Assembly (NCBI RefSeq): GCF_002750975.1
Contig: NZ_PEJS01000001.1
Span: 186,001 to 250,000, forward strand
Length of the DNA: 64,000 bases
Reading direction: 5' to 3'
Source: Stenotrophomonas indicatrix
GTDB taxonomy: Bacteria; Pseudomonadota; Gammaproteobacteria; Xanthomonadales; Xanthomonadaceae
The notes under the pieces: generated by a model
What the model was told of the DNA's origin: nothing
Seen by the model: only the letters and a program-made list of their open reading frames with translations
Databases searched by the model: none
Part shown: positions 1 to 64,000 of the stretch, piece after piece
Numbering within the stretch: position 1 is the first letter of the stretch
How the letters are laid out: the number at the start of each line of letters is the position of its first letter
Translations under genes and position numbers: made by a program

Positions 1-105
1 GCTGATGATCCGGCGCATCGCAAGTACTGGCATGGCACTGATCGGATGCTGATCAACGCGGTCTTCTTCGGGAATCTGGTGAATCCGAGTAAAGCGCGGG
101 GTTGA
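1..105 (+). CDS. C-terminal end of an unidentified protein (partial)
   Basis: The first 34 codons of the window read open in frame 1 and end at a TGA at 103-105, closing with the residues NPSKARG. The visible part contains KYWHGTDRMLINAVFFGN, which I do not recognise as any family. The start lies upstream of the window. The left palindromic composite begins about 30 bases after the stop, so this is probably the last gene of its transcript. Whether it is a gene tail rests only on the open frame running into the window edge. Confidence 0.45.
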   Translation, partial: ADDPAHRKYWHGTDRMLINAVFFGNLVNPSKARG

Positions 106-135
106 GGCATTACGCGCCGAACTGACGCTGGGATT

Positions 136-239
136 GGGAGGACGGATGGGCCGCGCAGGACACGCCGCAAGTACGTCCGTGTAGGCTCGTAGGCGCCATC
201 CATGGCGCCTGCGGTCCTGCGCGGCCCATCCGTCCTCCC
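136..239 (+). repeat. 52-nt-core hairpin, left member of composite 0
   Basis: A perfect 26-bp inverted repeat (136-161 pairs with 214-239) encloses a 52-nt core at 162-213. The core starts acgccgcaagtacgtccg and ends with the small palindrome ggcgccatccatggcgcc. The same core, also 52 nt, recurs at four other places in the window, each time inside arms of related but usually different sequence. This copy is in the forward orientation, and its partner at 393-579 is inverted. It lies between a gene tail and rhlE and has no coding potential of its own. Confidence 0.9.
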
Positions 240-289
240 CAGACAGTTTCCTGCGGGCGCGGATGCATCAAACCCAAGGCGGGAGCAAG

Positions 290-329
290 GGCAAAAGCAA
301 AAGCTGGAATTCCGGCTTTTGCTTTTGTC
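290..329. repeat. Hexamer-type hairpin in the middle of composite 0
   Basis: A 20-bp stem (290-309 with 310-329) is centred on AATT and built from tandem units close to AGCAAA on one side and TTTGCT on the other. The only two non-Watson-Crick pairs are G-T. Related hexamer arrays form the outer wings of the two other composites. A few T residues follow, so it could also stop transcription from the gene at 1-105, but the T run is poor. Confidence 0.7.
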
Positions 330-392
330 TTTGAATTGATCCTTCTTCTCTCGGCTACCCGGCGGGACAAGTAGGCGCTGGAAATGTCTGAA

Positions 393-579
393 GCGTTGGG
401 GAGCGGGGGCGGTGCAAAACCGCAGGCGCCATGGGCCCGAGGCATGCCCCGGGCGGGTTGGGCAGGACGCCCAACCCCGGTCTTGCCGTGTGCGCAGGAC
501 AGCGCACACGAGCAAGGCGCCTACGAGCTTACATGGATGTATCTACAGCGTGTTCTGCGTCGCCCCCGCTCCTTAACGC
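393..579 (-). repeat. 52-nt-core hairpin, right member of composite 0, with an insertion
   Basis: The 28-nt arms at 393-420 and 552-579 pair with several G-T wobbles and one A-C mismatch, so they are less perfect than in the other copies. Read on the minus strand, the core starts acgctgtagatacatccatg and ends ggcgcctgcg like its relatives. It is 131 nt instead of 52 because about 79 nt interrupt the small ggcgcc palindrome. It is inverted relative to the hairpin at 136-239, completing the head-to-head pair. Confidence 0.8.
455..516 (+). other. Two adjacent hairpins with AGGAC loops inside the repeat insertion
   Basis: Hairpin one has a 9-bp stem (455-463 with 469-477) and loop AGGAC. Hairpin two has a 9-bp stem (487-495 with 502-510), extended by CTTGC/GCAAG, and loop AGGACA. 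GGA in a hairpin loop is the known recognition feature of CsrA/RsmA proteins. No promoter or terminator is evident, so calling this an RsmA-sequestering RNA would be speculation. The stems themselves are exact. Confidence 0.4.
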
Positions 580-624
580 CCACACAGAACCAACCGCGTG
601 CTCTCACACCGGGTAGCCAGCAAC

Positions 625-652
625 AAAAAAGGACGGCGCGTCAGCGCCGTCC
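625..652 (-). terminator. Intrinsic terminator of rhlE
   Basis: On the minus strand a 9-bp stem GGACGGCGC/GCGCCGTCC (631-639 with 644-652) with a 4-nt loop is followed directly by six T residues (630-625). It lies 49 bases beyond the rhlE stop codon. Confidence 0.85.
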
Positions 653-701
653 CTCGATAAGCCCCCCGCGCAGCGGGAGACGCCGTCCCTGTCAGCTGGG
701 A

Positions 702-2117
702 TCAGCCGGCGCGACCGCCACCCTGGCCGCGGCCACGGCCGCCACCACTGTTGTTGCCGCCACCGCGACGCTGGCCCTGACCGGCACCTGCGCCTGCGCG
801 CTGCTGGCCGTTGCCGGCGCCCTCGCGGCGGCCACCGCCGGCCTTCTTCGGGCCTGCATGGGCATGACGCGGCGCATCGCCGTGCGGACGGCGCGCGTGG
901 GTCTTGCGCGGCACGCGCTCGCCGGTATCGGCCTCGGCCTTGCCCGGAGCACTGTTGCCCCAGCGGATCGGCGTCTGCAGCTCGAAGCCCGGCACATCGC
1001 GGATGTCCATGTCGCGGCCGAGCAGGCGCACGATCGCGCGCAGCAGCTTCACTTCATCCTGCGCCACCAGCGAAATCGCTTCACCGGTCGCACCGTTGCG
1101 GCCGGTACGGCCAATACGGTGCACGTAGTCTTCGGCCACCATCGGCAGATCGAAGTTGATCACCTTCGGCAGCTCGTTGATGTCGATGCCGCGCGCGGCG
1201 ATATCGGTGGCCACCAGCACGGTGACACGGCCAGCCTTGAAGTCGCCGAGCGCACGCAGGCGCTGGCCCTGGCTCTTGTTGCCGTGGATCGCCGCGGTCT
1301 TGATGCCGGACTTTTCCAGGAACGCGGCCAGCTTGTCGCTGCCGTGCTTGGTGCGGGCAAACACCAGGGTCTGCTCGCGGCTGTCCTGCGCCAGCAGGTG
1401 CAGCAGCAGGTCGCGCTTGCGGCTGCCATCGACCGGGTGCACCTTGTGGGTGATGGTCTCGGCGACGGTATTCTTCGGCGTGACCTGGATCTGTTCCGGG
1501 TTGCGCATGAATTCCAGCGCCAACTGGCGGATGTTGTCCTCGAAGGTGGCCGAGAACAGCAGGGTCTGGCGGTTCTGCTTGGGCAGCTTGGCCAGGATGC
1601 GCTTGATCGAGGGCAGGAAGCCCATGTCCAGCATGCGGTCGGCTTCGTCCAGCACCAGCAGTTCAATGCCGGACAGGTCGATGCTGCGACGCTCCAGGTG
1701 GTCGATCAGGCGGCCCGGGCACGCAACCAGCAGATCCACGCCGCGACGCAGGATGTCAAGCTGGTTGCCCATGCCGACACCGCCGTAGATGCAGGCGCTG
1801 GGGATGCGCAGGTACTTGCTGTAACCGCGCAGGCTGTCATGCACCTGGGTGGCCAGTTCGCGGGTCGGTGCCAGGATCAGCGCGCGCGGCTTGCGCGGGC
1901 CGGTGCGCACTTCCTGCGAAGCGGTGCCCAGGTGCTGCAGCAGCGGCAGGCCGAACGCGGCGGTCTTGCCGGTACCGGTCTGTGCGCCGGCCAGCAGGTC
2001 GCGACCGGCCAGCACCAGCGGGATCGCCTGCTGCTGGATCGGGGTCGGGGTTTCGTAGCCCTGCTCGGCGAGCGCACGCAGCAGGAAGGGCGCAAGGCCC
2101 AAGGATTCAAAAGACAT
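702..2117 (-). CDS. rhlE: DEAD-box ATP-dependent RNA helicase RhlE
   Basis: This 471-residue protein unwinds short RNA duplexes with ATP and in other bacteria acts in ribosome assembly and RNA turnover. The N-terminus MSFESLGLAPFLLRALAEQG is a Q-motif region (PTPIQQQAIP near 25-33). The Walker A variant AQTGTGKT lies at 45-52, PTREL at 84-88, DEAD at 157-160, SAT at 189-191 and HRIGRTGR near 327. After about residue 385 the tail is low-complexity Gly/Arg/Ala, typical of RhlE and likely to bind RNA without sequence specificity. The gene is monocistronic, with its own terminator, and is flanked by two palindromic composites. Confidence 0.95.
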   Translation of the reverse strand: MSFESLGLAPFLLRALAEQGYETPTPIQQQAIPLVLAGRDLLAGAQTGTGKTAAFGLPLLQHLGTASQEVRTGPRKPRALILAPTRELATQVHDSLRGYSKYLRIPSACIYGGVGMGNQLDILRRGVDLLVACPGRLIDHLERRSIDLSGIELLVLDEADRMLDMGFLPSIKRILAKLPKQNRQTLLFSATFEDNIRQLALEFMRNPEQIQVTPKNTVAETITHKVHPVDGSRKRDLLLHLLAQDSREQTLVFARTKHGSDKLAAFLEKSGIKTAAIHGNKSQGQRLRALGDFKAGRVTVLVATDIAARGIDINELPKVINFDLPMVAEDYVHRIGRTGRNGATGEAISLVAQDEVKLLRAIVRLLGRDMDIRDVPGFELQTPIRWGNSAPGKAEADTGERVPRKTHARRPHGDAPRHAHAGPKKAGGGRREGAGNGQQRAGAGAGQGQRRGGGNNSGGGRGRGQGGGRAG

Positions 2118-2144
2118 CGAGATTGCTCCAAGTACAGTTAACGC

Positions 2145-2160
2145 CTGTCCGAACGGACAG
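2145..2160. promoter_or_regulatory. Perfect inverted repeat in the rhlE leader
   Basis: CTGTCCG-AA-CGGACAG lies 28 bases upstream of the rhlE start codon, within its probable 5' untranslated region or promoter. It could be an operator or an mRNA hairpin. The sequence shows only the symmetry. Confidence 0.35.
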
Positions 2161-2470
2161 ACGGGGGCAGATCAAACTGATCGGCTGACTCGGAGCGTTC
2201 CCGTGAACCGCGCTGCGAGAATTGGGTGCAGCCAACGCGAAGCGCAGGCTGGAATGCGTGACGAACGGCGTCGGAGTGGGGGCGGGCGATGGGGCGAACC
2301 CCGGTCGCCGGCGATCCCGGAGGGAAACGGACGGCCGCTGCAGACCCGCATAGTCTAACGGAAGGATGAGACCTGACGCAAAACAGGCTGTTCAGGTTGG
2401 GGGTTCGGCAGGGCTGCGCCCTGCACCCGCCGAATCGACGGCAACAGCAACAGCGGGCATACCGTGGGAT

Positions 2471-2572
2471 GGCGGGGTGGGTCCGGTTGCGGGGGCCGCC
2501 GTGAATACGTCCATGTAGGCTCGGTCGCGCCATCCATGGCGCTCACGCCCCCGCAACCGGACCCACCCCGCC
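2471..2572 (+). repeat. 52-nt-core hairpin A1
   Basis: The 25-bp arms are perfectly complementary (2471-2495 with 2548-2572), starting ggcggggtgggtccgg. They enclose a 52-nt core (2496-2547) that begins ccgccgtgaatacgtcca. The arm sequence equals that of the copy at 51312-51413 but differs from the other copies. Confidence 0.9.
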
Positions 2573-2622
2573 TTCGACGGTTTTCCGCGATCTGTCGGAA
2601 TGGCAGGGCCCGCTCCTGGTGG

Positions 2623-2733
2623 GTGTCGACCTTGGTCGACACGGTAGATCCACGCCATGCGTGGATGCTCTTCGTTCAATTGTCGAAATATTCGATTTCG
2701 TTGGAAATTCATCCACGCATGGCGTGGATCTAC
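2623..2733. repeat. SMAG-type REP pair with an attached 20-bp palindrome
   Basis: GTGTCGACCTTGGTCGACAC (2623-2642) is followed by a 23-bp perfect inverted repeat, GTAGATCCACGCCATG... at 2644-2666 against 2711-2733, around a 44-nt AT-richer spacer. GTAG at the outer edges is the signature of the Stenotrophomonas SMAG family, REP elements thought to be moved by RAYT transposases. The copy at 51464-51573 has a spacer of identical length in the opposite orientation. Confidence 0.9.
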
Positions 2734-2756
2734 CACCGTCATCGGGAAACTGTCGA

Positions 2757-2862
2757 GGGCGGGGCGGTATGGGGCTGCAGGACCGTTGGCGCCATGGATG
2801 GCGCCATCGAGCCCCCATGGATGGGTTTACGGCGTGTCCTGCAGCCCCATACCGCCCCGCCC
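2757..2862 (-). repeat. 52-nt-core hairpin A2
   Basis: The 27-bp arms are perfect (2757-2783 with 2836-2862), starting gggcggggcggtatgg. The core is 52 nt (2784-2835), and its minus strand reads acgccgtaaacccatcca. It is inverted relative to A1, and its arms are clearly different from A1's, yet the pairing is complete. Confidence 0.9.
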
Positions 2863-2998
2863 AACCCACAGAAAACCCAGAGCCGGCTGTTGCAGTTGCT
2901 TTCGCGGTTGCCTTGGCTTTGGCCGTTGCCTCTGCCGGTGCAGGGTGCAACCCTGCCGCCCCCTCCTGCGCTAGGGTGAGGCGATGCCGCGCTGCAGC

Positions 2999-3026
2999 TT
3001 GGCTACGCTGCATATTTGATTACACT
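2999..3026 (+). promoter_or_regulatory. Possible sigma-70 promoter for the FAH-maiA pair
   Basis: TTGGCT (2999-3004) and TACACT (3021-3026) are separated by 16 bases of AT-richer DNA. This would place the transcription start about 30 bases before the ATG at 3062. It rests on sequence match only. Confidence 0.35.
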
Positions 3027-3061
3027 TGAAACTTGTTTGCCCACGACTCCGGACACCCACC

Positions 3062-4051
3062 ATGAAGCTTGGTTCCTTGAAGGAAGGCGGCCGCGACGGC
3101 ACCCTGATCGTCGTCTCGCGTGACCTGCGCCACGGCGTGCGCGCCACCGGCATCGCCGCCACCCTGCAGTTGGCTCTGGAGGACTGGAGCCATCTGGCCC
3201 CGCGTCTGAATGCGCTGTATGAGTCGCTCAATGCCGGTGACGCCGATGGCGTGTTCGACCTGGACCCGCAGGCCCTGGCCGCGCCGATGCCGCGCGCCTA
3301 TGAATTCGTTGATGGCAGCGCCTACCTGCCGCACGTCGAGCGCGTACGTCGCGCCCGCGGCGCCGAGGTGCCGGAGAGCTTCTACAGTGATCCGCTGATG
3401 TACCAGGCCACCAGCGCCGGTTTCCATGGCCCGCGCGATGCGGTCAAGGTGGTCAGCGAGGACTACGGCATCGACCTGGAAGCCGAGATCGTGGTGATCA
3501 CCGACGACGTGCCGATGGCGGCCACGCCCGAACAGGCGGCCGGCCACATCCAGCTGATCGGCCTGGTGAACGACGTCTCGCTGCGCAACCTGATCCCGGG
3601 CGAACTGGCCAAGGGCTTCGGCTTCCTGCAGTCCAAGCCGCGCTCGGCGTTGTCGCCGGTGTTCGTCACTCCCGACGAACTGGGCGCTGCCTGGCAGGAC
3701 AGCAAGGTGCACCTGCCGCTGCTGACCCACATCAACGGGACGTGGTTCGGTGCGCCGGAAGCGGGTGTCGACATGCAGTTCAACTTCGCCCAGCTGGTCG
3801 CGCACGCGGCGAAGACGCGGCCGCTCAGTGCCGGCACCATCGTCGGCTCGGGCACCATCGCCAACGAAGACACCAGCAAGGGGGCGTCGTGCTTCGCCGA
3901 ACAGCGCGTGGTGGAAACCCTGCGCGACGGCAAGCCGAGCACGCCGTTCATGTCCTTCGGCGACGTGGTGCGCATCGAGATGCTCGATGCCGCCGGCAAC
4001 AGCATCTTCGGTGCGATCGAGCAGCGCATCGAACAGGCGGCCAAGCCCTGA
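3062..4051 (+). CDS. Fumarylacetoacetate hydrolase family protein
   Basis: The 329-residue protein carries the C-terminal FAH fold: LIGLVNDVSLRNLI, the metal/substrate region ending in GTW, and the late SGTIANEDTSKGASC segment. With maleylacetoacetate isomerase directly downstream it probably performs the last step of tyrosine/homogentisate breakdown, fumarylacetoacetate to fumarate and acetoacetate. I start at the ATG at 3062; an in-frame TTG at 3026 would add 12 residues but overlaps the putative -10. A related FAH-fold hydrolase with another substrate cannot be excluded. The other pathway genes (hppD, hmgA) are not in the window. Confidence 0.85.
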   Translation: MKLGSLKEGGRDGTLIVVSRDLRHGVRATGIAATLQLALEDWSHLAPRLNALYESLNAGDADGVFDLDPQALAAPMPRAYEFVDGSAYLPHVERVRRARGAEVPESFYSDPLMYQATSAGFHGPRDAVKVVSEDYGIDLEAEIVVITDDVPMAATPEQAAGHIQLIGLVNDVSLRNLIPGELAKGFGFLQSKPRSALSPVFVTPDELGAAWQDSKVHLPLLTHINGTWFGAPEAGVDMQFNFAQLVAHAAKTRPLSAGTIVGSGTIANEDTSKGASCFAEQRVVETLRDGKPSTPFMSFGDVVRIEMLDAAGNSIFGAIEQRIEQAAKP

Positions 4052-4065
4052 GCATGGAGGCGGCG

Positions 4066-4734
4066 ATGGAGATTCCGGTCGACGACGGCATCGTGCTGTA
4101 CACCTACTGGCGATCCAGCGCCGCCTACCGCGTGCGCATCGGCCTGGCCTTGAAAGGCTTGGCTTTCGAAGCACGACCGGTGCATCTGGTGCGCGAGGGC
4201 GGCGAGCAGCACCATGACGCCTATCGCGGGCTCAACCCGCAGCAGCTGGTGCCCACGCTGCTGCATGACGGCCACGTGCCGACCCAGTCGCTGGCGATCC
4301 TGGAGTATCTGGAAGAGCGGTTCCCGCAGGTGCCGCTGCTGCCGGCCGACGCCGCTGGCCGCGCACGGGTGCGGGCGCTGGCGCAGCTGGTGGCCTGCGA
4401 CATCCACCCGATCAACAACCTGCGGGTGATGCAGTACCTCGAGCGCGATCTGCAGTTGCCGGCCGATGCACGCACGCGGTGGACCCTGCACTGGATGGCC
4501 GAGGGCTTTGCCGCAATGGAAACGATGCTGGCCAACAGCGCTGACACCGGTACGTTCTGCCACGGTGACCGCCCGGGCCTGGCCGACATCTGCCTGTTGC
4601 CGCAGCTGTACAACGCCCATCGCTTCGGCCTGGACCTGGCGGAATACCCCACACTGCACCGCATTGAAGCGGCCTGCCAGCAGCTGGATGCCTTCATCGC
4701 TGCACGCCCCGAAAATCAGGTCGACGCCGCCTGA
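4066..4734 (+). CDS. maiA: Maleylacetoacetate isomerase (zeta-class glutathione transferase)
   Basis: This glutathione-dependent enzyme isomerises maleylacetoacetate to fumarylacetoacetate. The N-terminal thioredoxin-like domain shows the zeta signature YTYWRSSAAYRVRIGLALKG, with the SSAAYRVR active-site loop, and NPQQLVPTLLHDG and TQSLAILEYLEE follow. The C-terminal helical domain has the usual HPINNLRVMQYLE and CHGDRPGLADICLLPQL. The ATG at 4066 has GGAGG four bases upstream and is preferred; the ATG at 4054 would add MEAA. It lies 14 bases after the FAH gene, an apparent two-gene operon. Confidence 0.92.
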   Translation: MEIPVDDGIVLYTYWRSSAAYRVRIGLALKGLAFEARPVHLVREGGEQHHDAYRGLNPQQLVPTLLHDGHVPTQSLAILEYLEERFPQVPLLPADAAGRARVRALAQLVACDIHPINNLRVMQYLERDLQLPADARTRWTLHWMAEGFAAMETMLANSADTGTFCHGDRPGLADICLLPQLYNAHRFGLDLAEYPTLHRIEAACQQLDAFIAARPENQVDAA

Positions 4735-4748
4735 CGTCCCGCTGTGCT

Positions 4749-4810
4749 CGCCGGGCATGGCCCGTCGCTACCGCGGGCCGGAGACCGGTAGCGCCGGGCC
4801 ATGCCCGGTG
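4749..4810. repeat. SMAG REP pair overlapping a gene end
   Basis: Two inverted units of the GTAGcGCCGGGCCATG type (4749-4771 on minus, 4788-4810 on plus) face outwards. The downstream CDS on the minus strand ends at 4768, inside this pair, so the repeat encodes its last residues and stop codon. Confidence 0.9.
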
Positions 4811-6267
4811 GGCGCGGAATCGGTCGCCAGCAGTTGCCGCAGGTCGTCGCGGAACAACCGGTAGGCGTCCTCGCGCCGCGTATCATCCTTCTGCCGCAGT
4901 ACCCAGGCAGGATGCACGGTGGCGTATCCCCGGGTGCCATCCTCGAGCGTGAGCCAGCGGCCACGGTCGCGCGTCAGGTTGAAATCGCGACCGAATACGG
5001 ACGAGGCCGCCGTGGCGCCGAGACAGACGATCACCTGCGGCTTCACCCGTGCGATCTCGCCCTGCAGCCACGGCCGGCAGGCATGCACATGGCGGCTCTC
5101 AGGGCGCTTATGCAGGCGCACCTTGCCTCGCCGCTCGTGGTGGAAGTGCTTCACCGCGTTGGTCAGGTACAGGGCGCTGCGTTCGATGCCCAGTTCCTGC
5201 AGCGCACGGTCCAGCAGCTTGCCCGCCGGCCCGGCGAAGGGGCGACCACTCAGGTCCTCGACATCACCGGGCTGTTCGCCCACCAGCATGATGCGTGCAT
5301 CGGCACGACCTTCACCGAACACGGTCTGGGTCGACGCTTCCCACAGCGGGCACTGCCGACAGACGGCAGCCTGCTGGCGCAACGCCTGCAGGCTGCCATT
5401 GTCCGCACCGGCACCGGTTGCATCGTTCGGCCGTGCGGGAATACGTCGCTGCGGTGCCTGTGCCGATCGATCATGCATCTCCTGCACGCGGCCGGCTGCG
5501 TCGCGCACAAGACCCGGCAACAGGTGCGCTTCGGGAAGATGCTTCCAGTAACGGGCGGGCATTTCCTGCTGCATCATCCGCGTGTTGAGCCGGGCCGGAT
5601 TGAAGATGCTGGCGTAATAGGTCTGCCACAGCGTCTCCCGGGCGTCTTCGGCGGGTGCATCGCGACGGCTGCCGCCATCACCGAACGAGAGCGCGCTGCC
5701 ATCCCAGCGGACACTGCGCGCGGGTGTCAGGATCGCCCAGCGCATGCCGGCAAAACGGCGGGCGAAAAACGGCGCGACCCGGTCGACGATGTTGTGATCG
5801 GGCTCGAACCAGGCGATGAACGCGTCGGTCTCGCCGGGCACCTCCCGGAAGCGCACGAAGGCCTTCATCTTGTGCGTGTCGCGGCGCACCGCCTGCGCCA
5901 GCGCCATCAACCGCAGCACATCGGCGTCGGCCGGATTGGACAGCACCGTGCGTTCGCCATGCGCGATGCGCCACAGCAGGCGGTACAGCAGCGGCAGGCG
6001 CTGCGGATCGCGATGGCACAGGCAGGTAGCGGCCAGTTCGACGAAGTCGCGCGGCACGTTCGGGACGGTGGCGCCGTCGGGCGGTGGCGCCTGCTGCACC
6101 GCCGGCGCGTCCAGCAGCGACGCTTCGGTACCCGTGATCCAGTCCAGCTGTTCCGGCAGCACGCCGCGCAGCAAGGCCTCACGCGCCGCACCGCGCCAGG
6201 CATCCAGCGACCACGGCGGGTCTACGCGCAGCGACCAGCGCTGCAGCTCAGGCAGCGGGTGCGGCAT
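4768..6267 (-). CDS. UdgX-like uracil-DNA glycosylase with N-terminal DUF4130 domain
   Basis: A 499-residue two-domain protein. Residues about 1-250 match the DUF4130 type (FVRFREVPGETDAFIAWFEPDH at 138-159 in part, NPARLNTRMMQQEMPARYW). Residues about 290-480 form a family-4-like uracil-DNA glycosylase with CxxC at 303-306 (iron-sulfur ligands), GEQPGDVEDLSGRPF from 330 and VHPAWVLR at 451-458. The loop RGKVRLHKRP (380-389) corresponds to the UdgX KRRIH loop whose histidine bonds covalently to uracil in DNA; the equivalent here is His386. The ATG at 6267 overlaps the upstream radical SAM gene by 20 bases, so translation is probably coupled. The tail GHGPALPVSGPR is encoded by a REP element. 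Confidence 0.9.
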   Translation of the reverse strand: MPHPLPELQRWSLRVDPPWSLDAWRGAAREALLRGVLPEQLDWITGTEASLLDAPAVQQAPPPDGATVPNVPRDFVELAATCLCHRDPQRLPLLYRLLWRIAHGERTVLSNPADADVLRLMALAQAVRRDTHKMKAFVRFREVPGETDAFIAWFEPDHNIVDRVAPFFARRFAGMRWAILTPARSVRWDGSALSFGDGGSRRDAPAEDARETLWQTYYASIFNPARLNTRMMQQEMPARYWKHLPEAHLLPGLVRDAAGRVQEMHDRSAQAPQRRIPARPNDATGAGADNGSLQALRQQAAVCRQCPLWEASTQTVFGEGRADARIMLVGEQPGDVEDLSGRPFAGPAGKLLDRALQELGIERSALYLTNAVKHFHHERRGKVRLHKRPESRHVHACRPWLQGEIARVKPQVIVCLGATAASSVFGRDFNLTRDRGRWLTLEDGTRGYATVHPAWVLRQKDDTRREDAYRLFRDDLRQLLATDSAPTGHGPALPVSGPR

Positions 6268-7531
6268 CGAACAGCGAGCCCTGGCGGGGTGGTGGCGCCA
6301 GCTTCGCGCGCAGCGCCGCCGGATCATCCAGCGCACTGCGCGGATGGTGGTCGGCCAGCTGCACGAACGGCAGCAGTTTGCTCATCGGCGCCTTCAGTCG
6401 TGCAACGTCGGCCACCCGCAGGCGGCCGTGGCGGCGTGCCATCAATACGCGCTTGACGTTGCGCACTCCCAGGCCTGGCACCCGCAGCAGCAGCTCCTTC
6501 GGCGCAAGATTCAGGTCCACCGGGAAGCGTTCGGGATGGCGGATCGCCCAGGCCATCTTCGGATCGATGTCCAGATCCAGCATGCCGCCCTGGGTGGTGT
6601 CGGTGATCTCCTCCACGCCGTAGCCGTAGAAGCGCAGCAGCCAGTCGGCCTGGTACAGCCGGTGCTCGCGCTGCAGCGGAGGCGGCTGCAGCGGCAGCTG
6701 GCGGCTCGCATCGGGAATCGGGCTGAAGGCGGAGTAGTACACCCGGCGCATGCGGTAGTTGCCGTAGAGGCTGTCGGCACTGGTCAGGATCTGCTGGTCG
6801 CTGGCACCGTCGGCGCCGACGATCATCTGCGTGCTCTGCCCGGCGGGTGCAAAGCGGGGAGGGCGAGGGCGCGTGCTGCGGCTGGAAACCGGTGCGATCA
6901 CTGCCGGCGCCTTGCGGGCCTCCTTGGCTTCTTCGATGCGCCAGCGCAGTTCACCCATCGCGCCGCGGATCGATGTGCTGGTCTTTTCCGGGGCGAGGGT
7001 GGCCAGGCCCGCCTCGGTGGGCAGTTCGACATTGATCGACAGGCGATCGGCGTAACGACCCGCAGCGGCCAGAAGTTCTGGCGATGCCTCGGGGATCGTC
7101 TTCAGGTGGATGTAGCCGGCGTATCGGTGCTCCTCGCGCAGCCGACGTGCCACCTCCACCATGCGCTCCATCGTGTAGTCCGCGTTGCGGATGATGCCGC
7201 TGGAAAGAAACAGCCCTTCGATGTAATTGCGCTTGTAGAAGTCCAGGGTGAGCGTGACCACCTCGTCCACGCTGAAACGCGCGCGCGGCACGTTGCTGGA
7301 CACCCGGTTCACGCAATAGGCGCAGTCGTACACGCAGAAGTTGGTCAGCAGGATCTTCAGCAGCGACACGCAGCGGCCATCGGGCGTGTAGCTGTGGCAG
7401 ATGCCCATGCCCTCGGTACTGCCGATGCCGCCGGAGGCGCGCGAATCGCGCTTGCCCGCACCGCTGGAAGCGCAGGAGGCATCGTATTTTGCGGCATCTG
7501 CAAGGATGGCCAGCTTGCGTATGGTTTCCAT
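6248..7531 (-). CDS. Putative DNA modification/repair radical SAM protein
   Basis: A 427-residue radical SAM enzyme with the cluster motif C66-x3-C70-x2-C73 in NFCVYDCAYC, preceded by GMGICHSYTPDGRCVSLLK. The C-terminus holds a helix-hairpin-helix (LLLRVPGLGVRNVKRVL), a DNA-binding element. This subfamily is known as the constant partner of the DUF4130/UDG protein encoded just downstream with a 20-base overlap. The reaction is unknown. The linkage and the helix-hairpin-helix suggest that the radical SAM enzyme makes or undoes a base change that the UdgX-like protein handles. The insertion APVSSRSTRPRPPRF near 225 looks disordered. Confidence 0.9.
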   Translation of the reverse strand: METIRKLAILADAAKYDASCASSGAGKRDSRASGGIGSTEGMGICHSYTPDGRCVSLLKILLTNFCVYDCAYCVNRVSSNVPRARFSVDEVVTLTLDFYKRNYIEGLFLSSGIIRNADYTMERMVEVARRLREEHRYAGYIHLKTIPEASPELLAAAGRYADRLSINVELPTEAGLATLAPEKTSTSIRGAMGELRWRIEEAKEARKAPAVIAPVSSRSTRPRPPRFAPAGQSTQMIVGADGASDQQILTSADSLYGNYRMRRVYYSAFSPIPDASRQLPLQPPPLQREHRLYQADWLLRFYGYGVEEITDTTQGGMLDLDIDPKMAWAIRHPERFPVDLNLAPKELLLRVPGLGVRNVKRVLMARRHGRLRVADVARLKAPMSKLLPFVQLADHHPRSALDDPAALRAKLAPPPRQGSLFDAAPAA

Positions 7532-7552
7532 TGAAGAAACCTACGCACGAGG

Positions 7553-7571
7553 GGTCTCATTGGATGAGACC
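7553..7571. promoter_or_regulatory. Perfect palindrome upstream of the radical SAM gene
   Basis: GGTCTCAT-TGG-ATGAGACC lies 21 bases before the start codon of the radical SAM gene. An operator or a leader hairpin are both possible. It does not resemble a LexA box that I know. Confidence 0.35.
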
Positions 7572-7593
7572 GCCCCTTAACCCTTCAGGATTC

Positions 7594-7655
7594 CGCCGGG
7601 CATGGCCCGGCGCTGCCACCACGCGTCCGGTAACGCCGGGCCATGCCCGCCGGGC
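7594..7655. repeat. SMAG REP pair between pilU and the radical SAM gene
   Basis: Two inverted units (7594-7616 and 7630-7652, with GTAA instead of GTAG at the head of the second) separate the pilU stop from the next promoter region on the same strand. Confidence 0.85.
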
Positions 7656-7661
7656 GCGCCG

Positions 7662-8789
7662 TCAGAACCCGTGGGTAATGCTCGGCGCGCCGGCCGAGAA
7701 GTCCGCATACGGATCATGCTCGCCGCTGCCGCCTTCGGACAGGCGGAACTTCAGCGCCAGGCCATCGCGCGAGTCAGCCGCGCGCAGGGCTTCTTCCTGA
7801 TCGATGGTGCCGTTCTTGGCCAACCGGAACAGGCACTGGTCGAAGCTCTCCATGCCTTCTTCCAGCGAAGCCTCCATCGCCGCCTTGATCTCGTGTACCT
7901 GGCCGCGACGCAGCAGGTCGCGGATCATCGGCGTGTTGATCAGTACTTCGGTGGCCGGCAGGCGGCGCCCCTCCTTGTTCTTCACCAGGCGCTGGCTGAT
8001 CACCGCACGCAGGTTCAGCGCCAGGTTCATCAGCACGTTCTTGTGCGCGCTTTCCGGGAAGAAGTTGAGGATGCGCTCGATGGTCTGGTCGGCGTTGTTG
8101 GAGTGCAGGGTGGCCAGGCACAGGTGCCCGGTTTCGGCGAAGGCGATCGCCGCCTCCATCGTTTCGGCATCCAGGATCTCGCCGATCAGGATCACGTCCG
8201 GCGCTTCACGCATCGCATTCTTCAGCGCATTGTGGAAGGCATGGGTATCGAGCCCGACCTCGCGCTGGTTGACGATGGACATCTTGTGCTTGTGCAGGTA
8301 TTCGATCGGGTCCTCGATGGTGAGGATGTGACCGGTGGTGGTGCTGTTGCGATGGTCGATCATCGACGCCAGCGAGGTGGACTTGCCCGAGCCGGTGGAC
8401 CCCACCACCAGCACCAGCCCACGCGGGGTCATGATGACGTCCTTCAGCACCTGCGGCAGGTTGAGCTCTTCGATGCTCGGAATCCGGCTGCGGATGGCGC
8501 GGATGACCATGCCCACTTCACCGCGCTGCTTGAACACGTTGACGCGGAAACGCCCGGCATCGGCCAGGGCGATGGCCATGTTGAGTTCCAGCTCGCGCTC
8601 GAACTGCGGCACCTGGCCCTCGTCCATCAGCGAGTAGGCGATCTTCTTCACCATTCCCGGCGGCAGGCCGGTATTGCCGAGCGGATACAGCTTGCCCTCG
8701 ATCTTGATGTACACCGGCGCGCCGGTGGTCAAGAACATGTCCGAAGCGTTCTTTTCGGTCATCAGCTTCAGGAAGTAGCCGATATCCAT
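7662..8789 (-). CDS. pilU: Type IV pilus retraction ATPase PilU
   Basis: A 375-residue PilT/PilU ATPase that powers pilus retraction at the inner membrane for twitching motility. An N-terminal PAS-like region is followed by the ATPase core with Walker A GSTGSGKST at 130-138 and Walker B VILIGEI. The His box is ETGHLCLATLHSNNADQ, characteristic of PilU rather than PilT. The Asp box reads GEILDAET where the usual form is GEIRDxET. I use the ATG at 8789; the much longer upstream frame overlaps a divergent gene. The C-terminal tail GGSGEHDPYADFSAGAPS is extra and probably flexible. pilT is not in the window. Confidence 0.92.
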   Translation of the reverse strand: MDIGYFLKLMTEKNASDMFLTTGAPVYIKIEGKLYPLGNTGLPPGMVKKIAYSLMDEGQVPQFERELELNMAIALADAGRFRVNVFKQRGEVGMVIRAIRSRIPSIEELNLPQVLKDVIMTPRGLVLVVGSTGSGKSTSLASMIDHRNSTTTGHILTIEDPIEYLHKHKMSIVNQREVGLDTHAFHNALKNAMREAPDVILIGEILDAETMEAAIAFAETGHLCLATLHSNNADQTIERILNFFPESAHKNVLMNLALNLRAVISQRLVKNKEGRRLPATEVLINTPMIRDLLRRGQVHEIKAAMEASLEEGMESFDQCLFRLAKNGTIDQEEALRAADSRDGLALKFRLSEGGSGEHDPYADFSAGAPSITHGF

Positions 8790-8886
8790 TGCGAATTTTC
8801 CCCAACGAAACTGCCGGTGCCCGTTGCAAGCACGGTACCGGCTTGACGACAATGGCCGCGAACCGACAACCGGTACGGCCTCCCCA

Positions 8887-9276
8887 ATGAAACGACTTAG
8901 CTTCGCACGAATGCGCCACAGCCTGTATGTGATGGCGTTTGCATTCGCACTCTCTGCTCCCGCCTGGGCGCAGGATGGCGCGTTGGAACTGGCCCAGGCC
9001 CGGCAGGCGGTGGACAAGGCCACCCAGGCCGACGCCGACCAGTACGCCCCGGACCTGATCGGGTTGGCCCGCCAAGGGCTGGAGCAGGCCCAGCGTGCCG
9101 CTGGCGACCGCCGCGAGCGCAAGAACGCACCGGCCCTGGCCCTGCGTGCCACCGTTGACGCCGATCTGGCCCGTGCCCGCAGCGAGGAAGCCACGGCGAC
9201 CGCACAGCTGCAGCTGCGCCGCAACGAGGTCAACCAGCTGCAGCGCCAGTTGTCGACCGGGGAGGACCGCCGATGA
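8887..9276 (+). CDS. DUF4398 domain secreted or lipid-free periplasmic protein
   Basis: A 129-residue protein with a signal peptide (MKRLSFARMRHSLYVMAFAF...SAPAWA, cleavage near 28) followed by an Ala/Gln/Arg-rich helical segment with DQYAPDLIGLARQGLEQAQ, the DUF4398 pattern. It overlaps the following OmpA-family gene by ATGA (9273-9276), so the two are coupled. It is divergent from pilU. It probably acts in the periplasm with its neighbour, likely as coiled-coil envelope proteins; the function is unknown. Confidence 0.8.
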   Translation: MKRLSFARMRHSLYVMAFAFALSAPAWAQDGALELAQARQAVDKATQADADQYAPDLIGLARQGLEQAQRAAGDRRERKNAPALALRATVDADLARARSEEATATAQLQLRRNEVNQLQRQLSTGEDRR

Positions 9277-10157
9277 AGACGATTTCCGCGCTGACCCTGG
9301 CCACGCTGCTGGCCCTGCCGACGCTGGCACTGGCCGCTGACAACCCGATGGTCGGCCAGCTGAGCCAGCGCCTGATGGCGATCCAGGCCAATCCGGACAC
9401 CGCCGAACTGGGCGCCTTCGAGCGCATGCAGGCGCAGCAGGCCATTGCCACCCTGGAAAAGGCCAAGCGCCGTGACCAGGAGCTGGCCACCTACCTGGCC
9501 GAGCGCCGGGTCGAGATCGCCGAGACCGCCGTGCGGGCTGCGCTGGCCGCGCGCGAGGTCGACCGCCTGGAGCGCACCCGCGGCGACCTGCTGATCGAGG
9601 CCAGCCGCCGCGATGCCGCCCGCGCCCGCCAGGAGGCCGAACAGCTGCGCATGCAGGCGCAGATGCAGGCAGAAGAGGCCGAACGCCTGCGCCAGGCGGC
9701 CGAGGCCGAGACCCTGGCCCGCCAGGATGCCGAGAACGCCCTGACCAGCGTGGCCGGCAAGCAGCAGCAGCGCCTCAGCTCCGCCCAGCAGAACGCGGCC
9801 AAGCTGGCCCGTGAGGAAGCCGAGCTGGTGTCCGGGCAGAAACTTCCGGGCTCGAAGTTCGATGGCCGCGGCGAGGTCTTCACCTTTGCCGGTGACGCGT
9901 TTGCGGCCGGGGCCTCGAGCCTGTCCGGTGGCGCCCGCAACCAGGCCAAGGCCCTGGCCGAGTACGTGAACATCGGCAAGAAGGGCAGGATCCGCATCGA
10001 AGCCTATGACAGTGCCAATGGCGTCGGCCAGAAGCGCGCCGAGGCACTGCGCGACGCGCTGGTGTCGGCCGGTGTCGCCAGCAGCCGGATCCAGGTTGCT
10101 GGGAAGAAGGCCGCCTCCACCCGGGCCCGCTCGGCCGAGGTCGTCATCGCGCCGTAA
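9273..10157 (+). CDS. DUF4398/OmpA-family envelope protein
   Basis: A 294-residue protein with a signal peptide (MKTISALTLATLLALPTLAL, cleavage after ALA near 22), then a long coiled coil (about 45-185) rich in AxxQEAEQLR-type heptads. The C-terminal OmpA-like domain (about 195-294) includes FDGRGEVFTFAGDAF, GRIRIEAYDSANG and KRAEALRDALVSAG, the peptidoglycan-binding pattern. It lacks the conserved terminal NRRV form, reading ARSAEVVIAP instead. It probably bridges the envelope to peptidoglycan. A strong terminator follows, ending a two-gene operon. Confidence 0.85.
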   Translation: MKTISALTLATLLALPTLALAADNPMVGQLSQRLMAIQANPDTAELGAFERMQAQQAIATLEKAKRRDQELATYLAERRVEIAETAVRAALAAREVDRLERTRGDLLIEASRRDAARARQEAEQLRMQAQMQAEEAERLRQAAEAETLARQDAENALTSVAGKQQQRLSSAQQNAAKLAREEAELVSGQKLPGSKFDGRGEVFTFAGDAFAAGASSLSGGARNQAKALAEYVNIGKKGRIRIEAYDSANGVGQKRAEALRDALVSAGVASSRIQVAGKKAASTRARSAEVVIAP

Positions 10158-10202
10158 TTGATTGATATTGTTTGTTTTTCGTTGTGTTGAGTATTCAGCC
10201 TG

Positions 10203-10232
10203 AACCCCGCCTCGGCGGGGTTCGGTCTTTTT
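10203..10232 (+). terminator. Intrinsic terminator after the OmpA-family gene
   Basis: Stem AACCCCGCC/GGCGGGGTT (10203-10211 with 10214-10222), then TTCGGTCTTTTT. It lies 45 bases after the stop codon. Confidence 0.88.
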
Positions 10233-10480
10233 GCCGCAGGGGCTTGAACCCCGTCCAGAGCAAGCGTAGGGTCAATTGTCCGGGACGCAATAACGCGGAC
10301 CGGACGATGGGAGGGCCGGGCCGATGCAAGCAGGGCGCGAACCGCAGCAGATCGAAGTGCGCAGGCCAGTGCCGCACGTCGTTGTGGGCACCCATGTGGG
10401 CATCGACCGGCACTCCTCCATGAACAACGCCCCGTGCCTTGCGGCCGGGGCGTTCGTGTATCTGTCGAAGGAGGTCCATC
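10233..10480. other. Intergenic region with one hairpin
   Basis: Together with 10158-10202 this is a 323-base gap. I see no credible gene. A stem-loop AACGCCCC/GGGGCGTT (10426-10433 with 10447-10454) precedes the DUF465 gene by 26 bases and has no T run, so it is more likely a leader structure than a terminator. Confidence 0.4.
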
Positions 10481-10717
10481 ATGTTTGAAGATCAGCCCCA
10501 GAGCGAGATCGACGCCCGTCGCGCGCGCGATCCGGAGTTCCGGGCACTCCATGACCAGCACCGCAAGTTGAACAAGAAGTGCATGGATGCGGAGTTGGGT
10601 GTACTCCCGATCGATGATGTCACCCTGGGTCGAATGAAGCGCGAGAAGCTGCTGGCCAAGCAACGCCTTCTGCGAATGTACGAAACACCGCTCGCAACCT
10701 CGTCCCCCACGCATTGA
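10481..10717 (+). CDS. DUF465 (YdcH-like) small protein
   Basis: A 78-residue, highly charged helical protein. DPEFRALHDQHRKLNKKC and VTLGRMKREKLLAKQRLL match the DUF465 pattern of two short helices around a loop. The start is certain because an almost perfect AAGGAGGT Shine-Dalgarno lies six bases before the ATG. It is predicted cytoplasmic. The biochemical role of the family is not known. It appears monocistronic. Confidence 0.85.
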   Translation: MFEDQPQSEIDARRARDPEFRALHDQHRKLNKKCMDAELGVLPIDDVTLGRMKREKLLAKQRLLRMYETPLATSSPTH

Positions 10718-11070
10718 CGCACCCCTGTCGTGCCCGGAATGGCATGACCCGGCCATCGATGGCCCTGCCAGGCTCTCCTGACCTGGCAACGCGGCGCCGC
10801 TGAACGCAGGCGTCGCGCCAAGGCACCACACGCGGTGGTGCCTTGGCCCCGCAGGTACGTCCCCCGATGCGGGCGGTACCGGTCTCCTCGTCGATCCGGG
10901 GCCGTCCGCATCCCCTTGGGCCGCCAGCCGAGCTGGTGGGTGCCGACCGTGGGTCAGCACGCCTCCCGCCGGGCATGGCCCGGCGCTACAGAAACGGCTC
11001 CTGACTTTCGTCGCCATCCATCGGATAATCACCGGTCCGGCCCTGTGTGGCGCGAACCGAAGTCCCCCGA
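10718..11070. other. Intergenic region with a 12-bp hairpin and one REP unit
   Basis: A 353-base gap without a credible gene. It holds a perfect hairpin CCAAGGCACCAC/GTGGTGCCTTGG (10818-10829 with 10835-10846, no T run), a degenerate GTGCCGACC..GGTCAGCAC palindrome near 10940-10960, and a single SMAG unit at 10967-10989 on the minus strand. I see no riboswitch ahead of the cystathionine beta-synthase gene. Confidence 0.5.
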
Positions 11071-12441
11071 ATGCCCATCCATTCTTCCGTCCTCGAACTC
11101 ATCGGCCAGACCCCTATCGTCAAGGCCCAGCGCCTGGATGCTGGCGTCTGCGAGCTCTACCTGAAGCTCGAAAGCGCCAATCCGGGCGGATCGATCAAGG
11201 ATCGCATCGGCCTGTCGATGATCGAAGCGGCAGAGAAGCGCGGCGACCTCAAGCCCGGCGCCACCCTGGTGGAAGGCACCGCCGGCAATACCGGCCTGGG
11301 CCTGGCGCTGGTGGCCCAGCAGAAGGGCTACAAGCTGATCCTGGTGGTCCCGGACAAGATGAGCCGGGAAAAGATCTTCAACCTGAAGGCGATGGGTGCC
11401 GAAGTGCGCCTGACCCGCTCGGACGTGGCCAAGGGCCACCCGGAGTACTACCAGGACCTGGCCAAGACCATCGCCGAGCAGACCCCGGGCGCCTACTTCA
11501 TCAACCAGTTCGGCAACCCGGACAACCCGGCCGCGCATGAATTCGGCACCGGCCCGGAGATCCTCGAGCAGATGGATGGCGATCTGGATGCCATCGTGTT
11601 CGGCTGCGGCAGCTCCGGCACCATGACCGGCCTGTCGCGCGCCTTCGCCACGCTGTCGCCGAAGACCGAGCTGGTGCTGGCCGACCCGGTCGGCTCCATC
11701 CTGGCCGAGTACATCAACGACGGTGTGCTCAACGACAAGTCGGGCAGCTGGCTGGTGGAAGGCATCGGCGAGGATTTCCTGCCCTCGATCTCCGATTTCA
11801 GCCGTGTGAAGAAGGCCTACGCCATCACCGATGCGGAGAGCTTCCATACCGCGCGTGAGCTGCTGGGCAAGGAGGGCATCCTCGGTGGCTCCTCGACCGG
11901 CACCCTGCTGGCGGCGGCGCTGAAGTACTGCAAGGAGCAGACCACGCCGAAGAAGGTGCTGGTGCTGGTCTGCGACACCGGCAACAAGTACCTGTCGAAG
12001 ATGTACAACGACTACTGGATGCTGGACAACGGCTTCCTTGAGCGCCCGCAGCACGGTGACCTGCGCGACCTGATCCTGCGCCCGTACGGCCAGCGCGACA
12101 CCGTCGTGATCGGCCCGAACGACCTGCTGACCACCGCCTATCAGCGCATGAAGCTGTATGACGTGTCGCAGCTGCCGGTGCTGGACGGTGACCAGCTGGT
12201 CGGCATCGTCGACGAAAGCGACGTGCTGCTGCACGTCTACGGCGACGAAGCACGCTTCCGTGACCCGGTGGCCACCGCGATGGTCAGCAAGCTGGACCGG
12301 CTGGATGTGAAATCGCCGATCGAGGCGCTGTTGCCGGTGTTCGACCGCGGCCAGGTGGCGATCGTGATGGATGGTGACACCTTCCTCGGCCTGATCACCC
12401 GCATCGACCTGCTGAATTACCTGCGTCGGCGCGTTCAGTAA
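11071..12441 (+). CDS. Cystathionine beta-synthase with CBS domain pair
   Basis: The 456-residue enzyme joins serine (or acetylserine) and homocysteine to cystathionine. The N-terminal PLP fold has the cofactor lysine in NPGGSIKDR (Lys43), GTAGNTGLG at the phosphate/substrate loop, and the late GGSSTG. Residues about 335-456 form a CBS-domain pair (TAYQRMKLYDVSQLPVLDGD and AIVMDGDTFLGLITRIDLL), usually regulatory. An in-frame GTG at 11047 would add eight residues. It is followed by the gamma-lyase/synthase gene, giving a complete reverse transsulfuration module. A cysteine synthase annotation is less likely because of the CBS tail. Confidence 0.92.
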   Translation: MPIHSSVLELIGQTPIVKAQRLDAGVCELYLKLESANPGGSIKDRIGLSMIEAAEKRGDLKPGATLVEGTAGNTGLGLALVAQQKGYKLILVVPDKMSREKIFNLKAMGAEVRLTRSDVAKGHPEYYQDLAKTIAEQTPGAYFINQFGNPDNPAAHEFGTGPEILEQMDGDLDAIVFGCGSSGTMTGLSRAFATLSPKTELVLADPVGSILAEYINDGVLNDKSGSWLVEGIGEDFLPSISDFSRVKKAYAITDAESFHTARELLGKEGILGGSSTGTLLAAALKYCKEQTTPKKVLVLVCDTGNKYLSKMYNDYWMLDNGFLERPQHGDLRDLILRPYGQRDTVVIGPNDLLTTAYQRMKLYDVSQLPVLDGDQLVGIVDESDVLLHVYGDEARFRDPVATAMVSKLDRLDVKSPIEALLPVFDRGQVAIVMDGDTFLGLITRIDLLNYLRRRVQ

Positions 12442-12564
12442 GGCGTTTATCGCCGCAGATCGCTGCTGAACCCCGGTTTATCCGCGTCAAAGCTCGTTAA
12501 GGCCGCGCTGATAGACTCCCGCTCCTTCGACGGCGCCGGTCATCGGCGCCAATCAGGAAACGAC

Positions 12565-13737
12565 ATGTCCAACGCTTCTTCCCCGGACCGCGCGCTGGCG
12601 CTGGCCACCCTGGCCATCCATGGCGGCCAGTCGCCCGACCCGAGCACCGGCGCGGTGATGCCGCCGATCTACGCCACCTCGACCTACGCGCAGTCCAGCC
12701 CGGGCGAGCACCAGGGCTTCGAGTATTCGCGTACCCACAACCCGACCCGCTTCGCCTACGAGCGTTGCGTGGCCTCGCTGGAAGGCGGCACCCGCGGCTT
12801 CGCCTTCGCCTCGGGCATGGCTGCCAGCTCCACCGTGATCGAGCTGCTGGATGCCGGCAGCCACGTGGTGGCGATGGACGACATCTATGGCGGCAGCTTC
12901 CGGCTGTTCGAGCGCGTGCGTCGCCGCACCGCCGCGCTGGACTTCAGCTTCGTCGACCTGACCGATCTGGCCGCCTTCGAAGCGGCGATCACGCCGAAGA
13001 CCAAGATGGTGTGGATTGAAACCCCGACCAATCCGATGCTGAAGATCGTGGACATCGCCGCGGTCGCCGCCATCGCCAAGCGCCATGGCCTGATCGTAGT
13101 GGTCGACAACACCTTCGCCTCGCCGATGCTGCAGCGTCCGCTGGAGCTGGGCGCGGACCTGGTGCTGCATTCGGCCACCAAGTACCTCAACGGCCATTCG
13201 GACATGGTCGGTGGCATGGTCGTGGTCGGCGACAACGCCGAACTGGCCGAGCAGATGGCCTTCCTGCAGAACTCGGTGGGCGGCGTGCAGGGCCCGTTCG
13301 ACAGCTTCCTGGCACTGCGTGGCCTGAAGACCCTGCCGCTGCGCATGAAGGCGCACTGCGCCAACGCGATGGCGCTTGCACAGTGGCTGGAAAAGCACCC
13401 GGCGGTGGAGAAGGTGATCTACCCGGGCCTGGCCTCGCACCCGCAGCATGAGCTGGCGGGCAAGCAGATGGCCGGCTACGGCGGCATCGTCTCGATCGTG
13501 CTGAAGGGTGGTTTCGACGCGGCCAAGCGCTTCTGCGAGAAGACCGAACTGTTCACCCTGGCCGAGTCGCTGGGCGGGGTGGAAAGCCTGGTGAACCACC
13601 CGGCGGTGATGACCCATGCGTCGATCCCGGTGGCACGCCGCGAGCAGCTGGGCATCAGTGATGCACTGGTAAGGCTGAGCGTGGGTGTTGAGGACCTGGG
13701 GGATCTGCAGGTGGATCTGGAGCGGGCGCTGGGCTGA
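12565..13737 (+). CDS. Cystathionine gamma-lyase / gamma-synthase family PLP enzyme
   Basis: A 390-residue Cys/Met-metabolism PLP enzyme. Landmarks are YSRTHNPTR, the SGMAAS loop, DNTFASP, the Schiff-base lysine in HSATKYLNGHSD (Lys206) and SLGGVESLVNHPA. Lyase and synthase cannot be separated by sequence reading alone, and xanthomonad genomes label it metB or metC. The preceding CBS gene argues for cystathionine cleavage to cysteine. The Shine-Dalgarno AGGAAAC lies before the ATG. A GGCGCC/GGCGCC hairpin (about 12533-12550) sits in its leader. This gene marks the left border of the O-antigen locus. Confidence 0.9.
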   Translation: MSNASSPDRALALATLAIHGGQSPDPSTGAVMPPIYATSTYAQSSPGEHQGFEYSRTHNPTRFAYERCVASLEGGTRGFAFASGMAASSTVIELLDAGSHVVAMDDIYGGSFRLFERVRRRTAALDFSFVDLTDLAAFEAAITPKTKMVWIETPTNPMLKIVDIAAVAAIAKRHGLIVVVDNTFASPMLQRPLELGADLVLHSATKYLNGHSDMVGGMVVVGDNAELAEQMAFLQNSVGGVQGPFDSFLALRGLKTLPLRMKAHCANAMALAQWLEKHPAVEKVIYPGLASHPQHELAGKQMAGYGGIVSIVLKGGFDAAKRFCEKTELFTLAESLGGVESLVNHPAVMTHASIPVARREQLGISDALVRLSVGVEDLGDLQVDLERALG

Positions 13738-13754
13738 GCGCCCCGCGAACTGCC

Positions 13755-15152
13755 ATGACACCGCCTGGCCCCCCTCAACCGAATGCTCGGATACGCCTCA
13801 TGGCGTGGCTGCGCGGGCAGTCATGGCTGCGCGGAGCGTATCGCGCGCTGCCGGGTGTGGTACGTGAGCGCGGGCTCCGACTGCTCACGAGGCGGCTGCA
13901 GGCGAAGACGCGCTTCCCGCGCACGCCGGCGTGGGATGTCGTGCCGCCGAACACGGATGCGCGGCTTACCTCATCGACTGCGCCGTCGTCGGCGTGCTCC
14001 GGCGTCAATATCATCGGATACATCCACGGGCAGTTTGGGCTGGCGGAGGCGGCGCGAAGCTATGCGCGGGCGCTCATTCGCGACGGAGTACCGGTGGCCC
14101 TGGTGGATGTGGACTTGGGCCTGCCACATACCCGCGACGATCACACCTTCGATGCCTGGCTCAACTCCGCTGCGCCGAATGCGGTGAGCATCATTTTCGT
14201 CAATCCGGACTATCTGGCGCAGGCGCTGGACAGCATCGGCGAAGCCCGGCGGCAAGGGCGGTACTTGATTGCCTGCTGGTTCTGGGAGCTGGAGAACGTT
14301 CCCGAACGCTGGCTGCCCGCGCTGGCCCTGGTGGACGAAGTGCTGGTCGCCACCACTTTCGTGGAACGGGCAGTCCGGCGGGTCAGCCCCAATCCGGTTC
14401 TGCACGTGCCCATGCCCTTGGGTGAGCTGCACGCTAGCGGCCTGCAGCGAGCGGACTTCGGGCTTCCCGACGACGCATTCGTGTTCCTGGTGTCGTTCGA
14501 CTTCAGTTCGTTGATGGCGCGCAAGAATCCTGAAGCGGCGCTGCGCGCGTTCCGGCAGGCTTTCCCACCGGAGCGCAGTAACGTGCGCCTGTTGGTCAAA
14601 AGCAGCAATGGTTATCGCTTCCCGCACCTGCTACAGCACCTCTTGCAGTTGGGGCAGGGAGATGACCGGATTCTCATTCGCGACGAAGTGATTGCGCGCG
14701 AGCACCTGAATGCGTTGCACCGCTGTTGCGACGTCTATGTATCCCTGCATCGGGCCGAAGGGTTCGGCATGGGCATGGCCGAGAGCATGGCAATTGGCAA
14801 GCCGGTCATCGCCACGGCCTGGTCGGGCAACATGGAGTTCATGGACCACGATTGTGCGGCATTAGTCGACTACACCTTGGTGCCAGTGGGCGCGGGCCAG
14901 TATCCGGGGGGAGAGGGGCAGCGCTGGGCTGATGCCGACATTGAACAGGCGGCGGGCTGGATGCGCCGACTGGCGGATGATCCCGTCTTCGCCCGGGAAC
15001 TGGGGCAGCGCGCCCGGAAGAAGGTGGAAATCACGTTGTCCGGCACCAGCGCTGCCCGTCGCATCGTCGCCCGAATAAAAGAAATCGAAGCTGCGCGGGA
15101 CCACACGCGCGATCTCCTGAAAGAACACGAGGACGGAACACTCCGTGATTGA
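13755..15152 (+). CDS. GT4-type glycosyltransferase, first gene of the O-antigen locus
   Basis: A 465-residue glycosyltransferase of the GT-B fold. A basic N-terminal stretch (about 1-85) precedes NIIGYIHGQFGLAEAARSYA; the C-terminal domain carries the EX7E motif in EGFGMGMAESMAIGKPV and a final coiled segment. It probably adds a sugar to the lipid-linked O-polysaccharide, but donor and acceptor cannot be read. It begins 17 bases after the metB-type gene and overlaps the ABC permease gene by eight bases, so it belongs to the export operon. The ATG at 13800 (MAWLRGQ) is an alternative start. Confidence 0.82.
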   Translation: MTPPGPPQPNARIRLMAWLRGQSWLRGAYRALPGVVRERGLRLLTRRLQAKTRFPRTPAWDVVPPNTDARLTSSTAPSSACSGVNIIGYIHGQFGLAEAARSYARALIRDGVPVALVDVDLGLPHTRDDHTFDAWLNSAAPNAVSIIFVNPDYLAQALDSIGEARRQGRYLIACWFWELENVPERWLPALALVDEVLVATTFVERAVRRVSPNPVLHVPMPLGELHASGLQRADFGLPDDAFVFLVSFDFSSLMARKNPEAALRAFRQAFPPERSNVRLLVKSSNGYRFPHLLQHLLQLGQGDDRILIRDEVIAREHLNALHRCCDVYVSLHRAEGFGMGMAESMAIGKPVIATAWSGNMEFMDHDCAALVDYTLVPVGAGQYPGGEGQRWADADIEQAAGWMRRLADDPVFARELGQRARKKVEITLSGTSAARRIVARIKEIEAARDHTRDLLKEHEDGTLRD

Positions 15153-15939
15153 CATGCTGCGGTCCCTGTGGGCCTATCGCTACTTCATCCTCTCCTCGAT
15201 CAGGAATGATCTGAGGATGCGTTTCATTCGAAGCAAACTCGGCGCACTTTGGATGATCATTCATCCGCTGATGCAGGTACTTATTTTCGCCACCATCCTG
15301 TCGGAAGTGCTCTCCGCGAAGATGCCCGGGGTCGAAAACAAGTACGGATACGCGCTTTACCTGATGGCGGGCACGCTGTGCTGGAGCATGTTCTCCGAAA
15401 CGGTGTCCAAGTGCGTGAACCTGTTCGTGGACAACGGCAATCTCATGAAGAAGATGGCGTTCCCGCGGATCTGCCTGCCCTTCATCGCGGCGGGAACCAT
15501 GCTGGTCAACAACCTGCTGCTGCTTGTGGCGATCTTCGCCGTGTTCGCCGTGATGGGGCACTTCCCCGAAGGGCAGGTGCTGTGGCTGCCGGCGCTGATG
15601 CTGCTCACGCTCGGGTTCGCGATGTCGATCGGCCTGCTGCTGGGGGTGTTCAATGTCTTCATGCGCGACATCAGCCAGGTCGTGCCCGTGGTGCTGCAGG
15701 CGCTGTTCTGGCTGACCCCGATCGTCTACAACGTGAGCATCCTGCCGGAGGCAGCGCGGGAAGCATTCAAGCTCAATCCGCTCTACCCGCTGGTGACCAG
15801 CTACCAGCAGGTACTTCTCTACAACCAGCCGCCGGTCTGGGCGGATCTGTTGCCGATGGCCGTTGCCACGCTGGTGCTGCTGATTGCCTCGTTGATCGTG
15901 TTCCGCAAGGCCAGTCCTGAAATGGTGGACGCGCTATGA
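15145..15939 (+). CDS. wzm: O-antigen ABC transporter permease Wzm
   Basis: A 264-residue ABC-2 type permease with about six membrane segments (for example GALWMIIHPLMQVLIFATIL and VVPVVLQALFWLTPIVYNVS) and the family's FLRDxxQ-like FMRDISQVV. It starts with GTG at 15145, overlapping the upstream glycosyltransferase by eight bases, and shares ATGA with the ATPase gene. It forms the channel through which the finished undecaprenyl-linked polysaccharide crosses the inner membrane. An export-type system implies polymerisation in the cytoplasm, not by Wzy. Confidence 0.93.
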   Translation: MIDMLRSLWAYRYFILSSIRNDLRMRFIRSKLGALWMIIHPLMQVLIFATILSEVLSAKMPGVENKYGYALYLMAGTLCWSMFSETVSKCVNLFVDNGNLMKKMAFPRICLPFIAAGTMLVNNLLLLVAIFAVFAVMGHFPEGQVLWLPALMLLTLGFAMSIGLLLGVFNVFMRDISQVVPVVLQALFWLTPIVYNVSILPEAAREAFKLNPLYPLVTSYQQVLLYNQPPVWADLLPMAVATLVLLIASLIVFRKASPEMVDAL

Positions 15940-17228
15940 GTGGTCAGCTCACGCTCGAAGGCGTAGGCAAGGCCTATCGCCATTGGGGAAGCGAATGGCT
16001 GCGTGCGGCCAGTTGGTTCGGCCTGCCCGTTCGCCCCAAGGAAGAACACTGGATCGTGCGCAACGTGACCCTGACCATTGGGGCTGGTGAAGCCGTGGGC
16101 GTGGTGGGCCGCAACGGTGCAGGGAAGAGCACGTTGCTGAAGTTGATCACCGGTACGACCCAGCCCACCGAAGGCCGCATTTCCCGGGGAGGGCGCATTG
16201 CGGCTATCCTCGAGCTGGGCATGGGGTTCAACCCCGACCTGACCGGGCGCCAGAACTGCTTCCATTCTGCGGGGCTGATGGGCTACACGCAGCAGCAGAT
16301 CGAAGGGGTGATGCCCTCCATCGAAGCCTTCGCGGAAGTCGGTGAATACTTCGATGAGCCCGTGCGCACCTACTCCAGCGGCATGCAGGTCCGCGTGGCC
16401 TTCGCGGTCGCTACCGCATTCCGCCCGGATATCCTCATCGTCGACGAGGCGCTTTCAGTGGGCGACGCCTACTTCCAGGCCAAGTGCTTCAAACGCGTTC
16501 AGGAGTTCAAGGAGCAGGGGACCACGCTGATCCTAGTCAGTCACTCCGTGGGCGACATCGTCAAACACTGCGACCGGGTGATCTTCATCAAGGACGGGGG
16601 CGTTCACGCGGACGGACCGTCACGCGAGATTTCAAATCTCTATCTTGATGAACTGTTTGGCCGCAAGACGGGCAATGCGGTGGTCGCGGAGCCGGACGGT
16701 CCCGCCTCCCCCCCGAATTCGATGGGGGCAGGTATCGAGGATCTCTTCCATACGCGACGCGGCTATAACAAGGGAGAGCATCGATGGGGGCAGGGCGGCG
16801 CGCGCATCATCGACTACGCCGTCGTCAGCTGCGGCGAAGAGCATCCTGCACGCCTAGACAGCGGTGCCCGCACGGAATTCATGATGAAGGTCGTGTTTGA
16901 CCAGGACGTCGAGAGCGCGGTGCCGGGCATCCTCATCAAGACCCTGGAAGGGTTGTTCCTCTACGGCACCAACTCTTTCCTGGCCAGCAGTGGCGCGAAG
17001 GTGATCTCTGCTAAAGCGGGTGACGTGCTTGTCTGCGCGTTCCAGTTGCCGATGAACGTAAACGAAGGTCACTACATGGTGTCGCTTGGTATCTCCAGCG
17101 GTGATCCGCTCTCCGAGCTGACGCCGCTGGATCGTCGTTATGACTCCATCCTCCTGGATGTGAGTCGCCCGATGCAGTTCTGGGGCATCGTGGATCTGCA
17201 CGCCGAATTCAGCGTGCGGGCTGCCTGA
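15936..17228 (+). CDS. wzt: O-antigen ABC transporter ATPase Wzt with cap-binding domain
   Basis: A 430-residue ATPase. The nucleotide-binding domain (about 1-245) has Walker A GRNGAGKST, signature YSSGMQVR and Walker B ILIVDEAL. Residues about 275-430 form a Wzt C-terminal beta-sandwich (GGARIIDYAV, SGARTEFMMKVVF, GILIKTLEGLFLYGTNS, GHYMVSLGIS). In E. coli O8/O9a this domain binds the methylated cap at the end of the polysaccharide and so licenses export. Its presence here fits the chain-terminator gene that follows. Confidence 0.93.
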   Translation: MSGQLTLEGVGKAYRHWGSEWLRAASWFGLPVRPKEEHWIVRNVTLTIGAGEAVGVVGRNGAGKSTLLKLITGTTQPTEGRISRGGRIAAILELGMGFNPDLTGRQNCFHSAGLMGYTQQQIEGVMPSIEAFAEVGEYFDEPVRTYSSGMQVRVAFAVATAFRPDILIVDEALSVGDAYFQAKCFKRVQEFKEQGTTLILVSHSVGDIVKHCDRVIFIKDGGVHADGPSREISNLYLDELFGRKTGNAVVAEPDGPASPPNSMGAGIEDLFHTRRGYNKGEHRWGQGGARIIDYAVVSCGEEHPARLDSGARTEFMMKVVFDQDVESAVPGILIKTLEGLFLYGTNSFLASSGAKVISAKAGDVLVCAFQLPMNVNEGHYMVSLGISSGDPLSELTPLDRRYDSILLDVSRPMQFWGIVDLHAEFSVRAA

Positions 17229-17273
17229 AGAAATGTTGCATCGTTCGTGCTACCGAGAATTGGAAATTCGTAT

Positions 17274-19388
17274 ATGACAGACGTCAACCCCAGCGCTGCA
17301 GGCTCTATCGAATTGCTGGTAGCTGCGTTGCCTGAAAAGTACCAGCCCATCTTTGGTCACCCGGAGCTGTCGGAGGGCAGCTCGCGTGGCTGTGAGGACC
17401 GCCTTGAGCTGATCCTTGCCACCGCCCAGCGCCTGCAGAAGGCGTTGGGCCGCCCGCTGCGGGTGCTGGACCTTGGCTGCGCCCAGGGCTTCTTCTCCTT
17501 GAATCTCGCAGCAGCCGGGCATTCCGTCCGCGGTGTGGATTTTCTCGATCGAAACGTGTTCGTCTGCCAGGCACTGGCGGTCGAGGCCGGGCTGACCCGG
17601 GTCACGTTCGAATGTGGCCGTATTGAAGACATCATTGAAACGCTCAATGACGGTGTCTACGATCTGGTCCTGGGCCTAAGCGTCTTCCATCATCTGGTGC
17701 ATCAGCATGGGTTGTCGGCTGTCGTGGCAATCATCTCCAACATCGCCAGCAAGATCGATTGTGGTATCTACGAAGTCGCCGTGCGCGAGGAGCCGTTGTA
17801 CTGGGGACCCTCGCAGCCCGAGCACCCGGCTGAACTGCTGAGCCCGTATGCGTTTCTGCGTGTCATGTCGTGGCAGCCTACCCACCTTTCCGGCGTGGAG
17901 CGTCCGCTCTACTTTGCCAGTGAAAAATACTGGTTCGTCGGTAACGACTTCCGTGCCTTCGATTCCTGGCGCTTCCAGTCGCACCCCATGGATATGAGCA
18001 GCCACCGGAAATCGCGACGCTACTTCTTCAGCAAGGATGTGATGCTAAAACAGTACTCGCTCGCGAATTCGACCAGGCGTGACTTCAATCGCGATGAGTA
18101 CCAGAACGAAGCTGGCTTCCTAGCGAACGCACCGCAGGCGATGGAAGCGCCCGCGCTGCTGGAGGCGGTGGTGGATTGTGAGAACTGCTGGATCGTGCGG
18201 GAAGTGACACCGGGTCGTATTCTCCTGGAGATGATGAAGGAGCATGTTCCCTACGCACCAGAGCGCGTGGTGGATGGGCTGATCCGCCAGTTGGTGGTAC
18301 TGGAAGAGCAGAATCTCTTCCATAACGACGTGCGCTGTTGGAACCTGCTGGTCGACGTGGATTCTCAGGCGCACCTCATCGACTTTGGCGCCATTTCACC
18401 GGAGCGCGCGGACTGCGTCTGGCCACACGACCTGCTGCTGTCGCTGCTGATCACGGTGCGGGAAATCTTCATGGGCCACGTGGGACCAGTGCTACCGGTA
18501 CGTCGCGGGCTGCTGGATGTATGCATGCTGCCGATGCGCTATCAGGCCGCGTTCGCGCACGCACTATCGCTGCCTCAGGGTGCGTGGACGTTCAAGGAAC
18601 TCGCTGCGCGGATCAATAGCTGGCCCGGCGAATCGACCGAAGTTACCGGTTACATCGCCGCGTTGGTCGCCGTTGAGCGTGGAATGCTGAGCTTGGAAGG
18701 CACGCTCGCTGCTGAGCAGCATGAGGGTAGGCTTGCCCGCCAGGCGCTGGATCAGTCGCGCCAGGATCTGGACCAGTCGCGGCAGGAGCTGGATCGCTCA
18801 CGCGAGGATGCGCACCGGGGTTCCTTGCTTGCGGAGGCGCGTGAACACGATCTTGCCAGCGTCGCTGCGTTGCAGCGTATGGTGGAAGGTCTAAAAGCAC
18901 AGCTCGCAGTGCAGGAGGCCGAGACGCGCAGGTTCCATGGGGACAACGCCTCCGTGCTGGGGGCCCTGCATCATTGGCAGGGGCGCGCCAACGAGCTGGA
19001 GTCGTTGCTGGAGCGGGTTCGACAAAGCCGTTCCTGGCGGCTGACTCGGCCGCTTCGTGGTTTCCGGCAGTTGCTGCAGCAGCCCATTGCGGTGTTGCGT
19101 CGCGTCCTGCTTGCCGTGATGCGCCGCATTAAGCGCCATCCGGATCTGGCACATCAGCTCAGCGCGGTCACACGAATGGTGCCGCCACTGCATGCCAAGC
19201 TGGTCTCTGTGGCGGTCAATAATCAGATCATTGCCGAAGTTCCGGCGAGCAAGGAGCATGAAGGTATTGTTGGCGGTGTTGCCGACTTTGCCGGGCTGAA
19301 TGAGAGTCAGGGCCTCGACCGCTTGTCTATCAGGGCGCGTGGGTTCTACCGAGGTATTGCAGCCGGTTCTTCCAAGGAGCATCGTTAA
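17274..19388 (+). CDS. WbdD-like methyltransferase-kinase chain terminator
   Basis: A 704-residue multidomain protein. Residues about 1-200 are a SAM methyltransferase (motif I VLDLGCAQG at 64-72). Residues about 245-470 are a protein-kinase-like fold with catalytic loop HNDVRCWNLL (Asp352, Asn357) and DFG at 370-372. Residues about 475-590 are a coiled coil containing near-repeats of LDQSRQD. The tail SRSWRLTRPLRGF is basic and suited to membrane contact. The domain order and length match E. coli WbdD, which phosphorylates and methylates the non-reducing end to stop growth; its coiled coil measures chain length. The ATG at 17274 is preferred over a GTG nine codons earlier. It overlaps the next gene by one base (TAATG). 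Confidence 0.85.
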   Translation: MTDVNPSAAGSIELLVAALPEKYQPIFGHPELSEGSSRGCEDRLELILATAQRLQKALGRPLRVLDLGCAQGFFSLNLAAAGHSVRGVDFLDRNVFVCQALAVEAGLTRVTFECGRIEDIIETLNDGVYDLVLGLSVFHHLVHQHGLSAVVAIISNIASKIDCGIYEVAVREEPLYWGPSQPEHPAELLSPYAFLRVMSWQPTHLSGVERPLYFASEKYWFVGNDFRAFDSWRFQSHPMDMSSHRKSRRYFFSKDVMLKQYSLANSTRRDFNRDEYQNEAGFLANAPQAMEAPALLEAVVDCENCWIVREVTPGRILLEMMKEHVPYAPERVVDGLIRQLVVLEEQNLFHNDVRCWNLLVDVDSQAHLIDFGAISPERADCVWPHDLLLSLLITVREIFMGHVGPVLPVRRGLLDVCMLPMRYQAAFAHALSLPQGAWTFKELAARINSWPGESTEVTGYIAALVAVERGMLSLEGTLAAEQHEGRLARQALDQSRQDLDQSRQELDRSREDAHRGSLLAEAREHDLASVAALQRMVEGLKAQLAVQEAETRRFHGDNASVLGALHHWQGRANELESLLERVRQSRSWRLTRPLRGFRQLLQQPIAVLRRVLLAVMRRIKRHPDLAHQLSAVTRMVPPLHAKLVSVAVNNQIIAEVPASKEHEGIVGGVADFAGLNESQGLDRLSIRARGFYRGIAAGSSKEHR

Positions 19389-21904
19389 TGCGAATCCTTC
19401 TGGATCTACAGGGTGTTCAGGGCGAAAGCCGGCGCCGGGGCATCGGTCGATACTCGCTGTCGCTCGCCCTGGCAGTTGCGCGGAACCGTCGAGGTCACGA
19501 TCTGCACCTTCTGTTGAACGGCGCATTCCCTGAAAGCATCGACCAGATCCGGCGCGCTTTCGAAGGTGTCGTGACGAGGGCCAACATCCACGTCTTCCAT
19601 GTGCCGCTTCCCGTCTTCCAACGTGAGCCCGGCAACGAAGCACGACGCCAGCGTGCGGAAATCATCCGCGAGGCGGCCATCGCTACACTGCGCCCCGACA
19701 TAGTGCACCTTTCCAGCCTGTTCGAAGGCTTCGCCGACAATGCGGTGGGAAGCGTCAACCAGCATTGCCGGGTGCCGACGATCGTGACGCTGTACGACAT
19801 GATCCCGCTGATGAATGCGAACGTGTACCTGGAGGGTAATACCCGGTATCGCGACTTCTATTATGGGAAGCTTGAGCATCTGAGCCGCGCAGACGCGCTG
19901 GTCGCAATCTCCGAGACCTCCGCAGCGGAAGCCCACGAGGTGGCGGGTTTCCCCGAGGAGCGGATCTTCAACATTTCTGCGGCCTGCGATGGTGCTTTCC
20001 AAAAGCTGGCGCCCTCTGACCCGCAGCGCGCCTCCATCCGCGCGGCGTTCGGACTGAACAAGGGTATTGTGCTGTACACCGGTGGCGCGGACCGTCGCAA
20101 GAATCTCGATCGCCTTGTCCAGGCCTATGCCGGCCTCGACGCACTCACGCGCGCCACCCATCAGTTGGTGTTCGCCGGGCATATGCCCGGCCCGCAGGTT
20201 GCCGAGCTGAAGCGCCTGGCTGCCGAAGCCAGCTTGGGCGAGCAAGAACTGGTTTTCACCGACTACATCACAGACCAGCAGCTGATCGCCCTGTACAACG
20301 AGTGCAGCCTGTTCGTCTTCTCCTCCTGGCACGAAGGCTTCGGCTTGCCGGTACTGGAGGCGATGGCCTGTGGGGCACCAGTGGTAGCATCGGACGCATC
20401 GAGCATCCGCGAGATCGCAACGGACAAGACAGCGTTGTTCGATCCGCAGGATGTGGCCTCGATCAGCGAACGCATGGCACATTTCCTCAATAGTCCCGAA
20501 GAGACCGAGCGTCTGCGGCGTTACTCGCTTGAACGAGCCAAGGCCTTCTCGTGGGGGCAGGTTGCCGAGCGCTTCCTTGACGCCTGCGAGCACGTCGCCG
20601 CTCTCGGCCTTGAGCGCATTTCGCCGACGCATGCGATGGAGCGCGCGGTCGCTCGACTGGGATCGATGCAGGGCTCGAGCGTAGGCGAAAAACTGGCAGC
20701 GGCCGACGGGCTGGACCGCAGTTGCGCGGATGATCTCCAGTTGTTGGTGGACGTTACCGAGCTTGCAGAGAAGGATCTGCGCACAGGCATTCAGCGCGTC
20801 ACTCGCGCCGTGCTGGCCGAGTGGGGACGCTCACCGGTGGCAGGCTACCGACTGCAGCTGGTGCGGCTTGACCGGAATACGGGTCTCTACGTCTGCGCCA
20901 ACCGCTATGCGGCCACCTTGCTGGGCATTGAGTCGCAGGCCGATGTGCCCGCGATCTGCCACGCGGGAGACGTTTTCCTGGGGTTGGACCTGGTCGGTTC
21001 AGGCGTGAAGGCCGGCAGTGAATGGTTCGCCCATCTCCGTCGCAACGGCGTCAAGGTCTCCTTCGTTGTCTATGACATTCTGCCAGTGAGGCACCCCCAG
21101 TGGTGGCCGGGTGGCGGCGGCCAGCATCATGAGGCTTGGCTGCGTGAAATCCTGGCGTGCGCCGACCAATTGATCTGCATTTCGCAGGCTGTGGCGGACG
21201 ACGTTCGCGCTTGGATGCAGGAGAGCGAGGTTCAGAGCCACGCGCTGATCGAGTGGTTCCATTTGGGCGCGGATCTGGACGGGAGCATTCCCTCCAAGGG
21301 ACTGCCGGATGAGGCTGGACACATTCTCACACGCCTTGCCGCCGCCCCCAGCTTCCTGATGGTGGGTACCATCGAGCCCCGAAAGGGCCATGAGGCGGTC
21401 CTGGCCGCTTTCGATGCGCTCTGGGCCAAGGGGCATGACGTCAACCTGGTCATCATCGGCCGCAAGGGCTGGCTGGTGGATACGGTCTGCAGGAAGCTGG
21501 CAGAGCACCCGCGGCGCGGACAGCAGCTGTTCTGGCTGGAGAACGCCAGTGACGAGTTCTTGGACGTGGTGTACGCCAAATCAAGCTGCCTGATGGCCGC
21601 CTCCGAAGGTGAGGGCTTCGGGCTTCCGCTGATCGAAGCCGCGCAGCGGGGGCTGCCGATCATTGCGCGCGATATTCCCGTATTCAGGGAGGTGGCCGGT
21701 CCCCATGCGCATTACTTCGGGGGCGTCGGCGATGCTCCCATCGCGGCGGCGGTTGACGAGTGGCTGGCGCTGCACGCCGAGGACACCCATCCGCGCTCGG
21801 ACGGACTGCCCTGGCTTACCTGGGCCCAGAGCGCTTCACAGCTCAAGGATGTGCTGCTGCGGCCAGAGGGCGCAGGCGACACGTCTGCCCCTGGGCGCAC
21901 CTGA
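19388..21904 (+). CDS. WbdA-like double GT4 glycosyltransferase (O-polysaccharide polymerase)
   Basis: An 838-residue protein made of two GT-B glycosyltransferases in tandem. The N-terminal unit (about 1-405) has TGGADRRKNLDRL and EX7E at E316/E324 (EGFGLPVLEAM). The C-terminal unit (about 450-830) has GTIEPRKGHEAVL and EX7E at E742/E750 (EGFGLPLIEAA). Size, layout and position after a WbdD homologue match E. coli WbdA, in which the two domains make different linkages of the repeat unit. With gmd and rmd downstream, GDP-D-rhamnose rather than GDP-mannose is the likelier donor; this is inference. Translation is coupled to the chain terminator. Confidence 0.85.
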   Translation: MRILLDLQGVQGESRRRGIGRYSLSLALAVARNRRGHDLHLLLNGAFPESIDQIRRAFEGVVTRANIHVFHVPLPVFQREPGNEARRQRAEIIREAAIATLRPDIVHLSSLFEGFADNAVGSVNQHCRVPTIVTLYDMIPLMNANVYLEGNTRYRDFYYGKLEHLSRADALVAISETSAAEAHEVAGFPEERIFNISAACDGAFQKLAPSDPQRASIRAAFGLNKGIVLYTGGADRRKNLDRLVQAYAGLDALTRATHQLVFAGHMPGPQVAELKRLAAEASLGEQELVFTDYITDQQLIALYNECSLFVFSSWHEGFGLPVLEAMACGAPVVASDASSIREIATDKTALFDPQDVASISERMAHFLNSPEETERLRRYSLERAKAFSWGQVAERFLDACEHVAALGLERISPTHAMERAVARLGSMQGSSVGEKLAAADGLDRSCADDLQLLVDVTELAEKDLRTGIQRVTRAVLAEWGRSPVAGYRLQLVRLDRNTGLYVCANRYAATLLGIESQADVPAICHAGDVFLGLDLVGSGVKAGSEWFAHLRRNGVKVSFVVYDILPVRHPQWWPGGGGQHHEAWLREILACADQLICISQAVADDVRAWMQESEVQSHALIEWFHLGADLDGSIPSKGLPDEAGHILTRLAAAPSFLMVGTIEPRKGHEAVLAAFDALWAKGHDVNLVIIGRKGWLVDTVCRKLAEHPRRGQQLFWLENASDEFLDVVYAKSSCLMAASEGEGFGLPLIEAAQRGLPIIARDIPVFREVAGPHAHYFGGVGDAPIAAAVDEWLALHAEDTHPRSDGLPWLTWAQSASQLKDVLLRPEGAGDTSAPGRT

Positions 21905-21965
21905 GCTATCATCCCTATCACTATCGATGGGCGCGTTCCCATCCCCCGGCGCTGCCCGTAGGATC

Positions 21966-21994
21966 TGGCGGCTACCGCCATAACGGACTTTTTT
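21966..21994 (+). terminator. Weak hairpin with T run between the polymerase gene and gmd
   Basis: A short stem TGGCGG/CCGCCA (21966-21971 with 21975-21980) is followed eight bases later by six T residues. The stem is short and the T run is displaced, so it is at best a partial terminator or attenuator inside the locus. Confidence 0.25.
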
Positions 21995-21996
21995 GA

Positions 21997-23974
<1,978 letters not shown>

Positions 23975-24157
23975 AAAGAGACTGCGGTCTTTCGAATCGA
24001 TCAGGCGACTGGGGCGGTTAGTTGGTAACCCCGCAGGAAGGCGACTGTTCAAGGCCGCCCCCGCACGGCAGATGCCTTTCATCAGCGTTCGCTGCCGAAT
24101 ATTTTGTCAAGCTGTCGAGACGCTTTTGTCGACGGCGTCTACTAGGGATTGTTGGAT

Positions 24158-26404
24158 ATGCTTCCGTACATGGCGACGGTATTCAGCGTCGCCGCATGCT
24201 CCATGGTGTTGCTCACGTGCGGCTCTCTGTTCGTGCGTGCGAACAAGGGTGAGCTGTTACCCGCTGACCTGCAGGGAGCTGTGGGCGCGGCTGCCAGCTT
24301 GACGCTTGGCGTTATTGCAACAGCGCTTTTCGTGATCAACGTAAATCTCTGGTTCCCGGGCAAGTGGGTCTATCACGGGCTGGTGGCCCTGGGGGCGTGC
24401 GGCCTGCTGAGACTGGTCGTGCTGCGGCGAAGCGGCGGAGCGGAGATTCTCGTCTGGCTGTTGATCCTGACCGCTGCCGTTGCCGCTGTCGCCTACGGAG
24501 TTGGACTGCGCGTGGACGCCGCCAACTATTGGCTGGTTGAAACGTCGAACCATGACACGCTCTTTTATTTCGAGGGCGCACGCTGGGCCGTAAACCACCC
24601 GGTCTTTGTTGAGCCCGAGGTGGTCTCAGATGCCTTGCATCTAGGCGGATGCCGACTTGGTGCGGTTTACATCGGCATCGACTGTCCGGTATATCGGGGT
24701 GGCAGTTACTCGATGCTGGGCATGGCGCTCTCCTTTGGCGCGGGCCGAGCTGCCAATGACATGCTTATCGCCTCAGCATTGGGTGCCCTGTTCATGGGTG
24801 TTGGCCTGCTTCCGGTTGCGGTAATGGGAAGGGTCGGGACTGCCAAGTGGCGCTTCCTGTGGTTGCCCGTGCTGGCGCTGCTTGTGGTTGTGATCTATTT
24901 TTCGCCGAGCATGTTGGCTGCGGCCATCAACAGCAACGTCGCGACCACTATTGGCGCATCTGCGGCTGCAATGGTGTTGGCGCTTGCAACGTCCCTTGAT
25001 CGGTGCGGTTGGCGCAGGGCGATGTTGCTCGGACTCGGTGCCTCGCTGGCGGCGCATTGCTACGGTGAGGCCGCCGCCGCCGCCGTGATTTTCGCCGCCT
25101 TCGGTGTGATTGCAGGTGCCCTGCTGGACCGTTCTTGGAGCACCTTCCTTAAAGGGGCACTTCTGTGTGCCGGGGCGTTTTTCATCGCATCCAACGTCCT
25201 GCTCGGCGAACTGCTGCAGTCGGCGAGCGACGTCGAAGGTATTGCCAGTGGCGGGACGTGGGAAGGAATGTACCTTCATGCCAGTCCTTGGACCTGGTTG
25301 GCCGCTCCATTCGCTGGGATGGTGGTCAACGGCAGCCCCTACGTCAGCCCGGGAATGCTCTTGGTCGGATGGTCCTTGACGCTGTTCGTCGGAGTTGGTT
25401 GTGTCTACCTGAAGTCAATGCGTCCAGCGCTGCTGGCGTTGGTGGCGGTCTCGCTTTTTCTGGTCGGGTTCGTGGAGATCCGTGACTACGCGTACGGTGA
25501 ACACAAGGTCGTGCAGATGATCGGCCCTGCGGCTTGTGTGCTTGCCGCGGCGCTGCTGTTGAATTTGTTCAGAGTGTTCAGCGAAGCCGACCGAGGAAAG
25601 TGGCAGCGCTGGGGAATCTTGGTCTACGGTGTGATTGTTCTTCTGCTTATGCTGGCTGCAATCCACGAACACGCGCGTCCATCAATGCGCGTTGTGGAGG
25701 GCTGGAAAGGTGTGCATGGCCTTTCACTGGATTTCGAGCGGGATTTGCCCGGAGCTGACAACCAAGCTTGGGTGATAGACGATACCGGTGTAGAGGGAGT
25801 AGAGAGATTCCAGAAGTCGCACTACGTCGCTTATCTCGCACATGAGCGGTTGTCACGTGCTTACCTGCCCAAGCTGGATCAAGAGGGAATGCGCGGTGGC
25901 TACGCAAGGCGTGCGCTGGGAGACAGTCTGAAGTCTGCCACTGATCCACGTTGGGTCGTACAGCTGAAGTCCTTCACGGGAGTTCAATCGCCATTCAAGT
26001 ACGCGCCAGAGTCGATAAAACCATCAACGGAGTACAACCTGGTTGATCTCTCCAAGGCTGGCCCGGTGGCTGCTGTATCGGGCTGGGGTTGGCTTGCGTG
26101 TCAGGCGGAGGGCTGCCCGGTCGCTTCTGGCTTTGAGATCGAAGCTCTAGTGTCGGCTGATCAGGGCACGGACTGTCATTTGACCCTGCATGCCGATCAT
26201 GCTGCTGACTATCCTTCACTGGAAGTGATCATCGACGCGGGAAATGCGCGCTTGCAGCCACATCGTCTCGCCCCGGAAGGCATTGATATCCCATTGGTCG
26301 CGGGATGGCAGCGCATTACCTTCACCGATCCCAATGCCACCCCGGGTGCGCTCTGGGTCGTTCGCGAGGTCACCAGTTCCTGCGCTGGGGTGGCGTCAAA
26401 GTAG
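24158..26404 (+). CDS. Large polytopic membrane protein of unknown function
   Basis: The 748-residue protein has roughly ten to twelve membrane segments in its first 490 residues (for example WRFLWLPVLALLVVVIYF and MIGPAACVLAAALLLNLF). A C-terminal soluble region of about 250 residues follows, with SWRF-free, beta-rich sequence ending LWVVREVTSSCAGVASK. I do not recognise a family. By layout it resembles GT-C glycosyltransferases or O-antigen modifying proteins, but no diagnostic DxD/EE loop is convincing. AGGGA precedes the ATG at 24158; TTG codons at 24149 and 24152 are alternatives. It sits in the variable part of the locus and looks less GC-rich than its surroundings. Confidence 0.75.
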   Translation: MLPYMATVFSVAACSMVLLTCGSLFVRANKGELLPADLQGAVGAAASLTLGVIATALFVINVNLWFPGKWVYHGLVALGACGLLRLVVLRRSGGAEILVWLLILTAAVAAVAYGVGLRVDAANYWLVETSNHDTLFYFEGARWAVNHPVFVEPEVVSDALHLGGCRLGAVYIGIDCPVYRGGSYSMLGMALSFGAGRAANDMLIASALGALFMGVGLLPVAVMGRVGTAKWRFLWLPVLALLVVVIYFSPSMLAAAINSNVATTIGASAAAMVLALATSLDRCGWRRAMLLGLGASLAAHCYGEAAAAAVIFAAFGVIAGALLDRSWSTFLKGALLCAGAFFIASNVLLGELLQSASDVEGIASGGTWEGMYLHASPWTWLAAPFAGMVVNGSPYVSPGMLLVGWSLTLFVGVGCVYLKSMRPALLALVAVSLFLVGFVEIRDYAYGEHKVVQMIGPAACVLAAALLLNLFRVFSEADRGKWQRWGILVYGVIVLLLMLAAIHEHARPSMRVVEGWKGVHGLSLDFERDLPGADNQAWVIDDTGVEGVERFQKSHYVAYLAHERLSRAYLPKLDQEGMRGGYARRALGDSLKSATDPRWVVQLKSFTGVQSPFKYAPESIKPSTEYNLVDLSKAGPVAAVSGWGWLACQAEGCPVASGFEIEALVSADQGTDCHLTLHADHAADYPSLEVIIDAGNARLQPHRLAPEGIDIPLVAGWQRITFTDPNATPGALWVVREVTSSCAGVASK

Positions 26405-26518
26405 TTTTTTCCCGGCCGGCGATGAGATCGTGGCAGGCCGGAGGCGAATGTTCCGGGAGGACGGAATCATTGTGACCCGATGATGATTTCTCCACTCCAT
26501 TCTTCAAGGTAACTGTGC

Positions 26519-26869
26519 ATGCAATTGCTTATCGTGTTCGGGTTGGTATTGTTGGGAGCATTCGGAACTCTGCTACTCAAGATGGGTGCGGAGAGGGTTC
26601 AGTACACGCAGGGGCTGCTGCCCCTGCTCGAGTCAGCGTTGCGCAATCCGCCGCTGGTGTGTGGATTCGTGCTCCAGATGATTCCGCTGGTGTCTTGGGT
26701 GGTGTTGCTCAAGTTCATGCCTCTCACCAAATTGCAGCCAATGATCGCCCTGACCTACGTGGTGACGCCGGTTCTGGCAGTGTTGTTCCTGGGTGAGCAG
26801 GTCAGTCCCCTGCGCATGGCAGGTATCGGTCTCATTGTCGCCGGCGTTGTGCTGGTAAGCGCGAGTTGA
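26519..26869 (+). CDS. Four-helix DMT/SMR-type transporter
   Basis: A 116-residue, four-segment membrane protein (LLIVFGLVLLGAFGTLLLKM, VCGFVLQMIPLVSWVVLL, IALTYVVTPVLAVLFLGE, AGIGLIVAGVVLVSA) with the EmrE/EamA-like GEQVSPLRMAGIGLIVAGV end. Small proteins of this kind flip undecaprenyl-linked sugars (ArnE/ArnF) or export cations. Being four bases upstream of a glycosyltransferase in an O-antigen locus favours sugar-lipid flipping. The substrate is not readable. Confidence 0.75.
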   Translation: MQLLIVFGLVLLGAFGTLLLKMGAERVQYTQGLLPLLESALRNPPLVCGFVLQMIPLVSWVVLLKFMPLTKLQPMIALTYVVTPVLAVLFLGEQVSPLRMAGIGLIVAGVVLVSAS

Positions 26870-26872
26870 TCC

Positions 26873-28009
26873 ATGAAGATTCTTGTCGTCCTGACGTATT
26901 ACTCGCCTTACATGAGTGGCGTTACTGAGTTTGCTCGCATGCTGGCGGAGGATCTTGCTAAGCGGCATGACGTTACCGTACTCACTACCCAGCACGATGC
27001 GGAACTGCCGCTGGAGGAGGCGATGAATGGTGTGCGTGTGGTGCGTGCACCGGTATTCGCACGGATGCATAAGGGCGTATTGAGTTGGAAACTCATTACA
27101 CAGTTCGTGCATTTGGCCAGACAGAGCGATGTAGTCAATCTGCACATGCCGATGTTGGAGTCCGGGCTGCTGTCAATGCTGGTTCCTAGCCGTAAGCTGG
27201 TGGTTAACTACCAATGCGATATGGCAGTGGTCGGTGGATTGATTGATCGCGTGGCGGTCAATGTGACTCGGATCTCATGCTGGCTGGCAGTGAGACGGGC
27301 ACGTCAGGTCGGTGTCTTGACGCATGATTACGCCGGTTCATCTGCCTGGTTGCAAGGCATTCGGCACAAACAGCGTGAAGTTCTGGCTCCCATGAAGGCA
27401 ATGCCTTGGCCTGTGGCGCAGATTGAGGACGATGAGGTCTTCCGCTTTGGCTTCGTGGGCAGGTTCGTTGCCGAGAAAGGACTGCCGGTGCTGCTGGAGG
27501 CATTTGCACAAGTCCATGAGCAGCACGCCGGACGGGTGCGTCTGGTGCTGGTCGGCGACACTCACAACATTGCCGGCGGCGGCATCATGGATGCCATCCA
27601 TGGTTCAATCGCTGCTCTCGGTGATGCAGTTGAAGTACGTGGCCGGGTCACTGAAGAAGAGCTTCAAACCTTTTATTCCCAGCTCGACGTGCTGGTACTT
27701 CCCAGCATCAACCGCTATGAGGCATTCGGCATGGTTCAATTGGAGGCGATGCTCAGCGGATCTCGGGTAATCGCCTCAAACCTGCCCGGTGTTCGAACCA
27801 TTGTGCAGAACACCGGTAACGGTGAAGTCGTGCCCATCGGTGATGCACCCGCGCTGGCTGAGGCAATGCTGCGCCTGATGGCCAGCCGCCATGGAGTAAC
27901 CCGTAACGGGGTACGTGAACAGGCATTGCGGGTCTATCCACTCCGACGCTTCTATGACCTGCAGGAGGCGATGCTGGTTGGACGTGAGCCGCCCCACCCA
28001 ACGGCCTGA
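26873..28009 (+). CDS. GT4-type glycosyltransferase
   Basis: The 378-residue GT-B enzyme starts MKILVVLTYYSPYMSGVTEF, has the nucleotide-binding FGFVGRFVAEKGLPVLLEAF and the EX7E motif in YEAFGMVQLEAMLSG. Donor and acceptor are unknown. It follows the small membrane transporter by three bases, suggesting that the two act on the same lipid-linked sugar. Confidence 0.82.
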   Translation: MKILVVLTYYSPYMSGVTEFARMLAEDLAKRHDVTVLTTQHDAELPLEEAMNGVRVVRAPVFARMHKGVLSWKLITQFVHLARQSDVVNLHMPMLESGLLSMLVPSRKLVVNYQCDMAVVGGLIDRVAVNVTRISCWLAVRRARQVGVLTHDYAGSSAWLQGIRHKQREVLAPMKAMPWPVAQIEDDEVFRFGFVGRFVAEKGLPVLLEAFAQVHEQHAGRVRLVLVGDTHNIAGGGIMDAIHGSIAALGDAVEVRGRVTEEELQTFYSQLDVLVLPSINRYEAFGMVQLEAMLSGSRVIASNLPGVRTIVQNTGNGEVVPIGDAPALAEAMLRLMASRHGVTRNGVREQALRVYPLRRFYDLQEAMLVGREPPHPTA

Positions 28010-28132
28010 TCCGCCTCCCAAAGCAGCCGTCACAAACCTATAGCAGTGAACTTGCTACGGCGGCTCTCCCCAGGCACTCTGACTCCCGGGTCGGGGGGGC
28101 CTTGCGCTCGGGCGTCCTCTCCATCACCCTTC

Positions 28133-28882
28133 ATGGCGGCAGTTCTGAAGCGGTTCTCGAGTGCGTTGGCGCGACATAGGGAGCGTATGGTGACCGAGGT
28201 ATCGGAGCAGTACAACGAGCGGTATTACAGCGGTAACGGGCAGGACGGCGATCGTCCGGCGCTGAGACTCTTCACTCGTCTGGCCAAGCGTTACCTGCCG
28301 CCCGGCCGTATCCTTGACTTCGGTTGTGGTCCTGGCTTCTTCTTGGATCACCTCCGCCGTCATTTCAATGCAGTGGGTATCGAGCAAAGTCCGTGGGCCA
28401 GCGCGGAGGCGCGGCGCAGGACAGGGGTTGACGTGCATGAGTCGATGGCCGGGCTGGCTGATGCCAGCATGGATGCACTGGTGTCGGTGCATGTCGTGGA
28501 GCACATCGAAGATCCCGCTCTCGACGCCGTCCTGGCCGAGTGGCACCGCGTACTCCGTCCTGGGGCCAAGGCAATGGTGGTTACCCCTGATGCCGAGGGG
28601 TTTGCACACCGTCGCAAGGGTAAAGATTGGATCGCGTTCACCGATCCAACCCATATCAACCTGAAGTCCCATTCCCAGTGGCAGGCCGCGTTCGAAGCGG
28701 CTGGATTCAGCGTCGTGCACCGATTCGCCGACGGCCTTTGGGATTTTCCGTATGTCCTGCCTTGGTTAGGCAAGGCAGAAGTCCTTATGCTTGGTTGGCC
28801 GACGTTATTCCAGTTCATTTTCGCCCGACCACTACTCCCCGCCGGCAGCGGGGAGTCGATCATTTTCGTGCTGGAGCGTTAG
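28133..28882 (+). CDS. Class I SAM-dependent methyltransferase
   Basis: A methyltransferase of about 249 residues from the ATG at 28133. Motif I ILDFGCGPGFFLDHL, the acidic motif II in AVGIEQSP, and HVVEHIEDP, typical of Methyltransf_11/23 enzymes acting on sugars or lipids. The start is uncertain: a GTG at 28046 and an ATG at 28187 (with GGGAG three bases upstream) are alternatives. It probably methylates a sugar of the O-polysaccharide or a related lipid-linked glycan. It faces the UbiA-fusion gene tail to tail. Confidence 0.8.
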   Translation: MAAVLKRFSSALARHRERMVTEVSEQYNERYYSGNGQDGDRPALRLFTRLAKRYLPPGRILDFGCGPGFFLDHLRRHFNAVGIEQSPWASAEARRRTGVDVHESMAGLADASMDALVSVHVVEHIEDPALDAVLAEWHRVLRPGAKAMVVTPDAEGFAHRRKGKDWIAFTDPTHINLKSHSQWQAAFEAAGFSVVHRFADGLWDFPYVLPWLGKAEVLMLGWPTLFQFIFARPLLPAGSGESIIFVLER

Positions 28883-28902
28883 TCGCTTGCCTGAACATCC
28901 GG

Positions 28903-30333
28903 TCAGATTGCGGCCAGCACCGATAGTCCACCCAGCAGTACGGTGATCAGGCTGCCTGAGTCCTTAACCGCAAAAACAACCGGATCGTCGTGCATCTGGC
29001 CTCGGTGGGCAAGCAGCCAGGCGCGGCAGATCCAATAGAGCAGGATTGGACAGAGCAGCCACAGGAACAGCGGGTGGTTGTAGAGGTTCTGGCTTTCCGG
29101 TGCGTTGATGTACAGGCAAAGCACTAGTACGGAGGCCAAGCCGGATGCGGTCCCCAAGTTCTGCACCAAGCCAAGGTCCTCGACATGGTAGCCCCGCCCG
29201 CTGGGTTTCAGTTTGCCACTGGCCAAGGTCAGGCGTAGCTCGGTATAGCGTTTCAGCATCGCCAGGCTGAGGAAGATGAACATGGAGAAGGTCAGCAGCC
29301 AGAACGACAGGGTGACGTCGATTGCTGCCGCACCCCCGACAATGCGGATGGTATAGAGCGCGGCGAGCATTACTACATCGATCATCACTACCTGCTTCAA
29401 CCGCAGCGAGTAGGCCAAGGTGAGGCAGAAGTAGATTCCCAGCACCAGCATGAATGCTGGTGCGACCGCGGCGGCGAGTAGAAAGCCGGTCAAAGTCAGC
29501 ACCGGTGTGGCCAACAGCCCTGAGCGCAGTTCCAGACGGCCGCAGGCAAACGGCCGCTTACGCTTGCGGGGGTGCTGACGGTCGGCATCGAGGTCGAGCA
29601 AATCGTTGAACAGGTAGACACCGGAGGCGCACAAACCAAAGGCGATGAACGCCAGCACAGCGCTGAGTGTGGTCTCCAGTTCCAAGAAACGGTGGCTGGC
29701 CAACAGCGGCACGAACACCAGCAGATTCTTCAACCATTGGTGTACCCGCATCGCCTTGAGCCACGCCCGCAATCCGCCACCTTCGCGAGGCCAATGCTCG
29801 ACCAGTTTCGAACAATCAGCGGCCGCCCGCGCAACGCCCGCGTCGGCATTGACCACCCATGCAGAGTGCGCATGCTTCCAGATCGCAAGGTCGACCCGGG
29901 CGTTGCCCACATAGTCGAAGCCGCGTTCCCCGAACTGCTTCACCAACAATTCGGCCTTGCGGTGGCCGGCCAAATTTGTCTGCCCGTCGCTGCAGAACAC
30001 GTCGTCGAACACGCCAAGGTGACGCGCGATCGGGTCCACCAGCGCAGCATCGGATGCAGTGCACAACACCCGCCGACGGTCGCTGCTGGCCTGCAACAGT
30101 TGCACCACGCGCAGGTCGTAGGGAAGCAGTGCAGGATCACCAGCGCCATGTACGGCCAGTTGATGCTTGAGGTGCGCTTTCCCGCGAAGCAGCCAGAACG
30201 GCAGCAAAAACAGCATCCACGGCTGCCGTGCAAGCATCCTCAGGAAGGTCTCGTACAGCAGGTCGCTGCGTAACAAGGTGCCGTCCAGATCAACACACAA
30301 CGGCCTCGATTGGCCGGCGCCAAGTGCACTCAC
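28903..30333 (-). CDS. HAD phosphatase-UbiA prenyltransferase fusion
   Basis: A 476-residue protein with an N-terminal haloacid dehalogenase domain (DLDGTLLRSD with Asp15 and Asp17, about residues 1-180) and a C-terminal UbiA membrane prenyltransferase (about 190-476). The UbiA metal motif is NDLLDLDADRQHPRKRKRP from Asn243. Related proteins resemble decaprenyl-phosphate phosphoribosyltransferase plus its phosphatase, so the likely chemistry is transfer of a phosphosugar to a polyprenyl phosphate followed by dephosphorylation. GTG start at 30333, three bases after xanB, in the same transcript. Confidence 0.85.
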   Translation of the reverse strand: MSALGAGQSRPLCVDLDGTLLRSDLLYETFLRMLARQPWMLFLLPFWLLRGKAHLKHQLAVHGAGDPALLPYDLRVVQLLQASSDRRRVLCTASDAALVDPIARHLGVFDDVFCSDGQTNLAGHRKAELLVKQFGERGFDYVGNARVDLAIWKHAHSAWVVNADAGVARAAADCSKLVEHWPREGGGLRAWLKAMRVHQWLKNLLVFVPLLASHRFLELETTLSAVLAFIAFGLCASGVYLFNDLLDLDADRQHPRKRKRPFACGRLELRSGLLATPVLTLTGFLLAAAVAPAFMLVLGIYFCLTLAYSLRLKQVVMIDVVMLAALYTIRIVGGAAAIDVTLSFWLLTFSMFIFLSLAMLKRYTELRLTLASGKLKPSGRGYHVEDLGLVQNLGTASGLASVLVLCLYINAPESQNLYNHPLFLWLLCPILLYWICRAWLLAHRGQMHDDPVVFAVKDSGSLITVLLGGLSVLAAI

Positions 30334-30336
30334 TGA

Positions 30337-31746
30337 TCAGACTCCCGCACGGCCATACTGATCTTCGAACCGCACAATGTCGTCCTCGCCCAGATAGCTG
30401 CCCGACTGCACTTCGATCAGTTCCAGCGGCAGCTTGCCCGGGTTCTTCAGGCGATGGGTCACACCCAGCGGGATGTAAGTGCTCTGGTTCTCCGACAACA
30501 GGATGACCTCATCGCCGCGCGTCACTTCGGCCGTGCCGCTGACCACGATCCAGTGCTCGGCACGGTGGTGGTGCATCTGCAGGCTCAGGGTCGCACCCGG
30601 TTTGACGGTGATCCGCTTGACCTGGAACCGGGCACCATTGTCGATGGAGTCATAGGCGCCCCACGGGCGGTAGACCTTGCGGTGCGCGGCGGCTTCGCTG
30701 CGCCCATCGCGCTTGATCTGGCCAACGATCTCCTTGACGTCCTGCACGCGGTCCTTGTGACCGACAAACACGGCGTCATCGGTTTCCACCACAACCACGT
30801 CCTGCAGGCCGACCATCGCGATCAGGCGGTTTCCGTAGGCATAGCTGTCCTTGCAGTCCAGCGCGATCACGTCACCGTGGCAGGCATTGCCGTCGGCGTC
30901 CTTGTCGGACACCTCCCACAGTGCCGACCAGGAGCCCACGTCGTTCCATCCGGCATCCAGCGGGACCACGGCGGCATCGGCGGTCTTTTCCATCACCGCA
31001 TAGTCGATGGAATCGTTCGGGCTGGCGGCGAAGGCTTCCGCATCCAGGCGGATGAAATCGTTGTCGCGAGCGGCCTTGTCGAGCGCGGCGCGGCAGGCCG
31101 CCAGGATCGCCGGCTGCAGGGTCTCCAGCTCCTTCAGGTAACGCGAGGCCTTGAACAGGAACATGCCGCTGTTCCAGTAGTACTCGCCGGAGGAGACGTA
31201 CTTCTCGGCGGTGGCCTGGTCGGGCTTCTCCACGAACCGGTCGACCGCGCGTACGCCTTCGCCGCTGGCAGCCTTGATGTAGCCATAGCCGGTTTCCGCA
31301 GCAGTCGGCACGATGCCGAAGGTCACCAGCTTGCCGGCTTCAGCGGCAACCGCGGCCTGTTTCACGGCTGCATGGAAGGCTGCTTCGTTGCGCACGACAT
31401 GGTCGGAGGGCAGCACCAGCAGCAACGCATCATTGCCACCGGCCAGCGCCTGCAGGGCGGCGATGGCAATGGCCGGAGCGGTATTGCGACCCACCGGCTC
31501 CAGGATCAGCGCCTGCGGCAGGACCTTGCACTCGCGCAGCTGTTCGGCCGCCATGAAACGGTGTTCCTGGTTGGCGACCACGATCGGCGCAGCACCGGCG
31601 ATCGATGCGACGCGCTTCCAGGTGGCCTGCAGCATCGTGTCATCGCCGACCAGCGGCAGGAACTGCTTCGGGTATGCCTCGCGCGACAGCGGCCACAAGC
31701 GCGTGCCGGAGCCGCCGGAAAGAATGACGGGAACGATTGGAGTCAT
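30337..31746 (-). CDS. xanB: Mannose-1-phosphate guanylyltransferase / mannose-6-phosphate isomerase
   Basis: The bifunctional 469-residue enzyme makes GDP-mannose. The guanylyltransferase domain (about 1-290) starts with [17 protein letters not shown] and includes FVEKPD. The C-terminal cupin isomerase domain (about 340-469) has [28 protein letters not shown] and the [12 protein letters not shown] metal-site region. It is called XanB in xanthomonads and ManC/WbpW elsewhere. It is co-transcribed with xanA upstream and the HAD-UbiA gene downstream. Its product feeds gmd-rmd. Confidence 0.96.
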
Positions 31747-31760
31747 GGTGCGTCCTTTAC

Positions 31761-33119
31761 TCAGTGATTTGCCGGCGTGCCGCCGATCAAGTCGGTCAGT
31801 TCACGGATTCGGTCCTGCAGCAGGGCCTCGTTTCCGCGGGTTTCGATGTTCAGGCGCAGCAGCGGCTCGGTGTTGGAGCTGCGCAGGTTGAAGCGCCATT
31901 CCGCGAAATCGGCGCTTACCCCGTCGGTACGATCCAGCAGCGGCTGCTGCGGCTCGAAATGGGCCAGCACGCGGGCCACGGTGGCCTTGGCATCCTCGAC
32001 GCGGAAGTTGATTTCACCACTGCAGGGATAGGCCTTCATGCGGTCGGCCACCAGTTCGCCCAGCGACTTGCCGCTGCTCGATACCAGCTGCGCGATCAGC
32101 AGCCACGGGATCATGCCGGAGTCGCAGTAGGCGAACTCGCGGAAGTAGTGGTGGGCGCTCATCTCGCCGCCATAGACGGCGTCCTCGGCGCGCATGCGTT
32201 CCTTGATGAAGGCATGGCCGGTCTTGCTCATCACCGGTACGCCGCCTGCCTGTTCGACCATCTCCACGGTGTTCCAGGTCAGGCGCGGGTCGTGGATGAT
32301 CTTGCCGCCGGGCTGGCGGACGAGCAGGGCAGTGGCCAGCAGGCCGACCAGGTAATAGCCCTCGATGAAATTGCCGTCGGCATCGAAGAAGAAGCAACGG
32401 TCGAAGTCGCCATCCCAGGCGATGCCGAAGTCCGCACCGCTGGCACGCACTGCGTCGCGGCTGGCCGCGCGGTTCTCCGGCAGCAGCGGATTGGGAATGC
32501 CGTTCGGGAAGCTGCCATCGGGTTCATGCTGGATGCGGATGAACTCGAAGGGCAGGTGCGGGGCCAGTTCGTCGATGATCAGGCCGGCACCGCCGTTGCC
32601 CGGATTGGTGACGATCTTCAGCGGCCTCAGTTTGGCCACATCGACATAGCCCAGCAGGTGCTGGATATAGGCAGTCTTGTCGGTGTCGCTGGAGACCGAT
32701 CCCTTGCCGTCGCCAAGCGGAGCGTCGGAAGCAGCAAAATCGCGGATATCGAAAAGGCCGGTGTCGCCGCTGATCGGCTTGGCGCCGTCGCGTACCAGCT
32801 TCATCCCGTTGTAATCCATCGGATTGTGGCTGGCCGTCACCATGATGCCGCCTGCCGCCTTGCGGTGGAACGTCTGGAAATACACTTCCTCGGTGCCGCA
32901 CATGCCGATGTCGATGACATCGCGACCGCTTGCGGTCAGGCCTTCGATGGCCGCCTGCAACAAGGCCGGGCTGCTCAGTCGGATGTCGTGTCCCACAACC
33001 ACCGGGCCCGGGCCGAGCAACGCCGCAGTACCGGCGCCGATACGGCGAGCCAGGCGTTCGTCAAGTTCGTCCGGGACGCGGCCGCGGATGTCGTAGGCCT
33101 TGAAACACGGGAGCGTCAT
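31761..33119 (-). CDS. xanA: Phosphomannomutase / phosphoglucomutase
   Basis: A 452-residue alpha-D-phosphohexomutase that interconverts hexose 6- and 1-phosphates. It has the phosphoserine loop in [15 protein letters not shown], the magnesium site DFDRCF, the sugar loop [10 protein letters not shown] and the phosphate-binding [12 protein letters not shown]. It supplies mannose-1-phosphate to XanB, and probably glucose-1-phosphate to RmlA. TTG (33122) and ATG (33119) stand in tandem; the AAGGA eight bases before the ATG favours the ATG. Confidence 0.95.
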
Positions 33120-33216
33120 CAATGCAGTCCTTCACGGGTTGACCCCGGATTATAGCGACTGGCCCTGTTGGAACGAGTGATCCTGCCCAGCGTCCCTGCG
33201 GGCCCTCCAAAATGTT

Positions 33217-33252
33217 GGAATGCCGTGCAACTTGTTGATTGCACGGCATTCC
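33217..33252 (-). terminator. Hairpin downstream of etfA
   Basis: A 14-bp perfect stem GGAATGCCGTGCAA/TTGCACGGCATTCC (33217-33230 with 33239-33252) begins 11 bases after the etfA stop. In the minus direction it is followed by AACATTTT, a weak T run. Confidence 0.6.
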
Positions 33253-33262
33253 TGTAGACGCA

Positions 33263-34204
33263 TCAGCCCAGCGCCGCTTCCAGCTCCGGCAGGATCGTGA
33301 ACAGATCCCCGACCAGGCCGATGTCGGCAATCTCGAAGATCGGCGAATCCGCGTCCTTGTTGATCGCCACGATCGTGCCGGCATCCTTGATGCCGGTCAG
33401 GTGCTGGATGGCGCCGCTGATGCCGACGGCCACATACAGCTCCGGCGAGATGATCTTGCCGGTCTGGCCGACCTGCAGGTCGCTGGGCACGTAGCCGGCA
33501 TCCACCGCAGCGCGAGAGGCACCCACGGCGGCGCCGAGCTTGTCGGCCAGCTGGAAGATGACCTTGAAGTTCTCTTCCGAACCAACACCACGGCCACCGG
33601 AGACCACGCGCTTGGCGCTCTGCAGGTCCGGGCGGTCGCTGGCACCGGCGGCCAGCCCGACGAAGCGGGTGTGGGTCGGCAGGGAGGCGTCGACGCTTGC
33701 GGCCTCAACCGAGGCGCTGCCGCCTTGGGCGGCTTCCGGCCACGACGCGGCACGCACGGTGGCGACCACGATCTGGTCGGTTGGTGCTTCCACGGTGATG
33801 ATCGCGTTGCCGGCGTAGATCGGGCGCTTGAAGGTGTGGCTGCCTTCGACGGCCATCAGGTCGGAGACCTGGTTGACGCCGAGCAGGGCGGCCACGCACG
33901 GCATCAGGTCCTTGCCGAAGGTGGTCGACGGGCCGAACACGTGGGTGTAGCCCTTGGCCAGCTGCGCGATCTGCGGGGCCAGTACCTGGGCCAGCGCCTG
34001 CGCGTTGGCGGCATTGGCCACGGTCAGGACCTTGGCGACGCCGGCGATCTTGGCCGCTTCAGCCGCAACGGCGGTCGGGTCGGCGGCCAGCACCAGCACG
34101 TCGATGCTGGCGCCGGAAATGGCGGCGGCCGCGCTGACGGTCTTGGCGGTAGCGGCGTTGAGCTTGCCGTCGTGGTGCTCGGCGATGACGAGAATCCTGC
34201 TCAT
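33263..34204 (-). CDS. etfA: Electron transfer flavoprotein alpha subunit
   Basis: The 313-residue ETF alpha subunit (FixB family) binds FAD and passes electrons from acyl-CoA and other dehydrogenases to ETF-ubiquinone oxidoreductase. The C-terminal FAD domain shows [27 protein letters not shown] and [21 protein letters not shown], the family signature, and [19 protein letters not shown]. Its start overlaps the etfB stop (TAATG). etfA marks the right border of the xanthomonad-type LPS locus. Confidence 0.96.
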
Positions 34205-34950
34205 TACAGCAACCCCTTCTGCTTGAGTGCGGCAACCAGTTCGGCCGCGTCCTTGACCATCACGCCCTTGCTGCGCTTGGACGGTGCGGCGTACTGGGTG
34301 GTCTTGAAGGTGTCGGCGGCGTCCACGCCGAGGTCGGCCAGCTGCAGGGTTTCCAGCGGCTTGGCCTTGGCCTTCATGATGTCGGGCAGCTTGATGAAGC
34401 GCGGCTCGTTCAGGCGCAGGTCGGTGGTGACCACGGCCGGCAGGTCGACTTCCAGCGTTTCCAGGCCGGCATCGACTTCACGGGTTACCGTGGCCTTGCC
34501 GTCGGCAATGTCGAGCTTGCTGGCGAAGGTGGCCTGCGGACGCCCCCAGAGCGTGGCCAGCATCTGGCCGGTCTGGTTGGCGTCGTCGTCGATGGCCTGC
34601 TTGCCCAGGATCACCAGGTCCGGCTGTTCCTTCTCAACCAGCTTGAGCAGGGTGCGGGCGGCGGTCAGCGGCTGGATGGCCTGGTCGGTAACGACGTGGA
34701 TTGCACGGTTTGCGCCCATGGCCAGGCCATTGCGCAGGTGCGCTTGGGCGTCGGCCGGGGCGATGGTGGCCACCACGACTTCGCTGGCGATGCCCTTGTC
34801 GCGCAGGCGCAGGGCCTCTTCCAGGGCGATTTCATCGAAGGGATTGGGAGACAGCTTGACGCCATCGGTGACCACGCCGGAGCCGTCCGGCTTGACCTGA
34901 ATGCGGACGTTGTAGTCCACCACGCGCTTGTACGCGACGAGGATTTTCAT
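34204..34950 (-). CDS. etfB: Electron transfer flavoprotein beta subunit
   Basis: The 248-residue ETF beta subunit (FixA family) carries AMP structurally. It starts [20 protein letters not shown] and contains [14 protein letters not shown] and the ETF-beta signature region [22 protein letters not shown]. It forms the heterodimer with EtfA encoded one base overlapping. The longer upstream frame has no supporting homology. It is divergent from rmlB; the 282-base gap between them (34951-35232) shows no recognisable site. Confidence 0.96.
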
Positions 34951-35232
34951 CTGGTACGAGATCCTTGTAGTGCCGGTCGCTGGCCGGCTCACAGTAACGG
35001 GAAACGTCCGGTCCTCGCACAGCAACCGGTTCGGGGGTGGGACCTCGATTCTAACTGGCCGAAGGCGACCATGCGAATGCGTATGGTTTTGCTGCGGTGC
35101 GGCGGAAACGGGCCGCTCGGAGCCTTCGTTCACCTGCGGCGGGCAGTCGTGAAGAGGTCGCCGATGTATTCTGTCGCGCTCCCGGGGTGCTGCGAGTGCC
35201 TGGGGGCGAAACATCGAACAGGAGAACAGGTA

Positions 35233-36288
35233 GTGCCCACGTGGCTTGTCACCGGCGGTGCCGGATTCATTGGCGGTAACTTCGTTCTCGAGGCCGTCTC
35301 CAGCGGCATCAAGGTCGTCAATCTCGATGCGTTGACCTACGCCGGCAACCTGAAGACCCTGTCCAGCCTGGACGGCAATCCCAACCACGTGTTCGTCCAG
35401 GGTGACATCGGCGACAGCGCGCTGGTTTCACGCCTGCTGGCCGAGCACCAGCCCGATGCGGTGCTGAACTTCGCGGCCGAAAGCCACGTCGACCGTTCCA
35501 TCGACGGCCCGGGCGCGTTCATCCAGACCAATGTCGTCGGCACTCTCGGCCTGCTCGAGGCCGTGCGCGATTACTGGAAGGCGCTGTCGGCCGATCAGGG
35601 CGCGGCCTTCCGCTTCCTGCATGTCTCCACTGACGAGGTGTACGGCACCTTGGGCGAGACCGGCAAGTTCAGCGAAACCACCCCGTATGCCCCGAACTCG
35701 CCGTACTCGGCGTCCAAGGCCGCCTCGGACCACCTGGTGCGTGCGTTCCACCATACCTACGGGCTGCCGGTGCTGACCACCAACTGCTCCAACAACTACG
35801 GTCCGTACCACTTCCCGGAGAAGCTGATCCCGCTGGTGATCGCCAAGGCGCTGGCCGGCGAGCCGCTGCCGGTGTACGGCGATGGCAAGCAGGTGCGTGA
35901 TTGGCTGTTCGTGTCCGACCACTGCGAAGCGATCCGTACCGTGCTGGCCAAGGGCCAGGTGGGCGAGACCTACAACGTCGGCGGCAACTCCGAAAAGCAG
36001 AACATCGAAGTGGTGCAGGCGATCTGCGCGCTGCTGGACCAGCGCCGCCCGCGTGCGGACGGCCAGCCGCGCAGCAGCCAGATCACCTACGTTGCCGACC
36101 GCCCGGGCCATGACCGCCGCTATGCGATCGATGCCTCCAAGCTGAAGAACGACCTGGGCTGGGAACCGGCCTACACCTTTGAGCAGGGCATCGGTTTCAC
36201 CGTCGACTGGTACCTGGACAACCAGGAATGGGTGAACGGCGTGCTCGACGGCAGTTATCGCCTGCAGCGCATCGGCACCGCGGCCTGA
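35233..36288 (+). CDS. rmlB: dTDP-glucose 4,6-dehydratase
   Basis: The 351-residue NAD-dependent enzyme performs the second step of dTDP-L-rhamnose synthesis. [10 protein letters not shown] binds [12 protein letters not shown] and [14 protein letters not shown] contain the catalytic TDE and Yxxx[16 protein letters not shown] binds substrate. Start is GTG at 35233 with AGGAG eight bases upstream. It is the first gene of rmlBACD, outside the metB-etfA interval and divergent from etfB. Confidence 0.96.
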
Positions 36289-36302
36289 ACCAAGGACACG
36301 AC

Positions 36303-37190
36303 ATGACCCAACGCAAGGGCATCATTCTCGCCGGCGGCTCCGGCACCCGGCTGTACCCGATCACCAAGGGCGTCAGCAAGCAGCTGCTGCCGGTGTATGA
36401 CAAGCCGATGATCTATTACCCGCTCAGCGTGCTGATGCTGGCGGGCATCCGTGAAGTGCTGATCATCAATACCCCGCACGAACAGGCCTTGTTCCAGCAG
36501 TTGCTGGGCGATGGCTCGCAGTGGGGCATGGACATCCAGTACGCCGTGCAGCCGAGCCCTGATGGTTTGGCGCAGGCCTATCTGATCGGCCGTGACTTCG
36601 TCGGCGGCAAGCCGAGCTGCCTGGTGCTGGGTGACAACATCTTCCACGGCCATGGCCTGACCGACATGCTGCGGCGCGCCGACGCACGCGACGCGGGCGC
36701 CACCGTTTTCGGCTACTGGGTGAATGATCCCGAGCGCTACGGTGTGGCCGAGTTCGACAAAGATGGCAAGGTCGTCGGTCTGGTCGAGAAACCGCAGAAT
36801 CCGCGTTCCAACTACGTCGTTACCGGCCTGTACTTCTACGACGGCAATGCCAGCGACCATGCCGCCGAACTGAAGCCCTCACCCCGTGGCGAGCTGGAGA
36901 TCACCGATCTCAACAAGCGCTACCTGGCAGAGGGCAACCTGCATCTGGAACAACTGGGCCGTGGCTATGCCTGGCTTGATACCGGCACCCACCAGTCACT
37001 GCTGGAAGCCTCCAACTTCATCGAGACCATCCAGACCCGGCAGGGCCTGCAGGTCTGCTGCCCGGAAGAAATCGCGTTCGGCCAGGGCTGGATAAGCGCC
37101 GAGCAGCTGGAAGCACTGGCTGCACCGCTGATCAAGAATGGCTATGGCCAGTACCTGCACAAGCTCGCCCTGCGTGGAGTCGTTCCGTGA
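36303..37190 (+). CDS. rmlA: Glucose-1-phosphate thymidylyltransferase
   Basis: The 295-residue enzyme forms dTDP-glucose from glucose-1-phosphate and dTTP. The N-terminal signature [31 protein letters not shown] (metal-binding Asp) and [18 protein letters not shown] identify RmlA. Its substrate is likely provided by XanA. The stop codon overlaps the GTG start of rmlC (GTGA, 37187-37190). Confidence 0.96.
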
Positions 37191-37744
37191 AAGTGATTGA
37201 AACCCAGTTGCCCGGCTGCATGGTGATCGAGCCGGCGGTGTTCGGCGATGCGCGCGGCTATTTCTTTGAAACCTGGAACGCCGAGCGCTTTGCCGCGCTG
37301 GGCCTGCCGGAGCGCTTCGTGCAGAGCAACGTATCGACTTCCGCGCGGGGCGTTCTGCGTGGCCTGCATTACCAGTGGCCGCGCCCACAGGGCAAGCTGG
37401 TCTCTGTACTGGAAGGCGAGGTGTACGACGTCGCGGTAGATATCCGTCGCGGCTCACCGACGTTCGGCCAGTGGGAAGCGGTGGTGCTGAGTGCAGAGAA
37501 CAAGAAGCAGTTCTGGATTCCGGAAGGCTTCGCGCACGGCTTTGCAGTGCTGTCCGAAACGGCCCTGTTCAATTATCTGTGCACCGACATCTACGTGGCC
37601 GAAGCCGATGCCGGCATCCGCTGGAACGACGCCGATATCGCGGTGGACTGGCCGGTAGGTGCTCCGATTCTTTCGGCCAAGGACCAGAAGGCGCCTTTCC
37701 TGGATCAGTTGGCCGAAGATCGGCTGCCGGTCTACGTGCCATGA
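37187..37744 (+). CDS. rmlC: dTDP-4-dehydrorhamnose 3,5-epimerase
   Basis: The 185-residue cupin epimerase of the third step. [20 protein letters not shown] includes the catalytic histidine, and [18 protein letters not shown] and [15 protein letters not shown] are the family blocks. GTG start, overlapping rmlA by four bases and rmlD by ATGA. Confidence 0.96.
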
Positions 37745-38652
37745 CGATCCTGGTATTCGGCGGCAATGGCCAGGTAGGCCAGGAGCTGCTGCGCGCTCTG
37801 GCGCCGCTGGGTACCGTGGTGGCAACCACGCGCAGCGGCCAGTTGCCCGACGGAGGATGCTGCGAAGTGGCCGATTTCGATCGGCCCGACAGCCTGCCGG
37901 CGTTGTTGGATCGGCTGCAGCCGTCGATCGTGGTCAATGCCGCGGCCTATACCGCAGTCGACCGCGCCGAGCAGGATGTTGCAGCAGCATTTCGTGCCAA
38001 TGCCGAAGCGCCCGGGGTCATCGCGCGCTGGTGCGCAGCCCACGATGTCCCGCTCGTGCACTACTCCACCGACTACGTGTTCGATGGACAGGGCAACACG
38101 CCCTACCGCGAAGACGAGCCGACCGCGCCGCTGGGTGTGTACGGCAGCAGCAAGCGTGGTGGTGAAGAGGCCGTGCGCGCGGCGGGCGGGCGCCATCTGA
38201 TTTTCCGCACGGCGTGGGTGTATGCCGCACATGGCACCAATTTCCTGCGGACCATGCTGCGCGTTGGCGCTGCTCGCAGCGAGCTGCGGGTAGTGGCAGA
38301 CCAGGTTGGTACGCCTACCCCGGCGGCCTTGATCGCCGATGTCACTGCGCATGCGCTGCAGCACCCGGGCCGCTTGTCCGGCACCTGGCACCTGACAGCG
38401 AATGGGCAAACCAGCTGGCATGGTTTCGCCGAGGCGATTTTTGCCGAGGCACTGGCCACCGGCATGATGGTGGAAGTGCCGAGGGTGCAGGCCATAACCA
38501 GCGCCGAGTACCCGACGCCAGCCCGCAGGCCGGCGTGGTCGGTGCTGGACAACCGCAGGCTGCAACGTGATTTCAGCCTGCAGCTGCCCGCATGGCAGGA
38601 CGGCTTGAAGCGTGTGATGGCGGAAATCGCCGGCTCTTCCTGGTCTACCTGA
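37741..38652 (+). CDS. rmlD: dTDP-4-dehydrorhamnose reductase
   Basis: The 303-residue NADPH-dependent reductase completes dTDP-L-rhamnose. It has ILVFGGNGQVGQELLRAL for cofactor, NAAAYTAVDRAEQD, STDYVFDG, YGSSKRGGEEAV (YxxxK) and RTAWVYAAHGTNFLRTML. It is the last gene of rmlBACD, and no terminator is visible. L-rhamnose may go into core LPS or another glycan, since the exported O-chain has its own D-rhamnose pathway. Confidence 0.95.
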   Translation: MTILVFGGNGQVGQELLRALAPLGTVVATTRSGQLPDGGCCEVADFDRPDSLPALLDRLQPSIVVNAAAYTAVDRAEQDVAAAFRANAEAPGVIARWCAAHDVPLVHYSTDYVFDGQGNTPYREDEPTAPLGVYGSSKRGGEEAVRAAGGRHLIFRTAWVYAAHGTNFLRTMLRVGAARSELRVVADQVGTPTPAALIADVTAHALQHPGRLSGTWHLTANGQTSWHGFAEAIFAEALATGMMVEVPRVQAITSAEYPTPARRPAWSVLDNRRLQRDFSLQLPAWQDGLKRVMAEIAGSSWST

Positions 38653-38996
38653 GTACGCCGCAGGATCTGGCCTGGCATCTGCAGACCAGCGCCGTCCGGG
38701 TCCGTCAGCCCGTCGTGCTGCTGCTGTTCCTGGCGGCCACGGTTGCAGTCTGGCGGGCTGACCCGGCAGCGCCTGCCACGCCAGATCCACGGTGAATCCG
38801 GCGGCGTTGCAGGCTCCTGGTGCGGCGCACTCCAGCGGATCGGATGGCAAGCTGCTCGCTGCCGCACAGGCCAGGGTCGATCACTTGACTTCCGGTGCTG
38901 CACAGGTTTGTCGCCCGCTGTACGCCAATGCGGAGGGCCAGGTCTGCGCTCATATCTTCCGGTACGCGGCCCGGTTGTTGCCTGGCCAGCCGGGGA
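38653..38996. other. Gap of 344 bases between rmlD and the SNF2 gene, no clear gene
   Basis: Short open frames exist on both strands (for example 38792-39010 plus, 38705-39043 minus) but have no ribosome binding site and no recognisable sequence. No REP unit and no strong hairpin were found, although rmlD and the helicase gene converge here. Confidence 0.4.
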
Positions 38997-41615
38997 TCAG
39001 GCGCGGGTAGTCCTGCGTTTCCCAGCAGGGCGTCTGGGCGCACCGGGTAGCGGTGCCAGCAGCGCCTCCAGGTCGGCAGCGTCGAAGCGCGGTGCTGCGC
39101 TGCCGCTCCCTTCCAGTATGGAGTCGGCCAGGTCGGCCTTGCGCTGCTGCAGCTCGGCGATCCGTTCCTCGACGCTGCCGGCGGTGATCAGCTTGTAGAC
39201 GAACACCGGCTGGTCCTGGCCGATGCGATGGGCACGGTCGGTGGCCTGGTTCTCGGCGGCCGGATTCCACCAGGGATCGAAATGGATGACGGTGTCGGCA
39301 GCGGTCAGGTTCAGGCCCACGCCACCGGCCTTCAGGCTGATCAGGAACACGGGAACCTCGCCCTGCATGAAGCGCTGCACGGGCGTGACCCGGTCCTGGG
39401 TATCGCCGGTGAGCTGCACGTAGGGCAGGCTGAGTTCCCGCAGGGCCTGGCCGATCAACGCCAGCATGCCGGTGAACTGCGAGAACAGCAGGATGCGCCG
39501 CCCTTCCTCGACCATGGCAGGCAACATCTCGCGCAGCAGGTCCAGCTTGGCCGAACCGGCAGCGCGCGCGGGTGTCTCGCCTGGCAGCAGGCGCGGATCG
39601 CAGCAGACCTGGCGCAGCTTCAGCAACGCGTCCAGTACCACGATGTGATTGCGCGCCAGCCCGCTGCCGTTGATCGCATCGCGGACCTGCTTTTCCATCG
39701 CCGCACGCACGGCTTCGTACAGATCGCGCTGGGCGCCTTCCATTGCCACGGTGCGGGTGATGACCGTCTTCGGTGGAAGCTCGGAAGCGACCTGGTCCTT
39801 GCGCCGGCGCAGGATGAAAGGTCGCAGCCGCTGGGCCAGCAGCTGAGCACGACGCTGGTCGCTGCCGCGCTCGATGGGATGGCGCCAGTGCTGGTTGAAC
39901 TGTTTTTCGCTGCCGAGCAGGCCGGGCAGCAGGAAGTCGAACTGCGTCCACAGCTCGCCCAGATGGTTCTCCAGCGGGGTGCCGGTCAGGCACAGGCGAT
40001 GACGCGCCTGCAGCGTGCGCAGCGTGGCCGCCGCGCGCGACCTGGGATTCTTCACCTGCTGTGCCTCATCCAGGATCAGCAGATGGTAGGAATGCGCCTG
40101 CAGCGCCGGTTCGTCGCGCCACAGCAGGGGATAGGTGGTGAGTATCAGATCATGGGCGGCAATGGCGTCGAACTGCGTGTCACGTGCGGGGCCGTGCAGG
40201 GTCAGTACACGCAGATCCGGGGTGAAGCGCGCCGCTTCGCTCTGCCAGTTGTGCAGCAATGAGGTTGGCACGACCACCAGCGCCGGCTTGTCCAGGCGGC
40301 CACTCTGCTTTTCAAGCAGCAGATGGGCCAGGGTCTGCAGTGTCTTGCCCAGGCCCATGTCATCGGCCAGCACGCCGCCCAGGCCCTGCTGGCGCAGGTA
40401 CTGCAGCCAGGACAGGCCTTCAAGCTGGTAGCTGCGCAGCGTCGCGCGCAAACCCTGGGGCGCTGGGACAGCGCTCATCGCCGGGGCGTCCAGCAGGCGC
40501 TGCACGCGTGCACGGGTATCGTTGCTGCTGTGCAGCCGTAACTGCGCAGCGTCCTGCAGAGCCTGCAGGCGGCCGCGATCATGCGCCTGCAGGCGCAGCG
40601 GTTGCCCACGGTCGCCGAACAGATCCGCAAGCAGCGCGATCACCGGCTTCAGCCGCGCTGCCCGCAGGGCAAGACGTTCATTGTCTGCCGTCGTCAGCAA
40701 TACGTTCTCGTCATCGCCAATGGCATCCAGCTGGCCGCGCAGCCAGCGCGGATCGGACTGCAGTACACCCTGCAGCAGCGGAACCAGCGCAATGCTGCGG
40801 CCATCGACGTCGATGGTCAGGGCCAGGTCGAGCTCGTTGCTGTCGGCGGACACCGACCGGACATCCAGGTCGATGTCCTCCACCCGGGTGATGCGGTGGC
40901 GGAAGGCGTCGTCAGTCTCGATCTTCCAGCCCAGTGCTTCCAGCCGCAGCACGTCCTCCAGCAGGAAGCGGGTCCAGTCGAAACTGCGCAGCTCGAACAA
41001 CGGCCCGCCGCCGTCCAGCACGATGCGCGGTTGCCGCTCGCGGTGCAGGTGGACGCTGTGCAGTTCAGCCTCGCGCCGTGCCTCCCCGGCCAGGTCACGC
41101 GGCAGCAGGTAGAGCTGGCCCTCGGCGTCGTGCACGAACAGCGAGGGGTCTTCGAGAAATCGCACGTGTTCGTCGTACTCGAACGCGACGGTGGCGACGT
41201 CGAGCCACTGCGAGGGGTCACGTTCGGTGAGCCAGGCAGGCCGGTATTCCATGCTGTGCAGATGCAGGATCGGCGTCATCGCCTGGATCTGCAGGGTAGG
41301 CAGTATCGGATCGGCGGCCGCACGCAGCGAACCCGGTTCACCCTCCAGTGAGTTCCGCAGTGCGGCCAGCAACACCGCGGCGACATGCTCGCAGTGTGTG
41401 CCAGCCGGGCAGGTGCAGCGACTCTGCAGGGGGCTGTGCGGGGTGCGGGCGCTGGCATCCAGGTCGATCGCCACCTGCCAGCCCTCGACCTGGGCGGTCA
41501 GCAGCGGTGACCGGTAGCGCAGCTCGCGCACTGCCGACACCTGGTGGTTGCCCTTTTCCAGCGTCCCGGCATCCAGCCAGCGGGACAGTTCCCCTCCGGT
41601 GAATACTTCGGCCAT
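38997..41615 (-). CDS. SWIM zinc-finger SNF2-family helicase
   Basis: An 872-residue DNA-dependent ATPase of the bacterial SNF2/HepA-like class. The N-terminal SWIM zinc finger has CxCx5CxH at C67, C69, C75 and H77. A variable middle region follows. The helicase core then has DDMGLGKTLQT (Walker A), VVVPTSLLHNW, LILDEAQQVKN (DEAQ box), LTGTPLENHLGELW, LLFSQFTGML and DRAHRIGQ (motif VI). AGGA seven bases before the ATG at 41615 supports this start over the ATG at 41636. The proteins are thought to remodel or translocate on DNA; the role here is unknown. It is divergent from the CoA-transferase genes. Confidence 0.9.
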   Translation of the reverse strand: MAEVFTGGELSRWLDAGTLEKGNHQVSAVRELRYRSPLLTAQVEGWQVAIDLDASARTPHSPLQSRCTCPAGTHCEHVAAVLLAALRNSLEGEPGSLRAAADPILPTLQIQAMTPILHLHSMEYRPAWLTERDPSQWLDVATVAFEYDEHVRFLEDPSLFVHDAEGQLYLLPRDLAGEARREAELHSVHLHRERQPRIVLDGGGPLFELRSFDWTRFLLEDVLRLEALGWKIETDDAFRHRITRVEDIDLDVRSVSADSNELDLALTIDVDGRSIALVPLLQGVLQSDPRWLRGQLDAIGDDENVLLTTADNERLALRAARLKPVIALLADLFGDRGQPLRLQAHDRGRLQALQDAAQLRLHSSNDTRARVQRLLDAPAMSAVPAPQGLRATLRSYQLEGLSWLQYLRQQGLGGVLADDMGLGKTLQTLAHLLLEKQSGRLDKPALVVVPTSLLHNWQSEAARFTPDLRVLTLHGPARDTQFDAIAAHDLILTTYPLLWRDEPALQAHSYHLLILDEAQQVKNPRSRAAATLRTLQARHRLCLTGTPLENHLGELWTQFDFLLPGLLGSEKQFNQHWRHPIERGSDQRRAQLLAQRLRPFILRRRKDQVASELPPKTVITRTVAMEGAQRDLYEAVRAAMEKQVRDAINGSGLARNHIVVLDALLKLRQVCCDPRLLPGETPARAAGSAKLDLLREMLPAMVEEGRRILLFSQFTGMLALIGQALRELSLPYVQLTGDTQDRVTPVQRFMQGEVPVFLISLKAGGVGLNLTAADTVIHFDPWWNPAAENQATDRAHRIGQDQPVFVYKLITAGSVEERIAELQQRKADLADSILEGSGSAAPRFDAADLEALLAPLPGAPRRPAGKRRTTRA

Positions 41616-41788
41616 GCGTCGTCCTGTCCTCTCCATCTACAGCACGCGTTGCCAAGGGCACCGCAAGCGGGAAAGGGAACATTCTACGGATTGGCAGCCC
41701 GGCATGCCGGTTCATGCTGCGGCGCATCCCAGCCGGTAACGGGTGTGCCGCTAGAATGGCGGCATTCTCACCGGGTAGGGCAGTAGAG

Positions 41789-42520
41789 ATGCAGCAATCA
41801 ACTTCCAGCGGCACGCGCAGCAAGCGTTTCGCCTCTGCGGCGCAGGCCCTGCAGGGTGTGGTCGCCGATGGCCAGACCCTGGCCGTGGGGGGCTTTGGCC
41901 TGTGCGGCATTCCCGAGGCACTGATCGCCGCGTTGCGCGACAGTGGCGCCAAGGGCCTGACCGTGATCTCCAACAACGCCGGCGTCGATGGCTTCGGCCT
42001 GGGCCAGCTGCTGGAAACCCGGCAGATCAGCAAGATGATTTCGTCGTACGTGGGCGAGAACAAGGAATTCGAACGGCAGTTCCTGGCCGGCGAGCTGGAG
42101 CTGGAATTCAATCCGCAGGGCACCCTGGCCGAGCGCCTGCGTGCCGGCGGGGCGGGTATCCCGGCATTCTTCACCGCCACCGGTTACGGCACCGTGGTCG
42201 CCGAGGGCAAGGAAACCCGCGAGTTCGATGGCAAGCACTATGTGATGGAAACCGCGCTGCGCGCCGACGTTGCCCTGGTCAAGGCCTGGAAGGCCGACGA
42301 GGCCGGCAACCTGGTGTTCCGCAAGACCGCGCGCAACTTCAACCCGGCCTGTGCGATGGCCGGCAAGGTCTGCATCGTGGAAGTGGAGGAGGTGGTGCCG
42401 GTCGGCAGCATCGATCCGGACCAGGTGCACCTGCCGGGCATCTATGTGCACCGCATCGTGCACAACCCCACCCCTGAAAAACGTATCGAACAGCGCACCA
42501 TCCGTGCGGAGGGCAACTGA
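41789..42520 (+). CDS. 3-oxoacid CoA-transferase subunit A
   Basis: The 243-residue alpha subunit of a succinyl-CoA:3-ketoacid-type CoA transferase. [16 protein letters not shown] near residue 44, [11 protein letters not shown] and [34 protein letters not shown] (seen in two blocks) are family features. With subunit B it activates acetoacetate using succinyl-CoA, which fits the acetoacetate released by tyrosine breakdown. A TAGAAT -10-like box lies about 30 bases upstream without a good -35. Confidence 0.92.
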
Positions 42521-42521
42521 C

Positions 42522-43154
42522 ATGGCATGGACCCGCGATGAGATGGCCGCGCGCGCTGCGCGTGAACTGACCGATGGCGCCTACGTGAACCTGGGCATCG
42601 GCCTGCCGACGCTGGTCGCCAACCACATTCCCGAAGGCGTGGACGTGTGGCTGCAGTCGGAAAACGGCCTGCTGGGCATCGGTCCGTTCCCCACCGAGGC
42701 CGAGGTGGACGCCGACCTGATCAATGCCGGCAAGCAGACCGTCACCGCACGTGCGGGCGCCAGCTACTTCGGCAGCCATGACAGCTTTGCGATGATCCGC
42801 GGTGGCCACGTCAACCTGGCCATCCTCGGTGCGATGCAGGTGACCGACAAGGGCGACCTGGCCAACTGGATGGTGCCCGGCAAGATGGTCAAGGGCATGG
42901 GCGGTGCGATGGACCTGGTGGCCGGCGTGCAGCGCGTGGTGGTGCTGATGGAGCACACCGCCAGGAACGGCGAACACAAGATCCTGGCCGAATGCACGCT
43001 GCCGCTGACCGGTGTGGGCGTGGTCGACCGCATCATCACCGACCTGGCGGTATTCGATGTGACCGATGACGGCCTGGTGCTGGTGGAGACTGCAGCGGGT
43101 GTGGGCGAGGATGAATTGAAGGAAAAGACCGGCGTCGCGTTCGTGCGCCGCTGA
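42522..43154 (+). CDS. 3-oxoacid CoA-transferase subunit B
   Basis: The 210-residue beta subunit carries the catalytic glutamate in the [12 protein letters not shown] block. [19 protein letters not shown] starts near residue 19, followed by [15 protein letters not shown] and [13 protein letters not shown]. The ATG at 42522 has GGAGG nine bases upstream and lies one base after the subunit A stop, so the two are coupled and give equal amounts of the heteromer. Confidence 0.93.
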
Positions 43155-43200
43155 GCATCCACGGGGCGGCGTGTCGCTGCCCCATCTCCCTGAATCTCCC

Positions 43201-43788
43201 ATGCTATTCCCCCACGATCTGCCTGATGCTGACGTCCGACATCTGCCGGGCTGGTTGCCAGCGGCCGACGCCGATGCACTGCAGCGTGTATTGGCGCAGG
43301 CAATCCCCTGGGAAACCCACCGCATCCGCATGTTCGGCAACTGGGTGGATTCACCGCGGTTGAGCTGCTGGATCGGTGATCCGCAGGCGCGTTACCGCTA
43401 TTCAGGCGCCGAGTTCATCCCGCATCCGTGGCCACCGCTGCTGCAGGGACTGCGCATCCGCCTGCAAGAACAGAGCGTCGGTCGATTCAACAGCGTACTG
43501 CTCAACCGCTATCGCGGCGGCACCGACTACATGGGCTGGCACAGCGATGACGAGCCCGAGCTGGGGCCGGCGCCGCTGATCGCTTCGTTGAGCCTCGGCG
43601 CAGCGCGGCGGTTCCTGCTGCGCCGCCGTGATGACACCACGCGCAAGGCGGAATTCCTGCTCGGCCATGGCGACCTGCTGCTGATGGGCGGCGCCACCCA
43701 GCGCCACTACCAGCACGCGCTGCCGAAGATGGCGCGGGTGCAGGGCGAACGCATCAACCTGACGTTCCGGTGGATCCATCCGCGTTGA
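43201..43788 (+). CDS. AlkB-type 2-oxoglutarate/Fe(II) dioxygenase
   Basis: A 195-residue oxidative DNA/RNA demethylase of the ALKBH2-like type. The iron ligands are H114 and D116 in GWHSDDE and H172 in HYQHALPK; the 2-oxoglutarate region is RINLTFR at the end. NSVLLNRYRGGTDYMGWH is the family core. A GTG at 43171 would add ten residues; the ATG at 43201 is preferred. It reverses methyl damage such as 1-methyladenine. It ends next to a REP pair. Confidence 0.88.
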   Translation: MLFPHDLPDADVRHLPGWLPAADADALQRVLAQAIPWETHRIRMFGNWVDSPRLSCWIGDPQARYRYSGAEFIPHPWPPLLQGLRIRLQEQSVGRFNSVLLNRYRGGTDYMGWHSDDEPELGPAPLIASLSLGAARRFLLRRRDDTTRKAEFLLGHGDLLLMGGATQRHYQHALPKMARVQGERINLTFRWIHPR

Positions 43789-43796
43789 CCGGGGTT

Positions 43797-43857
43797 CGCC
43801 GGGCATGGCCCGGCGCTACCAGGAACCGGTGGCGGTAGCGCTGGCCCATGCCCGGCG
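43797..43857. repeat. SMAG REP pair
   Basis: Inverted units at 43797-43819 (minus) and 43835-43857 (plus) lie between the convergent alkB-type and lipoprotein genes. The second unit has GCGCTGGCCCATG, a one-base change on each side of the stem. Confidence 0.88.
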
Positions 43858-43873
43858 TGCGAAACGGGCAACC

Positions 43874-44515
43874 TCAGCGCTTCAGCGCCTGCTTGTCATT
43901 CTGCCCGCTGGTCAGCGTCCAGCCCACCACGTCCTGCGCCACCTGCTGCAGGCCACGCTCGAACGCCGCTGCCACTGCCGACACATCGGTGCTGCCCACC
44001 GGCTGCAACTGGCGGAAGGTGCGGTCGGCGACCACGCGCTGGTTGGTGACGTCGATCAGCTTGGCGTTGATCTCGATGACGACCGTCGGCGTTGCCTGGC
44101 CCTGGTAATCCGATTCGAAGCGACGGATGTCGGTGGACAGCTTGTAGTCGGCGCGGATGCCGGCGGCAACGCGGGCCACGCCGTGGATGCGGCCGGAATC
44201 CTCGAAGCCACGCAGCAGGGTGTCTTCGATCATGTCGGTGGCCGGCTGCGCCCAGCTGGCGCCCTTGTAGATCTCCAGCTCCGACGGCGTCGGCCGTACG
44301 TTGATGCGCGGGCTGTCGACCATGCGCGCGGCGCTGGGCTTGGCCAGCACCAGCTGCCAGTCGGCCTGCGGCCAGCTGGGGTCGACCTTGACCTGCACAG
44401 CCGGCGAATACAGGGTGACGGGATTCTTGTCGCCGCTGCCGAGGATCGAGCAGCCACCCAGCAGGGTGGCCAGCGACGCTGCCAGCAACAGGCGCGGAAG
44501 GGTGGTCGGGCTCAT
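43874..44515 (-). CDS. ABC-type transport auxiliary lipoprotein (PqiC-like)
   Basis: The 213-residue protein has a lipoprotein signal peptide with lipobox LLGGC (Cys22) and the ABC_trans_aux pattern (VRPTPSELEIYKGASWAQPATDMIEDTLL, in two blocks; ELEIYKGASWA is the diagnostic part). It is probably anchored to the outer membrane and docks the MCE complex encoded upstream. Its start overlaps the MCE gene stop by ATGA. Last gene of a four-gene operon. Confidence 0.88.
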   Translation of the reverse strand: MSPTTLPRLLLAASLATLLGGCSILGSGDKNPVTLYSPAVQVKVDPSWPQADWQLVLAKPSAARMVDSPRINVRPTPSELEIYKGASWAQPATDMIEDTLLRGFEDSGRIHGVARVAAGIRADYKLSTDIRRFESDYQGQATPTVVIEINAKLIDVTNQRVVADRTFRQLQPVGSTDVSAVAAAFERGLQQVAQDVVGWTLTSGQNDKQALKR

Positions 44516-45438
44516 TTGGGTTCGAACTCCTTCGGGGCGTCGCGGCCGAGCAGGTAGCGTGCGGGATTGTTCTCGAGGCGGTCGCTGACCCGGCGCAGGT
44601 CGCGGATCAGGCCACGCAGTTCACCCAGGGTCGGGCCGAGCTGGCCCAGGCCGTCATTGGCGAAGCTGTTGATGGCGGCGCGGTTTTCGCCAAGGATCGA
44701 ATCGGCATTGCCGGCCGCCGAATCAAGCTTGGCCAAGGTGGCGTCGAGCTTGTCGATGATGCCCGGCAGCTGCTGCACCAGGTTCTTGTCCAGGCGCTCG
44801 ATGGTGCCGTTGGTGGTCTTCAGGGTGGCGTCCAGGCTGCGCGCGGCATCGCGCGCGCTGAGCAGCAGCGACTGCGTGCCCTGGTCGCGGTCGGCCAGGC
44901 CGCCACTGATGGTTTCCAGGTTGGCCAGGGTGGCGTTGATCGAGGCGACGTTGCGGTCGCTGAGGATCTGGTCCATGCGCTCGACGATGCGGTTGGCCAC
45001 GTCGGTGATGTTCTGCAGCGCCGACGGCGTGGTCGGGATGATCGGTGCCGGGTCCTTGTTGACCGTGGTCAGCGCCGGCGACTGCGGCGTGCCGCCGCTG
45101 AGCTGGATGATCGACGGGCCGGTCAGGCTGGTGATCGCCAGCTTGGCGCGGGTATCGGTCTTGACCGGCGTGGTCGAGTTCAGGCGGATGCGTGCGACCA
45201 CCTGGCGCGGGTCATCCGGTACCAGGTTCAGTTCGGTGATCGAGCCCACCGCGATGCCGTTGTACTGCACCGGGCTGCCGACCGACAGGCCGGTCACCGC
45301 TTCGCGGAACACCACCCGGTATTCCTGCCAGGTGCGGTCGGAGGAGTACTTGGCGGCCCACAGGCCGAAGGCCAGCAGGGCCAGGCCGGTGATCAGGGTG
45401 AACGCGCCGATCAGCACGTAGTTGGCTTTTGTTTCCAT
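44512..45438 (-). CDS. MCE/MlaD-family lipid transport protein
   Basis: A 308-residue protein with one N-terminal membrane helix (YVLIGAFTLITGLALLAFGL), an MCE domain (about 40-120, VGSPVQYNGIAVGSI and RIRLNSTTPVKTDT) and a long helical C-terminus (about 150-290). It should form a hexameric ring in the periplasm with a helical tube that carries phospholipids between membranes. The long tail makes it more like Mce/PqiB-type tunnel formers than E. coli MlaD, which is shorter. Confidence 0.92.
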   Translation of the reverse strand: METKANYVLIGAFTLITGLALLAFGLWAAKYSSDRTWQEYRVVFREAVTGLSVGSPVQYNGIAVGSITELNLVPDDPRQVVARIRLNSTTPVKTDTRAKLAITSLTGPSIIQLSGGTPQSPALTTVNKDPAPIIPTTPSALQNITDVANRIVERMDQILSDRNVASINATLANLETISGGLADRDQGTQSLLLSARDAARSLDATLKTTNGTIERLDKNLVQQLPGIIDKLDATLAKLDSAAGNADSILGENRAAINSFANDGLGQLGPTLGELRGLIRDLRRVSDRLENNPARYLLGRDAPKEFEPK

Positions 45439-45441
45439 GGC

Positions 45442-46269
45442 TCAGGCACTCTCGATCTGTTCGCCACGCGCAGCGCGCGCGCGGGGTCCGTGGAAGTATT
45501 CCTGGATCCACGGATGATCCAGTCTCTCGATTTCCGGCAGCGGCGCATTGGCCACCACCTTGCGGTCGGCGATGACCGCCACCCGGTCGCAGATCGCATA
45601 CAGCGTGTCCAGGTCGTGGGTGATCAGGAACACGGTCAGCCCCAGCGCTTCCTGCAGGGTCTTGATCAGGCGGTCGAACGCCGCCGCACCGATCGGGTCC
45701 AGGCCGGCGGTGGGCTCATCCAGGAACAGCAGCGGTGGATCCAGCGCCAGCGCACGTGCCAGGCCGGCGCGCTTGCGCATGCCGCCGGACAGCTGCGAGG
45801 GCAGCTTGTTGATGGCATCGGCGGGCAGGCCGGCCAGTTTCACCTTCAGCAGTGCCAGCTCGTAATGCCAGCGCTCGGGCAGTTCGCGGTGGTGTTCCTT
45901 CAGTGGCACCTGCACGTTCTCGCCGACGGTCAGCGACGAGAACAGGGCGCCGTCCTGGAACAGCACGCCGGTGTTGCGCTCGATATGCAGGCGGCTCTCG
46001 GGATCGTCGGCGCGCGCATCGCGGCCGAGCACCTCGATCTGCCCTTCATCCGGCACGCGCAGCCCGAGGATCGAGCGCATCAGCACCGATTTGCCGGTAC
46101 CCGAGCCGCCCACCACGCCAAGGATCTCGCCACGGCGCACGTCCAGGTCCAGCCCTTCATGCACGGTCTGGCTGCCAAAGCGGTTGACCAGCCCGCGCAC
46201 GCGTATGGCCAGGTCGTGGCCGTCGTCGTCCTGCATGGGCACGTCTTCGTGGGTCGGATGCGTAGTCAT
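45442..46269 (-). CDS. MlaF-type ABC transporter ATPase
   Basis: The 275-residue ATPase of the lipid transporter. Walker A GGSGTGKS, signature LSGGMRKRAGLARAL (the MlaF-type LSGGMxxR), Walker B LLFLDEPTAGLDP and the switch ITHDLDT. It begins one base after the permease gene stop. It energises phospholipid movement with the MlaE-type permease. Confidence 0.94.
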   Translation of the reverse strand: MTTHPTHEDVPMQDDDGHDLAIRVRGLVNRFGSQTVHEGLDLDVRRGEILGVVGGSGTGKSVLMRSILGLRVPDEGQIEVLGRDARADDPESRLHIERNTGVLFQDGALFSSLTVGENVQVPLKEHHRELPERWHYELALLKVKLAGLPADAINKLPSQLSGGMRKRAGLARALALDPPLLFLDEPTAGLDPIGAAAFDRLIKTLQEALGLTVFLITHDLDTLYAICDRVAVIADRKVVANAPLPEIERLDHPWIQEYFHGPRARAARGEQIESA

Positions 46270-46270
46270 G

Positions 46271-47392
46271 TCACCAGTCCATGTGCATGAACCACAACGC
46301 CGCGAAGGCGTCGATGATGATCACCAGCGAGATCGTCTGCACCACGCTGGAGGTGGTGCGTTCGCCGACCGACTGCGCGGTGCCTTCCACCTTCAGGCCT
46401 TCCAGGCAGCCGATCAGGCCGATCACCAGCGCGAACACCGGCGCCTTGGACAGGCCCACCAGCATGTGCCGCACTTCCATCGTTTCGTGCATGCGCGCGA
46501 TGTACATCTGCGGCGGGATGTCCAGGTCGAACGCGCCGACGGTGATGCCGCCGGCCAGGCCTGCGACCATCGCGATGAAGGTCAGCAGCGGCAGGGTCAA
46601 CAGCAGCGCGACCAGGCGCGGCAGTACCAGCAGGTCGATGGGGTCGAGCCCCAGGGTGCGCATCGCATCGATTTCCTCCCGTGCCTTCATCGCACCGATC
46701 TGCGCGGTGAAGGCACTGGCGGTGCGGCCGGCCAGCACGATCGCGGTCAGCAGCACGGCGAATTCGCGCAGGAAGGCGATGTTCACCAGTTCGACCACAT
46801 AGATCTCCGCACCGAAGTCGCGCAGGATGGTCGAGCCGAGGAAGGCGATCACCGCGCCGACCAGATAGGACAGCAGCGCCACCAGCGGCACCGCATCCAG
46901 CCCGACCTGTTCCATCTGGTGCACGGTCGCGGTCAGGCGGAAACGTCGGGGTTCCTTGACCAGGCGCGCACCCTTGACCAGGTTCTCGCCGAGGAAGCTG
47001 CACAGTGCCTTGATGTTGTGGCCGGTGGCATGGACGCTGACACCCAGCCGCTCCAGTGCGGCCAGTACGCCGAAGTCACGCTTCGGCTTCGGGCGGTCGT
47101 CGGCTACTTCTTCAATGGTGCACACCAGCGCCTGGTGGTCCGCGCGGAACTGCAACGCGTCTTCGCTGAGGTCAGCGCGATGGGCGACGCGCAGCACCTG
47201 CAGCACGCCGGCGGAGTCGAGCAGCTCGATGCCGGTAGCGTCGATGCCGGTCAGCTTGTCCGGAACGCCACGCAGCACTTCGGCCGCGGCCAGCGCGGTC
47301 TTCAGGGTCCAGTGGCCGGACAGCCGGATCAATCCCGGATCCTGAGCGTCCTGTTCGAGCTGGGGGGCGTGGGTCGGGGTCATGGGGGCCAT
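46271..47392 (-). CDS. MlaE-type permease with fused N-terminal STAS domain
   Basis: A 373-residue protein. Residues about 10-110 form a STAS domain (LIRLSGHWTLKTALAAAEVL, IDATGIELLDSAGVLQVL), which in E. coli is the separate MlaB. Residues about 115-373 are the MlaE permease (AFLREFAVLLTAIVLAGRTASAF and DAMRTLGLDPIDLLVLPR). The fusion explains the lack of an mlaB gene. The ATG at 47392 is used; the ATG at 47383 is equally possible. First gene of the operon; the periplasmic carrier MlaC is not encoded here. Confidence 0.92.
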   Translation of the reverse strand: MAPMTPTHAPQLEQDAQDPGLIRLSGHWTLKTALAAAEVLRGVPDKLTGIDATGIELLDSAGVLQVLRVAHRADLSEDALQFRADHQALVCTIEEVADDRPKPKRDFGVLAALERLGVSVHATGHNIKALCSFLGENLVKGARLVKEPRRFRLTATVHQMEQVGLDAVPLVALLSYLVGAVIAFLGSTILRDFGAEIYVVELVNIAFLREFAVLLTAIVLAGRTASAFTAQIGAMKAREEIDAMRTLGLDPIDLLVLPRLVALLLTLPLLTFIAMVAGLAGGITVGAFDLDIPPQMYIARMHETMEVRHMLVGLSKAPVFALVIGLIGCLEGLKVEGTAQSVGERTTSSVVQTISLVIIIDAFAALWFMHMDW

Positions 47393-47418
47393 TCGGGTCG
47401 CAGCATAACCGTTCTGAA

Positions 47419-47447
47419 TTGCACGTCGCGTCGAACCAGGATGAATT
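47419..47447 (+). promoter_or_regulatory. Possible sigma-70 promoter for the ThrE gene
   Basis: TTGCAC (47419-47424) and TGAATT (47442-47447) are separated by 17 bases, about 37 bases upstream of the ATG at 47485, in the divergent 92-base gap. Confidence 0.35.
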
Positions 47448-47484
47448 TCTCCAGCAGAGCCTGACGTAGGTAATACTACGGCGC

Positions 47485-48744
47485 ATGTCCGCAGACGCTC
47501 ACACGATCCCCACGCCCCAGGCCACCTACGCGCAGCGCGTGGCCTTCGTTTCCGAGATCGCCGGCCGCCTGCACAGCTACGGCACAACGGCCCAGCGCCT
47601 GGAAGCGGCGGTGGTTGCCTTGGCCCGGCAGCTCGATCTGGATTGTGAACCGTGGTCGAACCCCACCGGCATCATCCTCAGTTTCAGCGATCCGGCGCAG
47701 GCCATCGGCTCCAGCGACATCACCCGGGTGATCCGCTTGGCGCCCGGCGAGAACGACCTGCACAAGCTCAGCGTGGCTGACGGGATCGCCGAAGAAGTGG
47801 CCAATGGCCGCATGAGCATTGCCCAGGGCCACACCGCGCTGCGCCAGCTGGACAAGGATCCGGGCCGGCGCGGCAAGCTGCGCACCATCCTGTCCTTCAC
47901 CCTCGGTGCGGCCGGCGTGGCGGGCATGTGGAAGCTGCCGTGGCTGGACATCGCCACCGCCGGCGTCATCGGCCTGTTGATCGGCCTGCTCGGCATGGTC
48001 ACCGACAAGCGCCCGGCCAGCCGGGAAGCGGCCGAAGCGCTGGCGGCGCTGCTGGCCGGCCTGGTCGCCACCGTGGTTGCCACGTTCGTGGGTGCCCTGA
48101 ATCTCAACACGGTGATCATCGCCTCGCTGGTGGTGCTGCTGCCGGGCATGTCACTGACCAATGCGGTCAATGAACTGGCCAGCCAGCACTGGGTGTCCGG
48201 CACCGCGCGCTTTGCCGGCGCGTTGACCACGATCATGAAGCTCAGTGTCGGCGCGATGATCGCGGTGACCCTGGCCGATGTGCTGGGGCTGGACCCGATG
48301 ATCCGTGCCTCGCGGCCACAGGGGCCGTGGGTGGAGTGGGGCTCGCTGCTGACGGCGGCGTTCGCCTTCGCGATGTTGTTCAAGGCCAACCGCCGCGACT
48401 ATCCGTGGGTGATCGCCGCCTCGGTGGCCGGCTACGCGATCTCCAAATTTGGTGGTCATGCCTGGGGTACGCCCGCCGGCATCTTTCTGTCGGCGATGCT
48501 GCTGACCGCCGGCGGCAACCTGTTCGGGCGCGTGGTCGGCCGCCCCGGTGCGATCATCCGCCTGCCGGGCATCATCATGATGGTGCCCGGCAGCACCAGC
48601 CTGCGCGGCGTGCTGACCCTGGTCCAGCAACAGGACGTGGGCGCCGGCCAGAGCGTGTTCCTGACCGTGTTGAACGTGGTGATGGCGCTGGTCGCCGGCC
48701 TGCTGTTCGGCAACCTGCTGATGCCGGCGCGCAAGACGCTGTGA
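47485..48744 (+). CDS. ThrE-family threonine/serine exporter
   Basis: A 419-residue protein with the two fused ThrE domains. The N-terminal cytoplasmic/DUF1212 part (RVAFVSEIAGRLHSYGTTAQRLEAA) is followed by about ten membrane segments, including VVLLPGMSLTNAVNELASQHWVSGTARFAGAL and MMVPGSTSLRG (conserved ThrE loops). It is expected to export threonine and serine by proton exchange. It is monocistronic and ends before a REP pair and a bidirectional terminator. Confidence 0.9.
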   Translation: MSADAHTIPTPQATYAQRVAFVSEIAGRLHSYGTTAQRLEAAVVALARQLDLDCEPWSNPTGIILSFSDPAQAIGSSDITRVIRLAPGENDLHKLSVADGIAEEVANGRMSIAQGHTALRQLDKDPGRRGKLRTILSFTLGAAGVAGMWKLPWLDIATAGVIGLLIGLLGMVTDKRPASREAAEALAALLAGLVATVVATFVGALNLNTVIIASLVVLLPGMSLTNAVNELASQHWVSGTARFAGALTTIMKLSVGAMIAVTLADVLGLDPMIRASRPQGPWVEWGSLLTAAFAFAMLFKANRRDYPWVIAASVAGYAISKFGGHAWGTPAGIFLSAMLLTAGGNLFGRVVGRPGAIIRLPGIIMMVPGSTSLRGVLTLVQQQDVGAGQSVFLTVLNVVMALVAGLLFGNLLMPARKTL

Positions 48745-48751
48745 TCAGGCG

Positions 48752-48821
48752 GTAGCGCCGGGCCAGGCCCGGAGGATCGGGAAACCAACCGCTGCGCTCG
48801 CCGGGCATGGCCCGGCGCTAC
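48752..48821. repeat. SMAG REP pair
   Basis: Units at 48752-48772 (plus, truncated and with GCCAGGCCC in place of GCCATGCCC) and 48799-48821 (minus, complete) directly precede the terminator between convergent genes. Confidence 0.85.
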
Positions 48822-48825
48822 CCCC

Positions 48826-48855
48826 AAAAAAACGCCGGCTTTCGCCGGCGTTTTT
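48826..48855. terminator. Bidirectional intrinsic terminator (thrE-type gene / H-NS gene)
   Basis: Stem AACGCCGGC/GCCGGCGTT (48831-48839 with 48844-48852), with an A run before and a T run after, serves both converging genes. Confidence 0.92.
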
Positions 48856-48875
48856 CATTCCTGCTGCAGACGGCC

Positions 48876-49259
48876 TCAGGCCTTCTTGATCAGGAAATCT
48901 TCCGGCTTCTTGCTGCCCTTGGCAGTCAGCTCGGCCATCCAGCGCGGCTGCTTGCCACGACCGGTCCAGGTTTCCTTCGGGTTGGCCGGGTTGCGGTACT
49001 TCGGCGCAACCTTGCCCAGCTTGCGGCCGGCAGCCTTGGACGGGGCCTTGGTGGTCTTGGCGACCTTGCGCGCGCGCGGTGCGGGCTCACCACCGAACAG
49101 TTCCTCGATGGTGTAACCCTCGGTCTTGGCCAGCTTGCTCAGCTGGGCACGCACCTTGGTGATCGGGCGACGCTTGGCGACGATGGTCTGCTGCTTCTTG
49201 GCTGTGCGGATCAATGCGCCCAGCTCACGTGCAGACAGGCCGGTCAGGTCGATGCTCAT
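48876..49259 (-). CDS. H-NS family histone-like DNA-binding protein
   Basis: A 127-residue basic protein. A short N-terminal helical oligomerisation part (LTGLSARELGALIRTAKKQQ) is followed by a linker rich in Lys/Ala/Pro, then the H-NS C-terminal motif YRNPANPKETWTGRGKQPRW with the AT-hook-like GRGKQPRW core. It compacts DNA and silences AT-rich, often acquired, genes. TTG (49262) and ATG (49259) stand in tandem, with GGAG nine bases before the ATG. Confidence 0.92.
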   Translation of the reverse strand: MSIDLTGLSARELGALIRTAKKQQTIVAKRRPITKVRAQLSKLAKTEGYTIEELFGGEPAPRARKVAKTTKAPSKAAGRKLGKVAPKYRNPANPKETWTGRGKQPRWMAELTAKGSKKPEDFLIKKA

Positions 49260-49444
49260 CAACGATTACTCCAGAAACTAATTTAGGGACAGGGACGAGC
49301 CGGTCCGTGGCGTCGCAGGACAGAGTAATGAGGAATTAATCCCAGCACAAACAGTTGCGGTCACCGTCTGTCGGCTGGCTGGCCCGGTTGCGACCATTTT
49401 GACCGGATTATGTCCGTTGCGGTTTTCCCGGGGCGGCCAGCCGC

Positions 49445-49478
49445 AAAAAAAAAGACCGGGGTATACCCCGGTCTTTTT
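49445..49478. terminator. Strong terminator of proS, symmetrical
   Basis: Stem AAAGACCGGGG/CCCCGGTCTTT (49451-49461 with 49466-49476), loop TATA, with A and T runs on both sides. It begins five bases after the proS stop on the minus strand. The rest of 49263-49444 is the AT-containing promoter region of the H-NS gene. Confidence 0.93.
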
Positions 49479-49482
49479 CCGA

Positions 49483-51186
49483 TCAGCCCTGCAGGCGCTG
49501 CAGCAGGGTGGCCTTGTCCAGGCTCTCCGCTTCGGCTGCGCGACGCGAGCGGTACTCGAAGGTGCCTGCGGCCAGGCCGCGCTCGCTGACCACCACGCGG
49601 TGCGGGATGCCGATCAGTTCCATGTCGGCAAACATCGCGCCCGGGCGCAGGCCGCGGTCGTCCAGTGCGGCATCCAGGCCGGCATCGCGCAGCTCCTGCA
49701 GCAGAGCTGCAGCTGCATCGGCCACGCCTGCGTCGCCCTTCGGATTGATCACGCAGACCACCACCTGCCACGGCGCCATCGCGTCGGGCCAGATGATGCC
49801 GGCGTCATCGTGGTTCTGCTCGATGGCTGCGGCGACCACACGCGAAATACCGATGCCGTAGCAGCCCATCGTCATTACCGCGGCCTTGCCATTCTCGTCC
49901 AGCACGGTGGCATCGAGCGCCTTCGCATAGGTGCGGCCCAGCTGGAACACGTGGCCGACTTCGATGCCGCGGGCGATTTTCAGTTCGCCGCCGTCCAGCG
50001 CACGATCACCGGCGCGCACGTTGCGGATATCGGCCACTTCCGGTTCGGCCAGGTCGCGGCCCCAGTTGACGCCGGCCAGATGGAAACCGGCCTCATTGGC
50101 ACCGACGACGAAGTCGGACATCGCCGCCACTTCGCGATCGGCGACCACGCGGATCGGCTTGGCCGGGGCGACCGGCCCAAGGAAGCCCGGCACGCTGCCG
50201 AGGTATTCGGCGATCTCTGCTTCGCTGGCAAAACGCTGCTCGTCCAGGCCAGCAACCTTGCCCAGCTTGATTTCGTTGACCTCGTGGTCGCCACGCACCA
50301 GCGCCAGCACGAACTGCTGTGCCTCGCCTTCGCCGGCGATCAGCGCCACCGACTTCACCGTACGCTGCAGATCGATGCCCAGCAGCGCGGCGACGTCTTC
50401 GCAGGTCTTCTGGGTCGGGGTCTCGACCTTGCGCAGCGCTTCGCTGGCCGCAGCACGCGCGGCCGGATCGGCGGCGATGGCCGCTTCCATGTTGGCCGCG
50501 TAGTCCGAACCGGTGGAGAACACCAGCGCGTCCTCACCGGAGTCGGCGATCACGTGGAATTCCTGCGAGGCGTCACCGCCGATCGCGCCGGAATCGGCCT
50601 GCACCATGCGGAAGTCCAGGCCTAGGCGGGTGAAGATGCGGCTGTAGGCCACCTTCATGTTTTCGTACTCACGCACGAGGTCTTCGTCGTGCAGGTGGAA
50701 CGAGTAGGCGTCCTTCATCAGGAACTCGCGCGCACGCATGACACCGAAGCGCGGACGGATCTCGTCGCGGAACTTGGTCTGGATCTGGTAGAAGTTCACC
50801 GGCAGCTGCTTGTAGCTGGACAGTTCGCTGCGCGCGAAATCGCAGGCCGCTTCTTCGGCGGTGGGGCTGTAGCAGAAGGTCTGTTCCTTGCGGTCCTTGA
50901 TCTTCAGCAGCTGCGGGCCGAATTTCTGCCAGCGGCCGGTCTGCTCCCACAGTTCCTTCGGCTGGATGGTCGGGATCTGGAATTCCACGGCACCGGCGCG
51001 GTCCATTTCCTCGCGGACGATGCGTTCGACCTTGCGCAGCACGCGCAGGCCCAGCGGCGACCAGGTGTACAGGCCGGATGCGAGCTTGCGGATCATGCCC
51101 GCGCGCAGCATCAGCCGGTGGCTGGTCAGCTCGGCGTCGCTGGGGGTTTCCTTGGTGGTGTGCAGGTGGAACTGGGAGAGGCGCAT
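49483..51186 (-). CDS. proS: Prolyl-tRNA synthetase
   Basis: The 567-residue bacterial-type class II synthetase charges tRNA-Pro. It starts [20 protein letters not shown] and has motif 1 [20 protein letters not shown], motif 2 [21 protein letters not shown] and motif 3 [17 protein letters not shown] central editing (YbaK-like) domain lies at about 225-400. The ATG at 51186 matches the family's usual start; the longer upstream frame runs through the repeat composite. Confidence 0.97.
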
Positions 51187-51311
51187 CGTCGGCTTCGGAT
51201 TACGGCAGAGATACCTATTCTGCCAGCCCGGCCGGGGGAGGGGTATCGGCCGGGCGGCGCCCGGCACCCGCCGAATCAACGTCAACGTCAAAAGCGGGTA
51301 TTCCGTGGGAT

Positions 51312-51413
51312 GGCGGGGTGGGTCCGGTTGCGGGGGACGCCGTAAACCCATCCGTGGGGGCTTGGCCGCGGCATCCATGCCGCGGACACCCCCGCAACCG
51401 GACCCACCCCGCC
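51312..51413 (+). repeat. 52-nt-core hairpin B1
   Basis: The 25-bp perfect arms (51312-51336 with 51389-51413) are identical to those of A1. The 52-nt core (51337-51388) begins acgccgtaaacccatccg. Its inner palindrome ccgcggcatccatgccgcgg replaces the ggcgcc version of other copies, with both sides changed together. Confidence 0.9.
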
Positions 51414-51463
51414 TTCGACAGATTTCCGCAATCCATCTGGATGGCGTGGCTTGCTATTGGTAG

Positions 51464-51573
51464 GTGTCGACCTTGGTCGACACGTAGATCCACGCCATGC
51501 GTGGATGAATCTCCGTCGAAATCGAATATTTCGACAATTGAACTTAGAACATCCACGCATGGCGTGGATCTAC
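51464..51573. repeat. SMAG-type REP pair with an attached 20-bp palindrome
   Basis: GTGTCGACCTTGGTCGACAC (51464-51483) is followed by the 23-bp inverted repeat GTAGATCCACGCCATG... (51484-51506 with 51551-51573) around a 44-nt spacer. The spacer is the reverse complement, with some changes, of the spacer at 2667-2710. Confidence 0.9.
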
Positions 51574-51595
51574 TGGCCACCGGGAAACTGTCGAA

Positions 51596-51697
51596 GACGG
51601 GGCGGTGTCGGATTGCGGGGTGTCAGCCGCATGGATGCGGCTGCCAGGCCCCCACGGATGGGTTTACGGCGTCCCCGCAATCCGACACCGCCCCGTC
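51596..51697 (-). repeat. 52-nt-core hairpin B2
   Basis: The 25-bp perfect arms (51596-51620 with 51673-51697) start gacggggcggtgtcgg. The core is 52 nt (51621-51672), and its minus strand begins acgccgtaaacccatccg. It is inverted relative to B1. Its inner palindrome is agccgcatccatgcggct, again changed on both sides. Confidence 0.9.
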
Positions 51698-51776
51698 ATC
51701 CCACGGAATGCCCGCTTTTGACGTTGACGTTGACGTTGATTCGGCGGGTGCCGGGCGCCGCCCGGCCGATCCCCCC

Positions 51777-52154
51777 TCAACCCGCCGGGGGGCAGTACGC
51801 CTTGATCGTCGCCTCGGCCAAGCCTTTCTGGGTGCCGCGTTGTTCGGCGGTGAGCGCGGCATCGGCCTTGCCGTCGCCATCGGTGTCCTGCATCACCGGG
51901 CCGCCACCCTCAAGCAGCGCCAGGTTGGCCCGAGCGGTAGTGCACTCCTTGGGCACCGGCACTGCACTGGCCGCCTCCACTTCTTCCGCCATCGGCGTCC
52001 TGGCCTGGGCACGCGTCTCATACTTTGCCCCGGCCGGCGGCGTTTCCGAATACTGGGTCACGCCCTTGGCGTCCTTCCACTTGTAGACAGGGCCGGCCAG
52101 CGCAGTTGTACTGGCCAACAGCAGCAGGCAACCCAGGCAGGACAGGGCACGCAT
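51777..52154 (-). CDS. DUF4124 domain exported protein
   Basis: A 125-residue protein with a signal peptide (MRALSCLGCLLLLASTTALA) followed by the DUF4124 core PVYKWKDAKGVTQYSETPPAG. The mature part is Ala/Glu-rich with two cysteines (PKECTTARANLAL and AYCPPAG). It is predicted periplasmic. The domain is common in gammaproteobacteria and has no known function. The ATG at 52154 gives a clean signal peptide; an upstream frame would bury it. Confidence 0.8.
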   Translation of the reverse strand: MRALSCLGCLLLLASTTALAGPVYKWKDAKGVTQYSETPPAGAKYETRAQARTPMAEEVEAASAVPVPKECTTARANLALLEGGGPVMQDTDGDGKADAALTAEQRGTQKGLAEATIKAYCPPAG

Positions 52155-52234
52155 GGCAAACTCCGCAGAATGGGCGTAGAACGCCGATTGCAGCATTGGC
52201 GCCGAGCGCTGGCAAGTCGATTAAACTGGATTCC

Positions 52235-53014
52235 ATGGACCCGATCACACCGCCGCCGCGCTCGCGCACGATTTACCTGCTGCCCAACCTGTTCACCACG
52301 GCTGGGCTGTTCTCTGGTTTCTACGCCATCATCGCCGCGGCCAACGGGGATTTCGTCAACGCCAGCATCGCCGTGTTCGTGGCGGCGGTGATGGATGGCC
52401 TCGATGGCCGTGTCGCGCGCCTGACCGGCACCAGCAGCGAGTTCGGCGTGCAGTACGACTCGCTGGCCGATCTGGTCAGCTTCGGCATGGCGCCCGCACT
52501 GGTGATGTATCACTGGTCCCTTTCGGAACTGAAATACGACGGTGAGCTGGTCGGTCGCCTCGGCTGGGCGGTGGCGTTCCTGTACGCCGCCTGCGCGGCG
52601 CTGCGCCTGGCGCGCTTCAATACCCAGGTGGCCGTTGTCGACAAGCGCTGGTTCGTTGGCCTGGCCAGTCCGGCTGCCGCCGGCCTGATGATGTCCTTCG
52701 TCTGGGCCTTCGCCGATGGCACGCTGGGCTGGAACGGCAACGAGCTGCGCTTCGTGGCGTTGGCGGTGACCCTGGTCGCCGCACTGTTGATGGTCAGCCG
52801 CATCCGCTTCTGGAGCTTCAAGGGCGGCGCGGCCAAGCAGGGCGCGCGCTCGGACCGTGTCCCGTTCCTGGTGCTGGCACTGGTGCCGATCGCCATCGCC
52901 ATCGCGGTGATCGACCTGCCCCGCGTGCTGTTCGTCGTCGGCATCCTGTACGCCCTGTCAGGCCCGGTGATGTGGGGCGTGCAGCGCCTGCGCAAGAAGC
53001 CCGAGGCGGCGTGA
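52235..53014 (+). CDS. pssA: CDP-diacylglycerol-serine O-phosphatidyltransferase
   Basis: A 259-residue integral membrane enzyme that makes phosphatidylserine from CDP-diacylglycerol and serine. The CDP-alcohol phosphotransferase motif DGxxARx8Gx3Dx3D is complete in DGRVARLTGTSSEFGVQYD plus SLAD. It begins IYLLPNLFTTAGLFSGFYA and has about seven membrane segments, with RIRFWSFKG near the end. The next gene starts within its last bases (GTGA, 53011-53014). Confidence 0.93.
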   Translation: MDPITPPPRSRTIYLLPNLFTTAGLFSGFYAIIAAANGDFVNASIAVFVAAVMDGLDGRVARLTGTSSEFGVQYDSLADLVSFGMAPALVMYHWSLSELKYDGELVGRLGWAVAFLYAACAALRLARFNTQVAVVDKRWFVGLASPAAAGLMMSFVWAFADGTLGWNGNELRFVALAVTLVAALLMVSRIRFWSFKGGAAKQGARSDRVPFLVLALVPIAIAIAVIDLPRVLFVVGILYALSGPVMWGVQRLRKKPEAA

Positions 53015-53523
53015 GCCAGGACCTGCCCGTGTTGTGGTCCCCGGCCCAGCAGGCGTGGCTGCAGGCCATGGGCTACACCGTCTATCACGACGGCCAGTTG
53101 GCCGCCGAAATGGACGCGGCACTGCAGCTGAGCGTGGCTGAAGCCACGGCATCGGCGCCCGTGCCGGTCGAGGCGGCGCGCTCGGCTCCACCTTCGATGC
53201 AGCACGCACCCAGCCAGCGCGGCGCGGCGCCGGAGCCTCGGCTCGAGCGCGCGCCACCACGCAATGCCGTGCCTGTAGCGGCGCCGGATACCGTCCCGGC
53301 TGCGGCCCGTCCGCTGCCCACCGGCAACGCGCGCCAGCCGCTGGTGCGCCTGCCTGACCGCCTGCAGATCGCGCTGTTGCGGGCCTCGGGCTGCAATCCG
53401 AACGATCCGGCCACACAGACGCTGATGGACAGCTGGCCGCTGGAGCAACTGCGTCGCGACCCCGCAGCCAAGCGCGCGTTGTGGCCGCAACTGCGCGCGC
53501 TGCGCAAGGGCGGAACCGCATGA
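53011..53523 (+). CDS. holD: Probable DNA polymerase III psi subunit (HolD-like)
   Basis: A 170-residue Ala/Pro-rich protein. The N-terminus has WSPAQQAWLQAMGYTVY, resembling the DWQLQQLGI start of E. coli HolD. The C-terminus has LEQLRRDPAAKRALWPQL, resembling LRANPTARAALWQQI of E. coli HolD. The middle (about 45-110) is low complexity and probably disordered. It overlaps rimI by ATGA, and holD-rimI is the E. coli order. GTG start at 53011 overlaps pssA. The assignment is by motif and synteny; similarity is low. Confidence 0.65.
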   Translation: MSQDLPVLWSPAQQAWLQAMGYTVYHDGQLAAEMDAALQLSVAEATASAPVPVEAARSAPPSMQHAPSQRGAAPEPRLERAPPRNAVPVAAPDTVPAAARPLPTGNARQPLVRLPDRLQIALLRASGCNPNDPATQTLMDSWPLEQLRRDPAAKRALWPQLRALRKGGTA

Positions 53524-54017
53524 GTGCGGTCAGCCAGCCCGGGCCGGTGGCGCTGCGTGCGCTGCGCGAGAGCGATCTCAACGCGGTGATGGCCATCGAA
53601 GTGCGGGGCTATCCCTATCCCTGGACCCGCGGCATTTTCCTGGATTGCCTGCGTGCCGGTTACCCCGGCCTGGCCATGGAGCGCGATGGCCTGTTGATCG
53701 GCTATGGCGTGCTCAGCCTCGCTGCCGATGAAGCCCATGTGCTGAACATCTGCATCGATCCGCTGGTGCAGTCGCGTGGGCTCGGCCGACAGTTGCTGCG
53801 TGCGCTGGTCCGCCTGGCCGGTGATCGAGGCGCGCAGCGGGTGTTCCTGGAAGTGCGTCCGTCCAACACCCCTGCCCTGGCGCTGTATCACAGCGAAGGC
53901 TTCAACGAGATCGGCCGGCGCCCTCGCTACTACCCTGCTGCGCAGGGGCGCGAAGATGCGCTGGTGATGGCGATCGAGCTGGTGGACGGCGAGCTGGAGA
54001 CAATGCCGCCGCTGTAA
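53520..54017 (+). CDS. rimI: Ribosomal protein bS18 alanine N-acetyltransferase
   Basis: A 165-residue GNAT acetyltransferase. It has VRGYPYPWTRGIFLDCLRAG, the acetyl-CoA-binding ICIDPLVQSRGLGRQLLRAL (RxxGxG/A) and FLEVRPSNTPALALYHSEGF, the RimI signature. It acetylates the N-terminal alanine of S18. Start at 53520 overlaps the HolD-like gene stop. Confidence 0.93.
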   Translation: MSAVSQPGPVALRALRESDLNAVMAIEVRGYPYPWTRGIFLDCLRAGYPGLAMERDGLLIGYGVLSLAADEAHVLNICIDPLVQSRGLGRQLLRALVRLAGDRGAQRVFLEVRPSNTPALALYHSEGFNEIGRRPRYYPAAQGREDALVMAIELVDGELETMPPL

Positions 54018-54041
54018 TGGGCGTCGCGTGGCCGCTGCGCT

Positions 54042-54064
54042 CGCCGGGCATGGCCCGGCGCTAC
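54042..54064 (-). repeat. Single SMAG REP unit
   Basis: CGCCGGGCATGGCCCGG followed by CGCTAC lies between convergent rimI and the EamA transporter gene, 12 bases from the latter's stop. Confidence 0.85.
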
Positions 54065-54075
54065 CGATGCGTTGT

Positions 54076-54897
54076 TTACGCCAGCCGCAGTGCCAGCACA
54101 CCGCCGACGATCAGCGCGGCCGCCACCCAGCGTGCACGCGGTACCCGCTCGCGCAGCAGGAACACCGAGATCAGCAGCGCGAACAGAATCGACGATTCGC
54201 GCAGCGCCGATACCATTGCCACCGGCACCTGGGTCATCGCCCACAGCGCCATCGCATACGAGGCGGTGGTACCGATGCCGCCGGCCACGCCCAGCGGCCA
54301 GTGCCGGCGCGCATACGCCAGCAGCTTGCCGCGCTGCCGATGCAGCGCCCACAACGGCAACGGAATGCCCGACAGCAGGAACAGCCACAACGTGTAGCTC
54401 AGCGCATTGCCGGACAGTCGCGCGCCCTGCGCATCGACCAGGGTGTAGGTGGCGATCATCGCCGCCGTCAACAACGGCAGGCGCAGCTGGCCGCCACGTG
54501 CGCCGCGGGCCATGCACAGGATGCCGCCGCTCACCAGGAGGACACCGAGCCAGGCCGACGGCGGCAGGCGTTCGCCGAGCACGGCGCCGGCCAGCGCAAC
54601 GAGGATGGGCGCGCAGCCGCGCATCATCGGATACGCCAGGCTCATGTCGACCTGTTGGTAGCAGCGTGCGACCAACGCGTAATACGTCACCTGTAGCAGC
54701 ACCGAAGCGCCCAGCCACGGCCAGCTTTCCGCGGCGGGGAAGGGTAGCCACGGCAAGACGAGCGCAGACAACAGCGCAGCGCTGCCGGTGACCAGCACCG
54801 TGCCGAGGAACTTGTCCGGCCCGCGTTTGACGATCGCGTTCCAGCTGGCGTGCAGTGCGGCGGCGGCGAGGACCAGCAGGAAGATGGAAAGCGGCAT
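54076..54897 (-). CDS. EamA-family (DMT) transporter
   Basis: A 273-residue protein with about ten membrane helices in two EamA halves (LSIFLLVLAAAALHASWNAI near the N-terminus, WLGVLLVSGGILCMARGARG mid-protein, RWVAAALIVGGVLALRL at the end). It is a metabolite or amino-acid exporter by family; the substrate is unknown. The ATG at 54897 is used; a longer frame runs into the repeat block. Confidence 0.85.
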   Translation of the reverse strand: MPLSIFLLVLAAAALHASWNAIVKRGPDKFLGTVLVTGSAALLSALVLPWLPFPAAESWPWLGASVLLQVTYYALVARCYQQVDMSLAYPMMRGCAPILVALAGAVLGERLPPSAWLGVLLVSGGILCMARGARGGQLRLPLLTAAMIATYTLVDAQGARLSGNALSYTLWLFLLSGIPLPLWALHRQRGKLLAYARRHWPLGVAGGIGTTASYAMALWAMTQVPVAMVSALRESSILFALLISVFLLRERVPRARWVAAALIVGGVLALRLA

Positions 54898-54919
54898 CAA
54901 GCGATGATGCCAAAAGACA

Positions 54920-55018
54920 GGGGTGGGTGCCGACCTTGGTCGGCACATCGTTTTGCATGGCAGGTGCCAACCTTGGTTGGCACATCACAGCGGTGCGGAC
55001 CAAGGTCCGCACCCACCC
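54920..55018. repeat. Three-hairpin palindrome cluster
   Basis: Three 20-bp palindromes lie in a row: GTGCCGACCTTGGTCGGCAC (54927-54946), GTGCCAACCTTGGTTGGCAC (54964-54983) and GTGCGGACCAAGGTCCGCAC (54993-55012). Outer bases GGTGGGTGC and GCACCCACC also pair, so the block can fold as a closed three-way structure. It lies between the EamA promoter side and the valS end. Confidence 0.88.
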
Positions 55019-55026
55019 GGGAGGCG

Positions 55027-57885
<2,859 letters not shown>

Positions 57886-57919
57886 GCGGGGGAACCAGTC
57901 ATCAAGGCGGGAAGGGAGA

Positions 57920-58111
57920 TCAGCGCGACCCGAGGGTGCGCCGGATCTTCTGGTCGGTGTGGTACTGGCTGACCGAATAGGCAGCCCAGATCGCGGCGGG
58001 CAGCCAGCCGATCAGGGTGATCTGCAGGATCAGGCAGACGATGCCGGCAAACGGCCGGCCGATGGTGAAAAAGGACAGCCAGGGAAGAATCAGGGCGATC
58101 AGCAGGCGCAT
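57920..58111 (-). CDS. Pmp3/YqaE-family small membrane protein
   Basis: A 63-residue protein with two membrane helices ([17 protein letters not shown] and [25 protein letters not shown] as separate segments), the Pmp3 pattern, and a basic tail [11 protein letters not shown]. Relatives are stress-linked proteins that affect membrane potential. GAGG eight bases before the ATG at 58111 supports this start over the adjacent TTG. Inserted between holC and valS. Confidence 0.88.
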
Positions 58112-58130
58112 CAAGGGGTCCTCGCAGGGC

Positions 58131-58556
58131 TTACATGTCGTGCTTGTTCAGGTCGTAGCCGGCGGTCTTGTACTGGCGCCAGCGCTCGCGCAGTGGTTCG
58201 CGCGCTTCCGGATCGGCCGGGACCACTTCCAGCACGCGCTCGCACTGGCCCAGCCAGGGTTCGTCGCGCAGGTTGATCACCAGCGGCCGCACGGGGGCCT
58301 CGCCGCCGGGCGGGGCGATCAGCACCAGGGCTTCTTCCTCGTCCACGTCCTCACCCACGATCTGGTGCGGAATGTAGGCATCGTCGTCGAATGACCAGAG
58401 AAGTTCGTCAAGTTCTTCGGCCTGGGCCTGGTCGCGGGCGAGGACCAGGGTGAACAACCCGGCGTCGTTGGCCTTGCGCGCCAGCTCGCAGACCAGGCGC
58501 AACGGCTCGGTCAGGAAACGGGGCTTGGCGATCAGGTAGAAGTCGGCGCGGGGCAT
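58131..58556 (-). CDS. holC: DNA polymerase III chi subunit
   Basis: The 141-residue chi subunit of the clamp loader links it to SSB. ADFYLIAKPRFLTEPLRLVCELARKA at the start is typical (seen in two blocks), with LARDQAQAEELDELLWSF and YIPHQIVG following. The ATG at 58556 gives the normal length. It lies between pepA and valS as in E. coli. Its partner psi is probably the gene at 53011-53523. Confidence 0.94.
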   Translation of the reverse strand: MPRADFYLIAKPRFLTEPLRLVCELARKANDAGLFTLVLARDQAQAEELDELLWSFDDDAYIPHQIVGEDVDEEEALVLIAPPGGEAPVRPLVINLRDEPWLGQCERVLEVVPADPEAREPLRERWRQYKTAGYDLNKHDM

Positions 58557-58653
58557 GGCGGCATCCAGGTGAGGCAGGTGCCGGTCCATGCCGGGTGGCG
58601 GCTGGACCGGCGAGGCCCCGGCCGGCGGTTGCCGGCCAGGGTCAGGAACAGCG

Positions 58654-60132
58654 TCAGGCGCGGGCGACCTGGTCCAGCAACCACTGGCTCAGCAGGCCGA
58701 CCGGACGGCCGGTGGCCATGCCACGCTTGCCTTCATCGCTGGCCACGCCGGCGATGTCCAGATGGGCCCAGCGCTGGCCTTCGGCGAAGCGCGACAGGAA
58801 GCAGCCGGCGGTGATGGCACCGGCCCAGCGGCCGCCGATGTTGTAGACGTCGGCGAAGCTGGAATCCAGCATCGGCTGGTACTCGTCCCACAGCGGCAGG
58901 CGCCAGGCGCGGTCGAAGACCTGCTCGCCAGCAGCCAGCAGCTCGTTGGCCAGGTCGTCGTGCTTGCTCATCAGGCCTGCGGTCTGGTGGCCGAGGGCGA
59001 CCATGCAGGCACCGGTCAGGGTGGCCACATCGACCAGCGCCTGCGGCTCGAAGCGCTGCGCGTAGGTCAGTGCGTCGCACAGGATCAGGCGGCCTTCGGC
59101 GTCGGTGTTGCCCACTTCGATGGTCTTGCCCGACATCGAGGTGATGACGTCGGACGGACGGTAGGCATTGCCGTCGATGGCGTTTTCCACCGCCGGGACC
59201 ACCACCACAAGATTCAACGGCAGCTTGGCCTTGACCGCGGCGACGAAGGTGCCGATGACGTTGGCGCCACCGCACATGTCGTACTTCATCTCTTCGATGC
59301 CGCCCTGGGTCTTCAGGTTGACGCCACCGGTATCGAAGGTGATGCCCTTGCCGACCAGCACGTAGGGCTTGGCGTCGCCGCCATTGCTCCACTTCAGCAC
59401 GACCAGGCGCGGGCGGTTGGCCGAGCCACGGGCCACGGCCAGCAGCGAGCCCATGCCCAGCGCTTCCATCTGGGTCTCGTCGAGGATCTCGGCTTCGGCA
59501 CCGTCATGCTCGCCGGCGAATTTCACGCCCACTTCAGCCAGATAGGCCGGGGTGCAGTAGTTGGGCGGCAGGTTGCCCAGCTCGCGGGCGAACTCGACAC
59601 CGGCGGCGATGGCCTGGCCCTGGGCCAGGGCCTGCGCGTCATCACCGGCGATGGCCAGCTGGGCCAGGCCGGCATCGTCGGCCTTCTTCTTGCCCAGGGT
59701 GGCGGTGTAGCGGTAGGCCGCGTGGTCGGCGGCGATCACCGCCTGGCGGATCGCCCAGGCCGCGTCGCGGTCCTTCACTGCCACTTCGGACAGGGTGAAC
59801 AGTGCGCTGCGGGCAGCGCCGGCCTTCAGCGCGCGCACGGCATCGCCGACCGCCTTCAGGTACTGCGGCACGCCGAAGCGGGCGGCATCGCCGAGGCCGA
59901 CCACCAGCACGCGCGGGGCGGTCACGCCCGGCAGGTCGTGCAGCAGGGTGGTGGCGCCGGTCTTGCCGGACAGGTCGCCGCGCTGGGCCAGGGCGGCCAG
60001 GCGGCCACCGCTTGCAGCATCCAGTGCCTGCGCGGACGCAGTCAGGGTATGGTCGGCATAGGCGCCGACGACGATGCAGTCAACGGCGGCCGAAGCCGCA
60101 GCGAGGTGGTTCAGGGTGAATTCGAGAGCCAT
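58654..60132 (-). CDS. pepA: Leucyl aminopeptidase (PepA)
   Basis: A 492-residue M17 zinc/manganese aminopeptidase. The metal-binding [14 protein letters not shown], the diagnostic NTDAEGRL and [11 protein letters not shown] are present. PepA also serves as an accessory DNA-binding protein in Xer recombination and gene control in E. coli, and xerD happens to lie nearby here. The ATG at 60132 (MALEFTLNH) is used. Divergent from lptF, with a 104-base gap. Confidence 0.96.
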
Positions 60133-60236
60133 TGAGCAGATTCCATTGGCAAGTCCGTACAATCGCGGACCGTTTACGCCCAGACGCTAGACTGGGCGGC
60201 ACCGCGAACGAACCTGAGAGTTTAAACCACCGCCCC

Positions 60237-61319
60237 ATGTTGAAGCTCGACCGCTATCTATTGGGCGATTTCGTCCAGAGTTTCCTGGCTACCCTGATCG
60301 TCCTGCTGGTGGTCAGCGTGGGCGGCGTGCTGGTGGACATCCTCGGCAACATCGCCGACGGGCGGCTGCCGGCCAAGCTGCTGTTCTCGCAGCTGGGCCT
60401 GCAGTTCATCGTCTACATGCCGCTGATCCTGCCGCTGGCACTGATGCTGGGCCTGCTGCTGGCCATTGCCCGCCTCTACCGCGACTCGGAAATGGCGGTC
60501 ATCACCGCCATCGGTGTCGGCCCCCGGCGCCTGCTCAAGCCCCTGCTGATGCTGGTGCTGCCGGTGATCGCGGTGGTCGGTGCCTGTTCGCTGTGGCTCG
60601 GCCCCTGGGCCGGGCGCACCGCCGAACAGATGGTGCAGGACGCCAACCGCAGCGTGCTGATGGCCGGCCTGGAGCCGGGCCGGTTCACCCCGCTGCCCAA
60701 TGGCGGGGTGGTCTATGTCGCCTCGATCTCGCCCGATGGCAGCCAGCTGGGCCGGGTGTTCCTGCAGCGGCAGAAGGAGGATCGCCTTGAAGTGGTGTCC
60801 GCCGCCAGCGGCCGCATGTACTTCGAAGGCGCCCGCCAGCGTTTCCTCGAACTGGATGATGGCCACCAGCTGGAAGGGCCGGCGGCCGGCGCACTGGACT
60901 ACCGCCTGGCAACCTTCGCCCGCAACGACGTGGCGCTGCCCGACGGCAGTGAGGCCCGCAAGAGTGATGACCCCGAACTGATGCCGACCACCGCGTTGTT
61001 CGGTGACAAGCGCCCCGAGGCCCAGGCACAGCTGCACCGTCGCCTGGCGCCGCCGCTGATCGCACTGGCCTTTGCCCTGCTGACCGTGCCGCTGGGACGC
61101 AGTTCTCCGCGCCAGCAGCGCTATGGGCGGATGATGCTGGCCCTGATGGCCTACATGGTCGGTACCAACCTGATGTTCATCGGCAGTGGCTGGATCGCCA
61201 ACGGCCAGATTCCGCCGGCGCTTGGCCTGTGGTGGCTGACCCTGCCGCTGCTGGCACTGGCGATCTGGATGTACGCGCGTGACGGCCGCATGGCCCGCCC
61301 GAAGGGAGCCCGCGCATGA
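60237..61319 (+). CDS. lptF: LPS export permease LptF
   Basis: A 360-residue inner-membrane permease of the LptB2FG transporter. Its membrane segments lie in the first 110 and last 90 residues, with a periplasmic beta-jellyroll between (EDRLEVVSAASGRMYFEGARQ). It begins MLKLDRYLLGDFVQSFL. With LptG and LptB it extracts LPS from the inner membrane towards the surface. Overlaps lptG by ATGA. Confidence 0.95.
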   Translation: MLKLDRYLLGDFVQSFLATLIVLLVVSVGGVLVDILGNIADGRLPAKLLFSQLGLQFIVYMPLILPLALMLGLLLAIARLYRDSEMAVITAIGVGPRRLLKPLLMLVLPVIAVVGACSLWLGPWAGRTAEQMVQDANRSVLMAGLEPGRFTPLPNGGVVYVASISPDGSQLGRVFLQRQKEDRLEVVSAASGRMYFEGARQRFLELDDGHQLEGPAAGALDYRLATFARNDVALPDGSEARKSDDPELMPTTALFGDKRPEAQAQLHRRLAPPLIALAFALLTVPLGRSSPRQQRYGRMMLALMAYMVGTNLMFIGSGWIANGQIPPALGLWWLTLPLLALAIWMYARDGRMARPKGARA

Positions 61320-62422
61320 TGCTGCGACCGATGCGTTTCGATCTGTACCTGGGCCGGGCAGTGCTGGGTACCGTGCTGCTGACCTGGGCGGTGCTGGTGG
61401 GCCTGGACGTGCTGATGGCCTTCTCCGGCGAGTTCAAGGACATCGGCAAGAACGGCTATTCGTTGGGCCATGCGGCCGCGTGGGTGCTGTACACCGTGCC
61501 GCGCCGGGCCTACACGATGTTCCCGACCGCGGCGGTGATCGGCGCGCTGATGGGCCTGGGCCAGCTGGCCGCGACCTCGGAGCTGACGGCGCTGCGCGCG
61601 CTGGGCCTGTCGCGCAAGCGCCTGAGCGTGTCGGTAGCGATCGCCCTGTCGCTGCTGACCGGGCTGATGGTGATCAGCGCCGAGACCCTGGGGCCGTGGG
61701 GCCAGAACCGCGCCGATTCGCTGAAGATGAGTGCCAAGTGGGGCACCGACATGGCGGTGGCGCGTTACTCCGGCCTGTGGGCGCGCGAAGGTGACACGTT
61801 CCTCAATGCACAGAGTGGCGAGGAACAGCTGGTCGGCGACAAGGGCACCCGGCTGATTCTGCGTGACGTGCGCCTGTACAAGATCGACGAAGAGGGTCGG
61901 ATCGGTACGCTGACCCATGCGGCCACCGCCGAGCATGACAAGGATGGCTGGGTGTTGACCGGCGTGCGCCGTGACACCTTCGGCGAGCGCTCGGCAACGC
62001 GCCAGGAAGCGGCCCGTGAGCCGTGGAATTCCAAGCTGGATGCCGGCGCCCTGGCGACCGGCATCGCCAAGCCGCGCAACCTCAGCGTGTCCGAGCTGAG
62101 CACCAGCATCGCCTACCGCGAGCGCAACGGGCTGGATGCACGCGACTACGAGGATGTGTACTGGAGCCGCTGGTTCTATCCGTTGAATGTGCTGGCGCTG
62201 TGCCTGGCGGCGGTGCCGTTCGCGTTCGGTTCGCTGCGCAGTGGCGGCATGGGCAAGCGCTTGTTCCTGGGCATCCTGTTCGCGCTGGCGTTCTGGCTGC
62301 TGCAGCTGTTCTTCGGCCGCATGGCCGGTGCGCTCAAGTTCGACTACCGCATTGCCTATGCGCTGCCGCCGATCGTGATGCTGGCGGTGTCCGGGTTATT
62401 GTTCCGGCGCAAATCGGGCTGA
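61316..62422 (+). CDS. lptG: LPS export permease LptG
   Basis: The 368-residue partner of LptF with the same layout: six membrane segments around a periplasmic domain (GDKGTRLILRDVRLYKID). Start DLYLGRAVLGTVLLTWAVL and end FDYRIAYALPPIVMLAVSGLL are typical. A double ATG (61316, 61319) opens the gene; the first overlaps the lptF stop. Confidence 0.95.
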   Translation: MMLRPMRFDLYLGRAVLGTVLLTWAVLVGLDVLMAFSGEFKDIGKNGYSLGHAAAWVLYTVPRRAYTMFPTAAVIGALMGLGQLAATSELTALRALGLSRKRLSVSVAIALSLLTGLMVISAETLGPWGQNRADSLKMSAKWGTDMAVARYSGLWAREGDTFLNAQSGEEQLVGDKGTRLILRDVRLYKIDEEGRIGTLTHAATAEHDKDGWVLTGVRRDTFGERSATRQEAAREPWNSKLDAGALATGIAKPRNLSVSELSTSIAYRERNGLDARDYEDVYWSRWFYPLNVLALCLAAVPFAFGSLRSGGMGKRLFLGILFALAFWLLQLFFGRMAGALKFDYRIAYALPPIVMLAVSGLLFRRKSG

Positions 62423-62427
62423 TTCCG

Positions 62428-62495
62428 GTAGCGCCGGGCCATGCCCGGCGAAGGTGTGCGATATCCCGCGTCCGCCGGGCATGGCCCGGCGCTGC
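62428..62495. repeat. SMAG REP pair
   Basis: Units at 62428-62450 (plus) and 62473-62495 (minus) lie between the converging lptG and RDD genes. Confidence 0.88.
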
Positions 62496-62504
62496 CAGGA
62501 CAGG

Positions 62505-62993
62505 TCAGCGCTTTGGCATCCGCAGCAGCTGCGTGGCACTCGCGCGGTCGTGCCAGGTCAGCCGCTGGCGATCCACCAAGGCCCACCAGAAGCCCAATCC
62601 GCCCAGCAGCAACGACAGCGTGGCCACCGCGAAGCGCAGCCACAGCTGGCCGCGTCGCAACGGCGTGCCATCGCGTGATTCCAGCTTCAAGCGCCACGGG
62701 CGCATGCCCAGCGTCTGCCCACCGCGCCGCCAGCTGGCGGTGGCATACCACCCGGTCATGGCCCAGCACACCGCCCACAACAGCCATTGCCAGGCACTGA
62801 AAGGCGCGATGTTGTCGCGCTGCGCATGGCCACTGAACGTATAGGCCAGGGTGAAGGCCGTGCCGGCCAGCATCCACAAGGCCAGCACCGGCAGCGCGTC
62901 ATAGATCATCGCCAGCAGGCGCCACAGCAGCAGCGCGCGCGGGCGGGGCGTATCAGCGGCGACGTGGGCCGCATCGGTGGCGGGGCTCGACAT
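62505..62993 (-). CDS. RDD family membrane protein
   Basis: A 162-residue protein with three or four membrane helices. [20 protein letters not shown] holds the Arg/Asp of the RDD family, and [19 protein letters not shown] is the conserved second block. Function is unknown; some relatives affect ion or drug tolerance. The gene is divergent from xerD with a 56-base gap. Confidence 0.9.
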
Positions 62994-63049
62994 GTGCCGA
63001 GCATACGCAATGCTGGCCGTGCCCGCAGTTGGCCTCGTATCCTGCGTGC

Positions 63050-64000
63050 ATGGCCGTCACTTCCACCCCCGCCGAACGTCGTCAGCTGGTCCAGCAATTG
63101 CCCGAGCTGCGCGGCGAGGACAGCCAGCGCATCCAGCGCTTCCTCGATGCGATCTGGGCCGAGCACGGTCTGGCCCGCGCCACCCTGGACAGCTATCGCC
63201 GCGACCTTGAAGGCCTGGCGCGCTGGTGTGACGGGCGCGACGGTGGTCTGGCCGGTATTGAACGTGCCGGTCTGTTCGATTACCTGGCCTGGCGCACCCG
63301 CCACAACTGGTCACCGCGCAGCAATGCGCGGTTGCTGTCGGCGCTGCGCGCGTTCTTTGCCGATGCCGTGCGGCGTGGCGAACGCAGCGAGGATCCCAGC
63401 GCACTGCTGGACCCGCCGAAGCTGCCACGGCTGCTGCCCAAGGCACTGGCAGAGAGCCAGATCGACGCGCTGCTGGCGGCACCGGATATCGACAGTCCGC
63501 TCGGCCTGCGCGACCGCGCCATGCTGGAGCTGATGTATGCCGCCGGGCTGCGGGTGAGCGAGCTGGTGCTGTTGCCCGCCACCGCGGTGAACCTGCGCCA
63601 GGGTGTGCTGCGGGTGACCGGCAAGGGCAGCAAGGAACGCCTGGTGCCGCTGGGCGAGGAGTCGCAGTACTGGCTGGAACGCTACCTGCAGCAGTCGCGA
63701 CCGCAGCTGGTGGGGAAGGGCAAGGTGCAGGCGCTGGCCGACGGGCAGACGCCCTTGTTCATCGAACCGGCGCTGCTTGGCTTGACCCGCCAGGCGTTCT
63801 GGCACCTGGTCAAGCGCTACGCGGCGGTGGCCGGTATCGACCCGGCGCGGATCAGTCCGCATGGCCTGCGGCACAGTTTCGCCACCCACCTGCTGAACCG
63901 TGGCGCCGACCTGCGCGCGCTGCAGATGCTGCTGGGCCACAGCTCGCTGTCCACCACGCAGATCTACACGCTGGTCGCACGCGAACACCTGCAGAAACTG
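63050..64000 (+). CDS. xerD: Site-specific tyrosine recombinase XerD (3' end cut by the window)
   Basis: Reading from the ATG at 63050 gives 317 codons with no stop before the window edge. The N-terminal SAM-like domain (about 22-110) binds DNA. All catalytic residues are present: R168 (GLRVSEL), K192 (TGKGSKER), H271 and R274 (HGLRHSF), H297 (LGHSS) and the nucleophile Y306 (TTQIYT). With XerC it resolves chromosome dimers at dif. Only a few residues should be missing. XerD rather than XerC is inferred from the [15 protein letters not shown] region and the context. Confidence 0.92.

Follow-up and report, generated by a model that had tools for sequence, protein, structure and literature searches.

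Each of three blocks, two beside rhlE and one near proS, carries two hairpins of a single structured family, always in the same order, with at least 150 model matches in the 4.56-Mb source genome. The blocks were recognized in the window, by which we mean the whole 64,000-nt stretch of DNA that was analysed. We think it reasonably likely that they are dispersed, paired RNAs resembling the TwoAYGGAY family, that they bind RsmA, that they are nested with REPs, and that they serve as an RsmA sponge or as stabilisers of the transcripts in which they lie.

Layout of the blocks

The features of the three blocks are as follows; where a strand is given for a hairpin, it is the folded strand, on which the GGA loops are read.

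136-239, minus: block 1, left hairpin, placed by its stem, core orientation and model match
286-333: block 1, centre; a palindrome with arms 88% complementary, not a REP dimer
393-579, plus: block 1, right hairpin with an insert in its tip; branch 2 loop ATGGAT at 533-538
431-517 (ends approximate), plus: tip insert of the block 1 right hairpin, in branch 3; loops AGGAC at 464-468 and AGGACA at 496-501
2401-2448: block 2, left wing, 77% complementary to 2916-2963
2468-2575, minus: block 2, left hairpin
2618-2642, plus: block 2, REP with GTGGG head, S_sp2/Smal3-like (motif scan; classes as in Table 1 of PMC2817692)
2644-2666, plus: block 2, S_sp1-type REP with GTAG head
2711-2733, minus: block 2, S_sp1-type REP, inverted mate
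2744-2756, plus: block 2, linker GGGAAACTGTCGA, adjoining the base of the right hairpin
2757-2862, plus: block 2, right hairpin; loops ATGGAT at 2794-2799 and 2817-2822
2916-2963: block 2, right wing
51240-51291: block 3, left wing, 98% complementary to 51724-51775
51309-51416, minus: block 3, left hairpin
51459-51483, plus: block 3, REP with GTAGG head, S_sp2/Smal3-like
51484-51506, plus: block 3, S_sp1-type REP
51551-51573, minus: block 3, S_sp1-type REP, inverted mate
51582-51594, plus: block 3, linker GGGAAACTGTCGA
51593-51700, plus: block 3, right hairpin; loops ATGGAT at 51631-51636 and ACGGAT at 51654-51659
51724-51775: block 3, right wing

An earlier note on this DNA had described nested composites of one shared architecture. 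The composites are real, and two hairpins are present in all three blocks, with the core forward in the left hairpin and reversed in the right in three of three; blocks 2 and 3 alone have the full set of layers. The left outer stem of block 1 (136-161/214-239) is 26 nt long and 100% complementary, while the arms of its right hairpin, which bears the tip insert, are 82% complementary (393-420/552-579). Outer stems pair at 97% and 100% in block 2 (left, 2468-2496/2547-2575; right, 2757-2783/2836-2862) and at 96% on both sides of block 3 (left, 51309-51336/51389-51416; right, 51593-51620/51673-51700). The mirror linker claimed for two blocks was indeed found in both, as GGGAAACTGTCGA. The wing pair is clear in block 3 (51240-51291/51724-51775, 98%), where the right wing comes within 2 nt of a minus-strand ORF (51777-52196) on its stop side, and weaker in block 2 (2401-2448/2916-2963, 77%); no comparable pair was present among the inverted repeats listed for block 1.

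In blocks 2 and 3 the centre combines S_sp1 REPs with a GTGGG- or GTAGG-headed REP that resembles the S_sp2 and Smal3 classes without being identical to them; PMC2817692 gives all three classes as RAYT-associated. GT(A/G)G heads followed by a palindrome, in inverted doublets (S_sp1, 2644-2666/2711-2733 and 51484-51506/51551-51573), mark only these two centres as REPs with a cognate RAYT, in agreement with the earlier view that REPs explain only the centre. A Y1 transposase ORF elsewhere in the genome, at locus L113, is flanked on both sides by S_sp1-type REPs. The hairpins are not themselves REPs: they span ∼105 bp rather than 20-odd, lack the GTAG/GTGG head, and are found in other genera with no such REPs beside them, the scanned REP types being absent from all 70 loci there.

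Fold, strand and loops of the hairpin family

In each hairpin, an outer stem of ∼25 bp closes a three-way junction from which two small branches project. The sequence of the outer stem is nearly free, yet pairing is kept: in an alignment of 63 hairpins from four genera, both partners vary in 25 of 30 pairs and 96.5% of cells pair. Covariation was 0.697 as compared with 0.168 in shuffled alignments, none of 500 shuffles reaching the observed value, and slid versions did not exceed 0.105. In the 47 model matches that came from additional genera and families it was 0.895 against 0.226, in an alignment fitted to the structure. Within the source genome, too, outer-stem changes are almost always two-sided. 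For three of the window's six hairpins (left and right of block 1, left of block 2), the minimum-energy fold fails to open both loops of the three-way junction, which counts against the RsmA reading.

Mismatches in the stems identify the strand that folds. When outer pairs 1 to 20 were tallied in 260 hairpins, the ratio of G.U to A.C was 226:50 on the strand opposite the obvious core, with more G.U in 113 hairpins, more A.C in 21 and a tie in 126. The excess of G.U indicates that the folded strand is the reverse complement of the core and overturned our initial assumption that the core strand, which is the strand of model R1, is the functional one. The bias is strong in three genera and weak in g46 (45:27); because in those three genera it is present in both genome orientations, it does not arise from replication or transcription mutation bias. 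G.T wobble is tolerable in single-stranded DNA as well, a point against the favoured reading.

On the folded strand, loop 2 is ANGGA in 257 of 260 hairpins, where N may be T, G, A or C, a count inflated because the search pattern included part of the loop. A loop-free finder, run on segments first located with the loop-containing pattern, gave 208 of 215, several of the seven misses being chance matches, and found ANGGA in branch 3 of 195 of the 215. Loop 3 lay outside the search patterns: 236 of 260 hairpins form a hexaloop on a perfect stem in branch 3 (24 do not), and 221 of those 236 have ANGGA. The 47 further matches keep ANGGA in loop 2 of 45 and loop 3 of 42, the matches themselves having been found with a model trained on these loops. 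The tip insert, present as 11 copies in 100 segments from the source genome, contributes two further GGA-looped hairpins to that strand, and the fold of the block 1 right hairpin leaves both of these GGA unpaired. Covariation, strand bias and loop motif together lend good support to the suggestion, already made in the earlier note, of a structured RNA, more than to its other suggestion, single-stranded DNA mobility.

All six window hairpins belong to this family. The core pattern with at most one mismatch matched 97 times in the genome as compared with zero for a reversed-pattern control, which excludes chance. A count requiring an outer stem and at most two core mismatches gave 155 hairpins, from which block 1 right falls out because its core is too diverged. 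Pairing was found genome-wide, so that the refuting case named in the earlier note, hairpins unpaired outside these blocks, does not hold: in the source genome 48 of 49 two-hairpin clusters have core strands + then −, and none has − then +. A looser raw pattern also gave two − +, one − + − and one + − + clusters, whose extra members had four mismatches and were lost under the stricter count; cluster C2 near 326 kb, one of 81 additional clusters, was left out of the counts. Other orders elsewhere comprise one − + − in g46, one + + in g20 and, in g18, one + +, one − − and three longer arrays; two-hairpin − + clusters were absent from all three. When 200 genomes of the order were sampled, 55 contained matches to the structured element.

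Relation to TwoAYGGAY and to RsmA/CsrA-binding RNAs

The earlier note knew of no described family resembling the layers other than the REPs, a view that no longer holds: the nearest catalogued family is TwoAYGGAY (Rfam RF01731, clan CL00106, a clan that it shares with CsrB), to which the hairpins are closely related. In common with TwoAYGGAY they have the outer stem, two branches with AYGGAY-type loops on one strand, here in the wider form ANGGAY, and GUUUACG 3′ of the second loop. TwoAYGGAY matches in other Gammaproteobacteria include six outward-facing pairs, spaced by ∼225-280 bp, and a single pair whose members face the same way. The present hairpins differ in the lower second branch, whose 5′ strand is short so that UUUAC forms a bulge, in their ∼150 copies per genome and in their nesting with REPs; the available portions of the TwoAYGGAY literature contain no description of such copy numbers, pairs or nesting.

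The window's copies score below the curated cut-off of the Rfam model. The best score in positions 1-3000 was 38.8 bits (2751-2862, plus strand) against a gathering cut-off of 43, and no match reached that cut-off in the 64,000-nt window. In the source genome there were no matches at E 0.001 under strict filters, with seven candidates scored. Among 20 loci scored, 19 from g20 and one from another genus, two of those from g20, a related genus, passed the cut-off (46.0 and 44.1 bits). Matches to microRNA families, Ysr224, isrG and others were far below cut-off, a 141-base query gave no match at E 1e-5, and a search of papers for four loop sequences as text strings listed 11, none of them apparently related.

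ANGGA in loop 2 looks like the loop signature of CsrA/RsmA, and the hairpins present paired GGA in hairpin loops, as CsrA/RsmA-binding RNAs are defined in PMC4333381, which also gives TwoAYGGAY as predicted to bind CsrA. A CsrA-family gene was present in 18 of 18 genomes examined; a point on the other side is that the hairpin-free genome G029 also has CsrA. CsrB and RsmX/Y/Z are encoded by at most a few genes, which carry their sites in arrays. Multiple GGA motifs in hairpin loops are common to these RNAs, to RsmU, which derives from a 3′ UTR, and to the present family, which differs from the arrays in consisting of many dispersed two-site hairpins. RsmU of Xanthomonas campestris is processed from a 3′ UTR, has GGA motifs and binds RsmA in vitro and in vivo; when all four predicted GGA were changed to AAU, binding persisted, the complex ran lower and the tested effects remained (PMC7694677, in part). 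GGA is thus not the whole of RsmA recognition. RsmU-type loci were set aside as members of the family, since no core was found in the eight comEA loci searched.

Proposed role and alternative explanations

We propose that a block would constitute two TwoAYGGAY-like RNAs back to back, with folded strands pointing outward, each having a long outer stem, a three-way junction and two short branches capped by C[ANGGAN]G loops, with RAYT-type REPs between the hairpins and wings outside in blocks 2 and 3. A transcript entering from either side would then meet the non-binding complement as its first hairpin and would display two ANGGA loops in its second, to which an RsmA/CsrA dimer may bind. The ∼150 copies could act jointly, either by sequestering RsmA as a dispersed sponge or by stabilising, in an RsmA-dependent way, the transcripts that contain them. 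More tentatively, some 150 repeat hairpins might form a distributed RsmA/CsrA sponge in which transcription of either strand yields exactly one binding hairpin per paired block. Free RsmA would in that case reflect transcription passing through the ends of genes, and across an order of bacteria such a sponge might buffer a dedicated CsrB-type RNA or partly take its place. Nothing obvious in a sponge calls for the outward order of the pairs. Where a lone hairpin lies between two genes of the same direction, its folded strand is sense or antisense in ratios of 12:18 in the source genome, 7:3 in g20 and 2:0 in g18; the sum, 21:21, shows no overall preference for the gene strand and was counted against the RsmA reading.

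If RsmA binding is correct, a regulator whose titration is generally ascribed to a few dedicated RNAs would have well over 100 candidate hairpins per genome, TwoAYGGAY, a family without an assigned function, would gain a role open to testing in a tractable host, and a repeat family would be tied to a global regulatory circuit. Candidate hairpins in Stenotrophomonas and its relatives escape the current TwoAYGGAY model, and even without RsmA an element so widespread in the sampled order is worth naming.

The hairpin pair could instead be a non-autonomous mobile DNA, MITE- or REPIN-like, whose ends a transposase recognizes as folded single-stranded DNA with the loops as its site. We consider this unlikely, even if it would account for the high dispersed copy number, for the near-constant inverted order, reminiscent of terminal repeats, for the recurrence of one 24-mer stem arm 28 times among the 155 hairpins, for relatives without hairpins at the rhlE sites and for the association with REPs, which belong to RAYTs. 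All 27 g20 outer arms (24-mers) differ, however, so that the g20 copies are old and not recently spread; genome G106 carries hairpins, yet has no Y1 transposase match; and the REPs do not accompany the hairpins in other genera. The single wide pair examined, ∼1 kb apart at locus L057, encloses an aldolase-like ORF and no transposase, and no autonomous copy was found. Of the features of a MITE, inverted hairpin ends are present and block-free sites were seen in relatives; no target-site duplication was established.

Set against the paired RsmA-binding RNAs that we favour, structural 3′-end elements, whether bidirectional exonuclease barriers or terminators, with no RsmA role are distinctly improbable. 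Gene contexts came from a crude finder based on codon usage, for which 33 ORFs of the window served as training set and which was applied to the other genera too, and the intergenic counts are raw, with no genome-wide background beside them. Few clusters lie between divergent genes (9/103 in the source genome, 0/16 in g46, 2/22 in g20 and 0/25 in g18); 13 of 16 g46 clusters lie between convergent genes, and in 12 of these 13 the left hairpin starts at most 27 nt from a stop codon. Such elements would leave unexplained the near-invariant ANGGA loops with their free N and the extra GGA hairpins of the tip insert; moreover, block 1 adjoins an ordinary T-tailed terminator of rhlE and block 2 sits between divergent genes. 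That the perfect stems are a functionless trace of template switching at quasi-palindromes is scarcely credible: nearly all outer-stem changes in the source genome are two-sided, which speaks for it, but such correction would be strand-neutral, and the strong strand bias of mismatches in three of four genera disfavours it, as does the recurrence of core and loops across families.

Paired hairpins in the window and its genome

The six hairpins described in the earlier note, a left and a right one in each of three blocks, are borne out in sequence and orientation. The layering proposed as common to all three holds for blocks 2 and 3, where wing, hairpin, REPs, hairpin and wing are complete, but not for block 1, which has a different centre and, in the list of the window's inverted repeats, no wing pair; the tip of its right hairpin is interrupted by an insert. 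The blocks are placed as follows.

136-579, block 1, between the end of a plus-strand gene and the 3' end of rhlE
702-2117, minus strand, rhlE
2407-2958, block 2, between the divergent starts of rhlE (minus strand) and an ORF with ATG at about 3062
51245-51770, block 3, between proS and an ORF that ends at 51777, both flanking genes on the minus strand

Within window positions 1-3000, rhlE is thus a single gene with a block on each side; at another locus (L057) a single aldolase-like ORF is bracketed by two bare hairpins.

The core pattern, allowing at most one mismatch, matched the window's own genome 97 times and its reversed control 0 times. A covariance model built on the core strand from 29 hairpins gave at least 150 matches there, and those listed group into 105 clusters: 44 two-hit + -, one + +, no - + and 60 single. 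The earlier note had staked its reading on the hairpins being paired elsewhere in the genome, and a script requiring both core and outer stem, run on 100 segments of this genome, found 48 + - clusters among 103, with one + + and 54 single (155 hairpins); block 1 is scored as single in this count, the core of its right hairpin having diverged too far. Among 22 single hairpins inspected, most lie in the order wing, CAACAG/CAACGG-type tract, hairpin, TTCGACAG linker, GTGGG/GTAGG-headed REP and S_sp1-type REP, with parts missing from several. Because singles mostly carry this same half-unit, a full block amounts to two half-units set back to back.

Strand and loops of the hairpin

Mismatches in the outer stem identify the strand that folds. 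In four genera, most stem mismatches of the core strand are A.C and not G.T, and on the opposite strand G.U outnumbers A.C by 226 to 50 (first 20 outer-stem pairs of 260 hairpins), in tests that are not independent because copies share descent. A strand bias of replication or transcription could not yield this excess, since the pairs hold both orientations; we reject it as the source. Separated by orientation, G.U:A.C is 24:4 and 30:9 in the window's genome, and 13:0 and 16:0, 48:5 and 50:5, and 29:12 and 16:15 in the other genera g20, g18 and g46, respectively, the weak bias in g46 perhaps arising from shorter stems that ungapped pairing overruns. Aligned outer stems gave 49 G.U and 5 A.C in 63 hairpins, and 28 and 4 in 47 further model matches. 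We hold the hairpin structure, folded on the strand opposite the core, to be close to certain.

On that strand loop 2 reads C-ANGGAN-G, with T, G, A or C as second base. ANGGA is present in 153 of 155, 31 of 31, 27 of 27 and 46 of 47 hairpins of the four genera, where the search pattern itself included part of loop 2, and in 208 of 215 when the finder omits the loop. The RsmE/CsrA consensus is a hexaloop ANGGAN closed by C-G. Loop 3, which lay outside the search pattern, is mostly CATGGATG, its N often being G in the other families (47 further matches). Segments of the window's genome also hold 11 copies of an insert of ~80 nt in the tip of branch 3 (one at window 431-517), which contributes two further loops, AGGAC and AGGACA, to the strand of loops 2 and 3 (one copy folded); built of GGA-loop hairpins, the insert has the appearance of a separate module.

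Kinship with TwoAYGGAY and spread in relatives

At the gathering cut-off Rfam gave no match in the window. With the threshold relaxed, block 2's right hairpin scored 38.8 bits against TwoAYGGAY (RF01731; cut-off 43) on the folded strand, the alignment sharing both loops and GUUUACG, and two g20 hairpins exceeded the cut-off (46.0 and 44.1 bits). Conversely, a later covariance model of the hairpins recovered TwoAYGGAY members of other Gammaproteobacteria, the top one at 64.9 bits (L330), three above 50 and the rest weak. The window's hairpins are very probably related to TwoAYGGAY; under the Rfam cut-off rule we class them as TwoAYGGAY-like, not as members. Published accounts name human gut, gamma-Proteobacteria and Clostridiales as sources of the family (PMC2864571) and give its function as unknown, with CsrA binding predicted (PMC4333381). 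A scan with RF01731 across 369 genomes of the class, up to seven candidates being scored per genome, gave matches in at least 23, at least 15 of them over the cut-off. Among the matches listed are one same-direction pair (L338) and six pairs that face outward, about 225-280 bp apart (two each in G476 and G586, one each in G679 and G404), including:

G586:C1:460963/461240, outward pair
G586:C1:1853353/1853592, outward pair
G679:C1:2051941/2052209, outward pair
G476:C2:97225/97450, outward pair

Since these distant copies also form outward pairs, such an arrangement may characterise the family as a whole.

Within the order, the later model matched at least 55 of 200 genomes (families f1, f4, f7 and f8) under strict filters with 23 candidates scored per genome. 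Nine f7 genomes hold 9-45 copies each, and of the own-genus genomes listed ten have hairpins and three none. Three other genera of the window's bacterial family share the core, often in + - pairs, with different outer stems, and the REP types scanned for were found in 0 of 70 loci (L115-L184). From these comparisons we infer that the central REPs are a Stenotrophomonas addition to an older unit, the hairpin pair. The S_sp1-type REP likely has its RAYT in the window's genome, where a Y1 (RAYT-type) transposase ORF (L113, G000:C1:3362161-3362442) has several copies of it on either side; blocks 2 and 3 contain this REP too.

Hairpins matched at 4 of 80 rhlE loci, all four in Stenotrophomonas, and the window's rhlE is 95-97% identical to its best four matches, in named genomes of that genus, which is the basis for assigning the window to it. 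At the block 1 site L186, L187 and L188 carry a hairpin pair, and L185 has no pair and keeps the rhlE terminator. The block 2 site holds a hairpin pair in L186, hairpins at a contig end in L187, a remnant in L185 and, in L188, one hairpin between two inverted wings (about 2958-3165), as if recombination between two hairpins had removed the centre and one hairpin. Because flanks have diverged, no exact junction or duplication is readable at sites without a block.

Predicted binding by RsmA

PMC4333381 describes CsrA sites as hairpins whose loop carries GGA and which generally come in pairs, since the protein is a dimer. RsmU, a 3'-UTR RNA with GGA motifs, binds RsmA in Xanthomonas, and GGA-to-AAU changes did not abolish binding (PMC7694677). 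That the hairpins are RNAs bound by RsmA, with binding predicted, we consider somewhat favoured as a whole. The length-conserved, sequence-free stem would suit release of the hairpin tip by RNase III.

By crude gene calls, clusters lie between convergent, same-direction and divergent genes in 39, 55 and 9 cases in the window's genome (n=103), 13, 3 and 0 in g46 (n=16), 7, 13 and 2 in g20 (n=22) and 14, 11 and 0 in g18 (n=25). Singles between same-direction genes have no strand preference overall (21:21, the window's genome and other genera together).

Separately, arrays of CAGGATG hairpins lie directly downstream of a comEA-like ORF in L272 (G000:C1 near 732 kb) and L270. They are RsmU/CsrB-like, scoring weakly against CsrB (18.6 and 22 bits, where the cut-off is 71), and the array is a possible candidate for a dedicated RsmA-sequestering RNA of the genus. 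L271 has fewer CAGGATG motifs than L272 and L270.
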